IMG/VR virus record: IMGVR_UViG_3300039191_000025
Location: 1-31,138 of that record
Length of the DNA: 31,138 nucleotides
Source: a virus
Reading direction: 5' to 3' (one strand)
The translations under genes and the position numbers were made by a program. Of the stretch, positions 1 to 31,138 are shown in pieces. How positions within the stretch are numbered: position 1 is the stretch's first letter; every line of letters starts with the position of its first letter. The notes beneath the pieces were generated by a model, which was given only the letters and a program-made list of their open reading frames with translations, ran no database searches and was not told the DNA's origin.

Positions 1-94
1 GAGCAAGAAGATAAGGAAAGACACTACCTACACCAAGCAAGAAGAATTTCTAGAGGTTCAAGTTAGCAGGGGTAAGGTCGTGAGATTACACTAA
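1..94 (+). CDS. 3' part of a small protein spanning the circular junction
   Basis: Reading from base 2, 30 codons stay open to a TAA at 92-94, and that stop overlaps the ATG of the zinc-ribbon gene (TAATG). Joined to the last 50 bases of the window it gives a 47-residue protein that starts at 31089. The C-terminal part seen here is polar and basic, with many Lys, Thr and Glu. No family is recognised. The gene sits between two copies of the zinc-ribbon/HNH cassette and overlaps both neighbours by four or three bases, which is the usual junction style in this genome. It is real only if the sequence is circular or permuted. Confidence 0.55.
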   Translation, partial: SKKIRKDTTYTKQEEFLEVQVSRGKVVRLH

Positions 95-267
95 TGCCAA
101 ATTACGATTACAAGTGCCGAGGGTGTGACCTCATTCAAAACGTGACGCATCCCCTTACCCAAGACCCCAAGCTTCCCTGCCCTCGGTGTGGTACTGCCCT
201 AGTCAGAGTTCCAAGCGTTCTAGCTGTAACTTTCAACGCAAAAGACTTTTACTCGACGAGTCCCTGA
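94..267 (+). CDS. FmdB-type zinc-ribbon protein, copy 1
   Basis: This 57-residue protein opens with the PNYDYKC motif followed by two CxxC knuckles (Cys8/Cys11 and Cys29/Cys32). It ends in an FYSTSP tail like the FYSTD tail of FmdB-family zinc ribbons found in many phages. A zinc-binding, probably nucleic-acid or protein-contacting role is inferred; the family's function is poorly known. The TGA stop overlaps the ATG of the downstream HNH gene, so the two are translationally coupled. A second copy lies at 30584-30760. The last 18 residues are identical between copies while the N-terminal half has diverged, so the tail that adjoins the HNH gene is the most constrained part. Confidence 0.8.
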   Translation: MPNYDYKCRGCDLIQNVTHPLTQDPKLPCPRCGTALVRVPSVLAVTFNAKDFYSTSP

Positions 268-605
268 TGGGTAGGTGGCCACAACCTTGCGCAGTTTGCG
301 GAATATTGACAAAAGGAAATGGGAGGTGTGACCCCCACGAGAGGGAATACCGGCAGCGCAGGGCTAGAGCGGCAGACGCTCGTGTAGATACTAGGAAGAA
401 ATCTCAGTTATACAATTACGCTTATCGACAAGAAGCAAAGAGGGTAAAGGCAAACGCTACTCACTGCCACTTATGTAAGGAACCCTTCCTAGAGGGGCAG
501 ACCATCGACGCTGATCATCTAATAGCAGGTCTTGTGGACAGCCCTTTAGCAGCAGCTCATCGAGTTTGTAACCAACGCAGAGGAGCGAAGCCACTTGACC
601 AGTAA
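267..605 (+). CDS. HNH endonuclease, copy 1
   Basis: A 112-residue HNH nuclease, probably a DNA-nicking or cutting enzyme. The N-terminus carries a treble-clef-like cluster (Cys8, Cys11, Cys21, His24), a basic middle follows, and the C-terminal HNH fold shows CHLC, DADH, and a final H-x2-CN-x2-RG. The ATG at 267 overlaps the zinc-ribbon stop; an upstream in-frame ATG at 186 lies inside that gene and is not used here. HNH proteins beside terminase genes assist packaging cleavage in many HK97-type phages, and terminase lies about 0.9 kb downstream. The other copy at 30760-31092 differs at about 13 of 110 aligned positions. Confidence 0.85.
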   Translation: MGRWPQPCAVCGILTKGNGRCDPHEREYRQRRARAADARVDTRKKSQLYNYAYRQEAKRVKANATHCHLCKEPFLEGQTIDADHLIAGLVDSPLAAAHRVCNQRRGAKPLDQ

Positions 606-837
606 TAGTGCTAGAGTCCTTGATGCAGGGCGTATTATTGGGGAGTGGGGTAAATCTCCTCTACAGCCTCTACCAACACCCCCCAACCTAACCATGCGCA
701 CCTCTCCGCACTTGAAAACCTCTGACCCACTGAGCAGCCTTGAGCGCCGTTCTGACAGGGTTTGACGTTCGCCAGTCCAAACCAATCCTGCGACTGCCTG
801 CTTGTTTACCAGCGCCTGAGCAGTGACCTCATTATCT

Positions 838-896
838 TTATCGTTACATAAAACCTCTACAGCCCTTTAGGTACTTGCTTATTAGTTATCGTTACA
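838..896 (+). repeat. Direct repeat pair TTATCGTTACA
   Basis: An identical 11-base sequence occurs at 838-848 and 886-896, starts 48 bases apart. The second copy lies inside the -35/-10 spacer of the promoter before the PrimPol gene. It may be a binding site for a regulator, since the spacing places both copies on about the same DNA face. Confidence 0.55.
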
Positions 897-903
897 CTAG
901 AAT
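875..903 (+). promoter_or_regulatory. Promoter giving a leaderless PrimPol transcript
   Basis: TTGCTT at 875-880 and TAGAAT at 898-903 are separated by 17 bases. The ATG at 910 begins only six bases after the -10 box, so the transcript should start at the initiation codon. There is no Shine-Dalgarno sequence in the short gap. Leaderless mRNAs are frequent in Actinobacteria. Confidence 0.6.
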
Positions 904-909
904 AAAGGC

Positions 910-1479
910 ATGAATAAATGCGAAGTCTGCTACGAAGCTTTGACTAAGCCTGCTCGCGGGAGGGTTCCTCGTTTCTGCGGGACTCGTTGCCGGGTTGCTT
1001 CACACCGAAAAGACCAGCGCTTTTTTGTACCTTCAGAGCTACAGTCTTTACCTCGTTGGATTCTGCACAAGGACAAACGTCCCATGACCCTCGGAGGATG
1101 GTGGTCTTCAATAAACGACGCTTCCACTTGGGCAAGCTATGAAGCTGCACGACAAGCAGGCAAGGGCGACGGTGTCGGCTTCGTACTAAACGGCGACGGG
1201 ATTGTTTGTATTGACCTAGACGACTGCGTACTTGACGGCGTTATTTCGGACGAAGCGCAGAACCTCATCAACTCGTTTCCTGAGACGTTCGTGGAACTGT
1301 CTCCATCTCGACGAGGGTTACACCTATGGGGCCTTGGCAACGTCGGGGTTGGAAGAAGATTTGAACGCGACGGGTTGAAGATTGAAGTCTACGGAACTGG
1401 AAGATACCTCACTGTTACAGGAAAGACACTCATCAAAGCTCCGCTTGCAGAGCTACAACTTGAAGACTTGATAGGCTAA
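910..1479 (+). CDS. Bifunctional DNA primase/polymerase (PrimPol) N-terminal domain protein
   Basis: A 189-residue protein with an N-terminal zinc finger (Cys4, Cys7, Cys23, Cys27), then an archaeo-eukaryotic primase-type core. The acidic catalytic pair is in IDLDD near residue 97, the SPSRRGLHLWG segment carries the conserved His, and the EVYGTGRYLTVTGK segment is the third motif of the prim-pol family. It would synthesise primers or short DNA during replication. Usual family members carry a C-terminal helicase; this one ends after the polymerase domain. It lies next to the terminase genes rather than in the replication block, with its own leaderless promoter. An alternative is a catalytically reduced relative with a regulatory role. 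Confidence 0.75.
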   Translation: MNKCEVCYEALTKPARGRVPRFCGTRCRVASHRKDQRFFVPSELQSLPRWILHKDKRPMTLGGWWSSINDASTWASYEAARQAGKGDGVGFVLNGDGIVCIDLDDCVLDGVISDEAQNLINSFPETFVELSPSRRGLHLWGLGNVGVGRRFERDGLKIEVYGTGRYLTVTGKTLIKAPLAELQLEDLIG

Positions 1480-1483
1480 AACA

Positions 1484-1915
1484 ATGGCTAACCCCGCAAA
1501 ACCAACTGAGCAAAAAAGACTAACGGGCAATCCCGGTAAAAGACCAATGCCAAAAGCAACTGAAATGATGGCCGTTCCGGGCGGTAGGGTCGACCCAATT
1601 CGACCGCTTGATTACGCAGGGCAACAGCTATGGGACTCCGTGTTTTCTGCCGGAGAGATTTGGATTAGTAGCAGGACGGACATTCACTTGTTGCAAATGA
1701 CAGCAGAGCAGCTCGACAGGCGCGAGTCGCTTCGTAATGCGCTAGTTGAAAGCCCAACAGAGAATTCGGTGCTTATGAGGCTTGCAGAGATTGAGAAGGC
1801 TATAGCCGGAAACCTTGGCTTGCTTGGCTTCACGCCTAGCGACAGGAGCCGACTAGGGCTTGCAGAGATAAAAGCTAAGTCTAGGTTGCAAGAATTATTA
1901 GAGCGTAATGGGTAA
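1484..1915 (+). CDS. terS: Terminase small subunit, P27 family
   Basis: A 143-residue protein that binds phage DNA and delivers it to the large terminase. The N-terminus has the KRLTGNPGKRPMPK segment typical of P27-family small terminases, followed by helical segments. It starts four bases after the PrimPol stop and overlaps the start of the large subunit by eight bases, which fits co-translation of the two packaging subunits. Confidence 0.85.
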   Translation: MANPAKPTEQKRLTGNPGKRPMPKATEMMAVPGGRVDPIRPLDYAGQQLWDSVFSAGEIWISSRTDIHLLQMTAEQLDRRESLRNALVESPTENSVLMRLAEIEKAIAGNLGLLGFTPSDRSRLGLAEIKAKSRLQELLERNG

Positions 1916-3428
1916 CGCTTGGCCTCCTGCGTGGCTGACCCCTGTTGAAGCCGCGTCTCTAGCCGAAGGTAAAGGCAACCTAGCAGTCGACTTCATTGAA
2001 GCGTTCGGCATTATTACTAAGGATTCGATAGCGGGGCCGCAAGGGTCACAGCTCATTTTGCGCGACTGGCAAAAGAACTTGATTCGACACCTCTATGCAG
2101 GCGACGGCAAGGGCGGATTCGCTTCAAAAATTAGCCTCGTGGGTATGCCCCGTAAGCAGGGCAAAAGCGCCATGGCGAGCAGCCTCGCCGTTTTCGACAC
2201 CTTCTTTGGCCCTCGCGGTGGAGAGGTTTATTCGGTAGCTGCCGAAAAGGAGCAGGCCCGGATTGTCTTCAACGACGCCAAGAAAATGATTGAAGCTAAC
2301 GAGGAGCTTTCCAGCCAAGCCAAAATCTACAGAGACGCTATCGAGATACCAGCGACAGGCTCTGTCTACCGCGTTCTTTCAGCCGAAGCTTATTCAAAAG
2401 AAGGCTACAACTCAACCGCTGTCTGGGCTGACGAGGGTCACGCTATGGCCGACAGAACCCTGTTTGATGTTATGTCTCTGTCTATGGGAGCTAGAGGAAA
2501 CAAGGCTCACTTAGTAATGATTACAACGGCAGGACGTAAGTCCGACCAGACAGGCGGCGACTCAATCGCTTACACGCTTTACCAGACAGGGCAAAAGATA
2601 GTCAACAAGGAGATACAGCCGTCGATGTTTATGGCATGGTGGGAGCCTCCTAAAGACGCTGACTACAAAGACCCTGCAACTTGGGAATTGGCTTCACCCG
2701 GATACGGGGATATCTGCGCAGCGGAAGACTACGAGACTGCGATAAAAATAACTCCTGAAGCAGAGTTCAAAACAAAGCGCCTCAATATCTGGACGAACAC
2801 AAAGACCGCTTGGCTCCCAGCCGGAGCTTGGCAGGCGATTGAAGAAGAATTTGAAATGTTGCCTAGCGACGAATACGTCCTTGGCTTTGACGGTTCTTGG
2901 AAGAACGATAGCACCGCGCTAGTCGCAGTTATTCTGCCTCGTTTTGAAGACGACATTTATCGAGCGGTAAGGGTTGCGAGTTGGGAAAAGGATTTTGCTA
3001 TACATGATGATTCTTGGATTGTCGACAAGAAAGAAGTAGCCAAGGCGGTTATGGACTTCTTCGACAAGCAACCCAACTGTAAAGAAATGGCCTGCGACCC
3101 TTCATACTGGGAGGACGAAATGTATCAGTGGTCGGAGTACGGCATCCCTGTTGTGGAGTATAAGAACACGCTGTCCAGAACCGTACCCGCAACCTCTAAG
3201 TTGTTTGAAGCAATTATGAATAAGAAGCTTAGGGTTCAACATGATGGAGCCATGACGAGGCACATGGAAAACTGCATCCTAAAAATCGACGCTCAGCGCG
3301 GCGCTCGTATTACAAAAGACTTCCGTAACCCTAAGCTTAAGATAGACTTAGCAGTGGCCCTAATGATGGCGTTTGACCGCGCAACCGTTAGAATGGAAGA
3401 AGCACTCGTGCCACAAGTTTATGTATAG
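1908..3428 (+). CDS. terL: Terminase large subunit
   Basis: A 506-residue packaging motor and nuclease. The ATPase domain has a Walker A variant GMPRKQGKS at residues 79-87 and a Walker B ending in the acidic pair ADEGH near residue 174. The nuclease domain shows the first aspartate in LGFDGSW near residue 325, a second in ACDPSYW, and a late aspartate in KIDLAVALMMAFD near the C-terminus. Length and motif order match HK97-like and other Terminase_1 family enzymes. The start overlaps the small-subunit gene, and the portal gene follows after ten bases. Confidence 0.95.
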   Translation: MGNAWPPAWLTPVEAASLAEGKGNLAVDFIEAFGIITKDSIAGPQGSQLILRDWQKNLIRHLYAGDGKGGFASKISLVGMPRKQGKSAMASSLAVFDTFFGPRGGEVYSVAAEKEQARIVFNDAKKMIEANEELSSQAKIYRDAIEIPATGSVYRVLSAEAYSKEGYNSTAVWADEGHAMADRTLFDVMSLSMGARGNKAHLVMITTAGRKSDQTGGDSIAYTLYQTGQKIVNKEIQPSMFMAWWEPPKDADYKDPATWELASPGYGDICAAEDYETAIKITPEAEFKTKRLNIWTNTKTAWLPAGAWQAIEEEFEMLPSDEYVLGFDGSWKNDSTALVAVILPRFEDDIYRAVRVASWEKDFAIHDDSWIVDKKEVAKAVMDFFDKQPNCKEMACDPSYWEDEMYQWSEYGIPVVEYKNTLSRTVPATSKLFEAIMNKKLRVQHDGAMTRHMENCILKIDAQRGARITKDFRNPKLKIDLAVALMMAFDRATVRMEEALVPQVYV

Positions 3429-3438
3429 GCGGTAATTC

Positions 3439-4803
3439 TTGGCAAACGTATTCGACAGGTTCTTCTCTAAGAGGGCGCTCTCGTATCAAAGTATTTGGGC
3501 AGCAGGCGGAGATGTGGACGGCGGAACTATTGCAGGAACCTCTGTCAATAGCGAAACTGCCTTTTCGATAAACGCTGTCTACTCAGCAGTCTCACTAATT
3601 AGCGACACGGTAGCAAGCCTGCCTGTTGATGTTTATGTTCGCAGAGACGGCGCTCGTTACCCGTTCAGACCTTCTCCTGCGTGGATTCAAAAGCCGGACG
3701 TTGACACAACAAAAGAAGCTTTTTGGGGTTCGATAATTGTGAGCATGCTAATTGACGGAAACGCTTTTATCAGGGTCTTCTCTAATGACCGAGGCGAAGT
3801 AGTAAATCTGAGCGTGTTGAACCCTCAGAACGTGGAGATAACTCGCAACGGTCTAGGTCAGGTTATGTACCGACTAAACCAAGACGACCAGCTCCTAAGC
3901 AGTGAGCAAGTAATCTTTGTTCCGGATGTCGTAAGGCCGGGCAACATTCGTGGGATTAGTCGAGTCGAAGCGCTCAAGGAAAACTTCGGATTAGCAAAAG
4001 CACTTGAAGCTTATGCAGCCAAGTTCTTCGGCGATGGAACTCAGACTTCAGGAGTTATTGAGTTTCCGGGAAACCTTACAGCCGACCAAGCCAAGAACCT
4101 GCAGACAGGATTCGACTCTCGTCATTCAGGTTGGAAGAAGTCACACAAGACAGCCATCCTCTCAGCCGGGGCCAAGTATACTCAGACAAACACGGAGAAC
4201 GACAAGGCGCAGTTCTTAGATTCTCGTCGTCTTGCAATAGAAGATGTTGCACGGGCGTTCCGCGTTCCAAGCAATATGCTAAACCTCCCCGGCTCAAATA
4301 CTTTTAGCTCGGTTGAGCAAAACAATTTAGCCTTTGTGACACACTGCCTGCGACCAATAATCGCAAAACTCGAAAGCGCCTTTAGCCCGTTGATGTCCAG
4401 AACCTCCGGAGGAGAGAACGCTTTCCTCAAGTTCAACATTGACGGACTGCTTAGGGCTGACATACAAAACAGAATGTCTGCTTACTCCACTGGACTTCAA
4501 AGCGGGTTCCTAAGTGTAAACGACGTTCGCCGACTAGAAGACCTTCGTCCCATAGACGAGAAAAGCGCCAACATGCCAAGGGTTCCACTTGCTAATGTCG
4601 GAATAGATTCAGCCGACCTAGTAGCAACTGACAAGAAGGTCTCTATGGCCTCCAAGCTGGTTCTGGCGGGCTTTGACCCCTCAGAGGTCTTAGTGGCCAT
4701 GGGACTGCCTGCCGTGGCTCACACGGGGCTACCAAGCGTCCAACTGCAGGGGATAGCACAAGTTGACCCTGAAGACCCAACAAGCGCTTACGGCGTTGAG
4801 TAG
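3439..4803 (+). CDS. Portal protein, HK97 family
   Basis: A 454-residue protein forming the dodecameric DNA-entry channel at one capsid vertex. The sequence shows the family's pattern: an early AINAVYSAVSLISDTVASLPVDVY segment, GNAFIRV, and the VARAFRVPSNMLNLPG motif near residue 275. It starts at TTG with a GGCGG ribosome-binding sequence upstream. It is placed between terminase and protease as expected for an HK97-type head module. Confidence 0.93.
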   Translation: MANVFDRFFSKRALSYQSIWAAGGDVDGGTIAGTSVNSETAFSINAVYSAVSLISDTVASLPVDVYVRRDGARYPFRPSPAWIQKPDVDTTKEAFWGSIIVSMLIDGNAFIRVFSNDRGEVVNLSVLNPQNVEITRNGLGQVMYRLNQDDQLLSSEQVIFVPDVVRPGNIRGISRVEALKENFGLAKALEAYAAKFFGDGTQTSGVIEFPGNLTADQAKNLQTGFDSRHSGWKKSHKTAILSAGAKYTQTNTENDKAQFLDSRRLAIEDVARAFRVPSNMLNLPGSNTFSSVEQNNLAFVTHCLRPIIAKLESAFSPLMSRTSGGENAFLKFNIDGLLRADIQNRMSAYSTGLQSGFLSVNDVRRLEDLRPIDEKSANMPRVPLANVGIDSADLVATDKKVSMASKLVLAGFDPSEVLVAMGLPAVAHTGLPSVQLQGIAQVDPEDPTSAYGVE

Positions 4804-4820
4804 AGAAGGCAGGAAAATAA

Positions 4821-4991
4821 ATGGCACTTATCAACGGCACCAACGGCATACCAGCCACGAACCTAAAAGTGGCAGCAGCGCCTAAAGCTCAGGTTGAACC
4901 ACCCAAGCCCGTAATCGAAGAACCAATCGCTAAGGTGGAAAACTTCAAGCCTAAAGGTGTAAAGATGGTAAACTCAAAGAAGACTAATTGA
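4821..4991 (+). CDS. Small Pro/Lys/Ala-rich head-module protein
   Basis: This 56-residue protein starts with ATG after an AGGA ribosome-binding sequence at 4811-4814. The middle is rich in Pro, Lys, Ala and Val and resembles a flexible linker or tail; the C-terminus is basic. It is not recognised as a named family. It sits between portal and prohead protease, and its TGA lies just before the protease ribosome-binding sequence. A role in head assembly or DNA contact is an inference from position only. Confidence 0.6.
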   Translation: MALINGTNGIPATNLKVAAAPKAQVEPPKPVIEEPIAKVENFKPKGVKMVNSKKTN

Positions 4992-5002
4992 AGGACGGCA
5001 TA

Positions 5003-5725
5003 GTGTCAGGCATTGAGCAACGAGTAACAACTACCGAGTTTGAAGTCCGGGAAGAAACGGACGGGATGCACTTCAGCGGGTACGCCGCTATGTTCAACTC
5101 TCCGAGTCTTCCGCTTCCGTTCACCGAGCGTATTGCTCAGGGTGCTTTCAAGCGTTCGCTAAAGTCCCGCAATGACGTTAAGTTTCTTTGGAACCACGAC
5201 TCCGGAGAAATTCTAGGCTCGACTCGCGCGAAGACTCTAACCCTTACCGAAGACGACAAAGGTCTTATGGTCGGAGGTATTTTGCCTAACACGTCACGAG
5301 GGCGGGATGTTGCCGAGTTATTGCGCCGCAAGGATGTAGACGCTATGTCATTCGGCTTCAGCGTTCCTACAGGTGGAGATGCTTGGTCGAGTGACGGAGC
5401 GGAACGAACACTAAACTCGGTACGGCTTTTTGAAGTTAGCTTGGTTGGAAATCCTGCATACACCGCAACTGCTGGAACAGTATCTGTTCGGAAGTTCGCA
5501 AGGGCAGCAGAACGAGCAGCGGTTAGCGTTGACGCACTGGCTGATGCATTAGGAAAAATTGAAGACGGGCTAAACATAACCGAAGAAGAACAAGGACTTC
5601 TCAACCAAGTTATTACAACTTTGGCTCCTGAAGTTGAAGTTGTTGTAGAGCCAGAACCTGTCGGCGACCTTGGCTTGCTCGCACTAAAAAAGAAGAAGCT
5701 TGAGCTTCTAATGAAAGGTATGTAA
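5003..5725 (+). CDS. Prohead protease, HK97/U35 family
   Basis: A 240-residue serine protease that trims the capsid protein during maturation. The catalytic His is in FLWNHDSGEILG and the catalytic Ser in DAMSFGFS, both in the first 130 residues; the C-terminal third is acidic and probably a removable scaffold-like tail. I chose the GTG at 5003 because GAAGGA at 4990-4995 lies seven bases upstream; the in-frame TTG at 4988, which would add five residues, has a poorer site. The stop overlaps the start of the next gene. Confidence 0.9.
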   Translation: MSGIEQRVTTTEFEVREETDGMHFSGYAAMFNSPSLPLPFTERIAQGAFKRSLKSRNDVKFLWNHDSGEILGSTRAKTLTLTEDDKGLMVGGILPNTSRGRDVAELLRRKDVDAMSFGFSVPTGGDAWSSDGAERTLNSVRLFEVSLVGNPAYTATAGTVSVRKFARAAERAAVSVDALADALGKIEDGLNITEEEQGLLNQVITTLAPEVEVVVEPEPVGDLGLLALKKKKLELLMKGM

Positions 5726-5949
5726 TGGCTACGAAAGAACAAATCACAAAAGCTATTCTCAAGGCAGCCGGAAACCCGGACACCGGAGTAGTTCGCGTAA
5801 ACGCAGAAAAGTGGGCGGAAGCAATCGTCGCACTAGACTCAGAGACTCCACCGAAAGCCAATGAAGGCGAAGACGTGGTGCAGGAAAGCGCTCCATTTGA
5901 GAGGGCTAAAAAAGAGGTTCGTGTAACCAAGCCGACTGAGATTCGCTAG
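5725..5949 (+). CDS. Small acidic/basic head-module protein
   Basis: A 74-residue protein starting at ATG overlapping the protease stop. The N-terminal half looks helical, the centre is acidic and Pro-rich, and the C-terminus is basic. No family is recognised. It is the last gene before a strong terminator, so it belongs to the terminase-portal-protease transcript. A minor head or assembly role is likely from position. Confidence 0.6.
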   Translation: MATKEQITKAILKAAGNPDTGVVRVNAEKWAEAIVALDSETPPKANEGEDVVQESAPFERAKKEVRVTKPTEIR

Positions 5950-5970
5950 TCGCCAAGCAACAAACCTCTA

Positions 5971-6010
5971 CCCCGTTAGCCTTTCTTGGTGCTAACGGGG
6001 TTTCCTTTTA
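5971..6010 (+). terminator. Rho-independent terminator T1
   Basis: A perfect 10-bp stem (CCCCGTTAGC with GCTAACGGGG) and 10-base loop is followed by TTTCCTTTT. It closes the head operon. The stem sequence is nearly the same as in the terminators at 6559 and 7900. Confidence 0.93.
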
Positions 6011-6014
6011 ACTA

Positions 6015-6028
6015 GAACAAGTGTTCGA
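6015..6028 (+). promoter_or_regulatory. Palindromic operator, copy 1 (SOS-box-like)
   Basis: GAACAAGTGTTCGA here is identical to 6185-6198. The arms GAAC and GTTC around four bases fit the actinobacterial LexA box pattern TCGAAC-N4-GTTCGA with one arm slightly degraded. A TTGACA sequence occurs about ten bases downstream. Binding by host LexA or by a phage regulator is inferred. Confidence 0.6.
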
Positions 6029-6184
6029 TAACACCTTTTGACAACCAAAGACAAACAGCCACACAGACACCCCTAGCAGCCTCGCTAACGGCTTTGACCC
6101 TACTCTTAGCCACAACCACGCAGCCATCACAGCGAACGTCCGACCTGAGCGAAATGGTGGGTCTTGCCCAGTGAACACGCACCC

Positions 6185-6198
6185 GAACAAGTGTTCGA
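6185..6198 (+). promoter_or_regulatory. Palindromic operator, copy 2 (SOS-box-like)
   Basis: With the preceding base this reads CGAACAAGTGTTCGA, an 11-of-12 match to the TCGAAC-N4-GTTCGA pattern. It lies 170 bases from copy 1 and about 60 bases upstream of the promoter for the gene at 6306. A third copy of the 13-base core lies on the other strand at 29493-29506. Confidence 0.65.
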
Positions 6199-6205
6199 AT
6201 AAAAC

Positions 6206-6235
6206 ACTAGTTGTTATCTAATTGTGATAACTAGT
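6206..6235 (+). repeat. Interrupted dyad GTTATC/GATAAC
   Basis: GTTATC at 6213-6218 pairs with GATAAC at 6226-6231, and ACTA at 6206-6209 pairs with TAGT at 6232-6235 across a three-base bulge. T-rich sequence follows. The left part GTTGTTATCTAAT is the same 13 bases seen in the promoter near 22078, so this may be an operator half-site and not only a hairpin. Confidence 0.5.
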
Positions 6236-6247
6236 TTATTGAAAGAC

Positions 6248-6276
6248 TTGTGTTGTGGCTTGTTGTCGACTAATGT
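6248..6276 (+). promoter_or_regulatory. Candidate promoter for the gene at 6306
   Basis: TTGTGT at 6248-6253 and TAATGT at 6271-6276 have a 17-base spacer. The transcript would have a leader of about 20 bases containing the GAAGGG ribosome-binding sequence. Since T1 lies upstream and T2 downstream, the gene at 6306 needs its own promoter, which supports this call. Confidence 0.45.
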
Positions 6277-6305
6277 AATTGCTAACGACAGCGAAGGGAA
6301 ACAAA

Positions 6306-6536
6306 ATGAACGAAATGAACAAGCTAGTAACTGCAGCAGAATACGCAAAAGAGATTGCAGGTAGCAGAGTAATTTTCAACAGCCAAACCTCTGAAGAATA
6401 TACCAACCCTGCATTTGTTTCCTTACACTTTGAAAATGGCTTTAGAGTTGCTTACCAAATCAAAAACGACATTACGACAATTACTCACTGGATGTTCAAA
6501 ATTCACGTCGAGTTTGACGGTCGGCACATCGTTTAG
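6306..6536 (+). CDS. Unknown protein in a private transcription unit
   Basis: A 76-residue protein of unknown family, starting at ATG with GAAGGG about seven bases upstream. It has a helical N-terminus, then alternating hydrophobic segments suggesting a small beta-rich domain; there is no membrane segment or signal peptide. It lies between the prohead protease and the major capsid gene, is enclosed by terminators T1 and T2, and has palindromic operators upstream. That insulation is unusual inside a head operon and suggests separate regulation from the structural genes. Confidence 0.7.
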   Translation: MNEMNKLVTAAEYAKEIAGSRVIFNSQTSEEYTNPAFVSLHFENGFRVAYQIKNDITTITHWMFKIHVEFDGRHIV

Positions 6537-6558
6537 TAAAACAGTCAAAGAAGACTAA

Positions 6559-6592
6559 CCCCGTTACCGTACATCTTGGTAACGGGGTTTCA
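6559..6592 (+). terminator. Rho-independent terminator T2
   Basis: CCCCGTTACC pairs perfectly with GGTAACGGGG around a nine-base loop, followed by TTTC. It ends the transcript of the gene at 6306 and differs from T1 by one stem base pair and the loop. Confidence 0.9.
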
Positions 6593-6706
6593 TTGTGCGC
6601 ACCTGTTGTAAACTATTTGTATCGGATAAGAGTTAGCTCTGCCGACCTTGCTGTTGAGCGTTAACGCCACTGCACCTAAATGCAAATAACCTAACAAGGA
6701 GACTAA
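6593..6706 (+). promoter_or_regulatory. Leader and promoter region of the major capsid gene
   Basis: Because T2 ends just upstream, the capsid gene must be transcribed from here. The likely promoter lies around 6603-6632 (CTGTTG, 17 bases, ATAAGA), though the match is weak. The leader contains the perfect palindrome GCGTTAACGC and a good AAGGAG ribosome-binding sequence at 6695-6700. Confidence 0.4.
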
Positions 6707-7879
6707 ATGTCTGAGTTCATTAAGACTCAGCACGAAGTGCGCACCAACCTTATTTCACAGGTCAGAGAAGTTATCGACTTCGCTGAAACTGAAGGTCGCG
6801 GACTAGACGCTGCTGAACTAACAAAGATTGACGCAATCGAAGCCGACATCCGTAAAGCGGACGACAGCATCACTATTGCTCAGCGTTCCGAGGAGCGCAA
6901 CGTAGAAGCTTCCGTAGCTGCTAAGGGATTCATTCCTTCGGTATCTGAGGAACGTTCTGCAACTGACATCTTCCGCGCACTTGCTTCAGGCGACCAGCGT
7001 GGACACACCTTCGAGAAGCGTGCCGCTCTAGCGCCTTCTGCGAACACCGTCCCTAAGTCGTTTTATGACGAAGTGTTTGACGTTGCTCGTTCCGTGGGAA
7101 ATATGTTGGAAACTTCCGACATTATTCAGACAACTTCAGGCGAAGACCTAACTATCCCAACCTTGTCTGCCTATTCCGCTATGACCCTAAAGGGCGCAGG
7201 CGCGTCACTTGCAGACGTAGAGCCTACCTATGCAAGCATCACGCTTGGCGCTTACAAGTACGGCGGAATCATTCAGGCAGCTAACGAGCTAGTAACTGAC
7301 GCAGGGTTCAACCTTGGCGCACACCTAGCACAGCAGGCTGGAAACGGAATGGGCTACGCAGTCAACGAAGCCCTAACAACTGGAACCGGTTCTTCTCAGC
7401 CAAACGGTATTGTCACTGCTTCGGCAGAAGGCATCACCGGAGCGACTGGCGTAACAGGTGCGTTCACAGCGGACGACATCATTTCGTTGATTTACTCGGT
7501 TGACGCGGCTACGAGGCGCAAGCCAAGCATGGCAGTGATGATGAACACCAAGTCCATCGGCGAAGCTCGCAAGCTGAAGGACACTGCTGGAAACTACCTA
7601 TACAACATCTCTCAGGTAGGCCCCGGAGGTCAGGACACATTCGCCGGCTTCAATGTAGTAGAGAACCCTCACATGGCTGACACCGCACTGGATGCGAAGT
7701 CGGTACTAGCAGGTTCATTGGACAGCTACAAGGTTCGCCTTGCAGGTGGCTTGGACGTTGCATCCTCAACTGAGTTTGCTTTCCAGAACGACCTAACAAC
7801 TTGGAGATTCCTTCTTCGTGTTGATGGCAACTTGACATCTGACTCAGAGGTCAAGCACTTTGTCGGAGGCGCAAGCTAA
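6707..7879 (+). CDS. Major capsid protein, HK97 fold
   Basis: A 390-residue capsid subunit. The first 100 or so residues are charged and helical (delta-domain/scaffold region removed by the protease), followed by the N-arm and the HK97 core beginning near ALAPSANTVPKSFYDEV. The GGxxxAANELVTDAGFNLGAHLAQQAGNGMGYAVNEALTTGTG segment matches the spine-helix region of the family. It is expressed as its own unit between T2 and T3, with a strong ribosome-binding sequence, which suits the highest-copy virion protein. Confidence 0.95.
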   Translation: MSEFIKTQHEVRTNLISQVREVIDFAETEGRGLDAAELTKIDAIEADIRKADDSITIAQRSEERNVEASVAAKGFIPSVSEERSATDIFRALASGDQRGHTFEKRAALAPSANTVPKSFYDEVFDVARSVGNMLETSDIIQTTSGEDLTIPTLSAYSAMTLKGAGASLADVEPTYASITLGAYKYGGIIQAANELVTDAGFNLGAHLAQQAGNGMGYAVNEALTTGTGSSQPNGIVTASAEGITGATGVTGAFTADDIISLIYSVDAATRRKPSMAVMMNTKSIGEARKLKDTAGNYLYNISQVGPGGQDTFAGFNVVENPHMADTALDAKSVLAGSLDSYKVRLAGGLDVASSTEFAFQNDLTTWRFLLRVDGNLTSDSEVKHFVGGAS

Positions 7880-7899
7880 CCCAACAAAATAGACCGAGG

Positions 7900-7932
7900 C
7901 CCCGTTAGTTTGTAGATTGCTAACGGGGTTTC
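7900..7932 (+). terminator. Rho-independent terminator T3
   Basis: CCCCGTTAG pairs perfectly with CTAACGGGG around an 11-base loop, followed by TTTCGCT. It lies 20 bases after the capsid stop and is the third member of the repeated terminator set. Confidence 0.9.
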
Positions 7933-7947
7933 GCTATGGTACGATTT

Positions 7948-8020
7948 AGGGGCTATGTTATTTTCCCTTCATAGTTCCTTCGTTGTAGAGAAGCCCCTGC
8001 TAGAAATAGTGGGGGTTTTT
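7948..8020 (+). terminator. Terminator T4 with a competing upstream pairing
   Basis: The terminator stem CCCCTGCTA (7994-8002) pairs with TAGTGGGGG (8007-8015) through nine pairs including two wobbles, with a GAAA loop and five T bases after it. An upstream AGGGGCT at 7948-7954 is exactly complementary to AGCCCCT at 7992-7998, which is the left arm of that stem. The two foldings exclude each other, as in attenuators. It sits before the connector and tail genes. Confidence 0.75.
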
Positions 8021-8065
8021 CGTTACCTAGTGTTTCTAAGTTAGACTAGAGCTTGGAGGTTTACA

Positions 8066-8665
8066 TTGGCACTAACAAACGCATACTGCACTCTAAACGA
8101 GGTAAAGGCTTCTCTAAGAATCCTAGTTAGCGACACCGTCGACGACGACCTTTTGGAGCTTGCTATTGAGAGCGCTAGTCGAGACATCGACCAAGCGACA
8201 GAGCGACAATTTTTTACTACAGAGACTCATCGGTTTTTTACCCCTCGCAACACTATGGTTTGTGACATAAATGACGTTTCGGCCTTGACTTCAATAAAGA
8301 CAAGCTCCGGTGCGGATGGAACTTATGACACAACTTGGGCAACTAGCGACTACCAGCTAGAGCCACTTAACGGGATAGCAGGCGGACAAGTCGTTCCGTT
8401 CGACGCTATTCGCGCAGTCGGCGACTACGGGTTCCCAATAAGCGGGGAAGAAGTTACCGTAAGAGTTGAAGGAACCTTTGGGTTTGCATCCGTCCCAATA
8501 GCAATCAAGCAAGCAACCGTCCTCCTTGCTTCTAGAATTTTCAAGCGCAACGATTCACCGGGTGGAGTAATGGGCTTCGGAGATATCGGGGTAGTTCGTG
8601 TTAGCAAGTTCGACCCAGACATTGAGAGACTAATCAACCCTTACAGGAAAATTAGGTTTGCATGA
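8066..8665 (+). CDS. Head-tail connector (gp6-like adaptor)
   Basis: A 199-residue protein that probably forms the ring below the portal. The N-terminus (YCTLNEVKASLRI...DDDLLELAIESASRDID) is the common start of phage gp6-type connectors, and the C-terminal IKQATVLLASRIFKRNDSPGG with a late PYRK segment is also typical. The TTG start follows GGAGG by six bases. Its stop overlaps the next start (ATGA). Confidence 0.85.
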   Translation: MALTNAYCTLNEVKASLRILVSDTVDDDLLELAIESASRDIDQATERQFFTTETHRFFTPRNTMVCDINDVSALTSIKTSSGADGTYDTTWATSDYQLEPLNGIAGGQVVPFDAIRAVGDYGFPISGEEVTVRVEGTFGFASVPIAIKQATVLLASRIFKRNDSPGGVMGFGDIGVVRVSKFDPDIERLINPYRKIRFA

Positions 8666-9063
8666 CTATCGCTGCAATCCGCGAAGGTATTGCCACTAAC
8701 CTAAGAACCGTTTCTGGGCTTCGGGTCTTTGAAGAAATTCCCGACCAAGTAGCACCTCCTGCCGCAATCGTTAGCTTGAACTCAATTCAGTATCATCAAG
8801 CTTTTGCAGGCGGACTCAACATCTATTCATTCACTGTAAGGGTCATTGTGGGACGAGCAGCCGAAAGGCAGGCTCAGCGCTACCTAGACCTCTACTCAGA
8901 ACCAACAGGGGACTCATCCTGCAAGAGTGCGATAGAATCTAATAGAACACTTAGCGGTGCTTGCCAAGACCTAATCGTCGAGTCAATGCCCAACATTGGT
9001 TCAATAACTGTAAACGAAAGCGATTACTTGGCAGCGGAATTCGCTGTCACCGTCTACGCATAA
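8662..9063 (+). CDS. Neck or tail-terminator protein
   Basis: A 133-residue protein in the position of the tail terminator/neck protein, between the connector and the major tail protein. It shows a helical N-terminus, a beta-rich centre, and a segment with LDLYSEPTGDSSCKSAIE and a later hydrophobic strand ending in AVTVYA, a pattern seen in actinophage neck proteins. It overlaps the connector gene by four bases. Confidence 0.65.
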   Translation: MTIAAIREGIATNLRTVSGLRVFEEIPDQVAPPAAIVSLNSIQYHQAFAGGLNIYSFTVRVIVGRAAERQAQRYLDLYSEPTGDSSCKSAIESNRTLSGACQDLIVESMPNIGSITVNESDYLAAEFAVTVYA

Positions 9064-9075
9064 AAGGAGAACAAA

Positions 9076-9492
9076 TTGGCAAAGTACGTAGTAACAGGAA
9101 ACAATGTATCAATCGGTGGAACCGACGTTAGTGGAAGCGTTGCTCGTGCAGAGCTAACGATTACATCAACCGAAGTAGACGTTACCGACTTCGCTTCAGG
9201 TGGATTTACTGAGGTCGTAGGTGGACTAAAGTCCGGCTCACTATCTCTAGACTTTCACAACGATTTTGGCTCCGGCGCACTAAACACCGTGCTAACCGAA
9301 GACCTAGTTGGAACCTTAGTTGAGATTGTCGTGATTGCAGGAAACGGTTCAAGCGCTTCAGCAGACACCCCTAGCTACACGGCTGACTTCTTGATAAATT
9401 CCCTAAGCCCTGTATCTGGCGCGGTTGGAGATTTGTCAACATTCAGTGTAACTTTCCCTATGAGTGGTACAGTCACAAAGGCAGTCACATAA
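9076..9492 (+). CDS. Major tail protein
   Basis: A 138-residue tail tube subunit. It has the beta-rich pattern of tube proteins, including ITSTEVDVTDFASGGFTEVVGGLKSGSLSLDF, and a Ser/Thr-rich C-terminus. It starts at TTG with AAAGGAGA upstream. Its place just before the frameshifted tail chaperone pair is the standard order in siphoviruses. Confidence 0.88.
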   Translation: MAKYVVTGNNVSIGGTDVSGSVARAELTITSTEVDVTDFASGGFTEVVGGLKSGSLSLDFHNDFGSGALNTVLTEDLVGTLVEIVVIAGNGSSASADTPSYTADFLINSLSPVSGAVGDLSTFSVTFPMSGTVTKAVT

Positions 9493-9507
9493 CAATAGGA
9501 GGATAAG

Positions 9508-9756
9508 TTGAAAATAAATCTACAGATAACCCATGAGGATGGCGCGACCAAGGACACAACTTGCAACGCCGCCGACATGGTTGCTTTTGAAAACAAGTTC
9601 GGAGTCAGTATCGCGGCTATGAGTAATGACCCAAGGATGAGCTATTCGCTTTTCTTGGCTTGGCACTCACAAAAGCGGACTGAAGAAACGAAGCTTACTT
9701 TTGAGAAGTGGCTAGAATCAGTCGACATGGTTGGAGCTGGCGAAGACCCAAAATAA
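9508..9756 (+). CDS. Tail assembly chaperone, short form
   Basis: An 82-residue protein that helps the tape measure recruit tail tube subunits. It begins at TTG with GGAGG upstream and ends at a TAA placed directly after the slippery heptamer at 9747-9753. The body includes MVAFENKFGVSI and a WHSQKR segment, a pattern of the G-type chaperone of siphoviruses. A small share of ribosomes should shift by -1 to give a longer form. Confidence 0.85.
   Translation: MKINLQITHEDGATKDTTCNAADMVAFENKFGVSIAAMSNDPRMSYSLFLAWHSQKRTEETKLTFEKWLESVDMVGAGEDPK
9747..9753 (+). other. Programmed -1 frameshift site CCCAAAA
   Basis: The heptamer is read C CCA AAA in the zero frame, exactly the X XXY YYZ form for simultaneous tRNA slippage, and the TAA stop follows immediately. 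After slipping, reading continues ATA ATT in the -1 frame for 50 codons. No clear downstream pseudoknot was identified by eye. Confidence 0.85.
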
Positions 9757-9905
9757 TTGGGTTAGGCGACTCCTCTGCTCATTGGTTTATTGCAGGTATC
9801 GCTTGTGAAACAGGTATTGCCCCTAGTGTGTTGATGCAAGAATCCGAAAGGATGTTGTGGACAATGCACCGCTGGATGGTTGCAAAAAACCTTCCGAGTA
9901 AATAG
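9753..9905 (+). CDS. Tail assembly chaperone, frameshift extension
   Basis: This -1 frame segment adds 50 residues to the 82-residue chaperone, giving a 132-residue fusion, equivalent to gpGT of lambda. The segment HWFIAGIACETGIAPSVLM resembles the T domain that contacts tail tube proteins. It has no convincing independent start: an in-frame ATG at 9708 lies inside the short form with no ribosome-binding sequence. The end is followed at once by a terminator. Confidence 0.85.
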   Translation: MIGLGDSSAHWFIAGIACETGIAPSVLMQESERMLWTMHRWMVAKNLPSK

Positions 9906-9935
9906 AGAAGCCCTTCCTTCGGGGAGGGTTTCTTT
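9906..9935 (+). terminator. Rho-independent terminator T5
   Basis: CCCTTCC pairs with GGGAGGG (one G-T pair) around a TTCG tetraloop, followed by TTTCTTTG. It lies directly after the chaperone stop and before the next tail gene, and may set the ratio between tail tube and tape measure transcripts. Confidence 0.88.
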
Positions 9936-9964
9936 GTTAGGTAGAATAGAAGCAGGAGAGACTT

Positions 9965-10546
9965 ATGGCTGAAACTTATTTATCAGGTGAAAAAGAAGCA
10001 ATGCGGGCGCTTAGGGATTACGAAAAAAGCCTGCTGCCTGCACTGCGAAAAGCAATGAACACTGAGCTAAGCCCAATTCTAAATCCTATTGAAAACTCTA
10101 TAAACTCCTCCGACACAACTAGGCTAAAAAGCGCTATGCCGGGAATGTTCCACGACGGACGGACGGCTTGGTCAGGCGTAGATGTGAAAGCACGCGTAAG
10201 CCTAAGACCTAAAGACCTTATCTTTATTGAAGGTAAAGGGCGAAGTAACGGGATGGGCAAGCAGGTTGGTTTCGAGTACGCGGAGCTTGCGGGTATCGAG
10301 CGCAGAGCGCCACGTCCTGTTTCAAAAGGTTGGGGTTCCAGCTCCGTCGGTTACCATTCATACATATACAACGGACAGGGTAAGGCTTTCAATAAGAAGC
10401 TAGGGGCAACCTTCGGTAAGCCGGGTCGTTTCTTGTGGACGCGCGTACTAAAGCGGAAGCCTGAGATTGAAGCCAAGGTCGAAAAGATTGCAGAACAATT
10501 TGGAATCCAGCTTTCAAGAAAAATAAACTCAAACGTGAAGAACTAG
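9965..10546 (+). CDS. Unassigned tail-module protein
   Basis: A 193-residue basic protein, starting at ATG after AGGAGAG. The N-terminal 50 residues look helical, and the centre has Gly/Tyr-rich stretches (GWGSSSVGYHSYIYNGQGKAF) followed by a basic helical C-terminus. It resembles tail-completion or minor virion proteins in actinophages by pattern only. Its place between chaperone and tape measure is unusual, since tail completion proteins usually precede the major tail protein. Confidence 0.6.
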   Translation: MAETYLSGEKEAMRALRDYEKSLLPALRKAMNTELSPILNPIENSINSSDTTRLKSAMPGMFHDGRTAWSGVDVKARVSLRPKDLIFIEGKGRSNGMGKQVGFEYAELAGIERRAPRPVSKGWGSSSVGYHSYIYNGQGKAFNKKLGATFGKPGRFLWTRVLKRKPEIEAKVEKIAEQFGIQLSRKINSNVKN

Positions 10547-10560
10547 GCGGGGCATAGCTT

Positions 10561-13509
10561 ATGGCAATTAAGATTCGGATTGTTTCCGACTTCGACAACA
10601 AGGGAATCAAAGGCGCAACTGTAAGCCTAGACAAGCTTTCCAAGTCCGCTGGTATTGCACTAGCCGCCGTTGCCGCTTCAACTGCCGCAATCGCAGTCGC
10701 ATCCGTTCGAGAGTTCGCTAAGTTCGACGGCGCACTAGTTAAGTCTCAAGCCATTATGGGCGACCTAACGAAGACCATGGAAGACGACATGGCGAACGCG
10801 GCTAGAGAAGTCGCCAAGGTTACAACCTTCTCAGCCGAACAAGCGGCAGAGTCATTCTACTTCTTAGCTTCCGCTGGACTTGACGCTAAAGCCTCCGTTG
10901 CCGCGTTACCCGTTGTTGCCTCGTTCGCGCAGGCTGGTATGTTCGACATGGCGCTTGCTACCGACCTCCTAACGGACGCGCAGTCTGCCCTTGGTATGAC
11001 TATCAAGAATGACGCAGTGGCAAACATGGAGAACATGATTGTTGTCTCTGACACGCTTGCTAGGGCCTCGCAGCTTGCTAACGCAACTATTCAACAGTTC
11101 TCCACATCCCTAACTTCTAAGGCTGGAACGGCCCTAAAGTCTGTCGAAAAGGACATCACCGAAGGAGCCGCCGCGCTTGCAGTATTCGCCGACGCAGGTG
11201 TAAAGGGTGAGCTTGCAGGTACGCAGCTAACCAACACAATCTTTGGACTAGCTCGCAGAGCGCAGGCTGCTCCTGCTGCTTTTGAAGAACTAGGTATTTC
11301 TGTATTTGACTCCTCCGGGAAAATGAGCAACTTCGCAGACATAGCCGACGACTTCACCGAGTCGCTTGGCTCCATGACCGTAGAGCAGAGACTTGCAACG
11401 CTAACTCAAATGGGCTTCACAAAGCAGGCTCGAAACGGAATCCTGCTCCTAATGGACAACGGAGACGCGCTTCGAGACTACGAGGCAGAGCTAAGGAGGG
11501 CAGGAGGAACTGCTCAAGAAGTAGCAGACAAGCAGCTATCCAGCTTCAACGCCAAGCTTTCTCTGTTGGGTTCGGCGGTTGCGGACGTTGGTATTGATAT
11601 TGGTAGCAAGCTAACGCCTCGACTAGAACAACTTATCCCTGTAATCCAAGACCTACTCCCGGAAATAGGCGACAAGATTGCAGCGGCACTTGCAAAGGTT
11701 GACTGGGAGGGCGCAACCGACAATGTTGCTAATTTCATAGTTGCCATTGTTGACAACATCGAAGAAATCGGTCAATTCATTAAGGTGCTAACGGCTGTCG
11801 CAGTTGGAATTGTTACACTCAACGCCGTTGTAAAGGTTGCTACAGGCTTGCAGGTGCTTTGGAACCTAGCAACAAAGGCCAACCCTTACGTCCTACTAGC
11901 TTTGGCAATCGGCGCAACTGCCACAGCTGCTGCTGGATTTATTGGACACCTAAGAGGACTCTCTGGCGGGCAAGAAGAAGTCAACAGGGCAACCGACGAA
12001 GCAAGGCGTGAGCTGCACAAGTTCAACAATCTTAGGCTTGATGGAGTAACAGGCGAGCTAAACGCAGCTACGGAAGCGGCACTGCGCTTGGCCGGGGTCA
12101 AGATTATGGCTCCGGGTGAGCTAATACCTGCATCTCCTACTGGTCAGAACAAGGGCTTGCCGGGCAACCCAAGACCGGGCCAAGTCTTTACCTCGTTCTA
12201 CGGCGCACCCGGTGAAGAAGTTTGGTTCACAATGACTTGGGACGGTAACAAGTGGGGGCCTAGAGTTCCGATTGTTTACAACACACCATCAACAAGCCGA
12301 GTGTCTACAGGCCCAAGTGCAAAAGATGTTGCTTTCGAGCGTGTTCAAACAATGATAAAGTCCTCGCAAAAGCAGCTTGCTTCAGCGCAGAAGAATTACA
12401 ACGACACGGTTGCAACGGCAAACAAAAACTACGCCGATTCGGTTGTTAGGTTACAGGCAGAGTTTGACAACAAGCTCGCAGGAATAGTCCAAGGTTCTCA
12501 AGACAGGTTGCGCAACGCATACCGCTCAGCCGTTGCGGTTGATGTTGGACAACTGTTTGACAGCAGCGAAGACAAGTCCGTAGACGGACTCATAACATCC
12601 ATGACTGCCAAGCTAGACGCTTCCAAGGGGCTGCTGGAAAAGTCTGCCGACCTAGCCTCTCAGGGCTTTACACAAACCTTTATCGAACAAATCGTTTCAG
12701 CAGGAACCGAAACGGGCAACGAGCTTGCAGGGGCAATTCTTGAGTCAACTCCTGAGACAAAAGAAAACCTTCGCGCTCTGTTTGACGCGCTAGAAACTGA
12801 ATCCAATTCAGGCATGGACTCACTAGCCGCTCAAATCTACGAAAAGCAGGGGTTGGCGACAGATGCCCTTCAGCAGCTATACGCGACCACTCAGCAGGAT
12901 TTGGCAGGTGCGTTGGTAGAACAACAAGCAATCCTTGCCCTGTCGCTTGAAGACGCTGCTACGGCCTTATACGACTCTGTCGAAGAAATCAACTCAAGTA
13001 TGCAAGAACAGGTTGCCGACATGGACGGCATGTTCGGCGGACTCGGAAAGACGATAGACCAGTTCTTAGCCAAGCTGGAAAAAATGAAAGACTTCGCTTT
13101 TGATAAGTCACTAGAGGCCGCCATGATGGACGGCGGTTCGTTTGGAGAGTCCGTCGAGACTGCAACCGCTGGACTCAAGGGCGCGGCAGGTATAGCGATT
13201 GACGCTGCAAGCGATGTTGACAACGTGCTTAGTTATCTAGACGACAGGATTAGACTAGCGGAGGGCTACGCTGGACTCGCCTCAACTAGCGCAGCTCAAA
13301 AAGCTTCGGCACTAGACACCTTGGCAGGTTTTCAATCTACAAGGACATCCCTCGCAGGGGTAAGCGCCGAAGCTGCTGTCGGAACCGTAATCAACATAAA
13401 CGTAAAGGCGGACACCTCGCAGTCTCTAGCTATGGTCGGCAAGTCATTAGGTAACACGGTTGCTAAGTATGTAGCAGGCGGCGGGCAAGTTATCGTGAGT
13501 CCTGTCTAA
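10561..13509 (+). CDS. Tape measure protein
   Basis: A 982-residue protein that sets tail length and is ejected with DNA. It is Ala-rich and mostly helical, with an N-terminal region matching the TP901-type tape measure pattern (AREVAKVTTFSAEQAAESFYFLASAGL), hydrophobic segments around residues 410-470, and a long coiled coil near residues 590-660. If each residue contributes about 1.5 angstroms, the tail would be roughly 150 nm. The start overlaps no neighbour, and its stop overlaps the next start. Confidence 0.93.
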   Translation: MAIKIRIVSDFDNKGIKGATVSLDKLSKSAGIALAAVAASTAAIAVASVREFAKFDGALVKSQAIMGDLTKTMEDDMANAAREVAKVTTFSAEQAAESFYFLASAGLDAKASVAALPVVASFAQAGMFDMALATDLLTDAQSALGMTIKNDAVANMENMIVVSDTLARASQLANATIQQFSTSLTSKAGTALKSVEKDITEGAAALAVFADAGVKGELAGTQLTNTIFGLARRAQAAPAAFEELGISVFDSSGKMSNFADIADDFTESLGSMTVEQRLATLTQMGFTKQARNGILLLMDNGDALRDYEAELRRAGGTAQEVADKQLSSFNAKLSLLGSAVADVGIDIGSKLTPRLEQLIPVIQDLLPEIGDKIAAALAKVDWEGATDNVANFIVAIVDNIEEIGQFIKVLTAVAVGIVTLNAVVKVATGLQVLWNLATKANPYVLLALAIGATATAAAGFIGHLRGLSGGQEEVNRATDEARRELHKFNNLRLDGVTGELNAATEAALRLAGVKIMAPGELIPASPTGQNKGLPGNPRPGQVFTSFYGAPGEEVWFTMTWDGNKWGPRVPIVYNTPSTSRVSTGPSAKDVAFERVQTMIKSSQKQLASAQKNYNDTVATANKNYADSVVRLQAEFDNKLAGIVQGSQDRLRNAYRSAVAVDVGQLFDSSEDKSVDGLITSMTAKLDASKGLLEKSADLASQGFTQTFIEQIVSAGTETGNELAGAILESTPETKENLRALFDALETESNSGMDSLAAQIYEKQGLATDALQQLYATTQQDLAGALVEQQAILALSLEDAATALYDSVEEINSSMQEQVADMDGMFGGLGKTIDQFLAKLEKMKDFAFDKSLEAAMMDGGSFGESVETATAGLKGAAGIAIDAASDVDNVLSYLDDRIRLAEGYAGLASTSAAQKASALDTLAGFQSTRTSLAGVSAEAAVGTVININVKADTSQSLAMVGKSLGNTVAKYVAGGGQVIVSPV

Positions 13510-14741
13510 TGGCCGTACCTACGCCACTAGTCGAAATCGGGTTCGACCTAACGGACACCGGGCGCGGGCCGTTCTTTGTACTAGACGACACCACTAAAGG
13601 AGTCCTAGATAACACCGAGTGGCTACTAGGTGGAACCCTTTTCTATGACGTGACGGACAAAGTTAAAAGCATCTCAACTCAGCGTGGCAAGAACCGACAG
13701 CTAGACCAGTTCGACCAAGGGCTTGCAAACGTAGTCTTCAATAATAACGACAGAACCTTCGACCCGGAATTCGCTGCCTCTCCTTACTTCGGACAAATTA
13801 TTCCTAAGCGCCAAATCCGAATAAGCTCCGGAGGCGTCCTGCAGTTCTTCGGCTTGATTGACGACTGGAACCTTTTTTATAATCCGGACGGGGATAGCAC
13901 GGTAGCAGCAGCTTGCTCGGATGCAACCTCGTCTCTCGCAACTCAGTTCTTACCTGCAAGAACTAACGACGTTCAGTTTTCCGGCGACCGTATCAACACC
14001 ATTCTTTCCTTACCAGAATTAGAGTGGCCTGCAAGTCAACGTGACATTGAAACGGGCGCGATGGAGCTTGGCGCTGACTCAATTCCAGTAGACACAAACG
14101 CACTTGCTTACTTTAGGACAATAGAAAAATCAGAACCCGGCTCGTTCTTTATTTCAAAAGCAGGCTCGGTTGTGTTTCGTGACCGCCGAACTCCCGCCAC
14201 TTCAAACGAGGTAACGCTTGCCGACGACGGAACTGGCATCCCTTACTCAAACATTGTTGTCGAGTACGGCTCTGAGAATCTTCACAACGAGATTGCGCTT
14301 ACTTCTTCCATAACCGAGACGCAGGCAATCGCTAGGTCGCTCGAATCTATACAGACTTACGGAATCTTTTCCCTAAACCAAACAGGCTTACTTGTCAACA
14401 ACGACAATGAACTTATTGAAATGTCCAAGTTCTATGCGAACAAATACAAGGAGCCGGAGTATAGGTTCAACTCAATCGACATCCTGCTAGACCAGCGGAC
14501 GGACGAACAGCAGGCACTTGCATTAGCATTAGAATTAAACGACGTTGTTGAAATAAAGTTTACGCCGAACGGAATTGCTCCGGCAATATCTAAGTACGCT
14601 GAAGTAATAAGAATTGACCACTCGGTCGACAATGTAAATCACGTCTTATCATTAGGGTTTGCGACACTCGCATTTAGTTTGTTTGTATTAGACGACACTC
14701 AGTTTGGTAAGCTAGATAGTGGAAACGCCTTGGCGTTCTAA
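13509..14741 (+). CDS. Distal tail / minor tail protein
   Basis: A 410-residue protein directly after the tape measure, the position of distal tail or baseplate hub proteins. The N-terminus is beta-rich and contains FVLDDTTKGVLDNTEW, and a related motif recurs at the C-terminus (FVLDDTQFGKLDSGNALAF), so the chain starts and ends with a similar strand pattern. It may form the tail-tip ring and dock fibres. Confidence 0.8.
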   Translation: MAVPTPLVEIGFDLTDTGRGPFFVLDDTTKGVLDNTEWLLGGTLFYDVTDKVKSISTQRGKNRQLDQFDQGLANVVFNNNDRTFDPEFAASPYFGQIIPKRQIRISSGGVLQFFGLIDDWNLFYNPDGDSTVAAACSDATSSLATQFLPARTNDVQFSGDRINTILSLPELEWPASQRDIETGAMELGADSIPVDTNALAYFRTIEKSEPGSFFISKAGSVVFRDRRTPATSNEVTLADDGTGIPYSNIVVEYGSENLHNEIALTSSITETQAIARSLESIQTYGIFSLNQTGLLVNNDNELIEMSKFYANKYKEPEYRFNSIDILLDQRTDEQQALALALELNDVVEIKFTPNGIAPAISKYAEVIRIDHSVDNVNHVLSLGFATLAFSLFVLDDTQFGKLDSGNALAF

Positions 14742-14754
14742 TAAGGAGTAATAA

Positions 14755-15384
14755 TTGCCTAGAAAAGTTTGGACTGCCGGAGATGTTCTTGCAGCAGCGG
14801 ATGTTAACACCTACCTTGGCGACCAAGTTATTTCGGTATTCGCCGACGCAGCAGCTAGAGATGCTTCGATAACCTCTCCGCTTCACGGGATGGCTTGCTA
14901 CTTGCAGGACACTAACGCCTTGGAACTTTATGACGGTTCTGCATGGGCTGGCGGCGGTGACATAACTTCGGTAGTAGCCGGAACAGCTTTGACTGGTGGC
15001 GGCACGGGTGGCGATGTAACTCTAAACGTTGACCTAGCAGCCACAACAGCAGCGGCAGGAATCGCAAGCTTTGTCACAGATGCAACGACAGCGCGAACAC
15101 TTACCACAGCAGCAGACGAAGGCAAGACACTTCAATTCACAAGCGGTTCGGCAACTGTCGTAACCGTAAACGCAAGCACCGACTTCACAGTTGGCGCAAG
15201 GGTTGACATAATCGCAGACGGTGCGGGCGAGCTAACTATCGAAGCGGATGGAGCAACTATCAAGGCAGCAGAAACTTCAACAACAACAGGTAGCTTTACA
15301 ATCGGCGCTCAGTATTCAGCAGCAACACTTCTTTGTGTTGCAACTGACGAGTACCGACTAATCGGAAATGTGGCGGTGGTCTAA
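14755..15384 (+). CDS. Tail fibre / minor tail protein
   Basis: A 209-residue protein starting at TTG after AAGGAG. The N-terminus (WTAGDVLAAADVNTYLGDQ...FADAAARDA) is a common docking segment of actinophage fibre proteins. The middle has ITSVVAGTALTGGGTGGDV, a short fibre repeat motif, and the C-terminal half is Thr/Ala-rich beta structure. It probably trimerises. It overlaps the glycine-rich gene by one base. Confidence 0.75.
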   Translation: MPRKVWTAGDVLAAADVNTYLGDQVISVFADAAARDASITSPLHGMACYLQDTNALELYDGSAWAGGGDITSVVAGTALTGGGTGGDVTLNVDLAATTAAAGIASFVTDATTARTLTTAADEGKTLQFTSGSATVVTVNASTDFTVGARVDIIADGAGELTIEADGATIKAAETSTTTGSFTIGAQYSAATLLCVATDEYRLIGNVAVV

Positions 15385-16301
15385 TGAGCCTTATGTTATT
15401 GGGCGTACTCAACGCACAAGTTTCGGGCGGTTTAGCGCCTTTTGATTTGGAATACCTTGTTATCGGTGGTGGCGGTGCTGGCGGAATCATAGCAAGAGCA
15501 GCTGGCGGCGGCGGCGGTGCTGGCGGTTACAGGTCAAGCGTTGTTGGCGAATCGTCTGGTGCTAATTCATCGGCCGAATCTAAAATCACAATTACACCCG
15601 GTGATTTTTACACCTGCACAATAGGAGCTGGTGCTTTTGCGGTTAGAAACAATGGCAGCGAAAATGGAGAAAATGGAAGCAACTCGGTCTTTGCAACCAT
15701 TACCTCGACAGGTGGCGGTGGCGGCGGCGCAACTATACCTCAAGACGGCGCATCGGGTGGTTCTGGTGGCGGCGGCGGCTCACTAAGTTATAGTAATGGA
15801 ACTGGCGGCGCTGGTACTTCTTTGCAGGGCCTAGGCGGTGGTGCGGGTACGCAGGGCTACAACAATGGTGCGTCATCAGGCGGCGGTGGCGGTGGTGCGG
15901 GTGGTTCTGGTAATACTGGGTCGGTAAATAACGGTGGTTCTGGCGGCGCTGGCATTAGTTCTTCAATAACAGGGAGTTCAATAGCAAGAGCAGGTGGCGG
16001 CGGCGGTGCTGGCGGAGAGACTAGCGGCGGTTCTGCATCGGCGGGCGGTGGCGCTGGAACTGTGACTAGGGCCGATTCCTATGGCAACAGCGGCACTGTA
16101 AATACAGGCGGTGGTGGTGGTGGAAACAGTAATGGAACCACCGCCGAAGCTGGAAGCGGTGGTAGCGGGGTCGTTATCTTAAAATACACCGTAGACGCTG
16201 CAATAATTATAGGCGCTGGGCTTACGGCCTCAACATCAGTGGTCGGCGACTTTAACATTACGACAATTACCGCTGGTACTGGAAATGTTAGCTGGGAGTA
16301 A
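15384..16301 (+). CDS. Glycine-rich tail tip / receptor-binding protein
   Basis: A 305-residue protein with the LEYLVIGGGGAGG motif typical of phage glycine-rich fibre-tip proteins. From about residue 25 to 260 it has repeated runs of four to six glycines separated by short polar loops, expected to pack as polyglycine helices, and a C-terminal strand VVILKYTV. Such domains bind receptors and vary fast by exchange among repeats. The coding sequence is rich in GGCGGTGG-type repeats. Confidence 0.8.
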   Translation: MSLMLLGVLNAQVSGGLAPFDLEYLVIGGGGAGGIIARAAGGGGGAGGYRSSVVGESSGANSSAESKITITPGDFYTCTIGAGAFAVRNNGSENGENGSNSVFATITSTGGGGGGATIPQDGASGGSGGGGGSLSYSNGTGGAGTSLQGLGGGAGTQGYNNGASSGGGGGGAGGSGNTGSVNNGGSGGAGISSSITGSSIARAGGGGGAGGETSGGSASAGGGAGTVTRADSYGNSGTVNTGGGGGGNSNGTTAEAGSGGSGVVILKYTVDAAIIIGAGLTASTSVVGDFNITTITAGTGNVSWE

Positions 16302-16303
16302 GA

Positions 16304-16663
16304 ATGACTTATTACGCATTTTTAAATAAAGAAAGCATTGTAACGGAAGTAATTCTAGGCGTGGATAAAAACCAACTTATCGAAAATAAAGACGCGCAAA
16401 AATGGTATGCAGAATTTAAAAAACAAACCTGCATTATTGCTGATTCGCTTCTAAATGTAAATAGCAAGCCTGCAAACGTAGGTTACGTTTATTTTTCAGC
16501 TATAAATGCTTTTATTGAACCAAAGCCGTTTGACTCTTGGACTTTGGATAATGAAAAATGTCAATGGGTCGCGCCCGAGCCTTACCCCTTAAGCGACCTT
16601 CAAGAACCGCATCACGTTTGGAACGAGCCAACCCTTAGCTGGGTAGAGATAACAGGAGAATAA
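16304..16663 (+). CDS. Tail fibre assembly-like protein
   Basis: A 119-residue protein with an N-terminal YYAFLNKESIVTEVI strand pair and a C-terminal PKPFDSWTLDNEKCQWVAPEPYPL motif. This Trp/Pro-rich pattern is known from small tail-associated proteins of aquatic phages, where it lies near fibre genes. It is clearly more AT-rich than its neighbours, with AAA, ATT and AAT codons preferred, which suggests recent acquisition. A chaperone or virion accessory role is inferred. Confidence 0.6.
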   Translation: MTYYAFLNKESIVTEVILGVDKNQLIENKDAQKWYAEFKKQTCIIADSLLNVNSKPANVGYVYFSAINAFIEPKPFDSWTLDNEKCQWVAPEPYPLSDLQEPHHVWNEPTLSWVEITGE

Positions 16664-16665
16664 AA

Positions 16666-16926
16666 ATGCCAATAACCTCAACAGGCGTGTCAGTAGGCAC
16701 TTCAATAACGGCAGTATCAGGGCCATTCATTTCTAGCAAGGTTGTTTACTTGCAGTCCGGAACCGAAGGCGCTGCAACTTATGTTGGAGGCTCAGACGTA
16801 TCGGCAAGCACCGGGATACTTCTAAGCGAAACCAACAACGCTGTTTTTCAGACCAACGCAGATGATACTCTGTATTGCATTTCTGATACTGTCGGCGCTG
16901 TTGTCAAGGTAGTGGAAGTCAAGTAA
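16666..16926 (+). CDS. Small Ser/Thr/Val-rich virion-like protein
   Basis: An 86-residue protein starting at ATG after AGGAG. It consists of alternating Ser/Thr/Gly and Val/Ile strands without Cys clusters or membrane segments, resembling short beta-rich decoration or fibre proteins. No family is recognised. It lies between the fibre genes and the lysis cassette. Confidence 0.55.
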   Translation: MPITSTGVSVGTSITAVSGPFISSKVVYLQSGTEGAATYVGGSDVSASTGILLSETNNAVFQTNADDTLYCISDTVGAVVKVVEVK

Positions 16927-16928
16927 CT

Positions 16929-17174
16929 ATGTCGGACGAATCAACTTCGGTGCGTATTACTAATGCACAAGTTTATGAGAAGTTGATGGAAGTCAACGAG
17001 AATCAAATTGAAATGTTTGCAGAGTTACGGGGCTTGAAGTACCTCCCGGAAAAAGTTGCCGACATGGAGACTCGACTATCTAAAGTGGAGCTAATTGCTC
17101 GACTTGTCTACGGTGTCTATGGTGCAACACTAGGAGCGGTGGCGGTTGCGTTAGTGAGCCTGCTAAGTGGCTAA
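16929..17174 (+). CDS. XhlA-like membrane protein (lysis)
   Basis: An 81-residue protein with an N-terminal amphipathic coiled-coil (residues 10-50) and one C-terminal membrane helix (about residues 58-80). This is the layout of XhlA/hemolysin-type lysis accessory proteins. It immediately precedes the endolysin and overlaps it by eight bases. It may act with the holin below. Confidence 0.6.
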   Translation: MSDESTSVRITNAQVYEKLMEVNENQIEMFAELRGLKYLPEKVADMETRLSKVELIARLVYGVYGATLGAVAVALVSLLSG

Positions 17175-17742
17175 GCGACTAGCCGATTGGCGCTTGCCCT
17201 ATGACGCTAAATACATAACCGCTCACTACGGTGAGATGAGTGCTTATCGCAGAGCGCACGGCATGCAAAGTCATTCGGGAACGGACTGGGCAAGGCCACG
17301 TGGAACCCGGATTCCGGCAATAGCAAAAGGAACTATTCGGTTGATACAATTTTCTGAAGTCCTTGGGTGGGTAATTGTACAAACCGCAATGGATAAGGAC
17401 GGTGTTATCTGGTGGCTCGGTTATTGCCACATGGACAGCAAGCCGGGGTATTCGGTCGGACAGAAGCTACGCAAGAGTCAGACGGTTGGACTATTAGGGA
17501 ACAGCGGTCAATCCTCTGGGCCTCACGTCCACGTGACAGCCTCTAGGACACTCAAGGGTGTATTCGGTGTCACGGCCGACAAGGTAGACGCTTACAAGCT
17601 AATTCTTGCCAATGTAAAGAAGCCCGTAAAAAGACCAGCGCCTGCGGTGGTTGCTCCTGTAGCAAAGAAAAAGACAGCTCCTAAGCCCGTACCCGGTGGG
17701 AATAAGCGCGGCAGGTTCTGGCACTTGTTCGGTGGTAAGTAA
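17167..17742 (+). CDS. Endolysin, M23 peptidase
   Basis: A 191-residue peptidoglycan endopeptidase. The zinc ligands are visible: His36 and Asp40 in HSGTDW, and His122 in the HVH motif (residues 120-122), with His88 in the conserved WLGYCHMD segment. GLLGNSGQSSGPHVH is the classical LytM signature. Residues 145-191 form a Lys/Pro/Ala-rich tail ending in basic residues, in place of a known wall-binding domain. It starts at GTG inside the upstream gene and ends at the start of the next membrane protein. Confidence 0.92.
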   Translation: MAKRLADWRLPYDAKYITAHYGEMSAYRRAHGMQSHSGTDWARPRGTRIPAIAKGTIRLIQFSEVLGWVIVQTAMDKDGVIWWLGYCHMDSKPGYSVGQKLRKSQTVGLLGNSGQSSGPHVHVTASRTLKGVFGVTADKVDAYKLILANVKKPVKRPAPAVVAPVAKKKTAPKPVPGGNKRGRFWHLFGGK

Positions 17743-18050
17743 TGAGCGCTATCCGTAAAAACATGGGCAAGCTGGTAGACGGTGCTTTCCTGCTCAAAGA
17801 CGAGCCTGACTCCAAGGTCGGAGCAAGCTGGAAGTTTAGGCGCAAAATAATCTTTGGTTCTTACAGGTTAGGCTTCGGAATGATTGTCTTCGGCGCTCTG
17901 ACTTTTCTTGTTGACCAGTGGGGCGTAGGTGTGACACTAATTACAGGTGGCGTATCTCTCATTTCAATCATTACAACGGCGTACACTGTAAGTGCGTCAT
18001 GGCAAGACGGAAGAAACAACAATCAAGATTGGACTAATGGAGATGTTTAG
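17742..18050 (+). CDS. Small membrane protein of the lysis cassette
   Basis: A 102-residue protein whose start overlaps the endolysin stop. A basic N-terminus of about 45 residues is followed by two membrane helices (about residues 46-62 and 65-88). It is a holin or antiholin candidate by location. The last 14 bases overlap the r1t-type holin gene. Confidence 0.6.
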   Translation: MSAIRKNMGKLVDGAFLLKDEPDSKVGASWKFRRKIIFGSYRLGFGMIVFGALTFLVDQWGVGVTLITGGVSLISIITTAYTVSASWQDGRNNNQDWTNGDV

Positions 18051-18234
18051 CAAAAAATTTATCAACAGCGCAGGCGAACGAGCAGTCAAGACTTTTGCTC
18101 AGGCAGGGCTTGCTTTTCTTGGAGGCGGAACCGTTGGGTTGTTCTCAGTGGATTGGGTCGGGTTCTTTAGTATTGCAGCAGGCTCAGCCTTGTTGTCACT
18201 ACTGACATCCATTGTCACTAAGAAGCAGCTATAA
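18037..18234 (+). CDS. Holin, r1t-like
   Basis: A 65-residue protein with the pattern of phage r1t-type holins: SAGERAVKTFAQAGLAFLGGG, a VDW turn, then ALLSLLTSIV. Two membrane helices are likely. It would permeabilise the membrane to release the endolysin. The start may be ATG 18037 or ATG 18043; both are inside the upstream gene and neither has a clear Shine-Dalgarno sequence, so coupling is likely. Its stop overlaps the stop of the convergent whiB-like gene. Confidence 0.85.
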   Translation: MEMFSKKFINSAGERAVKTFAQAGLAFLGGGTVGLFSVDWVGFFSIAAGSALLSLLTSIVTKKQL

Positions 18235-18522
18235 CAACTTAATTGTTCTGGGCGCTTGTGCCTTATTGCTTTTGCGCAGGCGCTGTCGCTGTCGAGAGTT
18301 CATGCCTCCCCAAATACCGTGCGCCTCGTTGTTGACCAGCGCAAACTGCAAGCATAGCTCCCGAACAGGGCAAGCATTACAAAGCTGGATAGCGGGTTGC
18401 ATTTGTGGGTTCGGTGTTCCACCTTCAGGAAACCAAGCGTCCGGGTCGGTTTGTTGACAGGCCGTTGAGCCGTGTTCGCGTATGCCGTCTGCTAGTGCAG
18501 TGAGTGCCTGTTCTGAGTTCAT
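18229..18522 (-). CDS. WhiB-family regulator 1
   Basis: A 97-residue WhiB-like protein, an iron-sulfur regulator that binds the host primary sigma factor. Four cysteines (Cys22, Cys48, Cys51, Cys57) have the C-n-C-x2-C-x5-C spacing needed for a 4Fe-4S cluster; the G-I-W-G-G turn is at residues 69-73 and a basic tail follows. ATG 18522 is preferred over TTG 18528 because a promoter places the transcript start at it. The phage TM4 WhiB protein blocks host whiB2 and causes superinfection exclusion; a similar role here is inference. Confidence 0.92.
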   Translation of the reverse strand: MNSEQALTALADGIREHGSTACQQTDPDAWFPEGGTPNPQMQPAIQLCNACPVRELCLQFALVNNEAHGIWGGMNSRQRQRLRKSNKAQAPRTIKLL

Positions 18523-18529
18523 AAGCAAA

Positions 18530-18558
18530 AGGTAACCGCTCTAATAGAGGGTTGTCAA
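18530..18558 (-). promoter_or_regulatory. Leftward leaderless promoter for WhiB 1
   Basis: On the minus strand TTGACA (18558-18553) and TTACCT (18535-18530) are separated by 17 bases. The ATG at 18522 lies seven bases after the -10 box, so the transcript should be leaderless or nearly so. Confidence 0.65.
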
Positions 18559-18569
18559 ATTGGCTCTAG

Positions 18570-18827
18570 CTAGCGGTCTTGTGGCGAAGTTGCGCCCCAA
18601 ATTCCATAGCGTTGATGCGTCTCCATAGCGTACGTAAAACATTCTTCGACCATTGGACACGCCTTACAAATTGCCTTGGCGGTCTTAGTGGCGACAGCCC
18701 TAGCCTCCGGTTCGCTTATGTCTTCAGGAAAGAAAACGTTCGGCAGTCTCTGACACTCAGGGTCGTTCTGGTTGACCAGTTTCAAAAAAACCATATATGG
18801 GCTTGATAAGTTTCCGTGTTTGACCAT
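18570..18827 (-). CDS. WhiB-family regulator 2
   Basis: An 85-residue WhiB-like protein with Cys25, Cys54, Cys57 and Cys63 in the cluster-binding pattern and a GIWGAT turn at residues 75-80. It is shorter than WhiB 1 and ends right after the turn (SPQDR), so it lacks a basic DNA-binding tail. It probably contacts the sigma factor only. It lies upstream of WhiB 1 on the same strand, yet WhiB 1 has its own promoter. A -10-like TAGGCT (18839-18834 on the minus strand) is six bases from the ATG. Confidence 0.88.
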   Translation of the reverse strand: MVKHGNLSSPYMVFLKLVNQNDPECQRLPNVFFPEDISEPEARAVATKTAKAICKACPMVEECFTYAMETHQRYGIWGATSPQDR

Positions 18828-18854
18828 GTAATTAGCCTATCGTGTTTCAAAATG

Positions 18855-18865
18855 AGTGTTACACT
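18855..18865. promoter_or_regulatory. Palindrome between divergent genes
   Basis: AGTGTTACACT is a perfect palindrome around a central T, midway between the leftward whiB-like pair and the rightward HNH gene. Rightward, TACACT at 18860-18865 could be a -10 box; leftward, the -35 region of WhiB 2 falls over it. It is a candidate shared operator. Confidence 0.5.
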
Positions 18866-18877
18866 TAACAAAAAGCA

Positions 18878-18904
18878 CCCGGCGATGGCGTTCACCACCC
18901 CGGG
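18878..18904 (+). promoter_or_regulatory. GC-rich hairpin in the HNH leader
   Basis: CCCGG (18878-18882) pairs with CCGGG (18900-18904), and an inner TGG/CCA pairing is possible. No T-run follows, so it is not an ordinary terminator. A short open frame of 12 codons (18885-18923) begins inside it with ATG and ends just before the ribosome-binding sequence of the HNH gene. Confidence 0.45.
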
Positions 18905-18932
18905 GCATGAGCAGACTTATTAGGAGTCCACT

Positions 18933-19634
18933 ATGAACCAGTCTAAGGCTTGCACTAAGTGCCGTCAAACCAAATCATTCAGTGATTTTCCTAAAAGGAC
19001 TTTGTCAAAAAACGGGTTGGCCCCGAAGTGCAAAACGTGCGCATCTACTTACCGTGCCGCTTATTTTCAAGACAACAAAGCCGCGCAAACATTGAAAAAT
19101 AAAGAGTGGCGCAAAAATAACATTGACCACCTAAAAAGTTACAGACAAACCAACGCTGAAGCAATAACGGCAAAGGCTAAGGAATGGGCAAAAAAGAACC
19201 CCGAGAAGATAGCCGCACAAAACAGGGCATATCAAGGGGCCAACCGTAAAAGTATTTCCGCCAACAAAAAGGCTTATTACCAAGCCAACCTTGAGGAATC
19301 AAGGGCTTACCGCCAAGTCAACAAGGAAAAACTTGCAGCCCAAAACAAGGAATGGCGCAAGGCTCATCCCGAAAACATAAGCCTTATTAGACAAAGACGA
19401 CGTGCCCTAGGGCTAAGCAACGACGTGTTCAGGGTGACCCCAAAAGAGATGGGCAGACTATATGCCTTACCCTGCGCTTATTGTGGTTTTCCTAGCAAGC
19501 ACGTAGACCACGTAATACCAGTTTCTCGCGGCGGAACTCATGGGATAGGAAACTTGACAGGCGCGTGCGCTAGTTGTAATTTATCTAAAGGGTCAAAGCT
19601 TATAACCGAATGGAAAAAAGTCAGAGGTTGGTGA
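18933..19634 (+). CDS. HNH endonuclease with N-terminal zinc finger and basic repeats
   Basis: A 233-residue nuclease. The N-terminus has Cys7, Cys10, Cys33 and Cys36 in a zinc-finger pattern; residues 50-155 consist of about seven basic helical repeats of 11-16 residues with a K-E-W or A-Y core (for example KEWAKKNPEKIAAQN); the C-terminus has a CAYC, HVDHVIPVSRGG, and ACASCN HNH fold. This is the layout of free-standing homing-type nucleases in phages. TTAGGAG lies seven bases before the ATG. It follows a divergent promoter region and precedes the recombination genes. Confidence 0.9.
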   Translation: MNQSKACTKCRQTKSFSDFPKRTLSKNGLAPKCKTCASTYRAAYFQDNKAAQTLKNKEWRKNNIDHLKSYRQTNAEAITAKAKEWAKKNPEKIAAQNRAYQGANRKSISANKKAYYQANLEESRAYRQVNKEKLAAQNKEWRKAHPENISLIRQRRRALGLSNDVFRVTPKEMGRLYALPCAYCGFPSKHVDHVIPVSRGGTHGIGNLTGACASCNLSKGSKLITEWKKVRGW

Positions 19635-19664
19635 CAGACTCAGCTTAGTCAACAAAGGAGAGAA

Positions 19665-20546
19665 ATGGAACAACACACACCTGAAGTATTCAACAATGCG
19701 AAACTGGTCGGAGTATTCAATCCGGGTAGCGACGAGTGGCACGCAGCTAGGGCTGAAGGTCTAGGCGGCAGTGAGATAGGCGTAGCTATGGGGCTTAGCC
19801 CTTGGCAGAGTGCCTATTATTTATGGGCGGTAAAGACGGGTCAAATAGAACCTCGCGCTGTTTGGAATTGGGCTATAAGATTTGGGCAGAAATTTGAGGA
19901 GCCGATTATGGAACTGTTGCAGGAGGAACATCCCGACTGGGATATCTACTCCACTGGAACCTACTCCAATAACGAGCGTCCCTTTATGCACGCTAACCCC
20001 GACGGCTTGGCTAAGGTGAATGGAGAGTGGGTCATAGTCGAGGTCAAGACCTCTCGGAACTACTGGCACGAAGTACCTCCTTCTTACATCCAGCAGGTTC
20101 GGTATTACATGTCGGTAATGGAAATCAAACGCGCAGTCATTGTCGGAGTAGTCAACATGGCTTGGGTTGAACATTGGGTTGAGTGGGACGACTTCGAGCA
20201 AGATGTTCTGCTAGACCAAGCTGCTAGATTCTGGAAGCACGTTACCGAAGGAACCGCTCCGGATTGGGACGGCTCCGCTTCGACTTATGAGGCGGTCAGA
20301 GAAATGCACCCGGACATAAACGATGAGGAGATTGAGGTCGATGGGATACACAATCTATCTATTGCTCAGGCAAATTTTGAGCAAGCAGAGGCAGAGTTTT
20401 ACAAGCAAAAGTCTCAAGTCCTAACCGTTATGGGCAAAGCGAAACACGCATATTTTGAACACGAAGGTAGCAAGATTCGTGTTGCTTCACGGCAAGCACG
20501 TAATGGTGGCCGACCTTACCTAGTAGTAAACAAGAAGGGAAAGTGA
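19665..20546 (+). CDS. YqaJ-family exonuclease
   Basis: A 293-residue alkaline exonuclease-type recombinase of the lambda-exonuclease fold. Conserved elements are the GLGGSEIGVAMGLSPW entry segment, the catalytic aspartate in HANPDGL, and the VIVEVKTS segment holding the Glu-x-Lys pair. YIQQVRYYMSV is the typical Gln-Tyr helix. It resects double-strand ends to feed an annealing protein, for which the gene two positions downstream is the candidate. AAAGGAGAG precedes the ATG. Confidence 0.9.
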   Translation: MEQHTPEVFNNAKLVGVFNPGSDEWHAARAEGLGGSEIGVAMGLSPWQSAYYLWAVKTGQIEPRAVWNWAIRFGQKFEEPIMELLQEEHPDWDIYSTGTYSNNERPFMHANPDGLAKVNGEWVIVEVKTSRNYWHEVPPSYIQQVRYYMSVMEIKRAVIVGVVNMAWVEHWVEWDDFEQDVLLDQAARFWKHVTEGTAPDWDGSASTYEAVREMHPDINDEEIEVDGIHNLSIAQANFEQAEAEFYKQKSQVLTVMGKAKHAYFEHEGSKIRVASRQARNGGRPYLVVNKKGK

Positions 20547-20749
20547 TGCAAGTCTTTTTGGGAGATACCGTAACGCTCAACAAAGGGGAAACATACATTA
20601 CAGGCCCGGTATCGGGAGTTGTCTTAGACGACCGACGTGAACTTGAAAGGGTTTACATTGAGGGCATTGACCAAGCGTTCTACATGAGTCGCAACTGGAA
20701 ATTTGTCGAAGAAGAAAACGAAGAAGAAGAATGGGACGAGGAAAACTAA
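20546..20749 (+). CDS. Small protein with acidic tail
   Basis: A 67-residue protein whose ATG overlaps the exonuclease stop (GTG at 20543 is a possible alternative). Residues 1-50 form a small beta-rich domain; the last 15 residues are almost all Glu, Asp and Asn. Such a tail could mimic DNA or contact a basic partner. No family is recognised. It is locked between the exonuclease and the putative annealing protein by overlapping stop and start codons. Confidence 0.65.
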   Translation: MQVFLGDTVTLNKGETYITGPVSGVVLDDRRELERVYIEGIDQAFYMSRNWKFVEEENEEEEWDEEN

Positions 20750-21288
20750 TGCCAAAATTTGATTTGAGCAAATACGCAACTGTTGCAGAGCGCTTGCAAA
20801 TGGTGTACGCAGAGTACCCAGACGCAAGAATGGTGACAGAGAACCTAACGACACCACAAGACAGGGCCGTTTCTACTTGGGTAGTCAAGGCTTCTTTGTA
20901 TCTAACGGCAGGCGACCAAGCTAACAACTTAGCTAAGGCAACTGGACACGCCTTCGAGGTGGACGGAACAGGAGGGGCTAATCAGACTTCAGCTTTGGAA
21001 AATGCGGAAAGCTCAGCTTGTGGGCGCAGCATGGCTTTGGCGGGCTGGTCGGGCGACAAGACATCCCTAGCTTCTAGAACCGAAATGGAAAAGGTGGAAA
21101 GCGGGGTCACTCCTAAGCCTCACGACGTGCGTGACCTGTTAGGTGAAGCTGCTAATCTTGAAGACGTAGAAACTCTCCGGATGCTCTATGCACAAGCTAA
21201 GGCTGCGGATTATCCCAAGGCTGTTTTGGAAGGAATAAAACTCCGTGCAGAATCTCTCGATACTAGTGGCAAAGGTGGCGGAAATTGA
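20749..21288 (+). CDS. Putative single-strand annealing protein (ERF/Rad52-like)
   Basis: A 179-residue protein starting with PKFDLSKYATVAERL, with a central TGHAFEVDGTGGANQTSALENAESSACGRSMALAGW segment. That pattern resembles actinophage proteins considered ERF/Rad52-like annealing or ssDNA-binding proteins. Partnership with the YqaJ exonuclease upstream supports this. The C-terminus is Gly-rich. An in-frame ATG at 20731 lies inside the upstream gene and is less likely. I do not see a strict ERF signature, so the functional call is moderate. Confidence 0.6.
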   Translation: MPKFDLSKYATVAERLQMVYAEYPDARMVTENLTTPQDRAVSTWVVKASLYLTAGDQANNLAKATGHAFEVDGTGGANQTSALENAESSACGRSMALAGWSGDKTSLASRTEMEKVESGVTPKPHDVRDLLGEAANLEDVETLRMLYAQAKAADYPKAVLEGIKLRAESLDTSGKGGGN

Positions 21289-21442
21289 AGACGCTTACCT
21301 GCAAGCCGCTCGGTTGGGACAGCTTGACAGAGCGCAGTTCTGGAACCATGAACTCATACATCACTTGTTGGTGCTAAGTGATTCCCTCAGAGATACAAGC
21401 GCAACTGACGGAACTGACAGCGGAGAACACGAAGGGCTTTGA
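21275..21442 (+). CDS. Small hypothetical protein
   Basis: A 55-residue helical protein beginning at GTG 21275 (GTG 21266 is equally possible). It includes AEIEDAYLQAARLGQLDRAQFWNHELIHHLL and an acidic C-terminus. It overlaps the annealing gene by 14 bases and the next gene by 65 bases. The long overlap makes one of the starts uncertain. No family recognised. Confidence 0.45.
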   Translation: MAEIEDAYLQAARLGQLDRAQFWNHELIHHLLVLSDSLRDTSATDGTDSGEHEGL

Positions 21443-21704
21443 AGCTCTTTATTTAGCTGAAGTTCGACTGGCCGAAGCAGAACACCTGCTGGACACTATC
21501 GAGCAAAAGGCTTTTATCAAACATCAAGGCACGGTTGCGGACAGAAACGCACTGGCACGCCTTGAGGCTGCCGACGTTCGACTACAACGGGACTTGAGGA
21601 AAGCAGAAGCAAATCGTGTCAGGCTGAAAATCCGAAGTCTAGAAACGGCAATCATGGCTTCAGGTACTCAGGCAAAACTAATCCAGTCAGAGCTTCGAGC
21701 ATGA
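21378..21704 (+). CDS. Coiled-coil hypothetical protein
   Basis: A 108-residue protein starting at GTG. It is almost entirely charged and helical (AEVRLAEAEHLLDTIEQKAF, then LQRDLRKAEANRVRLKIR) and probably forms a coiled coil. No catalytic motif is visible. It overlaps the HNH gene downstream by four bases (ATGA), as is common in coupled genes. Confidence 0.65.
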   Translation: MIPSEIQAQLTELTAENTKGFEALYLAEVRLAEAEHLLDTIEQKAFIKHQGTVADRNALARLEAADVRLQRDLRKAEANRVRLKIRSLETAIMASGTQAKLIQSELRA

Positions 21705-22039
21705 AGGCGGCGGAGATTAGGAAACTGCGAGCGCGTGATTTGTACTGCTGGCACTGCGGGGAATCCGACCAGCTTGTACCTCACCATGTCCAAAACCGAG
21801 GAATGGGTGGCTCAAAGATTGCCGACAACCTACAGAACGTGATACTAATCTGCGCTGAATACAATGGCGCGATGGAAAGCGACGCACTAACGGCAGAGTA
21901 TGCCAGAGACAACGGTCACAAAAGTTCTAAGTTCTCAGCACCGGGACATCCGATATTAGACCAAGTAACGCTCAGGTGGTACACGCTGGATAAGGCGGGC
22001 AACAAGACCGAGTGCGAGCCTCCTTCTTACCTGATTTAG
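21701..22039 (+). CDS. HNH nuclease-like protein
   Basis: A 112-residue protein with an N-terminal CWHCG zinc knuckle, then PHHVQNRGMGGSK and NLQNVILICAEYNGAMESD. This is the HH-x3-RGMGGSK-type HNH fold found in many phage recombination cassettes, where a CxxC-x(n)-HH centre binds metal. Its second zinc pair is partly degraded: an ICAEYNG segment replaces the usual C-x2-CN. It ends the recombination cluster and is followed by a promoter. Confidence 0.75.
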   Translation: MKAAEIRKLRARDLYCWHCGESDQLVPHHVQNRGMGGSKIADNLQNVILICAEYNGAMESDALTAEYARDNGHKSSKFSAPGHPILDQVTLRWYTLDKAGNKTECEPPSYLI

Positions 22040-22051
22040 AAACCCGTAAAA

Positions 22052-22110
22052 AAACTTTGGGAATGAGCTTGACACTCGTTGTTATCTAATAGTAGAGTCT
22101 AGGTAACAAC
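22052..22110 (+). promoter_or_regulatory. Early promoter P1 with overlapping dyad
   Basis: TTGACA at 22069-22074 and TAGAGT at 22093-22098 are 18 bases apart. GTTGTTATC (22078-22086) and GGTAACAAC (22102-22110) form an inverted repeat with one mismatch around the -10 box. The same -35 context (AGCTTGACAC) recurs at 24949 and 25489. Confidence 0.8.
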
Positions 22111-22125
22111 AACGAAGGAGACAGA

Positions 22126-22455
22126 ATGACAAGCATCAAAATCACTTGGAAGGCAAGCTTCCACCCAGCCACAGGATTCACAGGAGAAGACACACAAGCT
22201 TCTTTGGTTTACAACTTCGGCAACCTAAGCGACACCCAAATCTGTGACGCAATCTACCAGCAGACCAACCTCTACAGCGGAGACGCTTGGGAGCTAATCA
22301 AGTTGGTTTTGCCAGAGGCTCGCACCCACACTGCTCTCAGCCTTATGTCTGGCCCAAAGGTCGACGGCGAGTTCACAGACATCGGCGACTTGGTATCGGT
22401 CGACGGTCGCACCTACTCAATGACAACTAACGGATGGAAAGGAGAGGAGGCTTAG
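22126..22455 (+). CDS. Hypothetical protein behind early promoter P1
   Basis: A 109-residue protein starting at ATG after GAAGGAGA. It alternates short strands and loops with Trp, Tyr and Gly, has no Cys cluster or membrane helix, and is not recognised. It is the first gene after promoter P1. Its TAG stop lies in the loop of an intergenic hairpin. Confidence 0.7.
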   Translation: MTSIKITWKASFHPATGFTGEDTQASLVYNFGNLSDTQICDAIYQQTNLYSGDAWELIKLVLPEARTHTALSLMSGPKVDGEFTDIGDLVSVDGRTYSMTTNGWKGEEA

Positions 22456-22466
22456 GCCCTCCTCTC
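22442..22466 (+). repeat. Intergenic hairpin over the stop codon
   Basis: GAGAGGAGG (22442-22450) pairs with CCTCCTCTC (22458-22466), and the TTAG loop holds the TAG stop. The same core CTTAGGCCCT occurs in the hairpin at 22861. No T-run follows. It may stabilise or process the transcript. Confidence 0.65.
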
Positions 22467-22484
22467 AGAGACGGAGAGAAAAAA

Positions 22485-22847
22485 ATGACTACATACTACG
22501 AAGCATTTCAAGAAGCAAAAAGAGCAGCTACACTCGCACTAGTCAACGCAGGGGTCGACCCAATGACAGTCGTCAGTGACACCGGGCAGAGTTGGGTTGT
22601 CAATGAGGGCCTTTGCGGTTTCGCTTGGGTGTCGATTCCGGTTGACGCTCGCACCAAGCACGGCAAGGCAATCAAGTCACTTGGAGCAGGCAGGTCTAGC
22701 GAGGGTGGGATGCGCTTTTGGAGCAGCGACTTGGTTCCAGATTACAGAGGACAGTCTTACGAGCGACAGTTGGCAGGCTGCAAGGCTGCTGCTGAGGTTT
22801 TTATAGGCTACGGCATCCAAGCACACGCCGGAGGCAGGCTCGACTGA
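22485..22847 (+). CDS. Hypothetical protein
   Basis: A 120-residue protein starting at ATG 22485 after GGAGAG; a longer frame beginning at 22434 lies inside the preceding gene and is rejected. The body includes an early helix (EAFQEAKRAATLALVNAGV), then SWVVNEGLCGFAWVSIPVDARTKHGKAIK. Such Trp-rich proteins occur in actinophage early regions, but I know no function. It lies between two hairpins. Confidence 0.7.
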   Translation: MTTYYEAFQEAKRAATLALVNAGVDPMTVVSDTGQSWVVNEGLCGFAWVSIPVDARTKHGKAIKSLGAGRSSEGGMRFWSSDLVPDYRGQSYERQLAGCKAAAEVFIGYGIQAHAGGRLD

Positions 22848-22860
22848 CAAAGGCGACGCT

Positions 22861-22876
22861 AAGGGCTTAGGCCCTT
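22861..22876 (+). repeat. Intergenic hairpin sharing the CTTAGGCCCT core
   Basis: AAGGGC (22861-22866) and GCCCTT (22871-22876) form a stem with a TTAG loop. Position and core match the hairpin at 22442, so the intergenic piece appears to have been duplicated. Confidence 0.6.
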
Positions 22877-22905
22877 GCCTCACTCACAACGAACAAGGAG
22901 TAAAA

Positions 22906-23139
22906 ATGAATCTACAATTCAGCGACCTAGTGCAAAAGCTAGAGGCGGAGCGCAACGACATAAGCTACCGGAGCCACTTTACGAAGCCGGAAGTCAAGGT
23001 CATAACCAAGACAATGAAGGTTGTGCCGGAGAGGTTTAAGCGTACTTATTTCCACGCGGGCCGCTATTCGGCAGGCGACCGAGACAGCCTTGCAACAGAG
23101 GCTTGGGCAGAATACGAGAAGCAGGAGGGGTTGAGCTAA
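22906..23139 (+). CDS. Hypothetical protein
   Basis: A 77-residue basic protein starting at ATG after AAGGAG. It is helical at both ends, with many Lys, Arg and Glu in the middle (FTKPEVKVITKTMKVVPERFK). No family recognised. Its TAA stop overlaps the ATG of the replication initiator-like gene, so it may be a partner or regulator of it. Confidence 0.65.
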   Translation: MNLQFSDLVQKLEAERNDISYRSHFTKPEVKVITKTMKVVPERFKRTYFHAGRYSAGDRDSLATEAWAEYEKQEGLS

Positions 23140-23954
23140 TGCCAATAATTAGGAACCCCGATTCTTTCGAAGACCCTTACACTCGCATACCTAATTATTG
23201 GGTAAGGGACAGCCGGCTGTCACTAGCAGCCATTGGGCTTATCACGCAGATAATGTCTCATTCTGTAGGCTGGTCAATCTCTCAAGAGTCTCTGGGCCGC
23301 GCCAACAACGTGGGGCGTGACAGCATACGCACAATACTCAATGAGCTAATGGAGCATGGGTACCTAACGCGTTCTGATGAGCGTGAGCGTAATAGCTCAG
23401 GCCACCTTGGTGGTTACACATACTGGACAAGCTCGCCAGTATCCAGCGATGCAACCACGACGGCTGAACCTACGTTGGCTGAACCTACGTTGGCTGAGAC
23501 CGCACATAAGAAGAACATTCTTAAAGAAGAACAAGTTAAAGAAGAAACCCTTAATGCGAGTGTTGATGAGGAATTTCAAGAACAGTTCAAAAAGTTCTGG
23601 GAGCTATACCCTCGGAAGATAGACAAGGGACGAGCAGTGAAGGACTTTAGAAGCGCTTTGAAAAGGGCAAGCTTTGAAGTTATCTTGGCAGGTGTCGCCG
23701 CGTACAAGGACGACCCTTACCGAAAGCCTCAGTTCACTAAGTACCCTTCGTCTTGGCTCAATGCGGATGCTTGGGATAACTTCATCACCTCACCAGAAGC
23801 CCGCGTTGCCACCGAGGAGCGACGAACTAAGGACTTGGCATACAAAGACAAGTACCTAGAAGACCAACGCTCACAGGAGGCGCTGAGCGCTCCTGCTCCT
23901 AAGTGCGAACACGGCAATACAGTTGCACTTTGTCGGAGATGTCTGGCAAGATAG
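23139..23954 (+). CDS. Replication initiator / helix-turn-helix protein
   Basis: A 271-residue protein. Residues 1-90 form a winged-helix domain of the type in phage replication initiators (RLSLAAIGLITQIMSHSVGWSI...ILNELMEHGYL). Residues 104-119 include a short tandem repeat AEPTLAEPTLAET. A charged linker leads to a DnaD-like helical region (FKKFWELYPRKIDKGRAVKDF), and the C-terminus has a CEHGNTVALCRRC zinc cluster. It probably recognises the origin and loads host replication proteins. It starts at ATG overlapping the preceding TAA; an in-frame ATG at 23103 is internal to that gene. Confidence 0.8.
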   Translation: MPIIRNPDSFEDPYTRIPNYWVRDSRLSLAAIGLITQIMSHSVGWSISQESLGRANNVGRDSIRTILNELMEHGYLTRSDERERNSSGHLGGYTYWTSSPVSSDATTTAEPTLAEPTLAETAHKKNILKEEQVKEETLNASVDEEFQEQFKKFWELYPRKIDKGRAVKDFRSALKRASFEVILAGVAAYKDDPYRKPQFTKYPSSWLNADAWDNFITSPEARVATEERRTKDLAYKDKYLEDQRSQEALSAPAPKCEHGNTVALCRRCLAR

Positions 23955-24202
23955 GTTTTGTGATTACTCAATGCACGAGATGCGGCTGGACATGGGAGGC
24001 TAACGCTAACCGGAAGACGCACGAGCGCTGCGAGTCTTGCCGTGCAAGAAAATCGCAAAAGGTAAACAACTGCATTGTGTGGCACGGACATTTTGCGGAA
24101 GACATGGTCACTCCAATTCACGACGACGGGCTAACGGTACTTCCGGGAGTCAGGACTTGTGGACAGAGTGACTGCTGCAACCCTGCACACATCGAAAGGT
24201 AA
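23939..24202 (+). CDS. Zinc-finger / HNH_3-like protein
   Basis: An 87-residue protein with an N-terminal CxxC pair (Cys11-Cys14 and Cys31-Cys34), a central WHGHF, and a C-terminal CGQSDCCNPAHIE. The last motif is the metal-binding end of the HNH_3 family. No separate catalytic His-Asn pair is clear, so activity is uncertain. It starts at ATG inside the initiator gene (overlap 16 bases). Confidence 0.7.
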   Translation: MSGKIGFVITQCTRCGWTWEANANRKTHERCESCRARKSQKVNNCIVWHGHFAEDMVTPIHDDGLTVLPGVRTCGQSDCCNPAHIER

Positions 24203-24207
24203 ACGAA

Positions 24208-24483
24208 ATGGCAAAAATAACAATCGAAGACGCGAAGGTATTCAAGATAATCGAAGGCTACGGCTTCCGGGCAGTCGAGGAATTCAAGCTTCGCAACGGT
24301 GAAGACGCTAAGCGCTACTTCACAATTTGGACAGACCAGCAGGTTACCGAGGGCCAGACATTCACAATCTCCGGCGACCTGTCCGTAAAGATTGAGGAAT
24401 ACACAAACCGAGACAACGAGGCTAAGACCTCCGCAGCGGTTCACGTCAACAACGCACAGCTAAAGGCTGACGCTCCATTTTAA
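24208..24483 (+). CDS. SSB-like protein
   Basis: A 91-residue protein with an OB-fold pattern (TFTISGDLSVKIEEYT, then AAVHVNNAQLK) and a C-terminus ADAPF. That acidic-Pro-Phe end resembles the DDIPF tip through which bacterial SSB recruits partners. It would coat single-stranded DNA. It is shorter than host SSB. The downstream resolvase ORF overlaps its stop region. Confidence 0.75.
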   Translation: MAKITIEDAKVFKIIEGYGFRAVEEFKLRNGEDAKRYFTIWTDQQVTEGQTFTISGDLSVKIEEYTNRDNEAKTSAAVHVNNAQLKADAPF

Positions 24484-24905
24484 CAAGAACCTACGCCGAG
24501 TTCGAGGTTAGCGGAGTAGAGCCAGCACCACAAGGTTCGAAACGCTACCTCGGAAACGGCAGATTCATTGAGGCAAGCAAGAAGCTTGAGCCTTGGCGCG
24601 AGGCAGTTGCTCAGGCAGTACGGGAGGTGTTTATACAGACGGGTGACGACACCCCGTTCACTGAGGCCTGCCAAGTAGAAGTGACCTTCATCCTTCCCAA
24701 GCCCAAGACGGTCAAAAGAGACTTACCAACAGTCCCACCTGATGCAGATAAATTATGTAGGAGTTTAGGAGATTCCATGTCGCTTCCACGTTTTGCAGTT
24801 TTACTAGAGGACGATTCTCTCATCTGCAGGTGGGATGCGCGCAAGGTGTACGGCACTCGCGAGACTATGGGCTGCAAGGTAATCATCACATTGTTTACAG
24901 AGTAA
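24477..24905 (+). CDS. rusA: RusA-type Holliday junction resolvase with apparent AUU start
   Basis: A frame open from 24471 gives 142 residues from ATT 24477. It has the GVEPAPQGSKRYLG start typical of RusA, the LPKPKTVKRD basic segment, PPDADKLCRSLGDSM, and LLEDDSLICRW with the catalytic acidic residues. It resolves branched DNA. No ATG, GTG or TTG occurs in frame before GTG 24627, which would remove the conserved N-terminus. AAAGG at 24462-24466 lies ten bases before the ATT. Either a rare AUU start, a -1 shift from the SSB-like gene, or a sequencing error explains this. Confidence 0.8.
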   Translation: MLTRTYAEFEVSGVEPAPQGSKRYLGNGRFIEASKKLEPWREAVAQAVREVFIQTGDDTPFTEACQVEVTFILPKPKTVKRDLPTVPPDADKLCRSLGDSMSLPRFAVLLEDDSLICRWDARKVYGTRETMGCKVIITLFTE

Positions 24906-24931
24906 TCATCACCCCTCTATAAATTCTTTTA

Positions 24932-24991
24932 AGAATCTTTGTAAATAAGCTTGACACTCGTTGTCACTCCTTGTTACTATTGGAGTACAAC
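24932..24991 (+). promoter_or_regulatory. Early promoter P2 with overlapping dyad
   Basis: TTGACA 24951-24956, 18 bases, TACTAT 24975-24980. GTTGTCAC (24960-24967) faces GTACAAC (24985-24991), an imperfect inverted repeat around the -10 box. Upstream AAGAATCTTTG and AATAAGC are shared with P3. Confidence 0.8.
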
Positions 24992-25006
24992 AACAAAGGA
25001 GACAAA

Positions 25007-25186
25007 ATGAACAAGACATCCAAAGCAGAGCTAGTTACAGTAATGGAAGAATACGGCGAGATGAAGGCGAAGTTAACCGCTCAATTCTTCGACACCGACA
25101 CTATGACACGTGAAGATTTTATTATAGGCATCGCCACAATAAACCAGTCGGCAGAGTCATTTCTTGCCAACTGGGAGGAGGCGTAA
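25007..25186 (+). CDS. Small hypothetical protein behind early promoter P2
   Basis: A 59-residue acidic helical protein starting at ATG after AAAGGAGA, directly downstream of promoter P2. No family recognised. It lies three bases before the next gene, so the two are probably made together. Confidence 0.65.
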   Translation: MNKTSKAELVTVMEEYGEMKAKLTAQFFDTDTMTREDFIIGIATINQSAESFLANWEEA

Positions 25187-25188
25187 AA

Positions 25189-25458
25189 ATGAGCAAGCAA
25201 AGAGCTTACGCACTAGCCACAAAACTAGGCGCAACGATTGAAGACGACGGATTTGTCTTTCAGCTTGAAGCTCCTGCCGGGATGGTTCTCTCCGGTAGCC
25301 AGCAGCACACCTCTTGCTTCAGTTACGAGGACGGCATCAAAGACCCTTGGAGTGGCCGAACGGTCTGGCAGGACATCATTAGTGAGCTGTCTCACGGAGT
25401 CGAGGTTGGCTGCTTAGATAATTCCTGCGACCGATACAAGAACTGCCCGGCAGCATAA
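25189..25458 (+). CDS. Small protein with cysteine-rich C-terminus
   Basis: An 89-residue protein with a helical N-terminus and a C-terminal cluster CLDNSCDRYKNCPAA. A related tail (CVTCDQYQDCPGC) ends the protein at 25793-26026, so the two share a zinc- or disulfide-type end despite differing bodies. GGAGG lies just upstream of the ATG. No function is known. Confidence 0.65.
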   Translation: MSKQRAYALATKLGATIEDDGFVFQLEAPAGMVLSGSQQHTSCFSYEDGIKDPWSGRTVWQDIISELSHGVEVGCLDNSCDRYKNCPAA

Positions 25459-25471
25459 TGACACGCCAAAA

Positions 25472-25532
25472 AGAATCTTTGCGAATAAGCTTGACACCTG
25501 TTGTCACTTGATGGCATACTTAGGGTAACAAC
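25472..25532 (+). promoter_or_regulatory. Early promoter P3 with overlapping dyad
   Basis: TTGACA 25491-25496, 18 bases, CATACT 25515-25520. GTTGTCAC (25500-25507) and GTAACAAC (25525-25532) form an inverted repeat with one mismatch. The upstream 20 bases are nearly the same as in P2. Confidence 0.8.
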
Positions 25533-25548
25533 AAAGGAAGGACACACA

Positions 25549-25737
25549 ATGAACAGAAAACTACGACTAATCACACAGACAGGCTTGGCAGTCAAAACCT
25601 TTAACGAGCAGCTTGACAAAAACGTTGTCTACAAAGTTCGCTGCGATTACCAAAATGCATTTTTTGCAGTTGCAATAAGTTCGACTGAAGTGCAAGAATT
25701 TGACACCGAGTTAGAGGCAAGGATGGTGGTTGCCTAA
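25549..25737 (+). CDS. Small hypothetical protein behind early promoter P3
   Basis: A 62-residue protein starting at ATG 25549 after GGAAGGA. Its body is beta-rich with a central YKVRCDYQNAFFAVAISS segment. Not recognised. It is the first gene after promoter P3. Confidence 0.65.
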   Translation: MNRKLRLITQTGLAVKTFNEQLDKNVVYKVRCDYQNAFFAVAISSTEVQEFDTELEARMVVA

Positions 25738-25792
25738 CGGCAATCGCCACCCGACATTTATTGTTAGCAACACACCAACGAAGGGACACACA

Positions 25793-26026
25793 ATGACAAC
25801 CGTTCAAAGAAACACTAAGGGCAATAGAGTTTTAGAGGTTCACGGAGAACTAAACAACGACTCAAAGACCCATTACGAAGCCGAGCTTTTTATTGACGGC
25901 GTTACTCAAGGGCTTGAAGCAATTACGGCAGGACAAATCAAACACCGCTACCCAGTAATGGTCAGCTTCACAATCGCAGGCAACTGCGTAACCTGCGACC
26001 AATACCAAGATTGCCCGGGCTGCTAA
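25793..26026 (+). CDS. Small protein with cysteine-rich C-terminus
   Basis: A 77-residue protein starting at ATG after GAAGGGA. The body is beta-rich; the C-terminus CVTCDQYQDCPGC matches the tail of the protein at 25189-25458 (C-x-D-x-Y-x2-CP). Its TAA overlaps the start of a short membrane protein. Confidence 0.65.
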   Translation: MTTVQRNTKGNRVLEVHGELNNDSKTHYEAELFIDGVTQGLEAITAGQIKHRYPVMVSFTIAGNCVTCDQYQDCPGC

Positions 26027-26169
26027 TGACCAAGGACACCCGACAATTCTTGCTAACGGTCACGCTCGCCACCTTGGGAGCTTGGCTGCTAGTCACCGAG
26101 ACACACCGAAAGCTAATCGCTTGGGGTTGGGATTACGTCCTCGCCTTCATAACTTACCTAACCCACTGA
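26026..26169 (+). CDS. Single-pass membrane protein
   Basis: A 47-residue protein whose ATG overlaps the preceding TAA (TAATG). A single hydrophobic helix (FLLTVTLATLGAWLLV) follows a short charged N-terminus; the C-terminal half is rich in Trp, Tyr and Leu and may be partly membrane-embedded. No family recognised. The coupling and codon pattern support a real gene. Confidence 0.6.
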   Translation: MTKDTRQFLLTVTLATLGAWLLVTETHRKLIAWGWDYVLAFITYLTH

Positions 26170-26180
26170 AAGGGGTTGAA

Positions 26181-26378
26181 ATGGCATCAAGCATAAAAGA
26201 CACAAGGGTCACAATCACCGAGGCAGCTACCGAACTCGGACTACACCCAAACACAATCCGCAACTACATCCGCGAAGGACGCATAAGCATTACCCGGTTA
26301 GGCCCTCGTCTAATCCGCATTGACCGAAGCGAACTTTACAAGATTGCAGGAGGCGACCCAGAATGGAGAAAGCGCTAA
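26181..26378 (+). CDS. Excisionase-family helix-turn-helix protein
   Basis: A 65-residue DNA-binding protein starting at ATG 26181 after GGGGTTG. The segment VTITEAATELGLHPNTIRNYIREGRISITRLGPRLIRIDRSELYKI is the MerR/excisionase-type winged helix. No integrase is seen, so it is more likely a small transcription factor than a directionality factor. It could act on the dyad promoters nearby. Confidence 0.85.
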   Translation: MASSIKDTRVTITEAATELGLHPNTIRNYIREGRISITRLGPRLIRIDRSELYKIAGGDPEWRKR

Positions 26379-26569
26379 TCGAAACACGCAAAGGCGTCGA
26401 CCACCACATCGACCTATTAGAAATGACCGCTTTCAACCTTGGCTTTGAAGCTTGCCTTCACGCACTAGACGAACTGTCCGACATCAAGCACAACCGGGAC
26501 GAACTAATCGCAGCGGAGCACTTCCGTTGGGCAGCTAAGGAGCTTAGGGGTGAGAACGTTGAAAATTAG
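26363..26569 (+). CDS. Small hypothetical protein
   Basis: A 68-residue protein whose ATG lies inside the HTH gene (overlap 16 bases). It is helical with several His and Glu residues (DHHIDLLEMTAFNLGFEACLHAL). No family recognised. Confidence 0.6.
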   Translation: MEKALIETRKGVDHHIDLLEMTAFNLGFEACLHALDELSDIKHNRDELIAAEHFRWAAKELRGENVEN

Positions 26570-26810
26570 AAATTGGAGCGACTTCAAATACGAGATTGCC
26601 GACCTGCTATTCGGCAAGGAGCTAGACGAAGCTTACAAAATGGGTATAAGGGTCGGCGCAGAATACGCAACCCGGAAGCTGTCTTTTGAAGTTAGCTTGA
26701 AGCGCCGACTCACACTAACCAAGACCGAGGAGCGCGGCTATGACCACGCAATCGCAGCAGTTGCTCGCATCAAACCAGAAATAGCTAACCAGACAGGAGC
26801 AGCGGTATGA
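26550..26810 (+). CDS. Small hypothetical protein
   Basis: An 86-residue protein beginning at GTG 26550 after AAGGAG; TTG 26559 is an alternative. It is mostly helical and amphipathic. It overlaps both neighbours (20 and four bases). A GLU/ALA-rich centre contains MGIRVGAEYATRK, similar in style to the AGVEIERERAI segment in the protein at 27061, but no family is known. Confidence 0.6.
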   Translation: MRTLKIRNWSDFKYEIADLLFGKELDEAYKMGIRVGAEYATRKLSFEVSLKRRLTLTKTEERGYDHAIAAVARIKPEIANQTGAAV

Positions 26811-27064
26811 AAATCCCAGTAGTTATATATACGACACCCAACTGCGCTCAATGTTCCATGACTGCAAAAACCATGGACAAGCTAGGCATTGTTTACGACA
26901 AGGTCGACCTGAGTCAACACCCCGACCTTATCGAGCGCTTCCAAGAAATGGGACATTCAGCAGCGCCTATAGTCGTGACAGACAAAAAGACATGGTCAGG
27001 CTTCCGTATCGAAAAGATAAAAAGCTTAGCTCAGTTTCTAGCAAGTGACGAAGCCAAAGCATGA
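26807..27064 (+). CDS. nrdH: NrdH-like glutaredoxin
   Basis: An 85-residue redox protein of the glutaredoxin/NrdH type. The active site is CAQC (Cys13-Cys16), the form usual for NrdH, and the SAAPIVVTD cis-proline loop and GFRIEKI segment also match. NrdH reduces class Ib ribonucleotide reductase, but no reductase gene is present here, so it would serve the host enzyme. It overlaps the preceding and next genes by four bases. Confidence 0.88.
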   Translation: MKIPVVIYTTPNCAQCSMTAKTMDKLGIVYDKVDLSQHPDLIERFQEMGHSAAPIVVTDKKTWSGFRIEKIKSLAQFLASDEAKA

Positions 27065-27258
27065 TAGATACAAGCGACCTAAACGCCAAGCTTTATTTCA
27101 CTAAGGGGTATGAAGCAGGGGTAGAGATAGAGCGTGAACGCGCAATACGCCTAGCTACATTTTTATCAGAGACACAAGAATCAGGTAAGGGCGAAACACG
27201 CGACATTGTGTTCTTGTCTGATTTTCTTGACTACATACGAGACGAGGAAAACAAATGA
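27061..27258 (+). CDS. Small hypothetical protein
   Basis: A 65-residue helical acidic protein starting at ATG overlapping the NrdH stop. No family recognised. The overlapping arrangement places it in the same operon. Confidence 0.6.
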   Translation: MIDTSDLNAKLYFTKGYEAGVEIERERAIRLATFLSETQESGKGETRDIVFLSDFLDYIRDEENK

Positions 27259-27473
27259 GCTTACGCACTAAGCAGCGCAGAATTGAGAACGACTTCAGCC
27301 AAGCCGCCGGGTTGTTACGGCACGACTTAGTTTGGAGCGAAGACCTAGAGGCTATCCGGCTGGACTTAGCAACCTATTTAGAGTCAAAAGGCCCGGCAGG
27401 GATTGCTAACCACGCGTCACTAATTGCCGTAGTGCGAAAGCTAATCGCAACCGACAATGATTTGACAATCTAA
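27255..27473 (+). CDS. Small hypothetical protein
   Basis: A 72-residue helical protein starting at ATG after GAGGAAAAC and overlapping the preceding stop. A central LRHDLVWSEDLEAIRLDL segment is amphipathic. No family recognised. Its TAA overlaps the start of a membrane protein. Confidence 0.6.
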   Translation: MSLRTKQRRIENDFSQAAGLLRHDLVWSEDLEAIRLDLATYLESKGPAGIANHASLIAVVRKLIATDNDLTI

Positions 27474-27598
27474 TGACTAACAAGCACGGCAAGCGCAAGG
27501 AGCCTTTCAAAAGGCTTTCATTTTTCGTAGGTGTAGTTGTCGGCATTACGGCAACTTGCTCATTCCTGCTGGCAGTCGTGCTGCTGGACAAGATGTAG
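27473..27598 (+). CDS. Single-pass membrane protein
   Basis: A 41-residue protein with ATG overlapping the preceding TAA. A strongly basic N-terminus (about 14 residues with eight Lys/Arg/His) is followed by one membrane helix of about 22 residues (VGVVVGITATCSFLLAVVLL). Positive-inside topology is expected. Function unknown. Confidence 0.6.
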   Translation: MTNKHGKRKEPFKRLSFFVGVVVGITATCSFLLAVVLLDKM

Positions 27599-27611
27599 GG
27601 AAAGGCACAAA

Positions 27612-27851
27612 ATGACTAACGAAGAACTAAAAAAAGCGATGGAGGCAACACCCGAATGGGCAACCAATGAGGTAGCCATGGAGGCACACTATGAAGCGTG
27701 CCAAGAATTACAAAAGCTAAAGGTCGCAATCGAGTGGCAACAGGCAATAAATTCCGCTATTTTTACGGAGCAACTAAGGGCAAGAAATGCGCTTTGGGCT
27801 ACAAAAGAACACAAAGCATATTGGACGGCGTGGAAGGCACAAGATGACTAA
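27612..27851 (+). CDS. Small hypothetical protein
   Basis: A 79-residue helical protein starting at ATG 27612 with AAAGG upstream. It is rich in Ala, Glu and Trp. The start region GGCACAAAATGACTAA is repeated almost exactly at the two following genes. No family recognised. Confidence 0.6.
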   Translation: MTNEELKKAMEATPEWATNEVAMEAHYEACQELQKLKVAIEWQQAINSAIFTEQLRARNALWATKEHKAYWTAWKAQDD

Positions 27852-28119
27852 CCCTAAACGACAAAAGGTTACGAAGTCTGCAAAAAAAGCAGAGCTACTT
27901 GACCGCACCATTAGCGAGCGCAAATTCTGCTCTGTTTGTCAGTATTACTACTCAGAGATGTTCACCTGCCCAATCTGTTACGGAGCAGAGCTGGAGCGTG
28001 ACCGAATCCACAAAGCAATTTATGATTACTTTCGGCTATTTGACGGAGCATCAAATAGAACTCACAAAATTAGCGAAGCGGAGCTTATAACGCTAATCAA
28101 AGAGGCACAAGATGACTAA
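27844..28119 (+). CDS. Zinc-ribbon-like small protein
   Basis: A 91-residue protein with a basic N-terminus and a CSVCQYYYSEMFTCPICYG rubredoxin-like zinc ribbon (Cys29, Cys32, Cys43, Cys46), then a helical C-terminus ending EAQDD. The previous gene also ends KAQDD, so the gene junction looks duplicated. ATG lies inside the preceding gene (overlap eight bases). Confidence 0.65.
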   Translation: MTNPKRQKVTKSAKKAELLDRTISERKFCSVCQYYYSEMFTCPICYGAELERDRIHKAIYDYFRLFDGASNRTHKISEAELITLIKEAQDD

Positions 28120-28255
28120 GCAACCGTTCGGAAATCCCGAACAGTTCAAGTTGTACAAGATGTACAAAATGACTAAGAAAAAAGGGTCAGAGATTATGAC
28201 TAAGAAAACAAGGTCAGAAAATAAGCCCTGTCAGCAAGTTACTGACAATCCATAA
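28112..28255 (+). CDS. Small basic protein with internal repeat
   Basis: A 47-residue basic protein that begins with ATGACTAAG inside the previous gene. Residues 20-27 (MTKKKGSE) and 29-36 (MTKKTRSE) are near-identical, so two further ATG codons (28169 and 28196) could act as nested starts. It is rich in Lys and Gln. The 3' end contains a copy of an operator-like palindrome. Function unknown. Confidence 0.5.
   Translation: MTKQPFGNPEQFKLYKMYKMTKKKGSEIMTKKTRSENKPCQQVTDNP
28229..28247. promoter_or_regulatory. Operator-like palindrome, copy A
   Basis: TGTCAG, seven bases, CTGACA form a palindrome at the end of the small basic gene. A longer version lies at 28478-28498 with the same spacing and shared TTACTGACAA right half. 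Confidence 0.6.
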
Positions 28256-28308
28256 AAACATGGAAGCCAGCATCCATAAAAATGGAATGTAACCATAACG
28301 ACACAAGC

Positions 28309-28345
28309 GCCTTAGTAACACTATCGTCACAAACGTTAGTAAGGC
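28309..28345. repeat. Inverted repeat GCCTTAGTAAC
   Basis: GCCTTAGTAAC (28309-28319) and GTTAGTAAGGC (28335-28345) match as an inverted repeat in ten of 11 positions with a 15-base loop. Confidence 0.6.
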
Positions 28346-28364
28346 AAAGAATAACTAACATTTG

Positions 28365-28388
28365 TAATGTAAATAACAACTTACATTA
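28365..28388. repeat. Perfect inverted repeat TAATGTAA
   Basis: TAATGTAA (28365-28372) and TTACATTA (28381-28388) form a perfect dyad with an eight-base spacer. Size and spacing fit a dimeric regulator site. Confidence 0.65.
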
Positions 28389-28477
28389 GAAGGGAAACAT
28401 TGGGTAACGTCAACGAAGCTAGACAGCTTGCGACAAACGGCATACGATTTTCACCCTCACTACACTACCTTTTCACC

Positions 28478-28498
28478 TTGTCAGTGGATTACTGACAA
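28478..28498. promoter_or_regulatory. Operator-like palindrome, copy B
   Basis: TTGTCAGT, five bases, ACTGACAA is a perfect 21-base palindrome. It lies about 77 bases before the gene at 28575, and its right half includes CTGACA, which could serve as a -35 box. Confidence 0.7.
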
Positions 28499-28542
28499 AA
28501 CCTGCAACACATACGCATACCTGTAACACTTTTTGATGAAAA

Positions 28543-28564
28543 ATGTATCTACAATGTATCTACA
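28543..28564 (+). repeat. Tandem 11-base repeat ATGTATCTACA
   Basis: Two perfect head-to-tail copies lie just before the DUF3310 gene. TACAAT across the copies (28550-28555) could be a -10 box, so the repeat may overlap the promoter as a two-site operator. Confidence 0.65.
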
Positions 28565-28574
28565 AGGAGACACC

Positions 28575-28787
28575 ATGAGCGACCCAATAAACCACCCAAG
28601 CCATTACACCAGCCACCCAAGTGGCATAGAAGCCATAGAAGTCACTCGCTGGATGGGTTACAATCTAGGCAACGTTGTGAAGTACTGCTGGCGTGCAGGG
28701 CTAAAGAACGACAGGGTTCAAGACCTAGAAAAAGCTCAGTTCTACCTCAACGACGAAATAAAAAAACTGAAAGGGAATAATGCTTGA
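28575..28787 (+). CDS. DUF3310 family protein
   Basis: A 70-residue protein with the DUF3310 pattern: NHPSHYTSHPSGIEAIEVTRWMGYNLGNVVKYCWRAGLKN, then LEKAQFYLNDEI. These small phage proteins occur near nucleotide-metabolism or replication genes; their activity is not established. It starts at ATG 28575 after AAGGAG and overlaps the next gene by eight bases. Confidence 0.9.
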   Translation: MSDPINHPSHYTSHPSGIEAIEVTRWMGYNLGNVVKYCWRAGLKNDRVQDLEKAQFYLNDEIKKLKGNNA

Positions 28788-29016
28788 AGGACTAAGCGCT
28801 CCAAGAAACAAATCGGTTTACTGCAAGGTGGACGTAATCTATTTAGGACTAGAGCCGGCAGATAGGAAAATCCTAGAGACAGCGATGGACGACAGTATTT
28901 CATGGTCGGCAAACGCCTTGTCTAGTGAGCTTCGGCTCAGAGGGCTAAGCATGGCGGACACAACAATCACTAAGCACCGCAAACAAACCTGCGCTTGCTA
29001 CAGAGAGTTAGGCTAG
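28780..29016 (+). CDS. Small hypothetical protein with helix-turn-helix-like region
   Basis: A 78-residue protein; residues 40-68 (WSANALSSELRLRGLSMADTTITKHRK) look like a helix-turn-helix and a CAC follows. It may bind DNA. It lies between DUF3310 and the metallophosphoesterase, a combination common in actinophages. No certain family. Confidence 0.65.
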   Translation: MLEGLSAPRNKSVYCKVDVIYLGLEPADRKILETAMDDSISWSANALSSELRLRGLSMADTTITKHRKQTCACYRELG

Positions 29017-29022
29017 AAGATT

Positions 29023-30168
29023 ATGTTAGAAGGACTAGAACCAGCGGCAACAATCAAGGCTCCTAAAGACTTCCGTCCCGGCGTTGTCTTCGACGGCAAC
29101 GAAGGAACCGCGACAACCGAGGGCGTGGCAGAGTTGCCTAACTTCGACGACTTCTTAGCAGAGCGTGGCTATCCAAGTGACATTTACGAGATTGTCGGAA
29201 CACCGCGAACATCACAATGGCAACAGCGTGAAGGCGGCGCTTGGCTAACGTCATACCGGTTCAGTTTTCGGAAGAAGGTTGCCGATTTTGACCTGCCAGC
29301 ACTGTTTGCTATGGCAAAAAAGAGCAAATCGGCAACTAGTCGCGTAAAAACCAAGGAGAAGGCCCTTATTGTCTGCCCTGCTGATTTTCAAGTCGGTAAA
29401 GCGGGAGGCAGTAGAGGTGGAACGCCTGAGCTAATCGAACGTGTGTTTGAGAGCTATGACCGGATAGAAGAACAGGTCAAGGCGGGTAAGTACGAACACT
29501 TGTTCGTGTTGGACATGGGAGATATCATCGAGAGCCTGTCTTCAGCCGCAAACCATCAACAAAATCAAAGCAACGACCTCAGCCCCATGCAGCAGGTGGA
29601 CGCTGCAGCATCATTAGTATTTGAGCTGGTCAAGCGCCTAAGCAAGTACGCTCCTATTACTTATGGGTCAGTTGCATCTAATCATTGTCAGAACCGCTTC
29701 ATGGGTCAGGCAGTAGGCAAGCCGGGGCTAGACGATTGGGGCATTGTAATTGCGCAACAGCTCCGAAGGCTCACTACCGAGATAGGCATGGACGTGACCT
29801 ACCTAATCCCTCAGCCACTAGACGAGGGCTTCGCTTTTCAATACGGCATCAACACTATTGGCGTGGTTCACGGACATCAAGCCTCACGGCCTGCAGGAGT
29901 CAAGAAGTGGTGGTCGGATAGCTCATTCGGGAATCAGTGGGTTGCGCCTTGTGACGTGCTAATCTCGGCTCATTTTCACCATCTCGCGCTAGAGGAACTC
30001 GGACAAAGACACGACAACTTAGGTTCCAAGTTTTGGGTTCAGTGTTCCACAATGGATGCGTCTAGCGATTGGTTCAGGCGCAAGGCCGGAGTCGATAGCA
30101 CGAGCGGAATCCTAACGATTGAGCTGGATAAGAACATCCCCTTCAGCGGGTCAGTGACTAAGCACTAA
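29023..30168 (+). CDS. Metallophosphoesterase / DNA-processing phosphatase
   Basis: A 381-residue protein with the calcineurin-like fold in residues 110-360. Motifs are CPADFQVGK, DMGDIIE (GD), SVASNHCQN (GNH-like), VVHGHQ and SAHFHH; together these give the two-metal site. Such phage enzymes act as exonucleases or nucleotide phosphatases; the first is suggested by the neighbouring recombination-type genes. A palindrome shared with the 6.0-6.2 kb regulatory interval lies inside the gene at 29492-29507. Confidence 0.85.
   Translation: MLEGLEPAATIKAPKDFRPGVVFDGNEGTATTEGVAELPNFDDFLAERGYPSDIYEIVGTPRTSQWQQREGGAWLTSYRFSFRKKVADFDLPALFAMAKKSKSATSRVKTKEKALIVCPADFQVGKAGGSRGGTPELIERVFESYDRIEEQVKAGKYEHLFVLDMGDIIESLSSAANHQQNQSNDLSPMQQVDAAASLVFELVKRLSKYAPITYGSVASNHCQNRFMGQAVGKPGLDDWGIVIAQQLRRLTTEIGMDVTYLIPQPLDEGFAFQYGINTIGVVHGHQASRPAGVKKWWSDSSFGNQWVAPCDVLISAHFHHLALEELGQRHDNLGSKFWVQCSTMDASSDWFRRKAGVDSTSGILTIELDKNIPFSGSVTKH
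29492..29507 (-). promoter_or_regulatory. Palindromic operator, copy 3, inside the phosphoesterase gene
   Basis: ACGAACACTTGTTCGT is a perfect 16-base palindrome in its arms. On the minus strand it contains GAACAAGTGTTCG, the same 13 bases as at 6015 and 6185, including the asymmetric AAGT centre. It encodes part of YEHLFVLD, so it could be partly chance, but the exact match to the other two sites argues otherwise. Confidence 0.55.
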
Positions 30169-30584
30169 TGGCTAAGGCAGAGCCTCACTTTGACATTGAC
30201 TTCACTCGCGGGATGGTCGGAGAGAATTTAGCCAATACCGTTCTTGCTAAGTTGCAAGGAAACAAGATAGAGGTCAAGACCGATTACAGAATCCCGGAAA
30301 CAGGTAACATCTATGTCGAGACGTGGCAATACCATAAGGAGGACGAAAGCGACATCAAGCAATCGGGCATCAACGTAACAGAGTCTGAGTATTGGTGCAT
30401 AGCTTCTCCAACTGGTAGAGGGTTCATTATGGTCGAGACTGAAATGCTTCGAGAGATTATCCGAGAGACTAAGCCTAAAGAAGTAAGGCAGGCACGCATC
30501 AACTCCAAGACCAACGCTTCCAAGGGCAGGCTTATACGGGTTAGCGAAATCCTCCGGCGGCTAGAGCTAAGGCAGTCCGACTAA
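30168..30584 (+). CDS. PD-(D/E)XK nuclease-like protein
   Basis: A 138-residue protein with the pattern of small phage resolvase-like nucleases: IEVKTDYRIPETGNIYVE, where Glu-Val-Lys supplies the E-x-K pair, then SGINVTESEYW. A catalytic aspartate upstream is likely in FDIDF. The C-terminus is basic. It may cut branched or damaged DNA. It starts at ATG overlapping the phosphoesterase stop and ends overlapping zinc-ribbon copy 2. Confidence 0.75.
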   Translation: MAKAEPHFDIDFTRGMVGENLANTVLAKLQGNKIEVKTDYRIPETGNIYVETWQYHKEDESDIKQSGINVTESEYWCIASPTGRGFIMVETEMLREIIRETKPKEVRQARINSKTNASKGRLIRVSEILRRLELRQSD

Positions 30585-30760
30585 TGAGTCCGAATTACGA
30601 TTACAAGTGTCCGGGCTGTCGTCTTGTTCAAAGCGCCACTCACCCTATTAGCCAAGACCCTAACCTGACCTGCGACCAGTGCGCTGTATCCCTTGTCCGT
30701 ATCCCAAGCGTTCTAGCTGTTACCTTCAATGCCAAAGACTTCTACTCGACGAGTCCCTAA
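30584..30760 (+). CDS. FmdB-type zinc-ribbon protein, copy 2
   Basis: A 58-residue protein homologous to copy 1 (94-267), with Cys9/Cys12 and Cys30/Cys33 pairs and the same AKDFYSTSP end. Its N-terminal half differs at many positions, including the extra Ser after the start. The TAA overlaps the ATG of HNH copy 2. The third-base changes in the shared tail show that both copies have been kept under protein-level constraint. Confidence 0.8.
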   Translation: MSPNYDYKCPGCRLVQSATHPISQDPNLTCDQCAVSLVRIPSVLAVTFNAKDFYSTSP

Positions 30761-31092
30761 TGGGTAGGTGGCCCCAGCCCTGCGCTGTTTGCGGAACTCT
30801 GACAAAAGGGGCAAATAGGTGCGACCCCCATGAGCGGGAGTATAGGCAGCGGCGGGCTAACGCGGCGGACGCTCGTGTTGATACTCGCAAGAAATCTCAG
30901 CTATACAACTACGCTTATCGGCAAGAAGCAAAAAGGGTAAAGGAAAATGCCACTCACTGCCACTTGTGCAAGGAACCCTTCTTACTAGGGCAGCCCATAG
31001 AAGCCGACCACCTTCAGGCAGGAGTCTCGGACAGTCCGTTAGCAGCAGCGCATAGACTCTGCAACCAACGTAGAGGAGACAAGCCACTATGA
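30760..31092 (+). CDS. HNH endonuclease, copy 2
   Basis: A 110-residue HNH nuclease with the same metal-binding and catalytic residues as copy 1 (PCAVC, RCDPH, CHLC, EADH, H-x2-CNQRRG). About 13 differences separate it from copy 1, mostly outside the catalytic core. It ends with the TGA overlapping the ATG of the junction gene. An in-frame ATG at 30679 lies inside the zinc-ribbon gene and is rejected. Confidence 0.85.
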   Translation: MGRWPQPCAVCGTLTKGANRCDPHEREYRQRRANAADARVDTRKKSQLYNYAYRQEAKRVKENATHCHLCKEPFLLGQPIEADHLQAGVSDSPLAAAHRLCNQRRGDKPL

Positions 31093-31138
31093 GCCTAGAA
31101 GTGTGCTACTGTCCTTACCCATGGGGCACAACATGGGG
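31089..31138 (+). CDS. 5' part of the small junction protein
   Basis: ATG at 31089 overlaps the HNH copy 2 stop (ATGA), and the frame is open to the end of the window: 16 codons with Cys, Trp, Tyr and Pro (CYCPYPWGTTW). It continues in frame into base 1 and stops at 92-94. See the first entry. Confidence 0.55.
   Translation, partial: MSLEVCYCPYPWGTTW

Follow-up and report, generated by a model that had tools for sequence, protein, structure and literature searches.

Some bacteriophages are controlled by the LexA protein of their host via simple promoter boxes. A different arrangement is found in the stoperators of mycobacteriophage L5 and its kind, many asymmetric 13-bp sites scattered over the genome and bound by the phage repressor. 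Short, non-coding DNAs with palindromic ends and variable location are also familiar, in the form of the PATE and MITE elements. The Gram-positive/actinobacterial LexA consensus has been given as CGAACRnRYGTTYC (PMC2248561), and the listed SOS boxes of S. venezuelae lie between -199 and +91 relative to the start codon (PMC9380542). At promoter P1 of phage GIL01, two boxes (dinBox1 and dinBox1b) are adjacent to one another, lie downstream of the P1 start and are non-cooperative (PMC4551915).

Here we describe a conserved non-coding cassette of 183 bp (positions 6015–6197, plus strand) in a stretch of viral DNA of 31,138 nucleotides, the window, which is a whole IMG/VR virus record (IMGVR_UViG_3300039191_000025). 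A profile of the cassette matches about 28 contigs of IMG/VR, and each of its ends is a LexA-type box. With the actinobacterial/Gram-positive LexA operator (TCGAAC-N4-GTTCGA, CGAACRNRYGTTYC) these boxes share their half-sites, the purine/pyrimidine inner positions and the free centre, but here there are two putative boxes, separated by ~16 or 17 helical turns, with a conserved non-coding core between them, and they are in a phage. Like GIL01 P1, the cassette is a phage DNA with two host-LexA sites, in this case predicted from sequence; unlike those of GIL01, they are 170–179 bp apart and neither lies over a promoter. The sites of the cassette and the L5-type stoperators are both intergenic, operator-like and placed after gene ends, where they could halt elongation. 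The cassette, however, consists of two symmetric sites in one unit, and in the four other bearing records checked, GAACRNNYGTTC is confined to the cassette's own pair of boxes.

The window encodes terminase, portal, prohead protease, HK97-type capsid, tape measure and endolysin families, which place its phage among the tailed phages. Two copies of an HNH endonuclease cassette, 79% identical in DNA, lie at the ends of the record (97–621 and 30590–31116). The nearest isolate by capsid (56% identity) is the Pontimonas salivibrio phage phiPsal1 (31,069 bp, circular), described without sign of integration (PMC6106888), and the phages bearing the cassette are related to this phage of Pontimonas (Microbacteriaceae). 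Relatives were first collected via the capsid protein, and a profile of the interval then added more distant members. When the right end of the core was scanned as a pattern over all viral contigs, 15 and 28 contigs were returned; the exact core pattern had no match in 85k bacterial/archaeal genomes, and a search of bacterial/archaeal genome contigs with the capsid protein (MCP) found no prophage.

A sequence-only reading of the window had reported three exact copies of a 13-base palindrome, GAACAAGTGTTCG. Two of these are where it placed them, at 6015–6027 and 6185–6197 (both plus strand), whilst the third is at 29493–29505 (minus strand), not 29494–29506. That such matches exceed chance is borne out by the presence of three GAACRNNYGTTC sites where 0.11 would be expected from the size and composition of the window, and chance is thus a poor account of the box pair. 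The same reading was mistaken in grouping the third copy with the pair: it lies inside an exonuclease gene whose homologues have the same codons without the palindrome, and is probably incidental. The partial match proposed near 17722 is ordinary, being a three-mismatch match (17718–17730, minus strand) and one of 14 matches against 9.7 expected. That account missed that the 170-bp box spacing is conserved across phages, as is the DNA that the boxes enclose.

The left box (GAACAAGTGTTC, 6015–6026) is found at the left end of all members whose contig includes that end, and the right box (the same sequence at 6185–6196) has the conserved neighbours CGAACA..TGTTCGAa. Rightwards from the left box, on the plus strand, come a weakly conserved stretch in which subfamilies differ by ~9 bp in length, a first copy of the direct repeat GGnTTTTGCCC (GGCTTTGACCC, 6090–6100), the conserved blocks AGCCACAACCAC (6108–6119) and ACCTGAGCGA (6143–6152), a second repeat copy (GGGTCTTGCCC, 6159–6169) and 15 bp leading to the right box. 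The two repeat copies, seen by self-alignment of the profile, are 69 bp apart, and the blocks were read from the family alignment. The interior is conserved beyond what a plain spacer would need. Members down to 45% identity there retain box spacings of 169, 170, 178 or 179 bp in the family list (exactly 170 bp in close relatives, 169 in L045). These values are close to 16 or 17 turns of the helix, and the clustering at helical phase has p ~0.04 when calculated on distinct length classes, with few independent length changes among the members. An internal sigma-70 promoter was considered and rejected, as TTGCCC is conserved but by eye is followed by no -10 element at 16–18 bp. A Rho-type C-rich region was likewise rejected, the bias of C over G failing in some members.

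The resemblance of the sites to the LexA box, proposed at the outset, holds for the half-sites: across the family the boxes retain GAACR..YGTTC, as in the LexA consensus, and keep GAACRNNYGTTC, which is the Gram-positive LexA consensus. It does not extend to the bases at the centre, which are not fixed. The further proposal, that the binding protein may read more than LexA does, fails because the four central bases vary freely between phages (AAGT, ACTT, ATCT, AGGT, ATTC, AACC, GTTT and others), with AG, CT, TC, GG, AC, AA, TT, GA, TG, CG and CC among the innermost pairs. The full SOS-box form (GAAC-N4-GTTC with inner R/Y and a free centre) is present in the 20-row alignment, where the R/Y agreement is partly ascertained, some members having been found by patterns that demanded R/Y. 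In 29 relatives without the cassette there are three such sites in all, about the chance level. From the consensus we infer that the protein at the boxes is host LexA. GAACANNYGTTC also occurs in pairs or arrays in many unrelated phages, where it surrounds other non-coding intervals, some of which contain internal repeats (in IMG/VR, for example, L130/L179, L132/L164 and L143/L171).

It is possible, but unlikely, that the palindromes are instead the target of some other repressor, from phage or host, whose half-site resembles that of LexA. The window does encode a MerR/excisionase-like HTH protein (26082–26378). The close match of the boxes to the LexA consensus argues against this explanation, however, as do the failure to find a LexA-type domain in the window and the HTH_3 matches in related records, which fall below the cut-off.

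A sequence-only model of the cassette, run over 50 whole records, found 16 bearers, each with a single copy. The same run gave a weak reverse-strand echo of the cassette's own place in G034 and weak partial matches in G003 and G021; phiPsal1 and several long relatives, including the 32.5-kb G016, which has the same gene order, had none. PhiPsal1 was rejected as a carrier since it has no profile match, despite LexA-type sites at 8041, 8213 and 8246. These three sites, within 217 bp (8041–8257 of L205, the phiPsal1 record), are inside coding DNA, around the ends at which glycosyltransferase and methyltransferase genes converge. Weak profile matches were also seen in the window at 716–766 (E 0.037), intergenic and upstream of the genes for primase and small terminase, and in L222, again intergenic and before the small terminase gene. 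The former may be a decayed relative or composition; a third weak match, in L223, appears coding.

If the boxes were regulatory, the sequence-only reading expected related phages to have them conserved in the same positions. The pair is indeed conserved, but at the same place in only part of the family; cassettes occupy five or more genomic sites in related phages. In type A (the window, L004–L008, L045 and L116) the cassette comes after the prohead-protease operon, and what follows it is an accessory gene or the capsid gene. Type B is found at the lysis/RecE junction among tandem WhiB genes, with the cassette either behind the last WhiB gene (L199, L106, L225) or between WhiB1 and WhiB2, where the left box overlaps the WhiB1 stop codon (L226, L123, L091, L109); in L131 it is at the contig end. 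In type C it follows exonuclease/HNH genes and precedes accessory genes (L133, L227), in type D it is 37 bp before endolysin (L135) and in type E it is within a run of accessory genes (L163, L141). In the contexts read, the cassette is behind the end of a same-strand gene, the upstream gene in L135 being uncertain. In L199, L106 and L225 it lies between convergent genes, with no gene to its right. The lysis/RecE junction has two to three tandem WhiB-like genes in the window (18229–18827, minus strand), L199 (1113–2114) and L225, the assignment of window 18570–18827 being backed by Pfam. tRNA-like genes with odd anticodon loops were noted in L199 (1432–1503, minus strand, among the WhiB genes) and L228 (11615–11686, minus strand).

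In the window the cassette precedes a 76 amino acid accessory ORF (6306–6536, plus strand), which was previously described as insulated and does have terminator-like hairpins on both sides. One, with a T-run, is directly before the left box (5971–6009, plus strand; seen in the sequence, its loop being above the limit of the hairpin scanner) and the other is 3′ of the ORF (6559–6590, plus strand; also seen in the sequence). No family was found for the ORF, a short-pattern search with its protein found no relatives, and it is replaced or missing in close relatives: the same position holds a GNAT-like protein in L005 and no gene in L004. Further right, the leader of the capsid gene (6617–6685) contains two tandem hairpins kept across 20 related phages including phiPsal1, with five of 13 pairs changed on both sides and pairing preserved; the region may be a structured 5′ leader.

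Most right boxes of types A, C and E have to their right a GTTAYC-type period-11 repeat, then a promoter-like pair and lastly an accessory gene, whose start is ~110–165 bp from the box. The window's repeat (GTTATCTAATTGTGATAA, 6213–6230, plus strand) is MtrA-like, in that its period of 11 and its half-site fit an RTAACAAT-type 8-bp direct repeat with a 3-bp linker. Its sequence is similar to that of the MtrA site of C. glutamicum, located upstream of -35 in cases where MtrA is an activator (PMC3353115). GTTATCTAATTGTGATAA is the sole match in the window, and one match with up to two mismatches is the chance expectation; the repeat recurs at the same place in many relatives, and some members are without it. 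Types B and D lack the repeat, and in L102, L123 and L091 TTGACA-17-TAGCCT stands in its place (by eye). The promoter-like TTGTGT-17-TAATGT of the window's accessory gene (6248–6276, plus strand) was likewise read by eye and is a candidate only, a scan with consensus promoters having given no match there. Since the right box is far upstream of the accessory promoter and at a variable distance, simple promoter occlusion is unlikely. At the HNH-terminase locus (locus C), L133 has the full cassette, whereas in G024 the core is missing and two boxes 41 bp apart precede a promoter of the shared style and a first gene homologous to that of L133; in G020 a single box precedes the same style of promoter. 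These short forms link the boxes with the accessory operon and show the core to be a separable part.

The variable location invites comparison with a non-autonomous mobile element, MITE- or PATE-like, with ends palindromic by chance and a transposase supplied from elsewhere. We consider this improbable. The five or more sites, the many relatives without a cassette and the finding that sites A and B are filled or empty among phages whose RecE is ~91–94% identical (that of type A and type B phages to the window's, with the B site empty in A-type records) would all suit such an element, and the cassette is likewise short, non-coding and palindrome-ended. It is present in one copy per genome, however, and comparison of filled and empty B junctions revealed no target duplication, only ragged edges with differences that exceed the cassette itself. 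Such observations, like the existence of short forms made up of boxes alone, speak against a transposable element of the ordinary kind. In addition, orientation behind the upstream gene is constant in the contexts read, the ends vary as a protein operator would, and neither tyrosine recombinase nor resolvase domains (PF00589/PF00239) were found in 10 records including phiPsal1, a search in which controls were positive and some records incomplete; this also provides nothing to suggest an attachment site.

A cis site for replication, packaging, partition or recombination, needed once per genome, could account for the single, position-tolerant copy, the direct repeats, the phased palindromes and the A/T-rich right flank. 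It is nevertheless decidedly improbable: absence of the cassette from related phages of the same gene order, including the complete circular phiPsal1 and G016, speaks against an essential role in replication or packaging, no integrase or resolvase was found in the 10 records searched, and in most contexts the terminase is distant. That a small structured RNA or a gene for a short peptide lies between the palindromes is very improbable, for the minus-strand frame of ~60 amino acids that is open in the window and its nearest relatives is stopped in distant members (L123, L102, L133 and L118, read from the alignment), which upholds the original description of the interval as gene-free, and there is neither a consensus fold with covarying pairs on either strand nor an Rfam match.

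Our preferred explanation, tentative and given somewhat less than an even chance, is that 6015–6197 is a cis-acting control cassette at an operon boundary, gated by host LexA. The two ends would be host LexA operators on roughly the same helix face, and the middle would contain further protein-binding sites, the direct repeat GGnTTTTGCCC among them. In an undamaged host, LexA dimers on both boxes would act jointly to keep the boundary closed, either excluding upstream transcription from the accessory promoter at the right or restraining that promoter. DNA damage would destroy LexA and so release the accessory gene. A barrier or a loop at the boundary fits the position of the cassette behind gene ends and its convergent setting in L199. 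Points that count against the preferred explanation are the lack of a gene on the right side in L199, L106 and L225, and an interior whose conservation exceeds that of a plain spacer. A more elaborate version, rather doubtful as it stands, has two host LexA dimers ~16 or 17 turns apart looping the DNA around the core with a second protein, to form a damage-gated operon-boundary switch that relocates, is passed among phages and is placed before accessory genes.

The repeat in the core hints at an additional DNA-binding protein, and ends bound by host LexA may let the phage couple its accessory genes to host stress. If host-LexA gating is correct, a movable, conserved non-coding cassette with paired LexA-type boxes would represent a layout unlike that of simple promoter boxes, and would make accessory genes of the phage dependent on damage to the host in aquatic actinobacteria, a group in which the regulation of phages has received little study.

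Follow-up and report, generated by a model that had tools for sequence, protein, structure and literature searches.

The dyad-rich gap upstream of the DUF3310 gene in the virus record IMGVR_UViG_3300039191_000025 (31138 bases; the whole IMG/VR record was analyzed and is called the window here) is probably a regulatory junction of the early region which has been shuffled by recombination. At this junction the relatives of the phage appear to carry an orphan operator of AbiE, a type IV toxin–antitoxin system, and the window itself a contracted 19-bp form of this operator together with a second copy. The gap is a genuine accumulation of dyads, and its origin is likely to be regulatory.

Profile searches of the record named terminase, portal, major head protein and tape measure, also a phrog_284 exonuclease, an initiator-like protein gene at 23103–23954 and, downstream of the gap, the DUF3310 gene (28575–28787, plus strand). 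It is an actinophage that resembles Pontimonas phage phiPsal1 (31069 bp, circular), the gene order being similar according to the phiPsal1 annotation. PMC6106888 describes phiPsal1 as a lytic phage present at about 2% stoichiometry in a single DNA preparation from Pontimonas salivibrio, a bacterium to which 24 toxin–antitoxin systems are ascribed. Elsewhere in the record, the stretches 97–595 and 30590–31088 near its two ends share 77–81% identity across 492 bases and would be copies of a small gene pair in near-tandem arrangement if the genome is circular; one has a zinc-ribbon-like protein (match below the cut-off). The repeats AAGCTTGACACTCGTTGTCACT at 22069, 24951 and 25491 place a dyad over a TTGACA box immediately 5′ of genes and are likely early promoters with an operator. 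Three related terminator-like hairpins, CCCCGTTA...TAACGGGGTTTC, are found around the capsid gene at 5972–6004, 6559–6591 and 7900–7932.

The initial annotation had described a series of palindromes and repeats in the gap, all of which we found again. The two TGTCAG-N7-CTGACA palindromes are located at 28229–28247 and 28479–28497, 250 bases apart from start to start, and are the only exact instances in the window, the next best having two mismatches; when the flanks are included, the two agree in 18 of 23 bases. The first is followed by two direct repeats ATCCATAAAAA (28248–28258 and 28272–28282, within 28248–28286) spaced by 24 nt, each carrying one of the TCCAT/ATGGA hairpins at 28249–28264 and 28273–28286. 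Two dyads with 11-nt arms of 91% complementarity occupy 28309–28391: one has its arms at 28309–28319 and 28335–28345, and the other (28362–28372 and 28381–28391) contains a perfect 8-base core. Within the family this stretch recurs only in part, in L157 and L158. The tandem 11-mer AATGTATCTAC is present at 28542–28563 on the plus strand and also in L146, L151, L152 and L153.

The density of these dyads is beyond chance. Counting arms of at least 6 bases and comparing with 200 dinucleotide shuffles, we find four dyads in 28229–28564 (shuffle mean 1.1; four were reached by 6 of 200 shuffles) and an arm score that is matched by one shuffle in 200, and in the wider interval 28113–28574 there are six dyads, which none of the 200 shuffles attains. 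Among 184 sliding segments of 336 nt the one starting at 28057 has the top arm score of 10; the segment at 28225 scores 8 and shares second place with those at 27889, 5881 and 6553. The interval 28229–28564 is therefore dyad-rich as had been proposed, but its start was set too far downstream, since the dyads begin at about 28113. A scan for sigma-70 promoters and terminators gave no clear excess over shuffled sequence.

The view that the interval is non-coding has to be restricted at its left edge, where the first palindrome sits within an open frame of 47 codons (28112–28255, plus strand) with two 27-nt repeats at 28169–28195 and 28196–28222. Relatives have blocks homologous to this frame, and the frame relation is not preserved in them. 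An imperfect hairpin, AACCGTTCGG...CCGAACAGTT at 28122–28146, is also present in relatives, with a different arm sequence in one of them. On the same strand a frame of 31 codons at 28400–28495 starts with TTG after AGAAGGG and reads GNVNEARQLATNGIRFSP; judging from its sequence it looks like a broken gene start. It includes the motif TTTTCACCCTCACTACACTACCTTTTCACC (28448–28477, plus strand), a single partial copy of the 23-nt units CTACACTACCTTTTACACCCTCG that in the relatives L032, L025 and L146 stand in tandem directly 5′ of gene starts.

The relatives were collected via the exonuclease, DUF3310 and two DNA patterns. Their contigs share the module, but the flanking genes differ and the sub-blocks are present or absent independently of each other, and we therefore consider the gap a mosaic junction. 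In most relatives a 36-bp palindrome, TGTCAnnACnnTACCG-N4-CGGTAnnnTnnTGACA, takes the place of the first 19-bp palindrome of the window and is followed, as in the window, by the repeats spaced by 24 nt; the ATCCATAAAAA repeats adjoining the operator are conserved and more divergent in phiPsal1. The repeats on the left-hand side and the flank on the right-hand side of the first palindrome are the same as those of the relatives' operator.

When a pattern of this 36-mer with 22 fixed bases was run against bacteria and archaea, with one genome for each of 84,980 species, 20 matches were obtained, all of them actinobacterial according to the record titles. An AbiEi-like reading frame lies immediately 3′ of the palindrome in 19 of them as found by a script, and in the twentieth, L196, the AbiEi gene is visible in the list of open reading frames; in all 20 the palindrome ends at the AbiEi start codon. 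Pfam searches of three of the 20 loci returned AbiEi_4 for the first gene in 3/3 and AbiEii for the second in 2/2, all above the cut-off. The commonest host site is TGTCACAACACTACCGTTTTCGGTATAGTTGTGACA, the final base of which lies inside the ATG, and its arrangement TGTCAC-17 bases-TATAGT suggests an overlapping, leaderless promoter. This organization agrees with the AbiE operators of Streptococcus agalactiae AbiEi and Mycobacterium tuberculosis Rv2827c, which according to PMC7319586 are inverted repeats that overlap the antitoxin promoter and are bound by the antitoxin. Among 249 genomes of Microbacteriaceae an AbiE homologue is present in only 18, and in 11 of 18 upstream stretches a strong dyad (score at least 8) precedes the gene, with sequences that vary between subfamilies. 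Host operators shaped like the 19-bp palindrome occur in one of the 249 genomes, about as often as expected by chance.

With a matrix built on 12 distinct host operators, 24 of 34 family contigs score 32.8–54.0 bits at the homologous position, and the phiPsal1 site scores 40.6 bits. The maximum in 68 unrelated DUF3310 loci (488 kb) is 14.0 bits. The site of L170, a contig found through the operator pattern itself, equals the host consensus in 34 of 36 bases; the other site-bearing contigs were found through other queries. The remaining 10 of the 34 contigs are without the 36-mer site, and some of these end near it. None of the seven phage records searched whole has an AbiEi gene, and the palindrome of the phage copies, unlike that of the host matches, does not run into an AbiEi start codon. 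The near-match to the host operator and the lack of an AbiEi gene led us to conclude that the relatives carry an orphan AbiE promoter–operator. Among the 24 copies, which had been selected for possessing the site, similarity is 0.925 in the operator tile versus 0.63–0.80 in four neighboring tiles. In a search of named phages phiPsal1 was found at E 0.01 and all remaining matches at E 2 or more, and in the open-access papers searched we found none on phage-borne AbiE operators.

AbiE-type matches of 39.6–50.2 bits were also observed in other phage types (L176 9524–9559, L163 10852–10887 and L175 8352–8387), one of these contigs spanning 61.5 kb; L176 and L163 were both searched for an AbiEi gene and have none. 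The viral pattern was matched in L160, L162, L167 and L168 as well, but these may be ordinary hairpins and were not counted as operators.

We also considered that the block is chiefly what is left of a small protein-coding gene and that the dyads are incidental. Indeed at least 77 codons are open from the core onward in 12 of the 19 core-bearing copies of the relatives, and for one of two proteins there is one weak PHROG match (phrog_13566, E 8.7e-4). The frame is, however, interrupted in the other 7 of 19 copies, the variable positions are spread over the three codon positions (21/18/25) with little excess at the third, the module has no Pfam match and no relative among genome contigs, and the match to the host genomes is a palindromic one at the DNA level. 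In phiPsal1, moreover, no annotated gene covers the operator, which stands in a gap with terminator-like hairpins. We therefore judge a protein remnant unlikely. The phiPsal1 site comes after one such hairpin and another follows about 70 bases further on, so the transcript of a promoter there could only be short.

In the window the intact 36-bp operator, TGTCA..TACCG-N4-CGGTA..TGACA, is absent. The best site scores 6.2 bits with the host matrix, compared with a mean of 5.9 and a maximum of 13.5 for shuffled windows; at this level binding of AbiEi to the window site is unlikely. The first palindrome retains the outer arms TGTCAG...CTGACA (19 bp), while 7 bases are left of the core, and from these sequences a contraction of the palindrome through deletion seems plausible. 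The two palindromes of the window are not prominent in a scan with a half-site matrix. The exact palindrome TGTCAGNNNNTTACTGACA occurs in 37 stretches of viral contigs, in contexts which are mostly unrelated. A second, shorter site, TGTCACAAAATTGGTAC(A/G)GTTTGGGCA, is found near the next gene start in L159 (22031–22057) and L166 (7550–7576); this site, seen in phiPsal1 and relatives, resembles a contracted operator and scores below shuffled sequence.

Alternatively, the two 19-bp palindromes could serve as a functional pair of operators to which a regulator of the phage itself binds, such as the HTH_17/MerR-like protein encoded at 26082–26378, and could possibly loop the intervening 250 bp. 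Each palindrome has perfect 6-bp arms with 7-bp spacing, and a second exact match would be expected about 0.002 times by chance (calculated for 12 fixed bases in 31 kb). The HTH_17 domain of the window protein scores above the cut-off, and a palindrome of the same shape, TGTCAGTGAGTTACTGACA, is present in another phage group (L098 3200–3218 and similar contigs), where it is an apparent operator between a promoter-like sequence and the ATG. Against this, the pair is found in no relative, none of those searched having the second palindrome in a comparable setting, and the connection between the predicted HTH protein and the site is a supposition. A homologue of this protein was seen only in L135 and L145 among the loci examined, and both carry the 36-mer. 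A match to AbiEi_4 at 26208–26285 in the same region was rejected, being below the cut-off and better explained by HTH_17; the same search was positive in 13 of 14 control genomes. On balance we regard such an operator pair as doubtful and prefer the contracted operator with a second copy.

The initial annotation had offered an origin, a master switch or a structured RNA as functions of the gap. That the gap is regulatory DNA is upheld by the AbiE-type operator which replaces the first palindrome in the relatives; a master switch in the narrower sense is conjectural, and an origin and a structured RNA are not supported. The region is AT-rich (GC 0.39 at 28001–28500) and, lying among the early genes, combines repeats with dyads, as an origin might, but the predicted turning point of the GC skew at 28.2 kb is absent, with only a local dip at 28001–28750, the predicted initiator gene is more than 4 kb distant, and in the relatives the block stands between different genes. 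A replication origin is thus highly improbable here. In favor of a structured leader or small RNA one could cite the folding z-scores of the region, which are −2.6 to −4.7 on both strands and −2.3 to +1.8 for the remaining 350-nt windows. Both strands are, however, about equally low, as is expected of DNA palindromes. Rfam gave no match at the gathering threshold and covariation in the 36-mer is at the shuffle level (0.050 versus 0.053; 316 of 500 shuffles as high), making a structured RNA very unlikely.

In the preferred reading the core of the relatives would be an orphan 36-bp promoter–operator as found before actinobacterial AbiEi genes, followed by the repeats spaced by 24 nt, and AbiEi of the host would bind to it. 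The replicating phage might then titrate the AbiEi antitoxin-repressor or have a promoter gated by AbiEi. In the window the operator would have shrunk to its outer arms, with a second 19-bp copy 250 bp downstream near DUF3310, and this pair would be a decayed or retargeted derivative of the operator. We tentatively suggest that the orphan operators in phages of actinobacteria of the Microbacteriaceae type may capture the AbiEi of the host and act either as a decoy or like a sensor which opens a phage promoter once the antitoxin is depleted, the window palindromes being a remodelled version. The orientation of the site and the downstream genes differ among the phage copies, and in the family of the window the better promoter reading runs leftward, opposite to the early genes. 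The variation singles out no regulated phage gene, which speaks against our explanation, and weakly favors a decoy binding site over the promoter of one gene. Also counting against the explanation are the shuffle-level score of the window, the ten contigs lacking the site, the small share of Microbacteriaceae genomes with AbiE and the unremarkable half-site scan. AbiE is a widespread abortive-infection system, and a phage operator without AbiE genes would point to interference with antitoxin regulation at the DNA level; if true, this would be a DNA-only counter to toxin–antitoxin defence. The present record is of value mainly as a lead to the relatives, where the sites are intact.

Phage promoters under the control of host repressors such as LexA exist, and the likeness consists in a phage-borne operator for a host regulator; here the regulator would be the antitoxin of a toxin–antitoxin system and the regulation is putative. 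Cluster K mycobacteriophages reportedly have repeated intergenic start-associated sequences near the start codons of early genes. The gap shares with the start-associated sequences (PMC3203893) repeated intergenic motifs near early-gene starts in actinophages, but the motifs of the window do not recur in front of several genes (CTACACTACC occurs once and ATGTATCTACA exactly only as the tandem at 28543–28564), and the palindrome is an operator of host type. Another known system to compare is the AbiE promoter–operator itself. Its published repeats (PMC7319586) are 23-bp pairs with a spacing other than that of the phage sites, and an AbiEi/AbiEii gene follows the operator in the hosts but not in the phages, the core being lost in the window; the sites of the relatives nevertheless share up to 34 of their 36 bases with the actinobacterial operators.
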